Shown here: positions 1 through 37,877 of the stretch, piece after piece
How positions within the stretch are numbered: position 1 is the stretch's first letter
How the letters are laid out: each line of letters begins with the position of its first letter
From: a virus
IMG/VR virus record: IMGVR_UViG_3300044522_000246
Coordinates: 1-37,877 of that record
Length of the DNA stretch: 37,877 nt
Strand: one strand, 5' to 3'
Position numbers and translations under genes: made by a program
Notes under the pieces: model-generated
Databases searched by the model: none
What the model was told of the DNA's origin: nothing
Seen by the model: only the letters and a program-made list of their open reading frames with translations

Positions 1-8
1 CGATCAAG

Positions 9-278
9 ATGGTGTCCCCGATTGTGGTCGGGTTTGCCACCCCGTTCGCGGTCGATGCCGTGAAGCGAGGATCGGCGTTGGTCGATAAGGCTCCGACCTA
101 TGCCAAGCAGGGTCTTGCTATTGCTATCGCCTCCCTCGGCACTGCCCTCACCGCCGTCCTCGGCGTGGATGTCCCCGCTGATCTGGCGGCATGGGACGGC
201 GAAGTGGTGAAGGCGATGGTCGCAGGCTTCCTCGCCATTGCCATCAAGCAGCACAAGCAGTTGAAGAAGGCCAAGTAG
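9..278 (+). CDS. Holin-like small membrane protein (possibly continuous with terL)
   Basis: An 89-residue protein. Residues 5-22 are moderately hydrophobic, residues 35-53 are strongly hydrophobic (AIAIASLGTALTAVLG) and residues 68-80 are hydrophobic again, and it ends in a Lys-rich tail (KQHKQLKKAK). This layout resembles small phage proteins usually called holin-like; they act in the cytoplasmic membrane, but their role is often unproven. No clear Shine-Dalgarno sequence precedes the ATG. The frame is open to the left edge of the window and is in phase with the terminase frame leaving the right edge, so the real N-terminus may lie outside the window, or the gene may be a C-terminal extension of terL. 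Confidence 0.6.
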   Translation: MVSPIVVGFATPFAVDAVKRGSALVDKAPTYAKQGLAIAIASLGTALTAVLGVDVPADLAAWDGEVVKAMVAGFLAIAIKQHKQLKKAK

Positions 279-282
279 TTAC

Positions 283-543
283 ATGGCCTCCCCGGCGTGG
301 CAGCGGAAGGAAGGGCAAAATCCAGACGGGGGACTTAACGCCGCCGGTCGCGCTTCGCTGCGGGCGGCTGGCAAAGATATCAAACCGCCTGTCAAAGCAG
401 CGGAAGCGGCCAAAAGCCCAACGTCTGCCAAACGACGGATCGCGTTTTGTAAGCGGAGTGCTGGGCAGAAGAAGATGTGGCCTAAAGCAGCAGCAGACCC
501 AGAGAGCCGTCTAAACAAAGCAAGGCGTCAATGGGATTGCTAA
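283..543 (+). CDS. DUF6321-like basic phage protein
   Basis: An 86-residue, Lys/Arg-rich protein. It has the layout I associate with phage DUF6321 proteins: an N-terminal W-x-R-KEGQNPDGGLNAAGRAS block, a KPPV stretch, a KRRIAFCKR segment and a C-terminal DPESRLNKARRQWDC block. The function is unknown. It starts 4 bases after the preceding stop, and its last codons overlap the start of the HNH gene (ATG at 531). A second, different version of the same C-terminal block lies downstream of the HNH gene (971-1063), so this gene's 3' end may have been replaced when the endonuclease arrived. Confidence 0.75.
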   Translation: MASPAWQRKEGQNPDGGLNAAGRASLRAAGKDIKPPVKAAEAAKSPTSAKRRIAFCKRSAGQKKMWPKAAADPESRLNKARRQWDC

Positions 544-980
544 CGTGTACACGGTGCAAAACAGAAAAACCAGCAAACGCTGAATTTTTCCCATTGCACA
601 ACAAAAAACATAACGGGCTAGATTCATGGTGCCGTCAATGCCGTCGTGAGTACAAGCGTGGGAAAGTGTTGCCAAAAGGTGTTTCTGATAAAACGCGGGG
701 ATACGAAGCTCGCGCTTTGTTAGAATGCGTAATTTGCGGTGAACCAAAAGATGAAAGGTTTGCCGTAGACCATGACCACAGCACAGGACACGTACGCGGC
801 GGTTTATGCATGAGGTGCAACATGGGGCTCGGGCATTTTCGAGATAACCCAGAACTTCTTCGCTTTGCTGCATTGTACCTTGAGGGTCGTTGCGCTTGCG
901 GAGAGTGTCAGCCGTATTGGGGAGGAGAAGCAGAAGTGGAAGACAAAAACACTGATATGTTCTTCCCGATATGGGCATGA
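531..980 (+). CDS. HNH / endonuclease VII-type homing endonuclease
   Basis: A 149-residue predicted nuclease. The N-terminal zinc finger is C6-x2-C9 ... C34-x2-C37 and the catalytic and structural core is C66-x2-C69, D80-H81-D82-H83 and C93-x2-C96-N97, followed by the usual GLGHFRDNPELLRFAALYL helix. This is the recombination endonuclease VII (His-Me finger) layout common in free-standing phage homing endonucleases, which cut DNA at the allelic site lacking the gene. The ORF begins inside the last codons of the DUF6321-like gene. Base composition is visibly more AT-rich than the neighbours, consistent with transfer. It is intact. Confidence 0.9.
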   Translation: MGLLTCTRCKTEKPANAEFFPLHNKKHNGLDSWCRQCRREYKRGKVLPKGVSDKTRGYEARALLECVICGEPKDERFAVDHDHSTGHVRGGLCMRCNMGLGHFRDNPELLRFAALYLEGRCACGECQPYWGGEAEVEDKNTDMFFPIWA

Positions 981-1063
981 AAGCCAAGCTGACCAGTGCA
1001 GCAACGGCCCGTGACCCAGATTCGCGGATTAACAAGTCACTTCGTGCATGGGACTGCAACTAA
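971..1063 (+). pseudogene. Orphan DUF6321 C-terminal fragment
   Basis: A 30-codon open stretch. Its translation contains TSAATARDPDSRINKSLRAW-DC-N and matches the C-terminal block of DUF6321-like proteins. The upstream full-length gene ends instead with DPESRLNKARRQWDC. The fragment's frame is closed upstream by TGA at 953-955, and it overlaps the end of the HNH ORF. Both copies are followed by TAACGT after the last codon. I read it as the displaced original 3' end of the interrupted gene. It has an ATG but no clear ribosome site, so translation is doubtful. Confidence 0.7.
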
Positions 1064-1078
1064 CGTCAGGAGATAACG

Positions 1079-1405
1079 ATGTCTGTTGGAAACTTGCTCA
1101 AAAGCACGACGACCGTTGCCGCTGCACAAGACGCCGCCACCATCTCTGGCTTGCCCAGTGTGGGATCGGTCGGCATCCAGATCACGGGCACCTTCTCCGC
1201 CACGATCACGTTTGAAGGCACGGTCGATGGCGCAACCTACGTCGCCCTCAACTGTCTTCCCAGCAACAGCGGGACAGCGGCCTCGACGGCGACAGCGGTG
1301 GGTGCCTTTACGGTGTCGTCTGGCGGGTATGCGGCGATTCGGGCACGGTGTTCGGCCTACACTTCTGGCTCGCCTGTGCTGACTGTCCGCTACGTCGGAT
1401 CGTGA
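1079..1405 (+). CDS. Small beta-rich structural protein
   Basis: A 108-residue protein rich in Ser, Thr, Ala, Gly and Val, with alternating beta-strand-like segments (GIQITGTFSATITFEGTVDG, then AIRARCSAY and VLTVRYVGS). It looks like a compact beta-sandwich of the type found in phage head-associated or decoration proteins, but I do not recognise a named family. The ribosome site AGGAG lies at 1069-1073. It is followed by an overlapping GTG start for the next gene. Its place just ahead of the portal suggests a virion role (inference). Confidence 0.75.
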   Translation: MSVGNLLKSTTTVAAAQDAATISGLPSVGSVGIQITGTFSATITFEGTVDGATYVALNCLPSNSGTAASTATAVGAFTVSSGGYAAIRARCSAYTSGSPVLTVRYVGS

Positions 1406-1686
1406 CCGAATTCTTCCTCCGTCTCCTGTGGCCGCTGGTACTGGTCTACGGCATCTACCGATGCTGTGCCACCGCCTCGCTGTTTGCCCCGCTACGGGAT
1501 ACGAGTCCGGTGGAAGAAGACCCGTATACGGTCCATGTGCCTGAAGATTTGGTGGCCGTCGTGTTGCAGTACACCGATAGCTGGGCGCAAGAAGATGTGA
1601 TGAAGTCTATCCGTGAAAAGTACGCCACGTTGCGGGACTGGAACGCAGTCCGCTCGGCCTTTGGTGTTGGGAGGATTGACGCATGA
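1402..1686 (+). CDS. Small N-terminally anchored protein
   Basis: A 94-residue protein using GTG at 1402, which overlaps the stop of the preceding gene (GTGA). This start was chosen over an in-frame ATG at 1348 because the latter would overlap the upstream gene by 58 bases. Residues 4-20 (FFLRLLWPLVLVYGIYR) form one likely membrane helix, followed by an acidic region and a helical C-terminus. It ends with ATGA overlapping the portal start, so it is translationally coupled to it. The function is unknown. Confidence 0.65.
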   Translation: MTEFFLRLLWPLVLVYGIYRCCATASLFAPLRDTSPVEEDPYTVHVPEDLVAVVLQYTDSWAQEDVMKSIREKYATLRDWNAVRSAFGVGRIDA

Positions 1687-3980
1687 CGGGACCGATGTTC
1701 TTTGACGACAACGACCCGATGGGGTTGTTGGCTGACGGCACCGCGACCGTCCCCTCCCTCGACGGCCCGATCCTCGAAACGGAGATGCTTCGGGCGATGG
1801 AAGGGTTGTCCAACGACCCGCTTGGCCCGAACGAGAAGGTCGCGCCCAACCCGCCGTCGAACAACACCAACACCGCCGCCGAAAACGATGCCAGCTTGCA
1901 GCGGGCGTTGTACGGGTACGACTTTCCCGGCGCGGATGGGCAAGACGACATCGACCCGTCTGCGTGGTCGTCGTGGTGCCGTGGCTTGTGGGAGGGTCGG
2001 CGTGATGCGGTGCAGATGCACCTCCACCTCGTCGAACGCAATCGCCTGTTCCGTGCAGGGCAGCAGTGGATTTCGGCCAACGGCATGGGTCCGTGGCGGG
2101 AACCGGCCCGTCCGCGTGATGCGGCCCGTGTGGTGTACAACATGGTCGATAAAGCGTTGGATCAGCGGTTGCAGATTCTGATGGATCAGAAGCCCGGCTT
2201 CTCCGTCACGCCCGTCACGCAAGACCCCGAAGATCGTCGGAAGGCGCAAGCCCAACAGATGGCGCTGGAGTACCAGTATGAGCAGCAAGAGATGCAGCGT
2301 ATGGCGAGGGAAGCCAGTTTCTGGGCGCAAACGGACGGCATTTCCTTCTGGCACGAGTACTGGGACCCGAATCGTGGACCGTGGGACGAGCGCATGGGTG
2401 ATCTTGCTGGGCAGAAGAAGCCCATGGGCGATATTGGCTGTCAAACGCTTCGGGTGGAGCAGGTTCGTGTCTCGCCTAACGCGACCGCGACCCAGCGCCC
2501 ACACTGGGTCATCATTCGTGAGGTGATTTCTCGGAGTGAGGCGGCGTATCGGTATGGCGTGACGGGATTGGACGCCGCCAACACGATGCTGTCCACCAGC
2601 AACGGCCCGACGTACAGCGGCAGTGAAGGGATTGGCGCATGGGTGCTGTCGCAGACCACGATTGGCGAAGGCCAGCGGTTGCGGGATGAGGATGTGACGG
2701 AACGGTTCACGGTCTATCTCCAGCCGCACCCCGATGTGCTGCCCGAAGGCTTGCAGATGGTGGTCGTTGGCGATGAAGTCGTGTTCGGACCCTCACCCCT
2801 TATGTGGAACACGATTCCACTGGTCCCAGTACGCGACGGTTCCAGCGACCCCAGTTACTATCCGCGCCCCGTCATGGAGCAATGGATAGATCACCAGATG
2901 CGGATCAATGCGTTGTTGTCCAAGTGGGTCGAGAACATCCGCGTCAACGCGGGTGGGCGATTCCTGACACGGCCCAACGCCATTGCGACCGAAACGTTCA
3001 TGGGTGGCGTGACCTCCATGATCGAAATTCGTGGCGCAGGTCCGATGTCGGACAGCATCCAGCCTGTCAACGGGTTTAGTGTGGGCAACGATGTCAAAGA
3101 AGCCCTCGCGTTGGAAAAGGGGGCGTTTGAAAACGCCTCGGGCTACAACGCGGTTAGCCGTGGACAGGTGACGGGCGAATCGGGCCGTGCCATCATTGCC
3201 AGCCGTGAACAGTTGGAGCGGGTCTTTAGCCCCGGCGTCAATGCTTTGGCAATGGCCTTCACCGACTGGGGCAAAATCACGCTGGCAGGGATGTCGTGGG
3301 GCTACGATATGCCCCGCTCGCTTGGCGCAGTTGGCAAGGGTCGTCCCGACCTCGCCCGTGCCGTGTCGGCGTCGGACTTTGACGGACAGAGCGATGTGAA
3401 GGTCGAAGCCTCGTCGATGATGCCGATGCCGCTGGCGTTCCGTATGTATATGCTGGACAACTGGCTGCAAACGGGCGTGATCGACATGAAGGAATACCGT
3501 CGTCGCCAGATGTTTGCCGTGGCAGGGGACATCTCCACGCCAGACTCGGATCAAGAAGCACGGGCAAAGCGGGTGGCAGACGCTATTCGGATGCAGACGC
3601 CCGTGCCCGAGATGCGGTGGCAGGACAACGAAGCAATTCACCAAGATGTGCTGGAACGCGAGTTACTGCTCCAAGACGACGTAGAACCGTCCGTCATTGC
3701 CGCTGCACAAGAGCGGTGGGTAGCACTAGCAAATCAAGCGCAGCAGAAACAGGGAGGGGGAGGAGAAGAAGGACCGCCTCCGATGGCCCCTCCCGCTGGG
3801 GCTGGCCCAGCAAGCGGACCCCCCGCAGCCAGTGTACCAAATATCACACCGGGACAGTTACCGCTTGCCAGTGGCAATCCGCCGATTGGGGTCACCAACC
3901 TACTCCAACAGAGTTTGGCTGGCATTCCAGAGGCAGAACAGGCCGCACAGCAAGCTGACATCTTATCCCGACAGCAATAG
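1683..3980 (+). CDS. Portal protein
   Basis: A 765-residue protein at the portal position, before scaffold and capsid genes. Portals form the dodecameric ring at the capsid vertex through which DNA enters and leaves, and dock terminase and then the tail. Visible support: length close to the P22-type portals (about 725 residues), the segment RAGQQWISANGMGPW near residue 125, then a long helical RRKAQAQQMALEYQYEQQEMQRMAREASFWAQTDG stretch and repeated acidic and aromatic segments typical of the family. The last roughly 85 residues are low-complexity Gly/Pro/Gln-rich, beginning near QQKQGGGGEEGPPP, probably a flexible tail. The start codon overlaps the preceding stop. Confidence 0.85.
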   Translation: MTGPMFFDDNDPMGLLADGTATVPSLDGPILETEMLRAMEGLSNDPLGPNEKVAPNPPSNNTNTAAENDASLQRALYGYDFPGADGQDDIDPSAWSSWCRGLWEGRRDAVQMHLHLVERNRLFRAGQQWISANGMGPWREPARPRDAARVVYNMVDKALDQRLQILMDQKPGFSVTPVTQDPEDRRKAQAQQMALEYQYEQQEMQRMAREASFWAQTDGISFWHEYWDPNRGPWDERMGDLAGQKKPMGDIGCQTLRVEQVRVSPNATATQRPHWVIIREVISRSEAAYRYGVTGLDAANTMLSTSNGPTYSGSEGIGAWVLSQTTIGEGQRLRDEDVTERFTVYLQPHPDVLPEGLQMVVVGDEVVFGPSPLMWNTIPLVPVRDGSSDPSYYPRPVMEQWIDHQMRINALLSKWVENIRVNAGGRFLTRPNAIATETFMGGVTSMIEIRGAGPMSDSIQPVNGFSVGNDVKEALALEKGAFENASGYNAVSRGQVTGESGRAIIASREQLERVFSPGVNALAMAFTDWGKITLAGMSWGYDMPRSLGAVGKGRPDLARAVSASDFDGQSDVKVEASSMMPMPLAFRMYMLDNWLQTGVIDMKEYRRRQMFAVAGDISTPDSDQEARAKRVADAIRMQTPVPEMRWQDNEAIHQDVLERELLLQDDVEPSVIAAAQERWVALANQAQQKQGGGGEEGPPPMAPPAGAGPASGPPAASVPNITPGQLPLASGNPPIGVTNLLQQSLAGIPEAEQAAQQADILSRQQ

Positions 3981-3989
3981 GATCGTAGC

Positions 3990-5051
3990 ATGGACCTCGG
4001 TGAAGCAATTTCCAGTGCCGTCGCCTCCGCCCTCCCACCACAGCAAGACACGGCTGTGGCTGAGGATGCCGAAGAGACACTGGCTCCAGATGCAGCAGAC
4101 GATGGCGGAGAAGCAGTAGAGGACGCTGGGGAATCAGAAGACCTTGGCGATCAGCCCAATATGCCAGAAGGTTATGTGGCCGTTCCAACGGTCATGGATG
4201 ATCTGGCAACGGAGTTCTCACTCCACGATGCAGATGGAGAGGTCGAAGTCCCGAACTTGATGGTTGAGTACAAGGCCAACGGGAAGATGCGGAGTGACCG
4301 CTTGGATCAGGTGGTCAAGCTGGCCCAGTGGGGCGTGTACAACCAAGATCGGGAGCAGAAGGTCCAGCAGGTTGAGCAGGCTGCTCAACAGGTCCATCAA
4401 GAGCGCGAACAACTCGCGGCCTTGCTGTCGGAACGAGAAGAGCAGATTGAAAAGCTGTTGATGGACGACGATTTCTTATTGGCTGTACGCGATGCGTATG
4501 GCGAACAGAACTCGCCGGAAAACAGGGCCGCTCGCGCAGAACAACAGGTGCAGGACATTCGTGTGCAGCACCAGATGTCGGCGATTGCGGAGAAAGGCCA
4601 AGTATTCTACGAGAACGAAATAGCGCCAGCCCTTGATATGATTGCCAAGGCACTGCCGTCTGTTCCCGTCGAAGAGTTGGCCGAGAAGTTTCAGATGGCG
4701 ATGTATGCGCACGTTGAACGCGCTCCCAACGGAGAGGCGTATGTTCCAGCGTCACGCTACGATGCGATCCGACAGTACATCCTCGACGATTTGGCCGTAT
4801 GGGCACAAGCGCAGCATGGTCGCCGCTCACCGTCAACCACCTCTGCCCCGCAACGGGAAACACAGAAGGCGTTGGCAGAACGGGACAAGGCTCGCATTGA
4901 GTCACAGAAGGCCAAACGTGCCGTAGGACAAAAGACCCTTCCCGTTGGCAATGCAGGCAAGCCGTCCGGCAAGCCGAAAGCTCCAGCGGGCAACACGATA
5001 GACGATGCCGTGGCCAGTGCGCTGAGTACGGCGTTGTCGTCATTCCGTTAA
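3990..5051 (+). CDS. Capsid scaffolding protein
   Basis: A 353-residue, strongly charged protein between portal and major capsid genes, the usual scaffold position. Scaffolds template procapsid assembly and then leave. The first roughly 55 residues are acidic and Ala-rich. Residues about 105-155 form a Gln/Glu coiled coil (REQKVQQVEQAAQQVHQERE). The C-terminal roughly 75 residues are Lys/Arg/Ala-rich, suited to binding the capsid protein. No protease motif is visible. Confidence 0.8.
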   Translation: MDLGEAISSAVASALPPQQDTAVAEDAEETLAPDAADDGGEAVEDAGESEDLGDQPNMPEGYVAVPTVMDDLATEFSLHDADGEVEVPNLMVEYKANGKMRSDRLDQVVKLAQWGVYNQDREQKVQQVEQAAQQVHQEREQLAALLSEREEQIEKLLMDDDFLLAVRDAYGEQNSPENRAARAEQQVQDIRVQHQMSAIAEKGQVFYENEIAPALDMIAKALPSVPVEELAEKFQMAMYAHVERAPNGEAYVPASRYDAIRQYILDDLAVWAQAQHGRRSPSTTSAPQRETQKALAERDKARIESQKAKRAVGQKTLPVGNAGKPSGKPKAPAGNTIDDAVASALSTALSSFR

Positions 5052-5071
5052 TACTTTCTAAGAGGTGACCC

Positions 5072-6382
5072 GTGGCTAACCCCACTCTGATTACGGATGC
5101 CGAACTAACCGGCCTCCTGAAGAACGTGTACTCGCAGTTTCGTGAGAAGGTGCAGAACCTTGTCACCCCTCTCCTCGCGCAGTTGGAGAAGGGCCGCTCT
5201 GGTGGCCCCCGCAATATGCGTTGGGGCGGTAACAACGTGTTCTTCGACGTGGTGACTGGCCGCCCGGCTGGCGCGACGTTCTCGGCCTCTGGCTACTTCC
5301 CGCCCGACACGACGGCGACTGAAGTGCAGGCCAATGTCGGTATCGTCCGTGCCTACACCACCCGTCAGGTTGACGGTCTGGCGTTCGTCGGAACGCAGTC
5401 CAAGGATGCGGCCTTCACGACCATCGCCAGCAAGACGATGGAAGAAATCAAGGACGCTTCGATGCTCCTCATGCAGCAGGCGCTGCATAACAAGGCCGAT
5501 GGTGTGGTGGCGTTGATCGGTACCGTGACTAGCACGACCGTTATCATCGTTTCCTCGCCCTACGGCATTGCCAGCTCGGGTCAGGGTTCGTTGCTGTTGT
5601 CGGTGGGCGACTACATTGCCGTCCTCGACACGTCCTCGTCTGACGCGGTGCTGGGTCGTGCGGCCATCACGGCCATCACGAACAGCGGCGACAACGCCAC
5701 GCTGACCATCGGCACGGCCATTTCGAGCATGGCGGCGACGGACAAGATCGTGAAGGCGACCGCGAGCGATACGTCGTTCAACGGCGCGATGAACGGTTTG
5801 ATCAGCATCACGAACCGCGCCAATGCGTATCCGTCGCTGCACAACATTAGCAATGCGACGTACAGCATTTGGGATGCCACCCGCATGGTCGCGGGCACGG
5901 ACACGCCTGATGCTACGCAGCCGACCGAATCGGACATCTGGGACTTGATCCAGAAGATCGCTGGTCGTTCTGGCAAGGATGCCAACGTGAAGCCCAAGGA
6001 CTTCCTCCTCATGACCACCCCCGGTCTGGCGAAGAAGCTCATGGAGTCGATGGTCGCTCAGCGTCGCTTCACTGCTGGCGAGTTCGGCACCACGATCAAG
6101 GGTGGCTACAAGGCCATTGAAATCTGTGGTATCCCGTGCGTGACGGACTACTACGTCCCGGCTGGCACGATCTACCTCCTGCACATCCCGTCCCTGTCGT
6201 GGGTGGATGCCAAGGATTGGGGCTTCGTGGAGTTTGAGGGCGCGGGTCCGTGGCGTTGGCTCTCTGGGCGCGATGCGTTTGAGACGACGTATGGCTGGTA
6301 CGGTAACCTTGCTTGCTTGGCGCGTAATGCGCACGGCTCGATCACGGGGTACACGGACACGGCTCGTTACAGCCACATCTAA
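5072..6382 (+). CDS. Major capsid protein
   Basis: A 436-residue protein directly downstream of the scaffold, starting at GTG 5072 with AGAGGTGA ahead of it. The sequence fits HK97-fold capsid proteins of podovirus-like phages: N-terminal helix LLKNVYSQFREKVQNLVTPL, GGPRNMRWGGNNVFFDVVTGRPAG, an inserted Ser/Thr-rich beta domain (about residues 150-240), then KDFLLMTTPGLAKKLMES and RRFTAGEF, and a C-terminal WRWLSGRDAFETTYGWYGN block. It makes the capsid shell. A strong hairpin follows the stop codon (6392-6423). Confidence 0.85.
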   Translation: MANPTLITDAELTGLLKNVYSQFREKVQNLVTPLLAQLEKGRSGGPRNMRWGGNNVFFDVVTGRPAGATFSASGYFPPDTTATEVQANVGIVRAYTTRQVDGLAFVGTQSKDAAFTTIASKTMEEIKDASMLLMQQALHNKADGVVALIGTVTSTTVIIVSSPYGIASSGQGSLLLSVGDYIAVLDTSSSDAVLGRAAITAITNSGDNATLTIGTAISSMAATDKIVKATASDTSFNGAMNGLISITNRANAYPSLHNISNATYSIWDATRMVAGTDTPDATQPTESDIWDLIQKIAGRSGKDANVKPKDFLLMTTPGLAKKLMESMVAQRRFTAGEFGTTIKGGYKAIEICGIPCVTDYYVPAGTIYLLHIPSLSWVDAKDWGFVEFEGAGPWRWLSGRDAFETTYGWYGNLACLARNAHGSITGYTDTARYSHI

Positions 6383-6391
6383 AGTCGCGGT

Positions 6392-6423
6392 GGGGGGTGG
6401 TAGCACTTCGGCTGCTGCCCCCC
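6392..6423 (+). other. GC-rich hairpin after the major capsid gene
   Basis: A 13-bp stem with three wobble pairs: six G at 6392-6397 pair with six C at 6418-6423, and GGTAGC with GCTGCT; the loop is ACTTCG. No T-tract follows, so a classical terminator is unlikely. It could protect the 3' end of the capsid message or attenuate downstream transcription (inference). Confidence 0.6.
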
Positions 6424-6449
6424 ATTGGGATCAACTTGGAGACTTCTAG

Positions 6450-6881
6450 ATGGCCTACAACTTTTTTGCTCCAAAGCCGGGTCGCCTTGGGACGCTGCCT
6501 GTTCCGCTGACCAGTGGCCGTTTGAACACGGGCACACTGGCGGCTGGCACGGACAACCACAACATTGGCGGGTTCCCTGCCAAGGTGTATGTCAATCGGG
6601 CGACCTCCTGTGCGGGGACGTTCCCGACCGCCGCCACGTCGTGTGTCGTCACGCTGTTCAAGATGACGGGCGCAACGGCGGTGGCCTTGACGGCTGGCTT
6701 GGACATCAACACGCAGACGGCAGACACGCCGTTGCAGTTTGTGTTCCTGACCTCGACCACGGACGCCCAGCGGACGTTGACCACGGCGGACAGCCTTCGC
6801 GTGGCGATGGTGACCGTGGGTTCTGTGACCGTGCAGCCCGACGATGTGACGGTGGTCGTCGAACTGCTGGTGCAAGAGTAG
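6450..6881 (+). CDS. Putative head or decoration protein
   Basis: A 143-residue protein with no charged low-complexity tracts. It is dominated by alternating hydrophobic and Thr/Val residues suggesting a beta-sandwich (VTLFKMTGATAVALTAGLD, FVFLTSTTDAQRTLTTADSLRVAMVTVG). It lies immediately after the major capsid gene, where decoration or head-completion proteins are common. I do not recognise a specific family. The TTGGAG upstream is a plausible ribosome site. Confidence 0.7.
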   Translation: MAYNFFAPKPGRLGTLPVPLTSGRLNTGTLAAGTDNHNIGGFPAKVYVNRATSCAGTFPTAATSCVVTLFKMTGATAVALTAGLDINTQTADTPLQFVFLTSTTDAQRTLTTADSLRVAMVTVGSVTVQPDDVTVVVELLVQE

Positions 6882-6882
6882 C

Positions 6883-7326
6883 ATGAACAAGCCCGTGATT
6901 CTGGTGAATCCTGCGGGCATCCCCGAGCCGTCGCCTGAGATTCAGCGGCGGCTTCGGGAGGTGCATAGCGGACTGAAGTTGCGGCTGATGGACACAGGAG
7001 TGCCTACATGGTCTGTGTGCATGGAGTGGCAACCCGATGACCGCCGATGGGAGTGGGTGCAGCGCGAGAGCTACGACGCACGAATGGCCTATGACATCAT
7101 TGGCTATCTGCCGCTGGGATGTAGCCCCGACGAAGCCCCGTCATATTTAAGCAAGATGGTCCGTACCTTCCCGCGAGAAGACATCCAGCGGTTGACCGAC
7201 TCCGTGGAGAACTACAACACGGGGATGATGTCTGCGGCGATGGACAGCGCCATTGGGGAAGTGCTGGATAGTGCCGATCCGTCTACCATGCGGCGTGGCC
7301 GTGGACGCCCTCGTAAAGTGAGCTAA
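6883..7326 (+). CDS. Conserved-type hypothetical protein with AT-hook-like tail
   Basis: A 147-residue protein starting 1 base after the previous stop. The central part is rich in Trp and charged residues (SVCMEWQPDDRRWEWVQRES), followed by an amphipathic acidic helix. The C-terminus RRGRGRPRKVS resembles an AT-hook (GRPRK), hinting at nucleic-acid contact. Its position between capsid and adaptor genes suggests a head-related role; the actual function is unknown. Confidence 0.7.
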   Translation: MNKPVILVNPAGIPEPSPEIQRRLREVHSGLKLRLMDTGVPTWSVCMEWQPDDRRWEWVQRESYDARMAYDIIGYLPLGCSPDEAPSYLSKMVRTFPREDIQRLTDSVENYNTGMMSAAMDSAIGEVLDSADPSTMRRGRGRPRKVS

Positions 7327-7334
7327 GGAGAAGT

Positions 7335-8021
7335 ATGGCAACCGTCACCCTTGGGCAGTTGGTCACCGATACCCGCGAGTACATGGATGCGGTTGGCTCG
7401 ACACGGTGGTCAGACGACACAATCAAACTCGTCCTGAACAACGTCTTTGACAGCGAGTGGTCCAACATCCTGAACGCTGCGCCATACTATCGGTTTGCGA
7501 TTCGTCAGGTCAGCACGGATGTCAACGGCCAGTTTGCGTTTACCACGCTGGATAGCGGGTCTGGCGATACGCAGCAGAACTTCTACCGTATGCTGTCCGT
7601 CAGCGACGGCAACGTGCTGTACGGGCAGACACGGTATCAAGATGTGCCGCTAGCGACGACGAGCAACTACCTGCCGACCTACCCCCGCCTGTATTACATC
7701 GCGGGGCAGGCGGTACAGGCGTTGCCCGTGGCATCGGCGCTGGGGCTGTATGTCGGCGTGAACTACAAGCCCACGGCTATTGCTGATCTGGTAGGTGACG
7801 CCAGTATCATTGACTATCCTGCCAACGCGCATCTGGTGTTGGTGTGGCAGGCGGCTGCTCTCCTCCTCCTCAAGGGTGGCACGGAAGCGGCGGCAGCAGC
7901 CAACCTGAAGGCGATGGCCGACGATGACCGCAAGTCGCTCCTCGACGACATTCGCCGCATGACGATCAACCCGACGATGATGGCCTATCCAGACGTGAAG
8001 TATGACTGGAGTGGCGGCTGA
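7335..8021 (+). CDS. Head-to-tail adaptor protein
   Basis: A 228-residue protein in the adaptor position. The N-terminal segment VTLGQLVTDTREYMDAVGSTRWSDDTIKLVLNNVFDSEWSNIL is the helical start seen in podoviral adaptor proteins (short Asp-rich helices ending with W-[ST]-D-[ED]). The long helix LVLVWQAAALLLLKGGTEAAAAANLKAMADDDRKSLLDDIRR lies near the C-terminus. Such proteins ring the base of the portal and receive the tail hub. SD AAGGAG at 7326-7331. The stop overlaps the next start (TGATG). Confidence 0.7.
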   Translation: MATVTLGQLVTDTREYMDAVGSTRWSDDTIKLVLNNVFDSEWSNILNAAPYYRFAIRQVSTDVNGQFAFTTLDSGSGDTQQNFYRMLSVSDGNVLYGQTRYQDVPLATTSNYLPTYPRLYYIAGQAVQALPVASALGLYVGVNYKPTAIADLVGDASIIDYPANAHLVLVWQAAALLLLKGGTEAAAAANLKAMADDDRKSLLDDIRRMTINPTMMAYPDVKYDWSGG

Positions 8022-9553
8022 TGGCGCAGGGGCGCGAGAAGGTTGTTGACGAGCAGCCACGGTTTGATGGCGGACTGAACAGCGTGTCGGACGATGCGGC
8101 GGTCCAGCCTAATCAGGTCCGCACGTCAACAAACGGACGACTCACGGACTATGGGGCCATCAGCAAGCGGGGTGGCACCCGCCGCACGTCCGCTGTGTTA
8201 GCCGCCCAACCGATTACGGGCGGCTTTACATGGACAAAAGATGATGGCAGTCGTCCCGTGTTGGCCGTGTGCAACGGCAAGCTGTTTACCTCGACGTTCA
8301 ACACGACCACATGGACGTGGACGGAACAGACGGGGGCGCTGGCGTCCAACACCACGTCGTACTTTGTCACGTTCCGCGACGGGACGGGCAACGATGTCGT
8401 CTACATCGCGGACGGTGGCCTCCTGAACAAGTGGAACGGCACCGCCCTTTCGACCAACATCGCTAGTACGCCAAGCTGCTCGTCTCTTGCGGTCTATAAC
8501 GAACGGTTGTGGAGTACTGGCGACTCCGCCTATCCCGACAGCATCTTCTACTCTGACCTCAACAACGGCGATACGCTGGGCATTGGGGCGTCAGGGGGCG
8601 GGCAAATCGTTGTCCGCACGTTTGGACAAGAGCAGGTGGTCGGCCTTGCGTCCATCAATACGTCGTTGCTGATCTTCCACCAGCGTGGTGTCTCGCGGGT
8701 AACGGGCTACGGGCAGGACGATCTAACGGTTGCTCCGCAGGCGGTCAGCGCGGACGTGGGCACGATTGCCAAGAATAGCATCGTGGCCAACGACAACATT
8801 GCATACTTTATCTCAGAGCGGGGATTGTACCGCTGCAACGAGGCAGAAGTCTCGCCAGTCGCCACCTCGCAACAGCCTGACCCGATCCTGCCTATTATTC
8901 GGCAACTCACGTCGTCAGAGTTTGACAAGATAAATTGTCTGGTGAATCGGGCCACCAAGGAGTTGTGGATCACCATCCCCAGCTTTGGGTGCTATCAGTA
9001 CAACACGTTGCTGCAAACATGGTCTGGCCCGTGGGATACGGGCTATGTGTCACCAGACACGTCGTACCTGTTTGAAGGGATCAACGGCTCCGGTCTTCCG
9101 ATTGCCTTGCGGGGCGATGCGTCTGGATTTGTGAGCGTGTGCGATGCGCCGGGTCTCTTTCTGGACAACGTGGCCAGTAATGGGACAGGCGGCACCCGCT
9201 ATGCCATGTCCATCCAGATGCACCGACTGTACTGTGGGGACGACGCGCTAGCCAAGGCCCTGCGGTGGGGATACATCACGGCCCAGTTGAATGGATCAGA
9301 CCAGACCCGTATCCAGTGGAACACGGGCGAGTCTTTTGGATCATACAGCCTTCCCGCGACGTATAGCTCAACGTGGGGTGACCCCAGTACCACATGGGGA
9401 ACAGGGACGTGGGGTGGTGCAGGCAGTGTGAGTTACCGTATTCCGATGGGTGGGACTGGGTACTATATCGACGTAACCATCATTGACTCTGGCGAGTCCC
9501 AGCCAGTGTTTAGCCGATTCCAGTTAGAAGCGTTCGCGCTAGGACGGAGATAG
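8021..9553 (+). CDS. Tail hub / DNA-stabilisation protein (P22 gp10-like)
   Basis: A 510-residue beta-rich protein. The start DEQPRFDGGLNSVSDDAAVQPNQVRTSTNGRLTDYGAISKRGGTRR is the typical opening of the gp10-like family, and repeated blade-like units follow (VLAVCNGKLFT, VVYIADGGLLNKWNG, SSLAVYNERLWSTGD, SDLNNGDTLGIG). In P22, gp10 closes the portal channel after packaging and carries fibre-type proteins. It is coupled to the adaptor gene upstream, and the fibre gene follows 3 bases after its stop. Confidence 0.75.
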   Translation: MAQGREKVVDEQPRFDGGLNSVSDDAAVQPNQVRTSTNGRLTDYGAISKRGGTRRTSAVLAAQPITGGFTWTKDDGSRPVLAVCNGKLFTSTFNTTTWTWTEQTGALASNTTSYFVTFRDGTGNDVVYIADGGLLNKWNGTALSTNIASTPSCSSLAVYNERLWSTGDSAYPDSIFYSDLNNGDTLGIGASGGGQIVVRTFGQEQVVGLASINTSLLIFHQRGVSRVTGYGQDDLTVAPQAVSADVGTIAKNSIVANDNIAYFISERGLYRCNEAEVSPVATSQQPDPILPIIRQLTSSEFDKINCLVNRATKELWITIPSFGCYQYNTLLQTWSGPWDTGYVSPDTSYLFEGINGSGLPIALRGDASGFVSVCDAPGLFLDNVASNGTGGTRYAMSIQMHRLYCGDDALAKALRWGYITAQLNGSDQTRIQWNTGESFGSYSLPATYSSTWGDPSTTWGTGTWGGAGSVSYRIPMGGTGYYIDVTIIDSGESQPVFSRFQLEAFALGRR

Positions 9554-9556
9554 CTT

Positions 9557-11590
9557 ATGGCAGAAACAGTCGCACAGCATAGTGTCGCCACGTTTACCAC
9601 GCCAGTTAACGGCACGTCACCAATCGACGCCACCACCGTCCGTGGAAACGACAATACCCTGCGGGTTGGGTATAACGATCACGACGCCGACCCCGGCGTT
9701 CATCTCCAGTCCTCCCTCCTTGCCTCTCGCCCTGCGGCGGGAGACTCTGGGCGCAAGTGGCTGACCACCGATGTCGCCGCCCTCAAGGTGTACTTTGACA
9801 CGGGATCAGCGTGGTCGGAGATCAGCTACCTCCCGCTCTCGGGCGGCACGGTGGCGGGCAACGTCAGCATCACGGGCACACTGGGCGTCACTGGGGTCTT
9901 GACGGCAACGGGTGGCGTGGTGGGCAACGTGACGGGCAACGCCAGCACGGCCACCGCGTTGCAGACCGCCCGAGCGATCAACGGCGTCAATTTTGATGGC
10001 ACCGCTGCTATCACCGTCACGGCTGCGGCAGGGACGCTGACGGGTGCGACCCTTGCTAGTAATGTGTTGGCCTCCAGCTTGACCAGCGTAGGCACCCTTG
10101 CTGCGCTGACGGTAACGGCCCCCATCACGGGCAGTGTGACGGGTAGTTCGGGCAGCACAACAGGCAACGCGGCTACTGCCACGGCGTTGCAAACGGCACG
10201 AACGATCAATGGCACCAGCTTTGACGGAACGGCCAACGTCACCGTGACGGCAGCAGCGGGCACACTGACTGGGGCAACGCTCGCGTCAAACGTGCTGGCG
10301 TCCAGTCTAACCAGCGTTGGGACATTGGCGGCATTGACCGTCACGGCCCCGATTACGGGCAGTGTGACCGGATCAAGCGGAAGCGCCACGGGCAACGCCG
10401 CAACGGCCACAGCACTGGCAACGGCGCGGACGATCAACGGGACCAGCTTTAATGGAACCGCTAACATCACGGTCACCGCTGCCGCTGGCACCCTGACAGG
10501 CTCGACGCTGGCCTCTGGGGTGACGGCCTCTAGCTTGACCAGTGTGGGCACCCTGTCGTCGGTGGCGGTGAGTGGGACGACGGCGTTAAACAGTGTGACG
10601 TACACATGGCCTGCGGCGGACGGCACGAACGGCTACGTTTTGTCTACCAACGGGACTGGCACTCTGTCGTGGGCGGCGGGTGGTGGTGGTGGTGGTGGGA
10701 CAACCACGAACAGCCTGACCGCAGGCACTTACCTGACGGGTAGCCCGTTCAACGGAAGCGCAGCCATTACGTTTGCCGTTGATGCCACCGATGCCAACAC
10801 GGCCAGCAAGGTCGTCGCACGGGATGCGTCAGGCAACTTTAGTGCTGGCACCATAACGGCAACCTTGAGTGGCGCAGCCCCCGCTGGCTCCCTAAGCGGG
10901 AGTACGCTGGCGTCTGGTGTCACAGCATCTAGTCTCACCAGCGTTGGGACGCTCGCCACGCTGACCGTGACAGCGGATATTGTAGGGAGCGTGACGGGCA
11001 GCAGTGGCTCGACTACGGGCAATGCGGCGACGGCAACGGCGTTGGCAACTTCGCGCAACATCAACGGCACGGCGTTTAACGGTACCGCAAACATTACGGT
11101 GACGGCTGACGCCAGCACGTTGACCAGCGCGACACTGGCGAGCGGTGTTACGGCGTCGAGCCTAACAAGCGTCGGATCGCTGGCGGCGTTGACGATGGCC
11201 GGTACCGTGTCGATGGCTGACAACGTGATCGGGCGTCCACGGTTTACCGACTACGCCGAGACGTACACGACGCCAGCGATTAGCGGTGGCGTGCTGACGC
11301 TCAACATTGAGAACGGCAACGTGTTCCGCGTCTCGCGTAACGCCAACATCTCAACGCTGACGATCAGCAACCCGTCAGGCACGGGCAATGCCTGTTCGTT
11401 CACGCTGATCTTTGACGCCAACGGGACGAGCTACACGGTGACGTATCCAGCAGCGGTCAAGTGGCCGGGCGGGACAGCGCCGACGATCACGACCACGGCC
11501 AGCCGCTCTGATATGTTCGTGTTCTACACCAACAACGCGGGCACGACATGGTACGCCATGACTGCCGCGCAAAACTTCGTGACGGCGTAA
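9557..11590 (+). CDS. Repeat-containing tail fibre
   Basis: A 677-residue fibre. Residues 1-92 are a head domain (TFTTPVNGTSPIDATTVRGND, HDADPGVHLQ, RPAAGDSGRKW) shared with the second fibre gene at 13079 and probably used for virion attachment. Residues 127-202 and 203-278 are two near-identical 76-residue modules; a third, partial module starts at 279 and a fourth at 488. A seven-Gly run sits near residues 375-381. The C-terminal roughly 110 residues (NGNVFRVSRNANISTLTISNPSGTG ... VKWPGGTAPTITTTASRSDMFVFYT) are a recurrent phage fibre domain. It is a likely trimer. Confidence 0.85.
   Translation: MAETVAQHSVATFTTPVNGTSPIDATTVRGNDNTLRVGYNDHDADPGVHLQSSLLASRPAAGDSGRKWLTTDVAALKVYFDTGSAWSEISYLPLSGGTVAGNVSITGTLGVTGVLTATGGVVGNVTGNASTATALQTARAINGVNFDGTAAITVTAAAGTLTGATLASNVLASSLTSVGTLAALTVTAPITGSVTGSSGSTTGNAATATALQTARTINGTSFDGTANVTVTAAAGTLTGATLASNVLASSLTSVGTLAALTVTAPITGSVTGSSGSATGNAATATALATARTINGTSFNGTANITVTAAAGTLTGSTLASGVTASSLTSVGTLSSVAVSGTTALNSVTYTWPAADGTNGYVLSTNGTGTLSWAAGGGGGGGTTTNSLTAGTYLTGSPFNGSAAITFAVDATDANTASKVVARDASGNFSAGTITATLSGAAPAGSLSGSTLASGVTASSLTSVGTLATLTVTADIVGSVTGSSGSTTGNAATATALATSRNINGTAFNGTANITVTADASTLTSATLASGVTASSLTSVGSLAALTMAGTVSMADNVIGRPRFTDYAETYTTPAISGGVLTLNIENGNVFRVSRNANISTLTISNPSGTGNACSFTLIFDANGTSYTVTYPAAVKWPGGTAPTITTTASRSDMFVFYTNNAGTTWYAMTAAQNFVTA
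9935..10570 (+). repeat. Tandem 228-bp coding repeats in the tail fibre
   Basis: Two full 76-codon modules (9935-10162 and 10163-10390) and a partial third (10391-about 10570). Protein identity between modules is high, but many codons differ synonymously, so the copies are old or kept under protein-level selection. A further diverged copy starts near 11018. Confidence 0.85.
10679..10699 (+). repeat. (GGT)n microsatellite in the tail fibre
   Basis: About seven consecutive GGN codons, mostly GGT, encode a poly-glycine hinge. In-frame slippage here would change hinge length without breaking the frame. Confidence 0.85.
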
Positions 11591-11593
11591 CCG

Positions 11594-12550
11594 ATGCTCG
11601 CAGATCGAATGAGGATGGCGGCAACGCCAAAGGCAACGCAAGGGCAGCAAGCCTACACGACGGCGGGGACGTACACGTTCACCGTCCCTGCTGGGGTGAC
11701 GAGCATTTCGATGGTGTGCATTGGTGGAGGAGCGAGCTTGCAATCATCAACTGTAACGGGTGGCTCGCTATCATACACCAACAATGTCACCGTATCATCT
11801 GGGACTAATTGCACTGTTGTTGTTGGAGCTAGAGGAGCTAGTAACAACAGCGGTGCAAACTCATCGCTTGCTATCGGAGGTACAACACACTGCCTAGCAA
11901 GAGGAGGAGCCCAATCAACGACCAATGTAGGGACTGCGTCGTATGCTGGCGGCAATGGTGGCGCTGACAATGGCGGTGGCGGCGGAGCAGGTGGATATAG
12001 CGGGGCTGGAGGAAACGGAGGATGGATTACAAATAATGGAGCATCCGGCACTGGTGGAGCTTCGGGTGGCGGCGGCGGAGGTGGGTATGTTGGCACCAGT
12101 TCTTCCCCTCCCGATTCAGAAACTTGGCTTAGAGTTGCACAGGCAGCAGGCTCGGGTGGGGGCGGCACTGGCATCCTTGGCACCGGATCAAATGGTGCTG
12201 GCGGTCTTGCTGGTTCGTCTTATTCCTCAACCTATGATGTAGGTGCAAGTAGTGGGTATGGCGGTGGCGCCGGTTCAGGCGGCTCCGCTGGGGAGAGCGG
12301 CGGGAATAGCGCTGTAGCTCATACTGGGTATTCCGGCACTACTTCTGCTGGTCCGGGCGGCACAGGAGGAGCATACGGCGGCGGAGGTGGCGGGGGAGGG
12401 TACGCCGTATTGTATAAATACGATTTGGAGATAAATGACTGGGTGCTTTATACAATCTCTATTGGCGCACAAGGACTTGGTGCCGTTGGAGCCGTCCGTA
12501 TCATCTGGGGCGCTGGTCGTAGCTATCCGTCAAACGCCGCAAACGTTTAA
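11594..12550 (+). CDS. Glycine-rich tail adhesin
   Basis: A 318-residue protein. The N-terminal YTTAGTYTFTVPAGVTSISMVCIGGG motif opens a glycine-rich domain known from phage fibre tips. The middle (about residues 115-275) is built of Gly-rich loops (GGGGGAGGYSGAGGNGG, GGGGGGGY), like the polyglycine sandwich of tail-tip adhesins. The C-terminus GAVGAVRIIWGAGRSYPSNAANV is a recurrent ending in such proteins. It probably binds the host receptor. The central part uses more A/T-ending codons (GGA, GCT, AAT) than the flanking genes, suggesting exchange of the receptor-binding module. Confidence 0.75.
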   Translation: MLADRMRMAATPKATQGQQAYTTAGTYTFTVPAGVTSISMVCIGGGASLQSSTVTGGSLSYTNNVTVSSGTNCTVVVGARGASNNSGANSSLAIGGTTHCLARGGAQSTTNVGTASYAGGNGGADNGGGGGAGGYSGAGGNGGWITNNGASGTGGASGGGGGGGYVGTSSSPPDSETWLRVAQAAGSGGGGTGILGTGSNGAGGLAGSSYSSTYDVGASSGYGGGAGSGGSAGESGGNSAVAHTGYSGTTSAGPGGTGGAYGGGGGGGGYAVLYKYDLEINDWVLYTISIGAQGLGAVGAVRIIWGAGRSYPSNAANV

Positions 12551-12571
12551 CTAAGAGAAAAAGAGAACAAC

Positions 12572-13075
12572 ATGGGACTCACCATTTCTGATAGCGACTT
12601 GCTCGTCATTCAGGTACAAGACGGCAAGCCCGTTAACCACCCGCTGACGTATAGCAACTTTCGTATGTTGTTCCCGCAGACCAGCTTCCCCGATATGCCT
12701 GACAATTCGTTCTTGGTGGACTTCGGCTACGCGGTGTTCAAGTATGTTGAGCAGCCTGCGCCAGTCCAGTTTGAGAACACGAACGAGGGGCCGATTGTGT
12801 GGGTCGTAGCAAAGGATGCGTACAGCAATACGTGGATCAACACGCCGTTTACGCCAGCCGAGATGGAAGCGGCAAAGCAGAATGCGTTAGCTGGCCTACG
12901 CCGTACCCGTGACACGAAGCTGCAAGCCTGCGATTACACGCAGTTGCCCGACGTGCCGCTGACGGACGAGAAGCGAGCCGAGTGGGTGACCTACCGCCAG
13001 CAGTTGCGGGATTACATGGACACGGTGGTTGACCCGTTTAATCCGCCAGCGTGGCCCATCCCGCCAGCGAAGTAA
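12572..13075 (+). CDS. Tail-fibre assembly chaperone-like protein
   Basis: A 167-residue protein. The C-terminal part (about residues 105-165) reads RRTRDTKLQACDYTQLPDVPLTDEKRAEWVTYRQQLRDYMD ... NPPAWPIPP, which matches the recurrent phage tail assembly chaperone domain (Phage_tail_APC, PF16778 as I recall). The N-terminal half resembles host-range or assembly proteins that cap fibre tips during folding. It sits between two fibre or adhesin genes, in keeping with a folding role. A purine-rich leader (AAGAGAAAAAGAGAA) lies upstream. Confidence 0.75.
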   Translation: MGLTISDSDLLVIQVQDGKPVNHPLTYSNFRMLFPQTSFPDMPDNSFLVDFGYAVFKYVEQPAPVQFENTNEGPIVWVVAKDAYSNTWINTPFTPAEMEAAKQNALAGLRRTRDTKLQACDYTQLPDVPLTDEKRAEWVTYRQQLRDYMDTVVDPFNPPAWPIPPAK

Positions 13076-13078
13076 CCC

Positions 13079-13810
13079 ATGGCCGTCACCCTGCCCCTGC
13101 ACACAATTAAGACGTTCACGGCCCCTGTCAACATTGGCACGGGCCTGATTGACGCGAACACGGTGCGGACGAACGACAACCTTGCGGGTGCGGCCTTTAA
13201 CGCGCATGACGCGGATACGTCGATCCATGTGCAGTCGGGCACACAGGCCCAGCGACCGGCTACGGCAACCGAGGGCAGCGTGTGGGTGTCTACGGATACC
13301 AGTATTGCCTACATCTACACGAGTAGTGCGTGGGCGCAGATCAGCGGGTGGTTCCAGAACTACCACGGGGCGTTTTCCGACACGACCGACCAGACCGCTG
13401 GTGCAGTCAACACGCAACAGCTTGTCACGCTGAACACCACGGACATCAGCAACGGCGTGACGCTGGTCAGTGGATCTCAGGTAAAGGTTGCCAACGCTGG
13501 GACGTACAATGCCCAGTTCAGCATCCAGTTGGCCAACGCCGACGCGCAGGATCAAGATGTCTGGGTGTGGTTCAAGAAGAACGGCACCAACATTGCCAAC
13601 TCTGGTGGGCGTGTGACGGTTGTGAGTAAGCACGGGTCTGTCGATGGGCACCTTATTGCGATTTGGAACATCTTTATCACGTTGGCGGCCAACGACTATC
13701 TCCAGTTGTACTGGGAGACGACAGACACCGACTGCCGTATCGAACAGGTTCCCGCAGCGAACAACCACGCCGCCGCGCCGTCTGTCATCTTCACCATCAA
13801 CAGGGTCTAG
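13079..13810 (+). CDS. Second fibre with shared head and C1q-like jelly roll
   Basis: A 243-residue protein. Residues 1-92 align with the head of the long fibre at 9557 (TFTAPVN, DANTVRTNDN, HDAD, VQSGTQAQRPATATEGSVWVSTD). Residues about 95-243 form a beta-rich jelly-roll-like domain (VANAGTYNAQFSIQLANADAQDQDVWVWFKKNGTNIANSGG), widespread at phage fibre ends. It probably attaches to the same tail position as the long fibre with a different tip. It begins 3 bases after the chaperone-like gene. Confidence 0.75.
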   Translation: MAVTLPLHTIKTFTAPVNIGTGLIDANTVRTNDNLAGAAFNAHDADTSIHVQSGTQAQRPATATEGSVWVSTDTSIAYIYTSSAWAQISGWFQNYHGAFSDTTDQTAGAVNTQQLVTLNTTDISNGVTLVSGSQVKVANAGTYNAQFSIQLANADAQDQDVWVWFKKNGTNIANSGGRVTVVSKHGSVDGHLIAIWNIFITLAANDYLQLYWETTDTDCRIEQVPAANNHAAAPSVIFTINRV

Positions 13811-13812
13811 CG

Positions 13813-13986
13813 ATGCCCCCGCGTAAGGTTGCGTTTTGGAAGAAGGCTGCCCCAAAGGGGGACAAGCCCACCACCCTCACCGCGAGTCAGAAGGCGCGAG
13901 CCAAGGCCCGAGCCAAGGCGGCTGGACGACCGTACCCGAATCTGGTAGACAACGCCGCCGCCTCGCGGACAGGAGACAACAAGTGA
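13813..13986 (+). CDS. Small basic virion-region protein
   Basis: A 57-residue, Lys/Arg/Ala-rich protein beginning at the ATG 2 bases after the fibre stop. The segment TASQKARAKARAKAAGRPYPNLVDNAAA is a recurring short motif in phage proteins near structural genes. The function is unknown; the charge suggests DNA or RNA contact. The stop overlaps the next gene's GTG start. Confidence 0.65.
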   Translation: MPPRKVAFWKKAAPKGDKPTTLTASQKARAKARAKAAGRPYPNLVDNAAASRTGDNK

Positions 13987-14228
13987 CCACCCCCACCGTC
14001 CTCGACACCCGCCCTGCGGACGAGGCCATCGTGTCAATCTCCCAGCGGTTTGCTGCTAGATTTCAGCAGGAGATGGAACACGTTGCACAGGTCGCCCTTG
14101 ATGCGGCCCCAGACCTCTCCCCCGAGCAGGGGTGGCGGTACGATGTCTTTGCTGGTGTGTATGTGCAGTTGGCGTTCCCGACCGTGGAACTGCCGTCCAC
14201 TGAACCGGCCTCTGAGGCCACGGAGTAA
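13983..14228 (+). CDS. Small acidic hypothetical protein
   Basis: An 81-residue protein starting at GTG 13983, which overlaps the previous stop (GTGA) and so is likely translationally coupled. It is acidic, with a predicted helix (SISQRFAARFQQEMEHVAQVALDAAPD) and a Pro/Glu-rich C-terminus. No recognisable family. The next gene starts 2 bases after its stop. Confidence 0.6.
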   Translation: MTTPTVLDTRPADEAIVSISQRFAARFQQEMEHVAQVALDAAPDLSPEQGWRYDVFAGVYVQLAFPTVELPSTEPASEATE

Positions 14229-14230
14229 CG

Positions 14231-15073
14231 ATGGCTCGTAAGCGTGGTGGAGTGGCGGGTATCTATGATCGGAACAAGAAGCTCATTAAAACGATTGCCC
14301 CGATTGCCGCAGGCTTTATCCCCGGTGTTGGCCCGCTAGTTGGCGCAGCCCTTGGCGCAGCGATGGGCGGCGACACGGAAGGCAAGGGGTACTTTAGCGG
14401 GTTTAATGCGGGTGGTGCGGTTAAGGGTGGCCTGAGTGGCTACGGTGGAGCCAAGCTGGGTCAGGCGGCAAAGGGTGGCCTTGCTAAGATGTTTACCGCC
14501 AGCCCAGTCGATAAGCTGACAGGCGCCCCAAAGCTGGGTGCCTTCACGCAGACGACAAGTGGCGCGGCCCCTGCCGTGCCCGGCGTAGGAGCCGCTGCTG
14601 GCGCTGCGCCGACTGCCGCATACACGGGCAACGTCGGCGGCTATGGCATTGGGATGCCGATTGGCAGTGCCGCCCCTGTCCCGTCGAGCGCGATGGCCGA
14701 CTTGCCCGCTATGGACATGGCGAAGATGCAGCGACTCACGCAGACGACCGGAGCCAGCATCCCTGCCCCTCAAATGGGCGCGATGCCTCGTATTGCCTCG
14801 CAGGTGGCCGATAAGCCACTAGGCCGTTTTGCTCAGGCGAGCAATTTTGCCAAGGACAACAAAGACTTGATTGCGATGGCGGGCAAGGGCGTTCAGGCAT
14901 TTCTTCCCGATGCAGCGGGGGACGCGGCCTACATGAACGCAGAAACGAATCGGCTGCGGCTTGAGCAAGAACAAAGTCAGGAGAAGACGGAACAGGAACG
15001 CCGTCGTCGTATTGCTGAGTTGCTGATGCCGATGTTCACGCAGATGCAGTCGCGTCCGTCCTACGGAGGATAA
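14231..15073 (+). CDS. Gly/Ala-rich putative internal virion protein
   Basis: A 280-residue protein. Residues about 18-50 (IKTIAPIAAGFIPGVGPLVGAALGAAMGGD) are hydrophobic and Gly-rich, like membrane-active segments of ejected proteins. Residues about 55-90 are Gly/Lys-rich. The C-terminus is a charged coiled coil (RLRLEQEQSQEKTEQERRRRIAELLMPMF). It is the first of four consecutive genes that look like the ejection-protein block of short-tailed phages. SD GGAG precedes ATG. Confidence 0.6.
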   Translation: MARKRGGVAGIYDRNKKLIKTIAPIAAGFIPGVGPLVGAALGAAMGGDTEGKGYFSGFNAGGAVKGGLSGYGGAKLGQAAKGGLAKMFTASPVDKLTGAPKLGAFTQTTSGAAPAVPGVGAAAGAAPTAAYTGNVGGYGIGMPIGSAAPVPSSAMADLPAMDMAKMQRLTQTTGASIPAPQMGAMPRIASQVADKPLGRFAQASNFAKDNKDLIAMAGKGVQAFLPDAAGDAAYMNAETNRLRLEQEQSQEKTEQERRRRIAELLMPMFTQMQSRPSYGG

Positions 15074-15075
15074 CC

Positions 15076-16785
15076 ATGGCCACGTTTAACACGGCGTTTG
15101 GCTCGCTGCCCGGATACAAGGAAATGATGGGCACGACCAACAGCACCGCTGGCGGCGAAGAAAAGACGCCCACGGTGTATGGTGGTCAAACGCAGACCCA
15201 GCGCAAGACCGAGCAGCCCGCACAGACCTTTGCCCAGATGCAAACGCAGGGTCGGGCACGTCCTGCGGCTCCTCCTAGCCCTACGGCGACCGCCTTTGGG
15301 CAGTACGGCGGGAGTCAGCAGGGGCAGCAGTTACGAAGCCAGTTGCAGCAGCGGTTGACCGAGTTTGGTCAGGCTCCGTCGCGGTATGATACGGAGTCGT
15401 TCAAGCAAATCCGTGGCGCACAGGCGGCGAACCTCCAGTCGGAATACAGCGGACAGCAGAAGGCGTTGAATGAAGACCTTGCCCGTCGTGGATTGTCCGC
15501 GTCGAGCATTGGCGGCGGGCGGATGGGTGACTTGGCAGGGCAGCAGGCCCGTGCCTTGTCGTCGCTGGACGCCCAGTTGTTGCAGCAAGCGGCAGACACG
15601 CAAGCACAAGACCGTGCCCAGTACATGCAGTCGGGGCAGGGCTTGGCAGAACTGGCAGGGTCGCAAGACCTTCAGCAGTTTGAGGCCAACCGTGTGGCAC
15701 AGGCCGCAACGTTTGAGAACCAGTTGCGGTCGGCACAGTTTGGGCAGCAGCAGTACGAACAGGCGGGACAAGAAGCCTTCCAAGGCGCACAGTCTGAAGA
15801 GGCGGCGTCGCAAGCCGCTCGCCAGTTTGACTTGGCTGCGCTTGGACAGACGGGTGGATTGTCACTGGACTTGCAGCGGTTGCTCGGATCGCAGGAAACC
15901 GAACGGGCTGGCCTGACAGGGCAGCTTGGGACGCAGCAGACGTTGGCCGGACAGCAGCAGGCTGAACAGACGCGCCAGTTTAACATTCAGCAGGCGTTGC
16001 AGCAGCAGCTTGGCATTGGCCAGTTGGGTGTCAGTCAGGGCGAACTGACGCTGCGCCAGCAACAGTTGTCGCAAGAAGCCTCTCAGTTTGGGTTGACGCT
16101 GAACGAGCAGCAGTCGGCACGGAACCAGCAGCTTGGTATTTCAAACCAAGAGTTGGCTCTTGAACGCGACCGCGTAACAAACCAGAACGCGCAGGCTGGT
16201 AGTGTGTTGACCGCGCAGAAGGCGCAAGACCTTGCACAGAACAATCTGGAGCAGGCGCGGATCAACGAGGCCATTGCTTCTCGCGGGACGGGCGTGTCGG
16301 AGTCGGCGTTGGAGCGAACGGCGCGCCAGTCGTTGCAGACACAGCAGACATCAGAGCAAGCTAGACAGTTCAACCTTGAGCAGTCGCTGCGTAACGCCAT
16401 CGCGCAGACGGAAGCCACAGGGTTTGGCTATCAGCCGCTAACGACCGGAACAGGGGTTGGCGCTCTTGGTGGGATGACCGCGACCTTGGCGCGGACGGCA
16501 CAGGAAGCCGCGCAGTCACAGGCGACGCTAGACACCAACCTTCGCCGTCAACTTGGATTGAGCGAGTTGTCCGGTAAAATCTACGATGCTGGCGGCACAA
16601 GCATGGGGTCGGTGGAAACTGTCGGCTCTCGGTCGGCTACGGCGCAGGACCAGTTGGCGAAAAACCAACTCTTTCTCCAGTTGGCGCAGGCGCTTGGCGC
16701 TCTCTCTCCGACGCAGATTCAGAACATTGTCAGGACTGGCACCACAAATACTGGCGGCAACGACGACACTGGCAATCCAATTTAG
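15076..16785 (+). CDS. Gln-rich coiled-coil internal virion protein
   Basis: A 569-residue protein with extreme Gln, Ala and Leu content throughout and long heptad-like stretches (QQLGIGQLGVSQGELTLRQQQLSQE, ARQFDLAALGQ repeated with variations). It has no signal peptide. Gln-rich helical proteins in this position are usually ejected into the host with the DNA in podoviruses (inference). It starts 2 bases after the preceding stop with a strong SD (ACGGAGGATAACC). Confidence 0.6.
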   Translation: MATFNTAFGSLPGYKEMMGTTNSTAGGEEKTPTVYGGQTQTQRKTEQPAQTFAQMQTQGRARPAAPPSPTATAFGQYGGSQQGQQLRSQLQQRLTEFGQAPSRYDTESFKQIRGAQAANLQSEYSGQQKALNEDLARRGLSASSIGGGRMGDLAGQQARALSSLDAQLLQQAADTQAQDRAQYMQSGQGLAELAGSQDLQQFEANRVAQAATFENQLRSAQFGQQQYEQAGQEAFQGAQSEEAASQAARQFDLAALGQTGGLSLDLQRLLGSQETERAGLTGQLGTQQTLAGQQQAEQTRQFNIQQALQQQLGIGQLGVSQGELTLRQQQLSQEASQFGLTLNEQQSARNQQLGISNQELALERDRVTNQNAQAGSVLTAQKAQDLAQNNLEQARINEAIASRGTGVSESALERTARQSLQTQQTSEQARQFNLEQSLRNAIAQTEATGFGYQPLTTGTGVGALGGMTATLARTAQEAAQSQATLDTNLRRQLGLSELSGKIYDAGGTSMGSVETVGSRSATAQDQLAKNQLFLQLAQALGALSPTQIQNIVRTGTTNTGGNDDTGNPI

Positions 16786-16807
16786 CCCATAGCTCGGAGA
16801 CATTTAT

Positions 16808-17641
16808 ATGGCACGACGAGGGTTTGGCGGCACCGCGCTCCGAGCAGCACTGGGCGCGGTCACAGGCGTCGCAGAAGGGTTGCAGCAACGTGATGTGGTT
16901 GCAGCCGAGAAGGAGCGGATGGCGGATGCGGCGGCACGTACCCAGATGCTTGACACCATATCGCTCTTGAACGCTGGCTACGATCCAGAGGGGTTCAGTC
17001 AGGATATGCCGGGGGCTACCCCTCGTACTCCGTTTGACACGCAGATGGTGGGCACCCGCAAGTTTACGCGGGCGATGTCTCCGCGTCAGATGAAGCACAT
17101 GGAGGACGTACAGGACGAGCAGGCAAAGACCCGATCCAAGCGGCTTGATGCGTCGTTGCTGGTGCCAAAAGTGCCGACCCCTCGCGCTCTCCGCTACACC
17201 CCCGGCGAAATGGGGCAAGATGTGTATGACCCCAACACGGGAACGTCAACGTACCAGCCCTATGCCGAGGGCTTTACGCCGAAAAAGCCCGTTGGAAGAA
17301 GCTCCCCAGCGGGCGCTGGTGGCCTGAAGCCGCCAACGGCAACCGATGCGACAAAGGAAGCGCAGGGCATCAAGTTCCTGCAGGATAACGCAAAGAACCA
17401 GTCGGTAATACTGGCTATCCAAAAGGCTATCGAAGACAACCCTGCCTTGGCAGGCCGTCCCGGACTTGTTGGGTATGGGCTGATGCAGCAAGCCGAGCGG
17501 AAGACGAAGGCTGATGCGGCGGGTAAGCCCAAGACGGGTGGCCGCGCTCTCGGTGCGCCTCCGGGCATGAAGAAGCCAGCCGCTGCCGAAGAAGACGACC
17601 TTGGCGCTGCGTTTGACAACTACAAGAAGGGAGGCAGATAA
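16808..17641 (+). CDS. Putative internal virion protein
   Basis: A 277-residue protein with a short amphipathic start (RRGFGGTALRAALGAVTGVAEGLQQRD), a basic middle, a helical stretch about residues 185-215 and a Lys/Pro-rich C-terminus (KPKTGGRALGAPPGMKKPAAAEEDD). It is not a recognised family. It sits between two larger ejection-type genes, so a role inside the capsid is likely. SD CGGAGA upstream. Confidence 0.55.
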   Translation: MARRGFGGTALRAALGAVTGVAEGLQQRDVVAAEKERMADAAARTQMLDTISLLNAGYDPEGFSQDMPGATPRTPFDTQMVGTRKFTRAMSPRQMKHMEDVQDEQAKTRSKRLDASLLVPKVPTPRALRYTPGEMGQDVYDPNTGTSTYQPYAEGFTPKKPVGRSSPAGAGGLKPPTATDATKEAQGIKFLQDNAKNQSVILAIQKAIEDNPALAGRPGLVGYGLMQQAERKTKADAAGKPKTGGRALGAPPGMKKPAAAEEDDLGAAFDNYKKGGR

Positions 17642-17642
17642 C

Positions 17643-20600
17643 ATGGCGCAACCTACCCCGAAAGACTGGGCGGCAAAGAACAAGCCGCGTGAAGGAGAGA
17701 CCAAGGAGCAGTACAAGGCGCGGTATGCCTACGAGACGGACGAAGGCGTTCCGGGCATGGTGGAGCAGTTTGCCCGTGGTGGCGCACTGGGTCTTTCTAA
17801 GACGGCCTCGTCAATGCTTGGTGGTATCGGCTATCTGACGGGGTCTAAAAAGCTTCGTGATTACGCGAGAGAAAAAGAAAGAATAAATACTGAGTTCTAT
17901 AATCCGCAAGGAAAGATGGGCACGGCGGGTGAGCTTATCGGGCGAGGGGCTGGAGAGCTTGCTACGTCGCGGCTGGGTGGCGGGCTTGTCCTTCAGGGAG
18001 CCACAAAGCTGGCATCCAAAGCTGGCGGGATTGGCACAGCCGCCAAGGCCGTCAAGGCTGGCCTTGAAAGCAAGAGTGCCGTAGGCCGAGCGTTAGCAAC
18101 GGCGGCAGTTAATGCGCCTGTAGACATCCTGCAGGGCGCTGCCCAAGACAATGGGATGCTGCTGAAGGGCCGTACAGGGGCCATGCTAGAGAACACGCTG
18201 TTCTCGGCAACGGGTGGCGCTGGCTCTGCCATGCTTGCCTCTCGCACTGCGAAGAAGGCGGCAGCATCGAAGGCGGGTGAGCGGGTAGCGGAGATGATGA
18301 ACGCCCCTGCCCCGACTGGGCCGCAGAAGCTCCTTGGCGCAGGGACTCCGGGCGCGACTCCGTACACAGGTCCGTCCTCAAGTCCGCGTGGTCCAGCCAT
18401 CCCGATGGGCGCTGGTGGAAGCAGAGAAGTGTACCCGTTTGCAGAGCGCGGAAAACCGTCTGCCAGAACAAATCAAGAGTACATCAGCGAGTCTACCGCA
18501 ATTGTCCCATACCGTGCGCCCGAAGGGCCACTGCTTGATCGTAGAGCTTACGGTGCTGGGCAAGAGACGGGTGAAGAAGTCGCTGCGACGTTGAGCATGT
18601 TGGAGAAGATGCCCGCCCGTGATCGTGCTGAGTGGATGGCGATGAACATGCCCGGAGTCAGCGAACAAGAACTGATGCAGATGATGACGGCCCGCATCCC
18701 TGTGGGTGGCGCTCGTATCCCGCTGGCCCCAGAAGAAGCCAAGTCGTTGCGCGGTGTGCGTGGACAGCGGATGCGCCCTCGTAGAGGTGCCGCCTCCTCT
18801 GAGATGCTGTCTACGCTGGCGGGCGGTGGTGTCGGCGCATTGGCTGGTGCAGAGACAGGCGAGACTCCCGAGGAGCGGCTGGCCCGAGGGGCAGCGGGTG
18901 GGTTGGCAGGCATGTTCCTTGGGTCGCGGGCACCACGTTTTTTTGAGGGCGGGGCGACTTCTCGCGCCCCTGTAGGTGGCAGCTTCGGGAAGGAAGCGGA
19001 GGAGATTCTGCGTCAGAAGGGCGGGAAAGGCGGGGCGGGCGGGAAGAAGCCGTCCGCCGCATCGACGCCGCTGGGAGAAATAGATGGCTTCCCTGCGAAC
19101 CGTGAGCCTCTCTTAGAACGGGCTGGCATTTTGCAGCCTGCTGAGAAGATGATGTTTGCAGATCGCATTGCTCAGATAGAGCCGTCTATCGCTCGCCCCC
19201 GCACCGAGAAGGAATGGCAGCAGGGCGTTCAGACGATCCTGAAGAGCAAGAACGCTGATCAGTTGGCTGACGAATTGTCTGGCATCGACCCCAAGCGGGC
19301 CACTGCTGAAGAAGCGGGGGCCATGCTCAGTCTTGTGTCTGACATGAGAAACAGGCGAGCAACGTTGGTTGATGGCTTGAAGGGTATCTCTAACCCTGAC
19401 AAGATCGCGCAGGTTGCCGACGACATCGATGCGCTAGAAGAGACCTCCACGCGGCTCCTGTCTACGCTGATGAAGGCAGACACGGAAGCGGGTCGTGCGT
19501 TGCAAGCACGGGCATACGCGGCACAGAACATCTCTGACCCCACCTACTGGCATCTGAAGGCATCCCGAGAGAAGGGGATGATCATCAGCCAAGCCGAGCG
19601 GGATCAGATTGAGAAGCTGCTTGGCGAGGGCGACAACACGAAGGTGCTGCAGTACCTCGCCACGATTAAGAAGTCGTCCAAGCTGGAGCAAGCGGCACAA
19701 CTTCGGAGTGCTGGGTTCTTGGCAGGTATACCGGGCCGTGCCCGAGACCTTGTCTCGACCAGCGCCAACTACGTCTCGACGGTGGTGCAGCGGTATCCCG
19801 GCGCATTGGCCGACATTGCGGCGTCAAAGTACGCAGCCAAGAAGCTTGGTGGGGTGGCCGACCAGTACCGCACCGTGGCCCTTCCGTCGAGCGAAGAGGG
19901 GAAAGCTGCATTTGGCGGGGCGCTGAAGGGTCTCCGCATGGCGGCAGAGTCTATGGGGTTTGACGCCGCCAAGAAGGGCGGGCTGGAGGAGTGGGTCAAG
20001 TTCATGCGTCAGGCCGAGATTGATCCAGAGATGGCGAAGACGCTGGATATCCCGTCGATGATCAACATTGATATGTTCTCTGCCCTTGGAGAATTGGGAG
20101 AAAAGGCCAACACGTTTGCGGACGTATACTCCAAATCGGTCATGCGGTTTTCTGGCCTGACAGACAAGATTATCAAGCAGTCTGCGTTGCAAGGGGCGCT
20201 GCAGGAGCAAGCTTCCCTTCTCGCCCTTCGGAAGGGCTATAAGGGGCAGCAAGCCAAAGACTTCGCGGCCAAGCTGATGAAGGCTCCAACGGACGACATG
20301 ATGATGGACGCCAAGTTGGCGGCGGATGTTATCACGTTTACCAACGACGGGACGTTGGCAACGGGGATTGCCAATGCGATTACAGCGGCGGCAGCCTCTG
20401 CCGAAGGCATGCGCAAGGGCGGTGGCGCACTGGTTCGTGCCGCCTCTCGGTTTGTCCTGCCCTTCCGTCGCACCCCAGCAAACATCTTGAGCCGTGCCAT
20501 TGAGTACACGCCGGGGGTGGGCTGGATAAAGACCGCTGTGGCAGCAAGCGACTGGACGAAGGAACTTGCCAACACGGCGCTTGAGGGCGTGGCAAAGAAC

Positions 20601-21518
20601 CGTGCCGTCGCGCAGAGGCAGCGCAAGATGGTGGACATGCTGACCAAGAACGTCACTGGCATTGCGATGCTTGCGCTTGGCAACGAACTGTACGAGAACG
20701 GGGTGTTGACGGGAGAAGCGCCGAGCAGCCCCGCAGAGATGGAGCAGTGGCGGCTGGAAGGCAAGACGCCAGAGTCTATTCTGATCGGCAAGGAGTGGAT
20801 TCCAATCTCCCGTATTTCCCCGTATGGCACTATGATGACGCTGGCGGCGTCCATGCGGCAGAGAAATAAGGACGGTGGGATTGACCTTATTGGGGCTGGG
20901 GCGACCACGGCAAGGTCTCTGCTCAACCAGCCGATGGTGACTGGACCCAAAGACATTCTTGACGCCGCCACCAATCGGTCCATGCAGGACACACAGGCGG
21001 GAAACTATCTGTCTCGGCAGGTTGGGTCGCTGGTGCCGACAGGCATTGCACAGCTTGCACGATCTGGCGGCGAGCAGTTTTTGCCACAGAACTTCGTGCA
21101 GGAAGTCACCTCTCGTATACCGGGGCTGCAGGGGAATACGCCTGTCCGCTTGAACGTGTTTGGCGAGCCTGTGCAAAAGCCGAGTGGGGTGTTTAACACG
21201 GCCATCAGTCCGTTGCCTGCATCGCAAGACCTTCGCGAGTCAGACCCGCTGATCGAAGAACTGTCGCGGGTAGGGGCAAACGTTGGGGCGTTGCAGCGAG
21301 GGAATGGTGAGACGATTGAGATGTATCAGTATCGCCAACAAGAGGCTGGCAAGTTCCTTCGGGAGGACTTAACCGCACTGTTCCAGTCGCCAGATTATCT
21401 TGAAGCAGACCCAACAGAACAGCGCAGGCTGATCAGCAAGGCCAGCAGAGACGGGCGTACAGAGTTGGGCAGGTTGCTGAAGGAATCCTATCAAATCGAC
21501 ACTCCCCCGGAAGAGTAG
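17643..21518 (+). CDS. Large polyvalent / ejection protein with LPD38-like C-terminus
   Basis: A 1291-residue protein. The start at ATG 17643 (14 codons inside a longer frame) is preferred because GGGAGG lies at a good distance and the overlap with the previous gene disappears. The N-terminus has amphipathic Gly/Ala-rich segments. The middle is Gly/Arg/Pro-rich and low-complexity. About residues 920-1110 (FVLPFRRTPANILSRAIEYTPGVGW ... WIPISRISPYGTMMTLAASM) resemble large polyvalent-protein-associated domain 38. Polyvalent proteins are packaged and injected to act early in infection. No catalytic domain is obvious to me. Confidence 0.65.
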   Translation: MAQPTPKDWAAKNKPREGETKEQYKARYAYETDEGVPGMVEQFARGGALGLSKTASSMLGGIGYLTGSKKLRDYAREKERINTEFYNPQGKMGTAGELIGRGAGELATSRLGGGLVLQGATKLASKAGGIGTAAKAVKAGLESKSAVGRALATAAVNAPVDILQGAAQDNGMLLKGRTGAMLENTLFSATGGAGSAMLASRTAKKAAASKAGERVAEMMNAPAPTGPQKLLGAGTPGATPYTGPSSSPRGPAIPMGAGGSREVYPFAERGKPSARTNQEYISESTAIVPYRAPEGPLLDRRAYGAGQETGEEVAATLSMLEKMPARDRAEWMAMNMPGVSEQELMQMMTARIPVGGARIPLAPEEAKSLRGVRGQRMRPRRGAASSEMLSTLAGGGVGALAGAETGETPEERLARGAAGGLAGMFLGSRAPRFFEGGATSRAPVGGSFGKEAEEILRQKGGKGGAGGKKPSAASTPLGEIDGFPANREPLLERAGILQPAEKMMFADRIAQIEPSIARPRTEKEWQQGVQTILKSKNADQLADELSGIDPKRATAEEAGAMLSLVSDMRNRRATLVDGLKGISNPDKIAQVADDIDALEETSTRLLSTLMKADTEAGRALQARAYAAQNISDPTYWHLKASREKGMIISQAERDQIEKLLGEGDNTKVLQYLATIKKSSKLEQAAQLRSAGFLAGIPGRARDLVSTSANYVSTVVQRYPGALADIAASKYAAKKLGGVADQYRTVALPSSEEGKAAFGGALKGLRMAAESMGFDAAKKGGLEEWVKFMRQAEIDPEMAKTLDIPSMINIDMFSALGELGEKANTFADVYSKSVMRFSGLTDKIIKQSALQGALQEQASLLALRKGYKGQQAKDFAAKLMKAPTDDMMMDAKLAADVITFTNDGTLATGIANAITAAAASAEGMRKGGGALVRAASRFVLPFRRTPANILSRAIEYTPGVGWIKTAVAASDWTKELANTALEGVAKNRAVAQRQRKMVDMLTKNVTGIAMLALGNELYENGVLTGEAPSSPAEMEQWRLEGKTPESILIGKEWIPISRISPYGTMMTLAASMRQRNKDGGIDLIGAGATTARSLLNQPMVTGPKDILDAATNRSMQDTQAGNYLSRQVGSLVPTGIAQLARSGGEQFLPQNFVQEVTSRIPGLQGNTPVRLNVFGEPVQKPSGVFNTAISPLPASQDLRESDPLIEELSRVGANVGALQRGNGETIEMYQYRQQEAGKFLREDLTALFQSPDYLEADPTEQRRLISKASRDGRTELGRLLKESYQIDTPPEE

Positions 21519-21520
21519 CC

Positions 21521-21793
21521 ATGACCGCTGAAACCAGTACAGCCTTACTGATTGGTGCAGCCTCCGCTGCTGGCACGGCGGCGGTACAGTCGAGTACACT
21601 GGGCGGCGTCCCGATTGCCCTGATCTCTGGGGTGGTCGGCGTGGCGGTGTCGTGGGGGATGATGCGGGTGACGGTCAAAACCGTGGAGCGGGATGTGGCA
21701 TCCATGCATCAAGACATCCGAGACATCTATATGCTGACCCGTGACATCAGTGATCGGGTCAGCAAGATGGAAGGGAGGACCGAACGTGGCTAA
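21521..21793 (+). CDS. Holin candidate
   Basis: A 90-residue protein with two hydrophobic segments (ALLIGAASAAGTAAV, residues 8-22; and PIALISGVVGVAVSWGMM, residues 30-47) followed by a charged coiled-coil tail (VERDVASMHQDIRDIYMLTRDISDRVSKMEG). Size, topology and proximity to an M15 peptidase fit a holin, which permeabilises the cytoplasmic membrane at lysis. A membrane-anchored structural or spanin-like role cannot be excluded. Confidence 0.6.
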   Translation: MTAETSTALLIGAASAAGTAAVQSSTLGGVPIALISGVVGVAVSWGMMRVTVKTVERDVASMHQDIRDIYMLTRDISDRVSKMEGRTERG

Positions 21794-22805
21794 ACCTCCA
21801 GTCAAGCGCAAGCTCAAGGACTTCTTCGCCCCCCGTGATGCGACGGAAACGGAGCGTCAGGGACAAGGCATTGGTGACATCGAAGCGATGCGTCAGATGC
21901 TGACGGTTCCTGCAGCGGCAGCAAGGACAGCGGTGCAGGATGCGGGAACGCAGCAGCGTGAAGCGTTTGGTCGGATGCTGTCTGGAGCCGCAACGCAGGA
22001 TGACATGACGGATATGGCATCAGACTTCATGCTGCCAATGGCTGGCACTATTGGCAAAGTTGCCAAGAACATGGTGCCCACGTCGAGGGCGCTGGCAAAA
22101 CAGGCCGCTCAAGAGGCGGAGCGAGTAGCAAACGCAGACAAATATTTCCCGATTGAAGACCTCTTTCACTCAACCACAGTGACAAAGCCGTTCCAAGCAT
22201 TTGAGCCGCGAGGTGGTGGGCAATGGCATGACATCTACGGCACTCATGTTGGCACGGTAAAAGCTGCTGAAGATCGCTCCAAACAGATTTTTGGTGACGA
22301 CTTTGAGCCGATCATGGATCAAGTGTGGAAGAAGGGAGGGAAGCGGGAAGAAGAAGTGGGAATGGCTGCGTCTATAATGCCGTTGCGTATGCGGATGGAG
22401 AATCCGCTGTACAACAAACAGGGCAAGCCGTTTACCGAAGAAGAGTTGCAGGATGCCGTAAAGAATTTTGGCTACGAAAGCGGGATGTTGAAACGACCAG
22501 ATCAATCGAGTGCGAGTTGGATGAGCCGTGAGCAACGGCCAACGCTCTCGCAGATGCGGGATGTGCAGCAAGCATACGGCGAACAGCTTCGCGCAGCGGG
22601 GCACGACGTAATCCCGTACATCAACGAGCATGAAGACATTGGCAGCCTTAGCTATTTGGTGCTTGATCCAACCCGTCTTCGGTCTAAGTTTGCCAAGTTT
22701 GACCCCAAGAAACTCAACAGCGCCAACCTCAGCGCAGGGCTTGGGAGTTTGTTCGTCGGAGGCGCTATGGCAAAAGCTGCATCACGAGATAACCCCAATG
22801 ACTAA
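21786..22805 (+). CDS. ADP-ribosyltransferase-like polyvalent protein
   Basis: A 339-residue protein from GTG 21786 with SD GGGAGG; an in-frame ATG at 21741 would overlap the holin candidate further. After a helical N-terminus (about 110 residues), the segment DLFHSTTVTKPFQAFEP ... YGTHVGTVKAAEDRS and the ending SLSYLVLDPTRLRSKFAKFDPKKLNSANLSAG resemble toxin-like ADP-ribosyltransferase folds seen in phage and polyvalent proteins (His-[SG]-Thr start, YxVxDPxxIRS-xxAxFDP end). Activity is not established, as the catalytic Glu is not clearly placed. It might be injected or act at lysis. Confidence 0.5.
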   Translation: MAKPPVKRKLKDFFAPRDATETERQGQGIGDIEAMRQMLTVPAAAARTAVQDAGTQQREAFGRMLSGAATQDDMTDMASDFMLPMAGTIGKVAKNMVPTSRALAKQAAQEAERVANADKYFPIEDLFHSTTVTKPFQAFEPRGGGQWHDIYGTHVGTVKAAEDRSKQIFGDDFEPIMDQVWKKGGKREEEVGMAASIMPLRMRMENPLYNKQGKPFTEEELQDAVKNFGYESGMLKRPDQSSASWMSREQRPTLSQMRDVQQAYGEQLRAAGHDVIPYINEHEDIGSLSYLVLDPTRLRSKFAKFDPKKLNSANLSAGLGSLFVGGAMAKAASRDNPND

Positions 22806-23313
22806 ACTTCCCCTCCCGCCTGCTGAAGTGCCCACCCAGTCGGACATGACACTGCTGGCTCCACGCTTTCGTGAAGCGGTGGGGCGGGTCATTGCCGATA
22901 TGCGGGTGTGGGAATACACGCCCGTCATCTTTGAGACGTTGCGTACCAACGAACGGCAGACGTTTCTGTACGGCTTTGGTCGGGAGTGGGATGATGGGCG
23001 TGGGACGGTGACCCAGAGTGCCACGGCACATGACACTTGGCACGGCTACGGCTTGGCGGTGGACATCATCTGCGCCCGCCGCAAATGGTCCGCTGCCCCA
23101 GACTTCTGGCACGTTCTGGGAACATCTGCCCGGAGACATGGGCTGGTCTGGGGTGGCGATTGGAACGGCGACTGGTCGATCAGCGACGAGACCTTCAATG
23201 ACCGCCCGCACATCCAGTGGGGTGCGATGCGGAGAAGCCCGTCGAGCAGAGCCGTGGAACTGAAGAAGAGCGGCGGGTTGGTTGCCGTGTGGAGTGCCGT
23301 CAGCGCCTTGTAG
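22798..23313 (+). CDS. M15-family peptidase endolysin
   Basis: A 171-residue protein with the D-Ala-D-Ala/L-Ala-D-Glu peptidase (M15) zinc site: H82 and D89 in TWHGYGLAVDI and H138 in RPHIQWG. The Trp/Gly-rich GLVWGGDWNGDW run lies between them. It would cut peptidoglycan stem peptides at lysis. There is no signal peptide, so a holin is needed. The start at 22798 overlaps the previous gene's end by 8 bases and is preferred over an upstream ATG at 22630 that would overlap it by 176 bases. Last gene before the rightward terminator. Confidence 0.85.
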   Translation: MTKLPLPPAEVPTQSDMTLLAPRFREAVGRVIADMRVWEYTPVIFETLRTNERQTFLYGFGREWDDGRGTVTQSATAHDTWHGYGLAVDIICARRKWSAAPDFWHVLGTSARRHGLVWGGDWNGDWSISDETFNDRPHIQWGAMRRSPSSRAVELKKSGGLVAVWSAVSAL

Positions 23314-23381
23314 CCCTCGCGCTGCGGGCACAGCGTCGATAGATTCATGCATCAACTCTGGCGGGGGTTGGTGCTTAGGCA

Positions 23382-23417
23382 AAAGGGACATCTCCAGCAA
23401 CGGAGGTGTCCCTTTTT
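23382..23417. terminator. Bidirectional rho-independent terminator
   Basis: A 14-bp stem: AAAGGGACATCTCC at 23382-23395 pairs with GGAGGTGTCCCTTT at 23402-23415 (one wobble), with a six-base loop. A T-run follows on the + strand and an A-run precedes it, giving U-tracts in both directions. It lies between the converging ends of the late rightward genes and the leftward operon, as expected for a shared terminator. Confidence 0.9.
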
Positions 23418-23422
23418 GTGCG

Positions 23423-23728
23423 TTATGGCCTTGCCGTTTGATACGGGTGTCGCCATGTCGAGCCACTGTCTGCCCGTTCCTTCCGCTGCTTCCCCTCCTT
23501 CCCCTTGTGCATATCACGGAAGCAGTGGCCCAGCGAGGTCCAGACAATCGTGCGGCCATTCTCGACGGGTGAAACCGACTTGATGTTATCGGTGACAAGA
23601 ACCCGATCCCCCCGCATGGTCTTGACCACAAACCGCATATGGGGGTCATCCCATCGACACGATACGGTGTCCCCGCTTGCCAGTCGGACACGGTAGCGGT
23701 CGTTGTGAGTTAGGTACAGTCTGGTCAT
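23423..23728 (-). CDS. Hypothetical protein, last gene of the leftward operon
   Basis: A 101-residue protein. The N-terminal half is beta-rich (YRVRLASGDTVSCRWDDPHMRFVVKTMRGDRVLVTDNIKSVSPV) like a small SH3-type barrel; the C-terminal third is basic and looks disordered. ATGA overlap with the upstream gene. It ends 6 bases before the terminator. Unknown function. Confidence 0.65.
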   Translation of the reverse strand: MTRLYLTHNDRYRVRLASGDTVSCRWDDPHMRFVVKTMRGDRVLVTDNIKSVSPVENGRTIVWTSLGHCFRDMHKGKEGKQRKERADSGSTWRHPYQTARP

Positions 23729-24063
23729 GGCTGCACCTTCAGCGCGGCGTCGAGGGCGGCGCGCACCTGTTGTCGTGCTACTCCGTCCGTATTAAACGCG
23801 GTGGAGCCAAAATAAAACGCCGACAGCGCCCGCTCCACCATCGCGTCATCCACCTTCCGTAGCGCATCGCGTTCGGCGCGGAGGGCGTGAATCTCAACGA
23901 TCATCGCGTCTTTTGGGTGCAGAGTTTTTGCAAACTCGTCGGAGATGAGCGCGAAATCCGCTGCGCTGATTGAACGAAGTCTCCTTTCTGTCGGTGCCTC
24001 TTCAGTCTTTGCTGTTTCTTTGTTGCTCATGGCTTCTTCTAAATGCGCTTGATACGATTTCAT
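23725..24063 (-). CDS. Hypothetical helical protein
   Basis: A 112-residue, helix-rich, charged protein (KDAMIVEIHALRAERDALRKVDDAMVERALSAF), with one coiled-coil-like segment about residues 52-75. The C-terminus VRAALDAALKV is also helical. It overlaps both neighbours by 4 bases. Unknown family. Confidence 0.65.
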   Translation of the reverse strand: MKSYQAHLEEAMSNKETAKTEEAPTERRLRSISAADFALISDEFAKTLHPKDAMIVEIHALRAERDALRKVDDAMVERALSAFYFGSTAFNTDGVARQQVRAALDAALKVQP

Positions 24064-24323
24064 GGCTTTCCTTTTGCTGCCTTACGGACAGCGGCGTTGA
24101 AGTGTTTGATGATCGCCTGTTCGCACTCAGCGGCGTACTCGGCTTCGGCTTTCAGAGCGACGGCCACGGCTTCCTTGATGCAGCGGTCAAGTTTTCCCTC
24201 CTGTCGCAGCGCCCCTTCGCGCTTGGCGTGTTGGTGCAGCGCCCGTGCCGCACTCGCTACGTCTTGTCGGATCGTGTTGATAGTCCGAGGGGACTTCTTC
24301 AGCGTGTCAAATGTTATGTCCAT
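24060..24323 (-). CDS. Hypothetical helical protein
   Basis: An 87-residue, Ala/Lys-rich, almost entirely helical protein (VASAARALHQHAKREGALRQEGKLDRCIKEAVAVALKAEAEYAAECEQ). It begins 2 bases after the upstream gene's stop and overlaps the downstream gene. The function is unknown. Confidence 0.65.
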   Translation of the reverse strand: MDITFDTLKKSPRTINTIRQDVASAARALHQHAKREGALRQEGKLDRCIKEAVAVALKAEAEYAAECEQAIIKHFNAAVRKAAKGKP

Positions 24324-24325
24324 GT

Positions 24326-24541
24326 CTATGCAGCGGCTTCTGCGGCTAAGAGGGTGGCAACGGCTACGCGGAGTTCATCTTCCCACTCCTTTACTATCTT
24401 CTTCATGTACTTCTCTGCCATATCCTTTGGGTAAGAGTTGTACATATTCAGCGATTCGACGAACGCGACGGCACGATCTAACACCAACTGCTCGGCCTCC
24501 TGCACTTTGCTTTCGTCGCGGGGCATTTCCTTGTCCGTCAT
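24326..24541 (-). CDS. Small helical hypothetical protein
   Basis: A 71-residue acidic helical protein. The start at ATG 24541 overlaps the stop of the 38-residue membrane protein (TGATG), which favours it over a longer frame beginning at 24694. The ending ELRVAVATLLAAEAAA is Ala-rich. No family recognised. Confidence 0.6.
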   Translation of the reverse strand: MTDKEMPRDESKVQEAEQLVLDRAVAFVESLNMYNSYPKDMAEKYMKKIVKEWEDELRVAVATLLAAEAAA

Positions 24542-24654
24542 CGGAGTTTCTGCATGATTTGGTACGCCACTTCTTCGATAGCAAACACGGCATGAACCAG
24601 CCCGATCATCGCAAGGCACCCCAGCGGCCAGAGGTACGGGGTAGGGATAGTCAT
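24538..24654 (-). CDS. 38-residue membrane microprotein
   Basis: A very short gene with ATG at 24652-24654 overlapping the preceding stop and a stop overlapping the next start. It encodes one membrane helix (YLWPLGCLAMIGLVHAVFAI, residues 7-26) and a short charged tail. The tight coupling on both sides supports it as a real gene. Unknown role; such phage microproteins sometimes act in superinfection exclusion or lysis timing. Confidence 0.55.
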   Translation of the reverse strand: MTIPTPYLWPLGCLAMIGLVHAVFAIEEVAYQIMQKLR

Positions 24655-25079
24655 GCCTCCTCCTGCGGGTGCAGGATTTTGCTGATGGCATCAACTAGCC
24701 GTTCGACGCCCTTTGACCGCTCGTACCCACTGATAAACTTGATTACCCACTGCTTGTGCAGGGTGTCAATCGCGGCGAGTTGTTCGCGCAGCCGTATCAC
24801 TTCGTCGGCCATGCCCTCTCCCAACTCAGCCCGTAGTCGCCGCACCTCAGCGATCAACGCTGGCACATCGACACGGGCAGCGGCAATGAACGCCCCGTCT
24901 GCGTCCATCTGGCACTCCGCGACCTCCATGCCCATGCCATACACCGACACCGCTGATAACGACGCCGTTGGCACGTGAGTGCCATCCACCCCCAACACCA
25001 AGCCCGGCTCCGAGATCCACGGCTCTCGCGTAGCGGCGTTTGCCCTGCTCTCTATCGCCGCCAACTCTTGCTCGGTCAT
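24651..25079 (-). CDS. Hypothetical protein (Ead/Ea22-like layout)
   Basis: A 142-residue protein. The pattern ELAAIESRANAATREPWISEPGL ... DADGAFIAAARVDVPALIAEVRRLRAEL is common to phage accessory proteins annotated as Ead/Ea22-like or simply hypothetical. The second half is coiled coil. The start TGATG overlaps the upstream gene's end; the longer frame from 25178 is rejected. No enzymatic motif is seen. Confidence 0.65.
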   Translation of the reverse strand: MTEQELAAIESRANAATREPWISEPGLVLGVDGTHVPTASLSAVSVYGMGMEVAECQMDADGAFIAAARVDVPALIAEVRRLRAELGEGMADEVIRLREQLAAIDTLHKQWVIKFISGYERSKGVERLVDAISKILHPQEEA

Positions 25080-25495
25080 CACTCTTCGCCCCCTTTCGCG
25101 TCGGTGGTGCGGATAAAGCGGGCGGCGTCGGCTAGCTGTGTCAGCGCCTCGTATGCCGGTCGCGTGCCGCAGTTGCACACTTTCTGCGGCGTGAAGTAGA
25201 TGCAGCCGCTCACATGGTGGATGTTGGCAAGAATGTGCGGGACTGCCGACTGAACTGCCTCGCGCAGCGCATCAAACTCCCGTTGCAGCGCCACCAGTTC
25301 ACGGTTGGCATCAAAGCGAAAGTCGAGCTGGCGCGTCGCATCCTGCACCGCCGCGTCGCGCTCGCGGGTGAGGGTTTCGATGTGGTCAAGCATATCCGCC
25401 TCGTTGTGCCAGATCGTGGTTGCGGTCCACACTCCGTTCTTGCGCGTGTACACCGTGTCATCAATCGTCACACTCACATCCTTCGCGTCCGTCAT
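25079..25495 (-). CDS. Hypothetical coiled-coil protein with Cys pair
   Basis: A 138-residue protein: a beta-rich start (VSVTIDDTVYTRKNGVWTATTIWHN), a coiled coil (DHIETLTRERDAAVQDATRQLDF ... ALQREFDALREAVQS), then GCIYFTPQKVCNCGTRPA with three Cys. The Cys cluster could bind a metal, but too few ligands are obvious for a confident zinc finger. It overlaps the upstream gene's stop. Confidence 0.6.
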   Translation of the reverse strand: MTDAKDVSVTIDDTVYTRKNGVWTATTIWHNEADMLDHIETLTRERDAAVQDATRQLDFRFDANRELVALQREFDALREAVQSAVPHILANIHHVSGCIYFTPQKVCNCGTRPAYEALTQLADAARFIRTTDAKGGEE

Positions 25496-25665
25496 GCCTC
25501 CTCCTCTTCGTCTGCCCCGAACTCGGGCAGCGGGTCTAGCTGCTCCCCCGTGTCGCGGTCTTCTAGTGCTTGCGCCTTCGCGTGACGTTTGACAGCGGCA
25601 TCATACGCCCGCTCGTAGTCTAGCCCGTCGTCTTCGGTGCGGATGTCCCAGTCATCGTAACTCAT
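25492..25665 (-). CDS. Small acidic hypothetical protein
   Basis: A 57-residue, strongly acidic protein (starts SYDDWDIRTEDDGLDYERAYDAAVKRHAK, ends DEEEEA). Its ATG overlaps the previous gene's TGA and its own TGA overlaps the next ATG, so it fits the operon exactly. Acidic small phage proteins can mimic DNA, but there is no specific evidence here. Confidence 0.6.
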   Translation of the reverse strand: MSYDDWDIRTEDDGLDYERAYDAAVKRHAKAQALEDRDTGEQLDPLPEFGADEEEEA

Positions 25666-25946
25666 GGCGCTTTATCCTCCTCTGGTGTGGGCCAGTGCAG
25701 TCGAAGCAACTCGTCTGCAAGCTCTGCAATTCTCTTTCTTTGCCCCTCTTCAGCTGCCCTCATCCTCCCCGCAAACGTTGCTACTCCTGCCGCCCGATCC
25801 AGCACTTCGTTGCGGGAACGGATCGCTTTGTCTCGCTGATCCATTAGTTCATGGATGCAGTCACGCAAATCAACGTGCGCTCCGTCCACGCTAGTTCTAA
25901 CCCCGTCCCACCCTCCGCATACCTCGCACTGATCTTCTCCCCTCAT
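25662..25946 (-). CDS. Hypothetical protein with CxxC
   Basis: A 94-residue protein: N-terminal C7-x2-C10-G-G-W motif plus a further Cys in DLRDCIHELMDQRD, then a coiled coil (RKRIAELADELLRLHW). The motif could be half of a zinc knuckle. The start overlaps the upstream stop (ATGA). Unknown function. Confidence 0.6.
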   Translation of the reverse strand: MRGEDQCEVCGGWDGVRTSVDGAHVDLRDCIHELMDQRDKAIRSRNEVLDRAAGVATFAGRMRAAEEGQRKRIAELADELLRLHWPTPEEDKAP

Positions 25947-26062
25947 CGCCCCATCTCCTCATCCCGCTCTGCGCCGACGCTTCGGGCCTTTGTGTCCCAG
26001 TACACGCCCCGCGCTATCGCTACTACGGCAATCACAACCATCCCCCAGAACGTCCACGTCAT
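25943..26062 (-). CDS. 39-residue membrane microprotein overlapping rusA
   Basis: One membrane helix (TFWGMVVIAVVAIARGVYW, residues 4-22) plus a charged C-terminus. A strong GGAGG lies 4-8 bases upstream, and the stop overlaps the next gene's ATG. Its coding sequence lies almost wholly inside the 3' part of the RusA-like frame, in another register. Both may be used. Confidence 0.55.
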   Translation of the reverse strand: MTWTFWGMVVIAVVAIARGVYWDTKARSVGAERDEEMGR

Positions 26063-26423
26063 CGAGCCTCCAGATTGTAATGATGGCACCCGCCGTCTTT
26101 CCTTTCTCCGCAGGTTGAAACGCCCACCGCTCATCCCGCACTTGTCGATCATCCACCCACACCCCGCCGACATCCGTGATCCCGTCCTTCAGGTTCTTAG
26201 AGAAGTTCAAGTCACGGCGGCGGCGGTCAGGCTCTCGGACCAGAACGTACAACCCCAAGTCAACGTCAACAAGAGGCCAGCCACAAATTTTTGCAGATTT
26301 CTTGGCAAGGGTGCCGATCACCAGCTTGGCTTCACGGTACTGATCGGACAGGATGTAGCGGTACTTGAACTTGCGGTTGTCGCTACAGAGGGCGGTCCAC
26401 GGGACGGTAAATGTTAGGATCAA
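25959..26423 (-). CDS. rusA: RusA-like Holliday-junction resolvase
   Basis: A 154-residue protein from a TTG start at 26423-26421 that overlaps the helicase stop (TTGA), with GGAG 6-9 bases upstream; upstream in-frame codons lie inside the helicase gene. Residues 2-10 (ILTFTVPWT) are a typical RusA opening. The active-site region RDLNFSKNLKDGITDVGGVWVDDRQVRDE (D71, K77, D80, D91, D92) fits RusA, which cuts four-way junctions after recombination or during packaging. The last roughly 38 residues look like read-through of the overlapping microprotein's DNA and are atypical for the family. Confidence 0.8.
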   Translation of the reverse strand: MILTFTVPWTALCSDNRKFKYRYILSDQYREAKLVIGTLAKKSAKICGWPLVDVDLGLYVLVREPDRRRRDLNFSKNLKDGITDVGGVWVDDRQVRDERWAFQPAEKGKTAGAIITIWRLDDVDVLGDGCDCRSSDSAGRVLGHKGPKRRRRAG

Positions 26424-28171
26424 TTCCGCTCCTTCCACTTGGGGATCATCGGACCATGCTTTTCTTCCTGCTCCTTGATACTCGGTGTCCGCTGCGTCAA
26501 CCGTAGGGTGCGGAAGTCCCACTGCACGGGGATGTCACATGACCCACCCACGCGGTTCTTATCCACGATCAACCATGTGTCTGCAAGGTTCCCGCTGCGG
26601 GTGAAGCGGGAGTGATCGAACAGCAAGACTTGGTGTGAGTCATTCTCAATGGCGCTGCCACCCATCAAGCCCTGACTGATTGGCCGCTCTGCTCTGTTGG
26701 CGCTGGTCTGTCGGTTGAACTGCGAGAGCGTCACCATGCGGACGTTAAGCGTCTGTGCCAACTCCCTCAACTCATGCGAGACGTGTTCGATGCGGTCGTG
26801 GATGTTGTTCATGTTCGACACGCTGGCGAGTTGGATGTAGTCCATGATGAAATACTTGGACCCACTCACCTCGGCGTGATGCTTAATGCAGGCCGACACA
26901 TCAGACATCTTTGACAGCGGACGACGGTTGACGAGCACATGACCGCCCGTGCGTTCGCGGGTTTCGTTGAGCATCCGTGCCGCTCGGGTGTACACCGCTT
27001 GATCGAACATCGGCCCCTGCTCTAGCAGCGTCACACTCTCGTTGCTGACAACCGACAGCAGCCGTGTTGCCAACTCACTTCGGCCCATCTCCAAGCTGAC
27101 AAACGTCACCGTCTCGCCGTGTTCGATGGCACGGGCGGCAAGGTTGATCCCGATCAGACTCTTACCCGTGCCCGTGTTGGCACCAACCGTAATCAGCCAA
27201 CTCTTTGCCAGCCCCACCCCACCACCGCTAGACCCGCACACACGGTTCCACGCCTCCAGCGGCGTTGGCACGGCATCCACCGGAGCCAACTTCTCCGTCA
27301 GCATCTGATCCAGCGTGTCGCCCGTGATCGAATCAAAGGCGACGGCTGGCGGCTCTGCGCCGATGGGGGTGGTGGTGCTGATGATCCCCTGCCACACCGT
27401 CGCCCAGTCATCGCCATGCGCCTGCACCGACTGATGCAAATCGCACAGGTCTTTCATGGGCTGACCGTGGTGCTTCACATCGCGGAGGATACGGGCCTTG
27501 GGCAACGAGGGAGAGATGGCCGCGACCATCGTCGCTCCCCCTTCGTCAGGCTCCTGCCACACGATGACCTCACGGCCCGACAAGAGGCTGGCATACTCGG
27601 GCTTCCACTGACTCGCACCGGGCAAGCCGACCACCGTGACCCCCCGCTGCCACCCTGCATGGCAGTCACTCTCGCCCTCCACGACCAGCACAGGGCCAGC
27701 AGGGGCAGCGGCCAGTACGTCCTGCCCATACAACGGGGTGCCTTCCCCGTCACGGTCCCAGAACGTCCCTTTTCTGGTGCGGCATTTGGTTCGGATGACG
27801 CTGCCATCAGCACGACGGTACGGCATGGCGACAATCGCATCGCCAAACTTGCCTACCCGTTCGACCACCCCCGCTTTTGCCAGCCCTGCCAGCGACAGCC
27901 CTTTCCGCTCGGCGTACTCCCCCAACGTCAGCCCACTCGACGCCTTCGCGTCGTCAGGCAGGGTGACCCCCAGCACATCAGCTAGTGTCGCCAGCGGTTC
28001 GGTAAACCCACAGGCCGAGCATCCCCACGCATGATCGCCCAGCCACGCCGACGAGGTGCTGTCGTTGTGCCGTACACAGCGGAAGGCTATGGCCTTGCCT
28101 GTCTTCTTTGCATGATGCCCTCCACGGAGTAGGGCGGACTTCAACAGGCCGTGCGCGTCGAGCGAGTTCAC
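26420..28171 (-). CDS. Primase-helicase (T7 gp4-like architecture)
   Basis: A 583-residue fusion. The zinc-finger part has C32, H35, C51 and C54 (FRCVRHND ... WGCSACGF). The TOPRIM primase core has VVEGESD at 163-169 and an acidic WQEPDEGG near 205. The DnaB-type RecA helicase domain has Walker A GANTGTGKS at 330-338, Walker B FIMDYIQLA at 441-449 and SQFNRQ at 483-488. It would prime and unwind DNA at the phage fork. GTG start at 28171 overlapping the previous stop (GTGA). No phage DNA polymerase is seen, so it probably recruits the host replisome. Confidence 0.9.
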   Translation of the reverse strand: MNSLDAHGLLKSALLRGGHHAKKTGKAIAFRCVRHNDSTSSAWLGDHAWGCSACGFTEPLATLADVLGVTLPDDAKASSGLTLGEYAERKGLSLAGLAKAGVVERVGKFGDAIVAMPYRRADGSVIRTKCRTRKGTFWDRDGEGTPLYGQDVLAAAPAGPVLVVEGESDCHAGWQRGVTVVGLPGASQWKPEYASLLSGREVIVWQEPDEGGATMVAAISPSLPKARILRDVKHHGQPMKDLCDLHQSVQAHGDDWATVWQGIISTTTPIGAEPPAVAFDSITGDTLDQMLTEKLAPVDAVPTPLEAWNRVCGSSGGGVGLAKSWLITVGANTGTGKSLIGINLAARAIEHGETVTFVSLEMGRSELATRLLSVVSNESVTLLEQGPMFDQAVYTRAARMLNETRERTGGHVLVNRRPLSKMSDVSACIKHHAEVSGSKYFIMDYIQLASVSNMNNIHDRIEHVSHELRELAQTLNVRMVTLSQFNRQTSANRAERPISQGLMGGSAIENDSHQVLLFDHSRFTRSGNLADTWLIVDKNRVGGSCDIPVQWDFRTLRLTQRTPSIKEQEEKHGPMIPKWKERN

Positions 28172-28725
28172 TCAGCGTACCAGACAATCGACTGCCGCTT
28201 GATCGGCGGGATGCCGTCAATGTGGGTGAAGCTTGAGTCTTCGATCAACACGCGGTCTTGCGGGAGCAGCATCAACGCCCGATCCGCCTCTCTCTCCACG
28301 ATCCACAAGTGCTTGTGCTGCTCTGGGGCCATGCTGTACCCGTCGCCCATGTGGTCGATACAGAACCAGAGGGTGCCCCTGCCTATCGCCCGCTTGTGAT
28401 CGGGGCTGAGAATGGCACAGGCAAGCCCAGACAGGACTTCTGGCTGCCATGCCTCGGCACTCCACCCGAAACAGTCCCACGACACCAGTTCTGGCAGAGC
28501 AAGCGGGGCGTACTCGACCATCTCCCCCCGCAACGCATGAAGCGGGACATCCACCACCAGCGCCCCGTTTTCGAGCAGGACATGACAGCCCAGCGCACGA
28601 CCCGGCGTAACACTCACGCCGACCCACATCGCAGGGATCAGCGCCGTCCGCAGCGGGTCACGCAGGACGAAGCTGGGGACGACGAAGACGTAGCGGTGGG
28701 TTGGCAAACTGACGTTATGCGACAT
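28168..28725 (-). CDS. Hypothetical protein between initiator and helicase
   Basis: A 185-residue protein from ATG 28725, with AGGGGAA ahead; the longer frame to 28845 overlaps the initiator gene. It is beta-rich (YVFVVPSFVLRDPLRTALIPAMWVGVSVTPGRALGCHVLLENGALVVDVPLHALRG) and Trp-containing, and I do not recognise a family. Its location between a replication initiator and a helicase suggests a replication accessory role, perhaps helicase loading (inference only). Confidence 0.65.
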   Translation of the reverse strand: MSHNVSLPTHRYVFVVPSFVLRDPLRTALIPAMWVGVSVTPGRALGCHVLLENGALVVDVPLHALRGEMVEYAPLALPELVSWDCFGWSAEAWQPEVLSGLACAILSPDHKRAIGRGTLWFCIDHMGDGYSMAPEQHKHLWIVEREADRALMLLPQDRVLIEDSSFTHIDGIPPIKRQSIVWYAE

Positions 28726-29413
28726 GGGGTTCCCCTGAAAGAAGACGATCAAACTCGGCCACATCCTGCCCAGACCGTGCCCACTCCTCGCGGGTGCGGC
28801 CTTCGACCGTCTTGGCGCAGTACGATTCCCACGATCCGTCCGCATAGAAGCGGTGAAGGGTCTTGATGTACTTGGCGTCCGTCCCTTCTTTCAGGACGTA
28901 GGCGGCGTAGCCGTGTGCTGCCTTGGCGATGTCATCGCAGGACACACCCGCCATGCGAAGTTCGCGATAGGCGACCACGAAGAGCGGATACGGGCTGGGT
29001 ACGTCACGCTTCGGGAAGGCGCTCCAGCAGTACGACATACACTGCGTGTCATCACCCGTTAGGGTATATCGTTCCTTTACTCGTTTGGGTGACTGCACTG
29101 ACGGGGGTGGGGTGACAGTAGTGGCGGGGGTGGGTGACTCCTTGGTCACCCCATCCAGCATCACGTCGTACAGATTCGTGCGCCCAGTCCGCTCGGTCTT
29201 GCGGATGTATCCTGCCCCGATCAGTGCAGCCAGCGACCGCTGCACGGTGCGCTCAGACAGGCTGCTCTCTTTTGCCAGCGTGGCTACGCTTGCCCACACG
29301 TTACCGCCGAGGCGATTCGTATGGGTACCGATGGCGCAGAGGACACGGACGTGGACATCACTCAGGCGAGCATCGGCAACGGCGGCGGCGGGGATGATGC
29401 TTAGGTTTGGCAT
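28715..29413 (-). CDS. Winged-helix replication initiator-like protein
   Basis: A 232-residue protein. Residues 15-85 are a winged helix-turn-helix (RVLCAIGTHTN ... WASVATLAKESSLSERTVQRSLAALIGAGYIRKTERTGRTNLYDV), as in phage O-type and DnaD-type initiators. Residues about 88-110 are a Pro/Thr/Ser linker. The C-terminal roughly 110 residues are helical (DDIAKAAHGYAAYVLKEGTDAKYIKTLHRFYADGSWESY), matching the end of phage replication proteins. The linker DNA contains spaced GGGTGAC boxes that may be its binding sites. It lies upstream of the primase-helicase in the same operon. Confidence 0.75.
   Translation of the reverse strand: MPNLSIIPAAAVADARLSDVHVRVLCAIGTHTNRLGGNVWASVATLAKESSLSERTVQRSLAALIGAGYIRKTERTGRTNLYDVMLDGVTKESPTPATTVTPPPSVQSPKRVKERYTLTGDDTQCMSYCWSAFPKRDVPSPYPLFVVAYRELRMAGVSCDDIAKAAHGYAAYVLKEGTDAKYIKTLHRFYADGSWESYCAKTVEGRTREEWARSGQDVAEFDRLLSGEPHVA
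29077..29151. repeat. GGGTGAC iteron-like cluster inside the initiator gene
   Basis: Direct GGGTGAC boxes start at 29087, 29110 and 29132 (spacing 23 and 22 bp, about two helical turns), with an inverted GTCACCC at 29145-29151. They lie in the codons of the linker between the winged helix and the C-terminal domain. A candidate replication origin, by analogy with the iterons in lambda gene O. Confidence 0.55.
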
Positions 29414-29431
29414 GGGGGAGAATGGTGTGGG

Positions 29432-29671
29432 TTATTTTTTCTTCCTGCTGTGACTGCCTGTCATGCCACCGTGTCCTCGGACGCGCATCCCCATCCGGTG
29501 CAGCATGGAGTGGACGGCCTGAAAGCTGACCCCCATGCGGTCGGCAACGACCCGCATAGGGAGGCCAGAGTTGTACAGCATCCTCACGATCTCGCGCTTC
29601 TCTTCGTTCGGCTTGTTCCCCGTGTGCGGGAAGTATCCAAAGCGAACCTTGCGAACTGTCGGCTCAGTCAT
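29432..29671 (-). CDS. Helix-turn-helix DNA-binding protein
   Basis: A 79-residue basic protein. Residues 24-60 (EKREIVRMLYNSGLPMRVVADRMGVSFQAVHSMLHRMGMRVR) form a resolvase/Hin- or homeodomain-like helix-turn-helix, and the C-terminus is Arg/Lys-rich. It could regulate the leftward operon or help the adjacent initiator. It overlaps the nuclease gene upstream by 8 bases. Confidence 0.7.
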   Translation of the reverse strand: MTEPTVRKVRFGYFPHTGNKPNEEKREIVRMLYNSGLPMRVVADRMGVSFQAVHSMLHRMGMRVRGHGGMTGSHSRKKK

Positions 29672-30497
29672 GCTTCACCCTCTGCTTGCAGAATGCCCGC
29701 ACGTCGCAGTAATGCTCACACCGTTTGTACTCGCCCCGTCGTTCCTCAACGTTGTACTCTGTCAAATCTGCGCCATCAAAATCCGCAACGTTATCACTCA
29801 CTCGGGTGGCACGTTTGGCCCCATGCTTGGTCAGTGCATATTTGTTGCCGCTAAACCACCGCTCCTCGTCTGTACACGGCACCTCCTCGCCACGGCTTGC
29901 TGCTTGGTGCATATACACCCGCTCTCGGATGTACTCCTCCGTGTCCTCTAGACTCCACAGTGGGACAGGGATTGCCATGATCGCTGCTTGCGGATAGCCC
30001 ATGTCCCGCTCGGCTTCGGTCTTGCGCCAGTCACGGAAGATACCAATCACTTCCAACTGGTTGATCTTGTGCCCGTTCTTATGGGCAAGCCACCGCAACA
30101 CGTTCAACTGCCGGGTCCAACTATCGCTGCCGTTCTTTTTGTAGGTGGTCGTGACTTTGTAGTCAGACAGTTTGGTAAGGCCGAGGTGCATCCGGTCTAC
30201 CTGACCGCTGACTTGCCAGCCGTTGACCGTGGCAAAGAGACGTTCCTCGACCACCATGCCTTCTTCCTTCAGGCCAGCCCGTTCAAGAATCGTGTGGACC
30301 GCTTGCCCCAACAGTGCCCACACCCGCTCGGAGACATCGACGGAGATGTCATCCTTGTGCTTGCCCCCCAGCACCCGAATCTGGGGGGAGTCAATGAGTT
30401 TGGTGGTGCTGATGTCCCCACCCCCGACGTAGGGGTCGTTGGCGACCGCATCCACGATAGACTGTGGAAGCCCATGCATATTGGTGATCTTGCCCAT
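29664..30497 (-). CDS. Cas4/RecB-like PD-(D/E)xK exonuclease
   Basis: A 277-residue nuclease. The visible core is GQAVHTILE (H68), GQVDRM (D101) and DYK (D112, K114) for the PD-(D/E)xK site, then a Gln-containing helix RQLNVLRWLA. Four cysteines (C208, C260, C264, C270) match the iron-sulphur cluster of Cas4 and AddB-type nucleases. It probably resects DNA ends for recombination. There is no annealing protein of the Red-beta or Erf type that I recognise nearby, though small unknown genes upstream could serve. TAATG overlap with the upstream gene. Confidence 0.8.
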   Translation of the reverse strand: MGKITNMHGLPQSIVDAVANDPYVGGGDISTTKLIDSPQIRVLGGKHKDDISVDVSERVWALLGQAVHTILERAGLKEEGMVVEERLFATVNGWQVSGQVDRMHLGLTKLSDYKVTTTYKKNGSDSWTRQLNVLRWLAHKNGHKINQLEVIGIFRDWRKTEAERDMGYPQAAIMAIPVPLWSLEDTEEYIRERVYMHQAASRGEEVPCTDEERWFSGNKYALTKHGAKRATRVSDNVADFDGADLTEYNVEERRGEYKRCEHYCDVRAFCKQRVKHD

Positions 30498-30745
30498 TAG
30501 CTGACGATCTGAATCTTGGGCGAGGGGACAGGGCCAGACTGGCCGTCCATGATATCGCGGGTGATCGACTGCAACAAGTCGATGATCTCCTTTGCTGTCT
30601 GCTCAGTGGTTGGGTCTGACAACATCGTGGCAAACTCTTGCGCGTTTTCGCGGTCGTCTTTCATGACGGACACAGCCAACCCAGTGAGACCCGTGAGGGT
30701 CGCGAACATTTCGGGAGACAGATTGATCGTGATGAACTTGTCCAC
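30497..30745 (-). CDS. Hypothetical protein upstream of the Cas4-like nuclease
   Basis: An 82-residue helical protein (EMFATLTGLTGLAVSVMKDDRENAQEFATML ... AKEIIDLLQSITRDIMDG). GTG start at 30745 with a perfect AGGAGG 5 bases upstream. Linked by TAATG to the nuclease gene, so it may be a partner. No recognised family. Confidence 0.65.
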   Translation of the reverse strand: MDKFITINLSPEMFATLTGLTGLAVSVMKDDRENAQEFATMLSDPTTEQTAKEIIDLLQSITRDIMDGQSGPVPSPKIQIVS

Positions 30746-30928
30746 TTAAACCTCCTGATAGGTGACGAACTGGGCGATCTCGTGTTGATTCCATCGGCGT
30801 ACAAACCCCACGGCTTCGTCGTGCGTCAAGCCAGCGGGGATAGCGATAGAGGCGGTGGTGGTCACGCGCCCCTTCGCGTCGCGGGTGACGCACTCAGCGG
30901 CCATGTCGGCGGTTGACAGCGGCTCCAT
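30746..30928 (-). CDS. Small hypothetical protein
   Basis: A 60-residue protein with an acidic N-terminus and a helical C-terminal half (HDEAVGFVRRWNQHEIAQFVTYQEV). It starts at the last base of the preceding gene and ends immediately before the next GTG. Unknown function. Confidence 0.6.
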   Translation of the reverse strand: MEPLSTADMAAECVTRDAKGRVTTTASIAIPAGLTHDEAVGFVRRWNQHEIAQFVTYQEV

Positions 30929-31122
30929 TACTTCTTCTCCGGTGAGGTGACACCCGCTTCGATGTACTGATCCAACTCAGACAGGCGGTAGAACACCGCC
31001 CCCCCCAGCCGCACATACGACGGCCCCCGACCCTGACTGCGCCACTTCGCCAGCGTTTGCTTTGCCATGCGGAGGTAGGCGGCAGCTTCTGCCGTGTCCA
31101 GAAGAACCGTGAGTTCGCTCAT
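30928..31122 (-). CDS. AlpA/excisionase-type helix-turn-helix protein
   Basis: A 64-residue protein matching the MerR-like HTH_17 fold: LLDTAEAAAYLRMAKQTLAKWRSQGRGPSYVRLGGAVFYRLSELDQYIEAG (residues 6-56), in which the second helix reads DNA. In temperate phages such proteins are excisionases. No integrase is visible here, so a transcription regulator of this operon is more likely. It overlaps the upstream stop. Confidence 0.8.
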   Translation of the reverse strand: MSELTVLLDTAEAAAYLRMAKQTLAKWRSQGRGPSYVRLGGAVFYRLSELDQYIEAGVTSPEKK

Positions 31123-31580
31123 CGAGCGGCCCGGATGAACAGGGTAGCGGCAGCAGACTGCAAGGCAGCAGCGTCATACGGGACACCCGCCTCTTCGCAT
31201 TTCACACCCAACGTGGCCATCGCAATGGAGAAGCACTCGCTGTACAGCACGGCCAAGGCAGCAAGATCAACCGGAGCCTTGGGTGCAGCGGGAGCCGCCA
31301 CCACAGCGTCAGGCGTCGAGGCCGTGCCTTCGCCAGCACGATCCAGATTGGTGAACGTCTTGCCATCCTTCTTGACCTGACTGAACCGGATCGTCTGGCC
31401 GATCACCGTGTCGATGTCGAGCGAGAGGCGTTCCAGCCCACGCCGTGCAGGGCCGTCGTTGACGTAGACCGACGTGCCGTCCGTCCCAATGAAGCAAACC
31501 TGCGGACCAAAGTTCCCTTCGCTGGGGATAGCTGCGGAAATTTCCAGCGTACACGGGCCATTCGCGAGCTTGTGAATCAT
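31119..31580 (-). CDS. Hypothetical protein
   Basis: A 153-residue protein from ATG 31580 with GAGG ahead; the longer frame to 31661 would start inside the upstream inverted repeat. The N-terminal roughly 80 residues are beta-rich (CTLEISAAIPSEGNFGPQVCFIGTDGTSVYVNDG), then a Pro/Ala linker (VVAAPAAPKAPV) and a helical C-terminus. This two-part layout could suit a single-strand DNA-binding protein, but no family signature is decisive. Confidence 0.6.
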   Translation of the reverse strand: MIHKLANGPCTLEISAAIPSEGNFGPQVCFIGTDGTSVYVNDGPARRGLERLSLDIDTVIGQTIRFSQVKKDGKTFTNLDRAGEGTASTPDAVVAAPAAPKAPVDLAALAVLYSECFSIAMATLGVKCEEAGVPYDAAALQSAAATLFIRAAR

Positions 31581-31621
31581 ACGATCCTCGTTGTGTGTGA
31601 GTGACTGCGGAGTGAACTGCG

Positions 31622-31657
31622 GTGGAGCGTCAAGAATAGCTGTCGTTGACGCTCCAC
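31622..31657. promoter_or_regulatory. 12-bp perfect inverted repeat
   Basis: GTGGAGCGTCAA at 31622-31633 and its exact complement TTGACGCTCCAC at 31646-31657 are separated by 12 bases. It lies between the zinc-ribbon gene and the next gene and has no T-tract. Either an operator (arm-to-arm distance 24 bp, about two turns) or an RNA hairpin. Confidence 0.65.
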
Positions 31658-31684
31658 GCAAGTGGGGTAAAGCAATCTGCTCAG

Positions 31685-31882
31685 TCAGGCTTGCACATAA
31701 AACAGCAGTTCTTGTGCGCCGTAGACGGCCTTCTCCCCGCAGCTTTCGCAGGGATACCGTCGTGCGTCTGGTTCGATTCCCATATGCTCCAGCCCGCAGG
31801 CGATGCAGAAGCCCGTGTACTCGCCAGATTCAATAGCCTGCACGATGTCGTCTACGCTGATCGGGATCGTGTACTTGGTCAT
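31685..31882 (-). CDS. Small zinc-ribbon protein
   Basis: A 65-residue protein with two CxxC pairs (C26-x2-C29 in GFCIACG and C45-x2-C48 in YPCESCG), a likely treble-clef or zinc ribbon. Such ribbons are frequent in phage accessory regions and may bind nucleic acid. SD AGGAGG, and it overlaps the preceding gene's end by 4 bases. Confidence 0.7.
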   Translation of the reverse strand: MTKYTIPISVDDIVQAIESGEYTGFCIACGLEHMGIEPDARRYPCESCGEKAVYGAQELLFYVQA

Positions 31883-32073
31883 GCGGATACCTCCTGTCTC
31901 ACAATGGTGTTCTGCTCCTTGCAGTAGGCGTTCCAGCGGTCAGCGGCTCGCGCCATCTTGGTCAGTTCGTCCGCGATGTCGTGCTTGGAGGATTCGGATT
32001 CCGAATGCTGCAGAATGTGAATAAGTGCAGGCACAAGGCTGGCCCACGTCGGGGTGATGTCGATGGTCTTCAT
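31879..32073 (-). CDS. Small hypothetical protein
   Basis: A 64-residue helical protein (WASLVPALIHILQHSESESSKHDIADELTKMARAADRWNAYC). A similar short layout occurs in many phage early regions. SD AAGGA is seen ahead of the ATG. Unknown function. Confidence 0.65.
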   Translation of the reverse strand: MKTIDITPTWASLVPALIHILQHSESESSKHDIADELTKMARAADRWNAYCKEQNTIVRQEVSA

Positions 32074-32132
32074 GGTTCGCGTCCTTTGGCAGGGAGTGGT
32101 GGGGGCGACGGTGTGCCGCCCCCTCGGGGGAA

Positions 32133-32354
32133 TCAGTCGGCCTGATTGATCGCGGACAGGAGGTTGTGCGCGGTGGTGTCGAGTCGGTCGGCCTGCGCCA
32201 GACGGCCAGCGGCAAGGTGCGTCGGCCTCCCAGAGCCATCTCGGTGTTTCATCGTGGCGCGTTTGCGGAGGTCGTTCGCGTAGTACTCGGCGGTGGCGAG
32301 GAGCCGCTCCAAATCCTCGCGTGACAGGGTGACGGTGACGGCGTCGATGGTCAT
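32133..32354 (-). CDS. Small hypothetical protein
   Basis: A 73-residue protein starting at ATG 32354 rather than 32417. Short beta start (AVTVTLSREDLERLLATAEYYANDLRKR) then helices and a Gly/His loop. No family recognised. Upstream is the repeated 48-bp element (32371-32420). Confidence 0.6.
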   Translation of the reverse strand: MTIDAVTVTLSREDLERLLATAEYYANDLRKRATMKHRDGSGRPTHLAAGRLAQADRLDTTAHNLLSAINQAD

Positions 32355-32370
32355 GGCGATCTCGGTGTGG

Positions 32371-32420
32371 GTGTGAGTGTCAAGAACTACACGGGAGAAT
32401 GATAACACGGGTGTCAAGGG
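32371..32420 (-). promoter_or_regulatory. Repeated bipartite intergenic element, copy A
   Basis: Reading leftward: CCCTTGACAC, TGTTAT, TTCTCCCGT and a second CTTGACACTCACA. Copy B at 33237-33284 shares all of these blocks. Each copy has two TTGACA hexamers, 32-34 bp apart. It may be a promoter or an operator; no convincing -10 is spaced 17 bp from either hexamer. Confidence 0.5.
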
Positions 32421-32522
32421 CTAGTATCCCAGCCCCTCAGCGATGCCGAGGGCGAGCCAGAGGAGAAGCATGCACAGCAGAGCGAGCGCGGGGTGACGGT
32501 CGAGGAACGAGGGGCGGTTCAT
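32421..32522 (-). CDS. 33-residue membrane microprotein
   Basis: ATG at 32520-32522 overlaps the previous gene's TGA. The product is a short charged start (MNRPSFLDRH) followed by one membrane helix (PALALLCMLLLWLALGIAEG). The coupling and the clean hydrophobic profile support a real gene. Confidence 0.5.
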   Translation of the reverse strand: MNRPSFLDRHPALALLCMLLLWLALGIAEGLGY

Positions 32523-32782
32523 CGTCCGTCTTCCCAGAGGGCGTAGAGGATGGTGCTGGCCCGTGCGTGGATCGCATCCAACGCCCGATAGTCGTCGGCG
32601 TGTTCGTCCTGTGCGGCCTGCAGTTCGTGCGGACGGAACACATAGTCTCGGCCATGCGGATACGCTTGGAGCAAGGCTCGAGCGAGGGCTTCAGTGGCCT
32701 TCACCACCGCGTCCTGCTGCGCGATAAGTTCGGCCTTGCTGGTGCCGTTGAGGTTCACTTGGGGGAGGGTGTACTTGCTCAT
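32519..32782 (-). CDS. Hypothetical helical protein
   Basis: An 87-residue protein, mainly helical (TSKAELIAQQDAVVKATEALARALLQAYPHGRDY ... DDYRALDAIHARASTILYALWED). It starts 5 bases after the preceding stop. No family recognised. Confidence 0.65.
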   Translation of the reverse strand: MSKYTLPQVNLNGTSKAELIAQQDAVVKATEALARALLQAYPHGRDYVFRPHELQAAQDEHADDYRALDAIHARASTILYALWEDGR

Positions 32783-32787
32783 GTGGG

Positions 32788-33051
32788 TTACCCTTGGCTG
32801 GTGTTATCGCACAGGCAGCACGGGAGGTGTGCGGCACTGGTCCCGCGAGTCGAGATGCATCCGGTCGTCTTGTCCATGCTGTCGAGTGCGTCGGTGCGGC
32901 CTTCCTCGTCGGTGGCATACAGGCACTCACTGCACACCACGAAGGACGAACCCAGCGACACAGTCGGCGCGTCTAGCTCTGTCGCCTGAGCGGTGACGAG
33001 GAGCCGCGCTATGCTGTCTGGCGTGGCGTGAATGGCGTAGGTCATTCGCAT
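32788..33051 (-). CDS. Hypothetical protein with four-Cys metal site
   Basis: An 87-residue protein. CxxC at VCSEC and again at PCCLC, about 38 residues apart, suggest a zinc site. GGGGAGG lies upstream, and the start overlaps the preceding gene. An alternative in-frame ATG lies two codons later. Confidence 0.6.
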   Translation of the reverse strand: MRMTYAIHATPDSIARLLVTAQATELDAPTVSLGSSFVVCSECLYATDEEGRTDALDSMDKTTGCISTRGTSAAHLPCCLCDNTSQG

Positions 33052-33053
33052 GG

Positions 33054-33218
33054 TCACGCCTCCCCTTCGGGGCGTTCGTACTCTCGCCAGATGTACTCCT
33101 GAGCGAGGTGGCGAGAGAAGAAGCCACCCTCCTTCACCTCGCCAGTGAGGCGGTTCACGATGGCGAAGCCGCGAGAGGAGTACGGGCAGGGACGGACGAC
33201 GAACGAGGAGCGGGTCAT
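33054..33218 (-). CDS. 54-residue hypothetical protein
   Basis: A short basic and aromatic protein (MTRSSFVVRPCPYSSRG, then a beta-like FAIVNRLTGEVKEGGFFSRHLAQEYIWREYERPE). SD GGAG 9-12 bases upstream. It follows repeated element copy B. Unknown function. Confidence 0.55.
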   Translation of the reverse strand: MTRSSFVVRPCPYSSRGFAIVNRLTGEVKEGGFFSRHLAQEYIWREYERPEGEA

Positions 33219-33236
33219 GGTCAGTTCTCCGAGGCG

Positions 33237-33284
33237 TTGTGAGTGTCAAGAGCTACGGGAGGAACATAACAGCGGTGTCAAGGG
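33237..33284 (-). promoter_or_regulatory. Repeated bipartite intergenic element, copy B
   Basis: Shares CCCTTGACAC, TGTTAT, CTCCCGT and CTTGACACTCACA with copy A at 32371-32420, in the same order and nearly the same spacing. Both copies lie between a stop codon and the next start in the leftward operon. Confidence 0.5.
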
Positions 33285-33289
33285 GAGGG

Positions 33290-33505
33290 CTAAAGTGCAG
33301 TGGCACAGCGGCAGATCACAGGCAGCGGGAACCCACGGAACACCAGTTCCTCCGACTCGGTCCATGCCTGTGCGGCCTCTTGCGGGGTGGCGGCTTGCAC
33401 TGGGGCGACGATGTGCCCTCGGCGGTGCTTCCCTGCAGCGCGGCAGGTTGGGGCATGAACCGCACTGCGGCCCGTGGTGAGCGAGAACGTGACGTGGAAG
33501 GTCAT
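33290..33505 (-). CDS. Small hypothetical protein
   Basis: A 71-residue protein from ATG 33505. SD GAGG. Sequence MTFHVTFSLTTGRSAVHAPTC ... HIVAPVQAATPQEAAQAWTESEEL has a beta-hairpin followed by a helix. Unknown family. Confidence 0.55.
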   Translation of the reverse strand: MTFHVTFSLTTGRSAVHAPTCRAAGKHRRGHIVAPVQAATPQEAAQAWTESEELVFRGFPLPVICRCATAL

Positions 33506-33527
33506 TGGGAGCCTCAGAGGGGGTGAG

Positions 33528-33773
33528 TTAGCGAGAGATGGCGTAGACGTACTGGGTGCGCTGGTAGTCACGCGGCCCCTTCGCAGAGCGACGGGCGTTG
33601 CCATTCCAGCCGACGACCAGCGTCCCGCTCTTGGTGATGCCCCAGAAGCGTCCGCAGTTATTGCGGTCTGCGTCTGGCGTACCAGCACTCACCCACTGGC
33701 CGCGCTGCAGGGTGGCGACTTCTTCACGGGACATCGACCAGACGTTGACGGTGCTGCGAAAGGTGCGGGGCAT
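33528..33773 (-). CDS. Small hypothetical protein
   Basis: An 81-residue basic protein from ATG 33773 with GGAG ahead. The middle (GRFWGITKSGTLVVGWNGNARRS) looks like a small beta-barrel. Upstream is a 6-bp hairpin (33803-33817). Function unknown. Confidence 0.6.
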   Translation of the reverse strand: MPRTFRSTVNVWSMSREEVATLQRGQWVSAGTPDADRNNCGRFWGITKSGTLVVGWNGNARRSAKGPRDYQRTQYVYAISR

Positions 33774-33831
33774 GTTGGGTCTCCAGAGGGGGGTGAGAGG
33801 GAGCGGCAGAGTGCCGCCCCCAGAGGGTGAG

Positions 33832-34242
33832 TCAGGCTTCCAGCGTGTCCACTCTGGCTGCCAGTGTGCCCAGATTGGCAAGGATGCCTTCCAGCGTGGC
33901 GATCTGGTGACGGAGAGCATTGATCACCGTCATGGCCTCGCCTTGGTGCCCAGCGCCATTGTGAACCCCAGAGGCGATGGAGGTGGCGTCCTCCTTGGTG
34001 AAGCGAGTGCAGCGAAGGACCGACGACATGCGAGGGTTGGTAACCTTCCGACCCTCCACCGTGAAGTCGGTCGCCATGATGGTGCTTGGGCCGCCCTCGG
34101 TGAGTGATGGCGAGCGGATGACGACCACCCAACCGTGGGAGACCAGCGAGCGGAGGCTGGAGGCGAGCATGTTCTGGTGTTCGACGAGGTCGGCGCGGAA
34201 GGTGGCGGCGTAATCAGCGATGGTGTTCAGCGTGGCGGTCAT
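33832..34242 (-). CDS. Hypothetical protein
   Basis: A 136-residue protein from ATG 34242, chosen because the preceding leader is nearly identical to that of the next gene upstream. Helical start (TIADYAATFRADLVEHQNMLASSLRSLVSHG), central beta part (VVVIRSPSLTEGGPSTIMATDFTVEGRKV), and C-terminal coiled coil (LRHQIATLEGILANLGTLAARVDTLEA), which suggests oligomerisation. Unknown family. Confidence 0.65.
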   Translation of the reverse strand: MTATLNTIADYAATFRADLVEHQNMLASSLRSLVSHGWVVVIRSPSLTEGGPSTIMATDFTVEGRKVTNPRMSSVLRCTRFTKEDATSIASGVHNGAGHQGEAMTVINALRHQIATLEGILANLGTLAARVDTLEA

Positions 34243-34250
34243 GGTGTGTC

Positions 34251-34415
34251 TCAGCGAGAGGGAGAGGGAGCGGACTGGCGCACTTCGCCAGCGGCAAACG
34301 TGTGGCACTGGTCGCAGGTGGGGATGTCACCGAGGAAGGGATGCGGCGTGGCCCCAGTGGCGGGGCGAGGGCAGCGAGTGAACCACTCGCAGGGAGAGGG
34401 CGTAGGCTTGGTCAT
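34251..34415 (-). CDS. 54-residue Cys-containing protein
   Basis: A short protein with C9, C15, C36 and C39 (CEWFTRC ... PTCDQCHTFA), a likely zinc-binding fold similar to small phage proteins with the C-x-W-F-x-x-C ... C-x-x-C layout. The ATG is preceded by GAGACACACC, the same leader as the next gene downstream. It is too short for most gene callers. Confidence 0.6.
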   Translation of the reverse strand: MTKPTPSPCEWFTRCPRPATGATPHPFLGDIPTCDQCHTFAAGEVRQSAPSPSR

Positions 34416-34448
34416 GGTGTGTCTCGGAGAGAGAGGGAGCAGCGGGTA

Positions 34449-34471
34449 CAGCGCCCCAGAGTGAGGCGCTG
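34449..34471. other. Intergenic hairpin
   Basis: CAGCGCC at 34449-34455 and GGCGCTG at 34465-34471, 9-base loop, just downstream of the DUF7227-like gene. No U-tract. Possibly a weak attenuator or message stabiliser. Confidence 0.5.
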
Positions 34472-34484
34472 CAGAGAGTCAAGA

Positions 34485-35351
34485 TTAGACAGCGATCACG
34501 AAGCCCGAGGTGTCACCCTTAGCGTCACCCTTGGCCCGAAGCCCGAGGACGTAGCCCTTGGCAGAGCGAGGGTCGAGGAAGCGGAAATCGTGAACGTCAG
34601 CGTCGAGAACGATGTGACCGTTCCACTCGGTGGGCAGAGCGCGGCCCTTCTTGGTGGCAAACACTGCCGCCACGTTGCCGCCAGCCTTCAGCACGGCCAT
34701 AGCGGTGAGCTTGGAAGCCAACGTCTCGGCCCGAGAGAAAATCAGCGTGTAGTTCGCAGGGAGACGGCCAGCAAGGAAATCGTTCATCCGCTTCGCCACT
34801 TTCGTGTAATCCCAAAACCGCACTTCGGGAAACGCTTCGAACATGCTGGAAAACATGCGGCCATTCCGAGGGCAGGGAATGCCGAGCCAGTCCAGATCGC
34901 TGGTGCCGTTCGGTCGGAAGGCGGGGATGCCGTCCACCTTGGCAGCGTCCCGAACCAGCTTTTCGATGTCCTCCGAGAGGAGGGCCATGAACAGCGCCTG
35001 ATTCTCGAAGAGCATCAGAGTGCGGCGAAGGCGGCAAACTTGGCAAGCGTTGGTCTTCGTGATCGTCGTGCCGTCTCTGACGACACCCATGCCGCCATGC
35101 CCAGCGAAGGCCAGACAGCCAGCGGTGCAACCCTTGGTCCGAGACCCGCAGACTTCGTACCCTGAAAAGTTGGCTGGTGAGAGGTAAATCAGTGCGGCGA
35201 CAATGGGCCGCCCACCCTCTTCGGCGGGCTTGGCAAGCTTCGGAGAAGACTGTGCCCATGTCACCAAGTTCGTGAATGACTTGCCGAAGATGGCACGGGC
35301 TGCAGTGAGGTCGATACGGCGAGCGGTGCGGCGTTGTGACTTGGTCATCAT
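34485..35351 (-). CDS. DUF7227 / GP88-like Cys-rich protein
   Basis: A 288-residue protein, first in the leftward operon. Cysteines C68, C75, C79, C103 and C106 (VCGSRTKGCTAGCL, NACQVC), followed by RPNGTSDLDW (146-155), FWDYTKVAKRMND, TLIFSRAET and FRFLDPRSAKGYVLGLRAKG, match my recollection of phage DUF7227/GP88-like proteins. Their function is unknown; the Cys cluster suggests a metal or iron-sulphur site. The start is ATG 35351 (or the adjacent ATG 35348). A longer frame would run through a repeat array and is less likely. Confidence 0.75.
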   Translation of the reverse strand: MMTKSQRRTARRIDLTAARAIFGKSFTNLVTWAQSSPKLAKPAEEGGRPIVAALIYLSPANFSGYEVCGSRTKGCTAGCLAFAGHGGMGVVRDGTTITKTNACQVCRLRRTLMLFENQALFMALLSEDIEKLVRDAAKVDGIPAFRPNGTSDLDWLGIPCPRNGRMFSSMFEAFPEVRFWDYTKVAKRMNDFLAGRLPANYTLIFSRAETLASKLTAMAVLKAGGNVAAVFATKKGRALPTEWNGHIVLDADVHDFRFLDPRSAKGYVLGLRAKGDAKGDTSGFVIAV

Positions 35352-35370
35352 GGCGGGGATTCTCGGTAGA

Positions 35371-35432
35371 GTGAGTCGTACAGTGAGCGGTACAGTGAGC
35401 GATACAGCGAAGGCTGCAGAGTGAGCGATACA
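35371..35432. repeat. 12-bp direct repeat array
   Basis: Units GTGAGTCGTACA, GTGAGCGGTACA and GTGAGCGATACA lie head to tail at 35371-35406, then a degenerate unit, and GTGAGCGATACA again at 35421-35432. It lies directly upstream of the DUF7227 start, fitting operator repeats or origin iterons. Confidence 0.75.
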
Positions 35433-35862
35433 GGAAACGTCAGTTGTCAAAGAGCCGACAGCGCCATGCGCTGGGTAGAATCCGTCGTGCTTCCGAGTGG
35501 CGGCGACTTCACGTCGTGCGCTTCGTTGCATCGTTCCGGCCTACCCAATCAATATCGCTTGATGGCTTTGCCGTGTCAAGTGCTGCCCAGAGATTGATCT
35601 GGTTTCCCTCTGTCAGTCTCTGTGGCGAGAGGCTGGCGAACGGGGATCGGGTTGGGATGCGGGGTGGGATGTGCGCTGCAGGGTGGTCACTGTCGGCCCG
35701 CCCATGCGCGTTCCAAGTAGAGGGCGCAGACAGCTTGACACTCTGCCGCTGCAGCAAGTGACAGCGCCACTCGCCGCGAGTGGCAGAGTGGCAGCGTGAC
35801 GGCGGCAGCGTGTCGGCTCAGAGTGAGCGGCAGAGGGCGGCGTAGAGGGAGAGAACGGGCGC

Positions 35863-35889
35863 GGGGAGGGGGGGAGGGGGGGGTATCCC
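35863..35889 (+). other. G-quadruplex-prone run and G/C hairpin
   Basis: Runs of four, seven and eight G separated by single A residues on the + strand, followed by TAT and six C. It could fold as a G-quadruplex or a GGGGGG/CCCCCC hairpin. Confidence 0.6.
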
Positions 35890-35949
35890 CCCGGCGGAGC
35901 GAGCGGTACATGCGACCACCACCACACGGTCAGATCACCCTTGTACTCC

Positions 35950-35978
35950 TTGTCAAGAACACGGAGCAGACGTATCTT
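35950..35978 (+). promoter_or_regulatory. Candidate sigma70-type promoter for terS-terL
   Basis: TTGTCA at 35950-35955 and TATCTT at 35973-35978, 17-bp spacer, 63 bases before the GTG start of terS. It is the best-spaced promoter-like pair I see in the region. Confidence 0.5.
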
Positions 35979-35990
35979 GTGGGCGATGGG

Positions 35991-36020
35991 ACGAGATCAC
36001 GCGAGATCACGCGAGATCAA
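35991..36020. repeat. Three 10-bp tandem GATC repeats
   Basis: ACGAGATCAC, GCGAGATCAC and GCGAGATCAA, exactly one helical turn apart, in the leader of terS. A candidate terminase-recognition or operator site. Confidence 0.7.
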
Positions 36021-36040
36021 AAAAACAACGGAGGCGATGC

Positions 36041-36571
36041 GTGTCAAAGACAGCGATAGCGAGTGGGGCAGACCGACAGCGGCGGGAAGAAATCGTGGAA
36101 GCCGTGCTGAGTGGGATGGCGGATGGCAAAACGCTGCAGGAAACGATCAAGGAAGTGGCACGGGCACGGGGAGAAGTGATTCGGCCCGGATCGGTACGGA
36201 TGTGGATTACGCTGGATGAAGCGTGGTATCTGCGCTATCAAAAAACAAAAGCCCTATTAGGGCAGGCATTGGCAGAGGAAGCCATTGTGGTGGCACGGGA
36301 AAGCACGTCGAGTACGACAGCGATGGATCGGGTGCTGATTGATACGTTGAAGTGGGCAGCATCAAAGGCCAACCCACTGGAGTATGGGGAGAAGCAGACC
36401 GTAGAGCATCAGGGCACACAAACGCTACAGGTGAAGGTTGTGGAAGATGATGCGCCAGTACGGAATGAGAAGGCGCTGAAGAATGTGATGGTAGCGGCGA
36501 CCGTCACGTCTACCTTAGCGGTGGGAGCAGGGGTAGCAGGGGGTGACTGGAGTGACGGGGGTAGTAGGTAG
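36041..36571 (+). CDS. terS: Terminase small subunit
   Basis: A 176-residue protein from GTG 36041, with GGAGG 6-10 bases upstream. The N-terminal helix-turn-helix-like part (REEIVEAVLSGMADGKTLQETIKEVARARGEVIRPGSVRMWITLDEAWYLRYQKTKALLGQALAEEAIVVA) and the segment DTLKWAASKANPLEYGEKQTVEHQG are typical of phage small terminases. It recognises the packaging site and brings the large subunit. The C-terminus is Gly/Ala/Val-rich. It lies directly upstream of terL. Confidence 0.85.
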   Translation: MSKTAIASGADRQRREEIVEAVLSGMADGKTLQETIKEVARARGEVIRPGSVRMWITLDEAWYLRYQKTKALLGQALAEEAIVVARESTSSTTAMDRVLIDTLKWAASKANPLEYGEKQTVEHQGTQTLQVKVVEDDAPVRNEKALKNVMVAATVTSTLAVGAGVAGGDWSDGGSR

Positions 36572-36694
36572 GGGGGTGACTACGCAGTCACCCTAACGAG
36601 TAACAGCAACAGCTCTTTTATTAGTAACAGAGAAACAGAGTAACTGAGTAACTGAGTAACTAAGGAACTAGTACACTAGGTAACTAGAGAGACT
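36572..36694. other. terS-terL intergenic segment
   Basis: 123 bases. A perfect 8-bp inverted repeat GGGTGACT/AGTCACCC at 36574-36593 (4-base loop, no U-tract) overlaps a 20-bp block also found inside the initiator gene. An AT-rich 8-bp repeat array then runs to the terL ATG. No clear Shine-Dalgarno for terL. Confidence 0.75.
36623..36694 (+). repeat. Nine-unit 8-bp repeat array before terL
   Basis: Units in order: AGTAACAG, AGAAACAG, AGTAACTG, AGTAACTG, AGTAACTA, AGGAACTA, GTACACTA, GGTAACTA, GAGAGACT. The array runs without gaps from 36623 to the base before the start codon. Consensus AGTAACTN. Confidence 0.85.
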
Positions 36695-37877
36695 ATGGCA
36701 TCGGTTCGTGGAAAGCATAGACATGGCGCTTCATCCGCTGGGGAGGTGGAAGTCCGCCTCCACAGACGGCATCCGGGGCAGGTGGCTATTGCCACACACC
36801 CTGCCAGATTCCGGGTGGTGATGTGTGGACGGCGGTGGGGGAAGTCGGCCTGTGGCATCCGAGAAGCCAGCGATGTAGCAATTGCAGGACAGCCTGTGGG
36901 GTGGTTTGCGCCGTCCTATAAGCTGGCGCTAGAAGCGTGGCGGGAGCTGGTAGACCGTCTGGCCCCTATCACGGCCCGCATGAACGAGCAGGATAAGCGG
37001 CTAGAATTGGTGACGGGCGGGATTATTGAGGTGTGGACGCTGGACACCCCCGATCCGGCCCGAGGTCGTAAATATGCGCTGGTGGTGATCGACGAGGCGG
37101 GTATTACGCGGGATTTGCTGGAAGTCTGGCAGTCTGCGATCCGCCCCACACTGGTTGACCTGAAGGGTCGGGCGCTAATCTTGGGCACCCCAAAGGGCCG
37201 GAGACATGGGTTTGTCGTGTTATTCAACCGTGGGTTAGGCGAAGACCCCGATTGGGCATCCTTCCGTGCCTCAACGCTAGAAAACCCGTACATCCCCGCC
37301 GAAGAGGTGGAAGCCGCCCGTCGAGAGCTGCCGCCCGAAGTGTTTGCCCAAGAATTTGAAGGCATCCCGACCGACGATGGCGCAAATCCCTTTGGCTTGG
37401 AAGCCATCCGTGCCAGCCTTGGCCCGCTCTCGGACCAGCCCGTCGTGGTCTACGGCGTCGATTTGGCCCGAAGCATGGACTTCACCGTGCTGGTGGGGTT
37501 TGACGCCTACCGCAGAGTGGCCTTTCTGGACCGCTGGCAGGCTCCGTGGGCCACGACAAAGGCACGGATAAGGGGTAGGGTAGGGGACACGCCCGTTGTG
37601 GCGGACGCGACGGGGGTTGGCGATGCGATTGTGGCCGATCTGCAAGTCATGGGGGTCAACGTTACGCCCCATGTGTTTACGCAGTCCTCCAAGCTCCGCC
37701 TCATGCAACGCATGGTGGCCGCGTTTCAAGGCAAAGAACTCACCCTGCCCGATTCAGAAGACGCCCGATGGCTGACCTCCGAGATGGAAGCCTTTGAGTT
37801 TACCTACACGGCGACAGGCGTCCGATACGAAGCCCCGTCTGGGTTCCACGATGACGGTGTGATGGCGGTGGCGCTGG
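36695..37877 (+). CDS. terL: Terminase large subunit (3' end beyond the window)
   Basis: 394 residues are visible. The ATPase domain has Walker A CGRRWGKS at 44-51, Walker B LVVIDEA at 129-135 and coupling motif GTPKG at 164-168. The RNase H-like nuclease has GVDLARS (D256), VVADATG (D304) and the terminal FHDDGVMAVAL (D386, D387). It pumps DNA through the portal and cuts it. ATG 36695 is the first start after an in-frame TAG at 36677. The frame is open at the window's edge; joined to base 1 it would continue in phase to the stop at 276-278. Confidence 0.9.
   Translation, partial: MASVRGKHRHGASSAGEVEVRLHRRHPGQVAIATHPARFRVVMCGRRWGKSACGIREASDVAIAGQPVGWFAPSYKLALEAWRELVDRLAPITARMNEQDKRLELVTGGIIEVWTLDTPDPARGRKYALVVIDEAGITRDLLEVWQSAIRPTLVDLKGRALILGTPKGRRHGFVVLFNRGLGEDPDWASFRASTLENPYIPAEEVEAARRELPPEVFAQEFEGIPTDDGANPFGLEAIRASLGPLSDQPVVVYGVDLARSMDFTVLVGFDAYRRVAFLDRWQAPWATTKARIRGRVGDTPVVADATGVGDAIVADLQVMGVNVTPHVFTQSSKLRLMQRMVAAFQGKELTLPDSEDARWLTSEMEAFEFTYTATGVRYEAPSGFHDDGVMAVAL

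Follow-up and report, generated by a model that had tools for sequence, protein, structure and literature searches.

Organization of the locus

The stretch of DNA considered here (the window) is a viral sequence of 37,877 bp, corresponding to positions 1 to 37,877 of IMG/VR record IMGVR_UViG_3300044522_000246. In the related phages G001, G002 and G004, the two ends of the window (36260–37877 and 1–457) align close together, and the record is therefore likely to represent a circularly permuted phage genome that is complete or almost complete. The region of interest lies at the left end of the window and comprises the following features, in which empty alleles are alleles without the endonuclease and L numbers denote loci from the database searches described below.

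9–278: small gene at the left end of the window, first in the gene order
283–543, + strand: DUF6321 gene (Pfam PF19846, 55 bits)
283–457, + strand: 5' part of the DUF6321 gene, 58 codons plus 1 nt in length, which stems from the recipient and matches the empty allele without a break
458–543, + strand: replacement 3' end of type A (SAGQKKMWPKAAADPESRLNKARRQWDC, stop codon TAA), which came with the endonuclease and is missing from empty alleles
458–972, + strand: whole insert, or mobile unit (replacement end plus endonuclease, 515 bp), delimited by the alignment break 457/973 against L007 and L008
531–980, + strand: ORF of a free-standing Endo VII/DHHRN-type endonuclease (PF02945, phrog_2633 and Hpy99I matches)
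971–1063, + strand: displaced native 3' end of DUF6321, type B, with homology from about 973 (96.9% nucleotide identity to L008 from 973 onward)
1079–1405, + strand: downstream gene forming the right flank, function not assigned, continuous with the empty allele (100% amino acid identity with L007 and L008)
1683–3980: portal gene, to the right of the 1079–1405 gene

The DUF6321 ORF and the HNH ORF agree with the original prediction, made from the letters of the window; the ATG of the endonuclease sits within the Trp codon of the DUF6321 gene. It also reported a second DUF6321 C-terminus after the HNH ORF, and this second end is real: the 30-codon ORF at 971–1063 matches the last 28 positions of DUF6321-containing PHROGs (E 5.9e-13), although the homology begins only at about 973, the ATG at 971 having been created by the junction. 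The elements said to be common to both DUF6321 ends, GACCCAGA and TAACGT, are found at both. The insert of about 515 bp thus consists of 28 alternative C-terminal codons, a new version of the last third of DUF6321, and the overlapping endonuclease ORF. AlphaFold places the junction within a long helix (46–65) of the window DUF6321 protein (mean pLDDT of the model, 92.7), so the end brought in would be part of the folded protein rather than a loose tail. A fold search with DUF6321 gave no match.

An endonuclease ORF that breaks a gene at a precise codon is also what a self-splicing intron or an intein would produce. An intein is excluded by the in-frame stop at 541–543, and an intron is hard to reconcile with an insert that is coding over nearly its whole length and supplies a complete gene end of its own. 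An Rfam scan detected no intron family, the sole listed match (PVT1_6) being below the gathering score and outside the element. An intron or intein, from which the original prediction had already distinguished the arrangement, is therefore extremely improbable.

Empty and occupied alleles

When IMG/VR was scanned with the DUF6321 protein, 80 loci were obtained, five of which (L005, L006, L007, L008 and L032) have a single DUF6321 gene and no endonuclease. The HNH-less allele that had been predicted, in which DUF6321 runs directly into ...TSAATARDPDSRINKSLRAWDC, thus exists. The L007 and L008 contigs are about 95% identical to the window over several kb. Their alignment with the window consists of two blocks separated by four recipient bases, positions 1–457 (97.4% identity) and 973 onward (about 97%), with a flank identity of 97–95%. 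The empty gene of L007 and L008 ends in ...FCKRMKGMKAKLTSAATARDPDSRINKSLRAWDCN, the same end that lies stranded in the window, and the flanks align; 458–972 is therefore the insert. At the junction codon, L007 reads CGG/ATGAAGGGGATGAAAGCC (here and below, a slash marks a junction). The displaced end of the window is 100% identical in amino acid sequence to the end of L007, whereas the inserted end differs, and comparison of the displaced end with L005–L007 revealed three to four synonymous and no nonsynonymous differences. The original prediction had pointed to junctions near 465–475 and 968–975; the alignment break lies at 457/973. L081 and L082 share the right junction, and the left one is found in many contigs, so an assembly fault in a single contig is excluded.

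L009, which is occupied, and the empty L076 form a second pair, with 94% identity on either side of a break at the same codon. The left junction of L009 is TGTCGGCGC/AGTGCAGG and the right junction GTATAAA/CGCATGAAGGGC; L076 reads TGTCGGCGCATGAAGGGC, and no recipient sequence was lost in L009. The right junction of the window has lost about 11 bp relative to L009. This loss removed the original stop codon of the endonuclease, and the window enzyme is therefore two codons longer, terminating in ...FFPIWA where its relatives stop after FFPI or FFPV.

These empty alleles support the model put forward in the original prediction, in which the endonuclease arrived with a replacement 3' end and left the old end behind. 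The existence of two versions of the gene end would also be expected if tandem DUF6321 genes had surrounded the HNH gene and the second had lost its 5' part. Two full DUF6321 genes, the arrangement that the original prediction had named as a sign of simple duplication, were found in 0 of 270 loci, and tandem duplication was rejected on this count. Furthermore, the left flank and the displaced end of the window together make up the single gene of L007 and L008, which leaves this explanation very little probability.

The old end is not always retained. L001, L003 and L004 have the unit, but of the old end or the sequence beyond it they retain only 5–13 bp. In L095, compared with L040, the gene has been replaced from around codon 37 as far as the intergenic region and no displaced end is present, a sequence pattern that fits ordinary co-conversion.

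Two other features of these loci were recorded. L040, an empty allele, has a tRNA-Trp gene (516–590) between DUF6321 and the next gene, and this tRNA gene is missing in the occupied L092 of the same clade. An ORF with an LTHEGAHS or LTHELGHA motif lies downstream of DUF6321 in L005 (654–1526) and upstream of it in L039 (1196–1888); judging from the motif, it may encode a metallopeptidase, and no family match at the cut-off was found for it.

The endonuclease

The window endonuclease matches PF02945 (Endonuclease_7, E 5.7e-18) and PHROG 2633 (endonuclease VII, E 1.3e-27). The PF02945 match covers residues 65–118 of 149, behind an N-terminal CxxC...CxxC segment. The best PDB match of the catalytic part is Hpy99I (3fc3), both in sequence (E 1.7e-7) and in fold (E 1.5e-5 with the predicted structure, the TM-score of the whole model being low, at 0.36); Hpy99I differs in being a restriction enzyme, one that has a methylase partner. 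Nine residues (C66, C69, D80, H81, H83, R89, C93, C96 and N97) are invariant in 23 sequences, and they form the catalytic motif CxxC - DHDH - R - CxxC - N of the DHHRN family. This family of homing endonucleases was defined with F-CphI from cyanophage S-PM2, so that a phage homing endonuclease is already known among Endo VII-type nucleases (PMC6083498). As in other members of the DHHRN family, the motif lies in the C-terminal part of the protein, in contrast to the T4 Endo VII resolvase, and the gene is present in one and absent from the other of otherwise near-identical genomes (the window versus L007 and L008; L009 versus L076). The dN/dS values of 0.08–0.19 indicate that the endonuclease is kept under strong purifying selection.

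Mobility and recombination of the unit

The unit is more conserved than its surroundings, with 82–95% identity where the flanks are 65–76% identical (window–L086 and L085–L086). Between L085 and L086, the replacement end is 95% and the HNH gene 90% identical, against 65% for the N-terminal part of DUF6321, 73% for the next gene and 76% for the portal gene. A tree of portal proteins shows occupied and empty phages mixed within clades, with nine changes, at least six of which are forced by well-supported branches.

Window 531–980 was also compared with L001 1789–2232: the HNH gene is 87% identical, the flanks 97–99% and the replacement end 100%. Such divergence of the HNH gene between near-identical flanks means that the units also recombine among themselves. 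A recombination joint was observed within the HNH gene, roughly 115 nt past its start. In family-wide trees, the number of end-type changes is similar on the endonuclease tree (19) and on the tree of the N-terminal part (17), so recombination also separates ends from endonucleases, and type A ends are found on DUF6321 genes without HNH.

These observations bear on the possibility that the endonuclease simply resides behind a type A DUF6321 gene and is swapped as a cassette by homologous recombination, the displaced end being a by-product and the nuclease playing no part in its own spread. Type A ends without a nuclease, end types that recombine relative to the nuclease on the family trees, and the resemblance of the L095/L040 pair to a plain conversion tract all speak for such an exchange. 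A homologous crossover would, however, remove the recipient end rather than strand one, whereas in independent lineages both junctions fall at one and the same codon, the right one within the recipient gene. The strong purifying selection on the nuclease also speaks against passive exchange of this kind, which is considered unlikely.

Distribution across the family

Searches with the window endonuclease and three family alignments yielded 248 family loci, forming 110 clusters at 90% nucleotide identity. The DUF6321 end lies at most 120 nt from the endonuclease start in 245 of the 248 loci, and an identical 10-nt overlap is found in 77 of the 110 clusters. Displaced ends were scored with end-type HMMs and accepted at a threshold of at least 30 bits. 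The original prediction raised the question of whether a second C-terminus always follows, and it does not: a displaced end is present in 14 of the 110 clusters, the others having scars or nothing. For the 96 clusters without a displaced end at this threshold, simple carriage through the 3' overlap or full co-conversion is a sufficient explanation. When the same HMMs were applied to 838 kb of relatives as a control, there was no reverse-strand match and no forward match beyond the DUF6321/HNH locus, which shows that the second DUF6321 end is not due to chance.

The combinations of resident over displaced end in the 14 clusters are A over B (seven), A over C (three), C over B (two) and one B subtype over B (two); the two types differ in all 14 only if the B subtypes are split, and this may not exceed chance. 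Complete displaced ends (L009, L146, L149 and L203) share the same insertion codon, FC.R/M, and the unit is located at this one codon, FC[KRA]R/M.., in several lineages and over different displaced end types.

In L169, L170, L381 and L397, the reading frame of the endonuclease continues past the HNH core into the stranded end, fusing the two; the old DUF6321 end has there become a tail of the nuclease. Only a short tail, such as SLRAWDC, remains in L153 and L159. Nuclease ORFs ending in Cys, which resemble scars, occur in 31 of the 110 clusters, compared with 10% of control frames; the scar count uses W-x-C endings only (nine), some of which may be coincidental.

Such fusions could suggest that the displaced end is itself the selected gene, either as a 30-residue peptide or as an endonuclease tail. 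The ATG codons at its start, its being in frame in the window and in L009 and L012, and the exclusively synonymous differences between the window and the empty alleles are in keeping with this idea. Synonymous differences as few as these also fit a recent event, and in the close relatives L001, L003 and L004 the displaced end is missing or down to a few codons, which makes selection for the end itself distinctly improbable.

Public contigs contain the empty, occupied, scarred and fused stages alike, and the life cycle of the element (gain, displacement, decay and loss) is therefore directly testable.

A mirror case at the 5' side

In three loci (L011, L012 and L087), a further, different HNH gene lies on the 5' side of the same DUF6321 gene. 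The order of this mirror element is a stranded N-terminus (MASPAWQRAEGKNPEG...), the HNH ORF and a new N-terminus (MGYKTEAWQRKEGQAEEGG), which overlaps the 3' end of the HNH gene in another frame. The element occupies 2069–2700 in L011, with the HNH ORF at 2125–2685 (PHROG 1035, E 6.6e-26); this HNH protein is unrelated to the window endonuclease. L009 provides the empty allele, being 96% identical to L011 with a break at GAAGG/TGGCC.

Proposed mechanism

The reading best suited to the sequence evidence is that the window carries a free-standing homing endonuclease of the DHHRN type, mobile together with a gene end that probably resists cleavage; we assign it a probability of roughly 85%. The endonuclease would cut DUF6321 ends with M-x-G-M (types B and C) at the FC.R/M codon. 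The broken left arm would then pair, in a one-sided manner, with a donor allele at the conserved FC.R region, the donor end and the endonuclease would be copied, and the right arm of the break would be rejoined beside them. That one-sided invasion came first and rejoining second is inferred from the junctions. The new end would restore the gene, and its differing site sequence makes resistance to cutting probable: types B and C have M-x-G-M right at the insertion point and type A has S-A-G-Q, which would explain the resistance of A alleles. The stranded end may then decay, be deleted or turn into an endonuclease tail. Once both flanks match, the unit could spread by ordinary homing through gene conversion, which would be able to replace the old end without a remnant, as between L095 and L040.

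It is also reasonably likely that a phage-wide class of end-swapping homing elements exists, in which an endonuclease is welded by overlapping frames to an exchangeable 3' end (a 5' end in one lineage), combining immunity, host-gene repair and mobility in one short unit. Each invasion by such an element would alter the C-terminus of the host protein, and the stranded end could become a nuclease tail.

Comparison with known systems

The end-replacing arrangement, which the original prediction held to be inference, is not unprecedented. Mobile ORFs of fungal mitochondria behave alike: the same order of parts has been described in the mitochondria of Glomus sp. (atp6, atp9, cox2 and nad3) by Beaudet and colleagues, who cite atp6 of Allomyces macrogynus as the first reported end-replacing case (PMC3630166). 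In these systems, a foreign 3' end completes the host gene and is followed by the endonuclease ORF and the displaced native end. The displaced end is closer to the uninterrupted genes of relatives than the inserted end is, as in the window. The fungal enzymes, however, are of the LAGLIDADG or GIY-YIG type and mitochondrial, and some are in phase with the host gene, whereas the window has an Endo VII-type enzyme on a virus contig. The phage case further differs in its out-of-frame overlap, in the large number of independent cases affecting a single gene family and in the one 5' mirror.

F-CphI is likewise a free-standing phage endonuclease with a C-terminal Endo VII motif, in which CxxC, DHDH, R, CxxC and N are conserved. 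It targets psbA, and self-cleavage is prevented by a separate group I intron (collaborative homing), whereas protection of the window unit would come from the alternative gene end that it carries. The seg and mob endonucleases of phage T4 are also free-standing, often overlap the upstream ORF and spread by break repair with co-conversion (intronless homing), but they adjoin genes or split a gene in two; the T4 review gives 3' overlaps of 11–24 bp in the listed cases, together with split genes (PMC2988022). No case was found in that review of a gene whose end had been replaced and whose native end lay displaced. An open-access library of papers yielded no paper on DUF6321 and no report of end replacement in phages. 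As far as found, the arrangement had been described only in fungal mitochondria, and it is recurrent here across phages.

These loci connect a large phage family with a mechanism that had been put forward on the basis of a few fungal mitochondrial genes. An endonuclease without splicing can invade the interior of a coding sequence without breaking the gene, and such elements may be one way in which modular variation arises at the C-termini of phage proteins.

Ten isolated phages (T7-like, Streptomyces, Arthrobacter and Synechococcus phages) were searched for displaced ends beside other host genes, and none scored above shuffled sequences. Self-similarity above shuffles in L096 was discounted, as it involved out-of-frame low-complexity stretches. 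In the Synechococcus phage S-SRM01 (L120, MW015081), an endonuclease of the family lies 49 bp past a long gene (124294–126123 of the record) that ends in a DUF6321-like domain, and this isolated phage could possibly serve as a laboratory system.

Follow-up and report, generated by a model that had tools for sequence, protein, structure and literature searches.

Short repeats between the terminase genes

The locus described here raises the question of what purpose is served by a run of 8-bp tandem repeats lying between the genes for the small and large terminase subunits of an uncultured phage, known from an IMG/VR record. The array occupies positions 36623..36694 (+ strand) of the window, by which we mean the whole 37,877-nt stretch of DNA analysed, and its 3′ end abuts the terL start codon.

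The array is flanked by terminase genes, as was originally predicted. Upstream, terS (36041..36571, + strand) encodes a small terminase subunit of the Sf6 type with an N-terminal helix-turn-helix (HTH) domain (PF20901 Sf6_terminase, E value 3e-13; phrog_1482), and its product matches the Sf6 gene 1 structures 4dyc/3hef (E value 6e-6). Downstream, terL (36695..37876, + strand) encodes the large subunit (phrog_2, E value 1e-33) and runs off the end of the window; the nearest solved structures for its product are TerL proteins of the P23-45/G20c type (5m1q, 4zni; E value 6e-11). No close isolate was found, as tblastn searches returned only matches of <60 % identity with TerL and one record with TerS, while the GTDB genomes yielded two distant loci, one in a Rhodobacteraceae MAG (48 %) and one in Sphingobacterium (36 %). 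Elsewhere, the window encodes an endonuclease VII-like protein (531–980, + strand), a DnaB-type helicase (26420–28171, − strand), a GP88 family protein (34485–35531, − strand) and the small HTH proteins HTH_36 and HTH_17. In Sf6 and phage DSL-LC05, which have a related TerS, terS and terL overlap and there is no gap, indicating that the gap and its contents are peculiar to the family of the window.

Tandem Repeats Finder returned a period of 8, 7.9 copies and 80 % matches at 36623–36685. The original prediction of nine 8-bp repeats is borne out insofar as the array is real and far beyond chance, but only seven of the nine units are recognisable: matches to the 7-nt core AGTAACT number 6, 5, 7, 7, 7, 6, 3, 6 and 1 for in-register units 1–9, so units 7 and 9 are degenerate and not AGTAACT-like. 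CTAG at 36668, 36676 and 36684 carries the 8-bp register through the last third of the array, and an outlying in-register unit, AGTAACAG (36599..36606, + strand), lies 24 bp 5′ of the array, outside the range originally reported. Pairs of units in succession with ≤1 mismatch occur three times in the window, all at the array, against 0.01 expected, which excludes a chance origin. The array also has the top period-8 score of the window (44/56; runner-up, 30), is its strongest period-7/8 tract and is AT-rich (GC 0.38 over 36600–36699, compared with 0.60 for the genome). Other tandem repeats are present 5′ of terS, at 35364–35407 and 35992–36019 (12 and 10 bp, respectively), and a 22–23-bp repeat at 29086–29139 contains GGTGACTGCACTGACGGGGG, which resembles the 3′ end of terS.

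Beginning 52 nt past the terS stop, the array accounts for 72 nt of the 123-nt terS–terL gap and so does not form the whole terL leader, as had been proposed. It is preceded by a palindrome, GGGTGACTACGCAGTCACCC (36574..36593), immediately 3′ of terS. Its last unit, CTAGAGAGACT (36684..36694, + strand), stands directly before the ATG of terL, at the place where relatives carry AGAGGAG or AGGAG (L097, L099, L100 and L103). By this comparison, CTAGAGAGACT probably serves as a weak ribosome-binding site of terL; the Shine-Dalgarno sequence would thus be weak rather than replaced by the repeats.

The array among relatives

A TerL search of viral contigs identified 219 relatives, of which 80 were kept, and a TerS search identified 52. 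From 53 regions 3′ of terS we retained 23 non-redundant gaps, dropping 30 redundant ones, and compared them with regions 5′ of terS (available for 18 of the 23 loci) and with 69 random genome regions, with 400 dinucleotide-shuffled sequences as the null and P≤0.01 as the threshold for a significant period. In a first run, period 8 was significant in 11/23 gaps and period 7 in 7/23, while every other period was significant in 1–5 gaps, the largest of these being period 14, i.e. twice 7; a second run gave 10 and 5 of the 23 gaps for periods 8 and 7, respectively. Period 7 or 8 was thus significant in 14–15 of the 23 gaps, compared with 2/18 regions 5′ of terS and 3/69 random regions. In the second run, periods 9–13 were significant in 8/23 gaps, 8/18 upstream regions and 12/69 random regions, so repeats of other short periods do not mark out the gap.

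The repeated unit varies considerably. Arrays of AGTAACTG are present in the gaps of L002–L006, AGTAGCT arrays of period 7 (×14 and ×16.6) in L010–L012 and L016, AGTNAACG arrays with mixed 7/8 spacing in L013, L015, L017 and L018, a AACGAGTG array in L023 and a GTTAACGC array in L064, while L097, L101, L103 and L127 have 7-bp units where the window has 8-bp ones. Some relatives have no array (L109/L007). Even among near-identical relatives, the gap measures 123 nt (window), 123 nt (L093), 107 nt (L094) and 163 nt (L095), and that of L095 also differs from the window's 5′ of the array. Certain words nevertheless recur: relative to ten long records, CTAGT is enriched 33-fold and AGTTA 26-fold (16/23 gaps), with TAACG also enriched (17/23 gaps). 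The period had been called unusual and its conservation in relatives had been put forward as a check; the former is half right, since relatives use 7 or 8, as does an unrelated terminase family (see below), and as to the latter, the period class of 7–8 is kept while the exact period is not. Because relatives keep a run of 7- or 8-letter repeats while the letters change, the array probably acts as a signal in the DNA, and packaging might be what it starts.

The same drift would be expected if the gap were a spacer free of constraint, where replication slippage produces tandem copies that become homogenised and are lost, with no sequence-specific function. Copy number and unit change fast while the flanking proteins hardly change, and the arrayless relatives fit as well. 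We regard this explanation as somewhat doubtful, given that periods 7 and 8 are preferred over all others in the gaps but not 5′ of terS, and that units of differing sequence share recurrent words and TA steps.

Position relative to terS and terL

Several relatives have genes between terS and terL, and these separate the two possible associations of the array. L021 and L022 carry an AGTTACT array of period 7 (at 914–975 and 940–992) ~0.2 kb past terS and just 5′ of a tRNA-Met (1011–1082), with terL beginning at 2501, ~1.5 kb further on. Similarly, L027, L028 and L032 have a AGTTAACG array at 720–752 and a tRNA-Met at 861–932, with terL 1.75 kb away. The comparison places the array in the 3′ flank of terS and not in the leader of terL. 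A tRNA-Met (cat) lies between terS and terL in L021, L022, L027, L028, L029, L032, L035, L037, L038, L041, L043, L067, L068 and L111. In L014, L019, L021, L022, L024 and others, the gene immediately 5′ of terL, the end of which overlaps the terL start, has an HExxH-like motif, as judged by eye.

That the array stays near terS despite the intervening tRNA-Met or genes argues against control of terL translation, the other function originally suggested, and contradicts it as a general role. Control at the RNA level would suit the window and those relatives in which terL directly follows terS, where the start codon directly follows the array and the last unit of the array would be the ribosome-binding site; in the five relatives above, however, the array does not stay with the terL start codon but precedes the tRNA. 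Leader RNA folding, moreover, showed no structure beyond the palindrome when compared with shuffles (z −0.26). We therefore consider translational control very unlikely.

Relationship between the array and TerS

If the array were a specific TerS site, its sequence should follow the HTH domain of TerS. Between the window and L095/L096, the N-terminal HTH half of TerS has been swapped (54 % of positions differ), while the C-terminal part of TerS differs by 3 % and the N-terminus of TerL by 0 %; despite this domain swap, the arrays of the window and L095 are nearly the same. An unchanged array after a TerS domain swap, together with variable copy number, argues against a precise TerS site. Conversely, L097 and L103 have a similar TerS HTH half (20 % different) and both carry AGTAGCT arrays, which speaks for a link between TerS and array. 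Across 15 gaps, array distances correlated to a like degree with distances of the HTH domain (r 0.44), the TerS C-terminal part (r 0.43) and TerL (r 0.42), and once linkage was allowed for, the correlation with the HTH domain fell to a partial r of 0.15 (P 0.105). Coevolution of TerS and array is thus unsupported, as array type does not track the HTH domain beyond linkage.

Of the proposal that the repeats are a terminase binding site, the part that makes them a cis element linked to terminase is reasonable, while specific recognition of the octamer by TerS is unsupported. The former rests on the recurrence of the array 3′ of terS and on 7/8-bp arrays elsewhere gathering 5′ of TerL. Passages of three papers describe TerS of pac phages as binding weakly and with no sequence preference in vitro (PMC4737164, PMC9611059, PMC7672466); with such weak and unspecific binding, the domain-swap result does not exclude a packaging role.

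Duplex stability and promoter-like elements in the gap

By nearest-neighbour energy, for which values of general background knowledge were used, no other 72-bp place in the window, or in records G001 and G008, is as unstable as the array, and the least stable place of G003 overlaps its array. The gap ranks 5–7 for instability in G002, G004, G005 and G006 and shows no notable unstable tract in G012 and G013. These ten long records were picked for length or as close relatives and are not a random sample, and the stability reading concerns the window's family as distinct from the second array-bearing family. TA-dense stretches (≥3× the genome mean) were found in 21/23 gaps, compared with 6/18 upstream regions and 105/460 random segments.

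An easily opened tract of tandem repeats in a genome with a DnaB-type helicase is reminiscent of replication-origin iterons or a DNA-unwinding element. The low stability of the array, unmatched elsewhere in three of the ten records, speaks for such a role. The helicase and replication genes of the window, however, lie at 26–29 kb, away from the array, no conserved initiator site was seen and an 8-bp spacing misfits the helical turn, making an origin extremely unlikely.

The gaps also have promoter-like content. A GTGAC..GTCAC palindrome is present in 9/23 non-redundant gaps and a TTGACA-N17-like promoter element in 8/23, one of these lying within terL. In the palindromes of the form GGGTGAC..GTCACCC, the inner arms vary yet stay complementary, and CACCC[TA]AACG[AG]TA then follows (9/23 gaps). 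The array could accordingly be read as a set of sites for a phage DNA-binding protein, placed just 3′ of a late-operon promoter in the gap, that would control terL, the tRNA and the late genes. The strongest argument for this possible reading is that gaps hold either the palindrome with CACCC[TA]AACG[AG]TA or the promoter-like element; further support comes from the self-complementarity of AGTNACT and GTTAAC, from the recurrence of the GT-rich words noted above (AGTTA and TAACG), and from the small HTH proteins HTH_36 and HTH_17 encoded in the window. Against it, the gap of the window itself yielded no sigma-70-like promoter, no ribbon-helix-helix protein was detected in the subset of 27 window ORFs scanned against Pfam (E value ≤0.01), and relatives whose TerL is near-identical have entirely different units.

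Short-period arrays at other terminase loci

Of the AGTNACT-type arrays in other viral contigs, 23/31 were located no more than 4 kb 5′ of TerL, against 8.1 expected under uniform placement. A reversed control pattern gave a like bias (14/23 against 4.4 expected), so the location is not motif-specific, and a specific link between AGTNACT and terminase was dropped. On these counts, a TerL-proximal location goes with short-period arrays as such, or with non-coding space, and not with this motif. The counts are limited to contigs with a phrog_2 match at E≤1e-7 (31/74 array and 23/48 control records) and include homologous contigs such as the L288–L290 group; any phrog_2 match would give 36 array records (five weak ones dropped) and 25 control records (two dropped). 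The similar placement of the control octamer arrays also suits a slippage origin. One contig, L172, seems to belong, as a distant member, to the family of the window.

In an unrelated TerL family, 7/8-bp arrays lie exactly at the terS–terL junction in 3/8 non-redundant loci (L288, L291 and L299). The units of this family are CCAATGAC, ACCAATG and ACTAATG, and the arrays end at the terL start codon; as these units contain ATGA, the sequences suggest that the arrays arose from a stop–start overlap. In family C, another TerL family that was sampled regardless of arrays, an 8-bp array was found in 1/65 loci, this being the query's own contig, and a general association of arrays with terminase loci was rejected. 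The junction-array comparison took in 44/80, 13/15 and 79/80 loci. Within a limited literature set and choice of terms, we found no paper describing heptamer or octamer arrays in a terS–terL gap.

Putative role of the array

Our preferred reading, to which we assign a probability of roughly 0.38, is that the array may be a loosely specified, pac-like cis element for terminase loading and the start of concatemer packaging. It would act as a flexible, easily opened, multi-site landing stretch in the terS–terL gap, where terminase would be loaded and packaging of the concatemer initiated; the exact octamer would count for less than the numerous weak contacts made by a TerS ring, or than the ease with which TA-rich repeats bend and open. 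That terminase is the user of the array and that packaging starts there are the parts of this explanation that we infer. A packaging start is favoured because the array remains associated with terS and retains its rhythm and weakness but not its letters, and because gapless Sf6, with its related TerS, shows the gap to be an addition. It is supported by the frequency of period-7/8 repeats and TA-dense stretches in the gaps and by the three junction arrays of the unrelated family. Variable copy number, arrayless relatives, the records whose gap has no unstable tract (G012 and G013), the failure of array type to follow the TerS HTH domain, the single array in family C and the position of P22 pac inside terS count against it. 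In addition, arrays may crowd 5′ of TerL simply because phages have non-coding DNA there. An operator array or a slippage by-product is nearly as likely as a packaging-start region.

A further reading, which we consider rather unlikely, is that the array is read by a physical property or rhythm: TA steps every 7–8 bp would be kept while slippage rewrites the letters, and a like array would have arisen independently in the second terminase family. Selection would then maintain, next to terS, the weakest and most flexible tract that the genome has.

How TerS of pac phages finds its own genome is an open question, since passages of PMC9611059 report that the purified protein has little sequence specificity in vitro. 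If the array is a packaging site in which a 7–8-bp rhythm and a weak duplex persist while the letters change, recognition by shape or flexibility would be a natural fit, and the relatives, including the natural TerS-domain swap, would be ready-made variants for testing such recognition. Should the array instead be an operator or a by-product of slippage, the comparison would still show that the gap changes far more quickly than the genes on either side of it.

Comparison with known systems

Contiguous short direct repeats are known from the operators and centromeres of omega, the small ribbon-helix-helix protein of pSM19035, which binds contiguous 7-bp direct repeats in number. The window array recalls these heptads, although its units are of 8 bp (7-bp units being seen in some relatives) and of a different sequence; omega heptads appear in a reference title in PMC5016525. 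The junction arrays of L288, L291 and L299 occupy the same place as the window array, with a period of 7 or 8 and a unit that differs between close relatives, although the TerL family is unrelated.

For packaging, lambda, P22 and SPP1 are the reference systems. Contigs of near-full length start at scattered places relative to terS, a pattern that circularly permuted (headful) genomes could give but that cell-associated concatemers would give as well, and contig edges number 35 within 2.45 kb 5′ of TerL compared with 17 on the 3′ side (79 of 80 loci). In the passages concerned, P22 pac is described as a 22-bp sequence inside terS (PMC9611059) and SPP1 pac as containing sets of direct repeats (PMC4737164). 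A P22-like pac core, with the search sequence taken from an excerpt of PMC11447400, was absent from 36041–36694 at ≤3 mismatches (18 matches in the window against 11 expected). Like the pac sites of the headful phages P22 and SPP1/SF6, and of Sf6 by TerS homology, the window array lies beside terS, and this position is retained in relatives with a tRNA insert. It differs from them in being a contiguous 7/8-bp array whose unit drifts, and in its placement in non-coding DNA on the 3′ side of terS.
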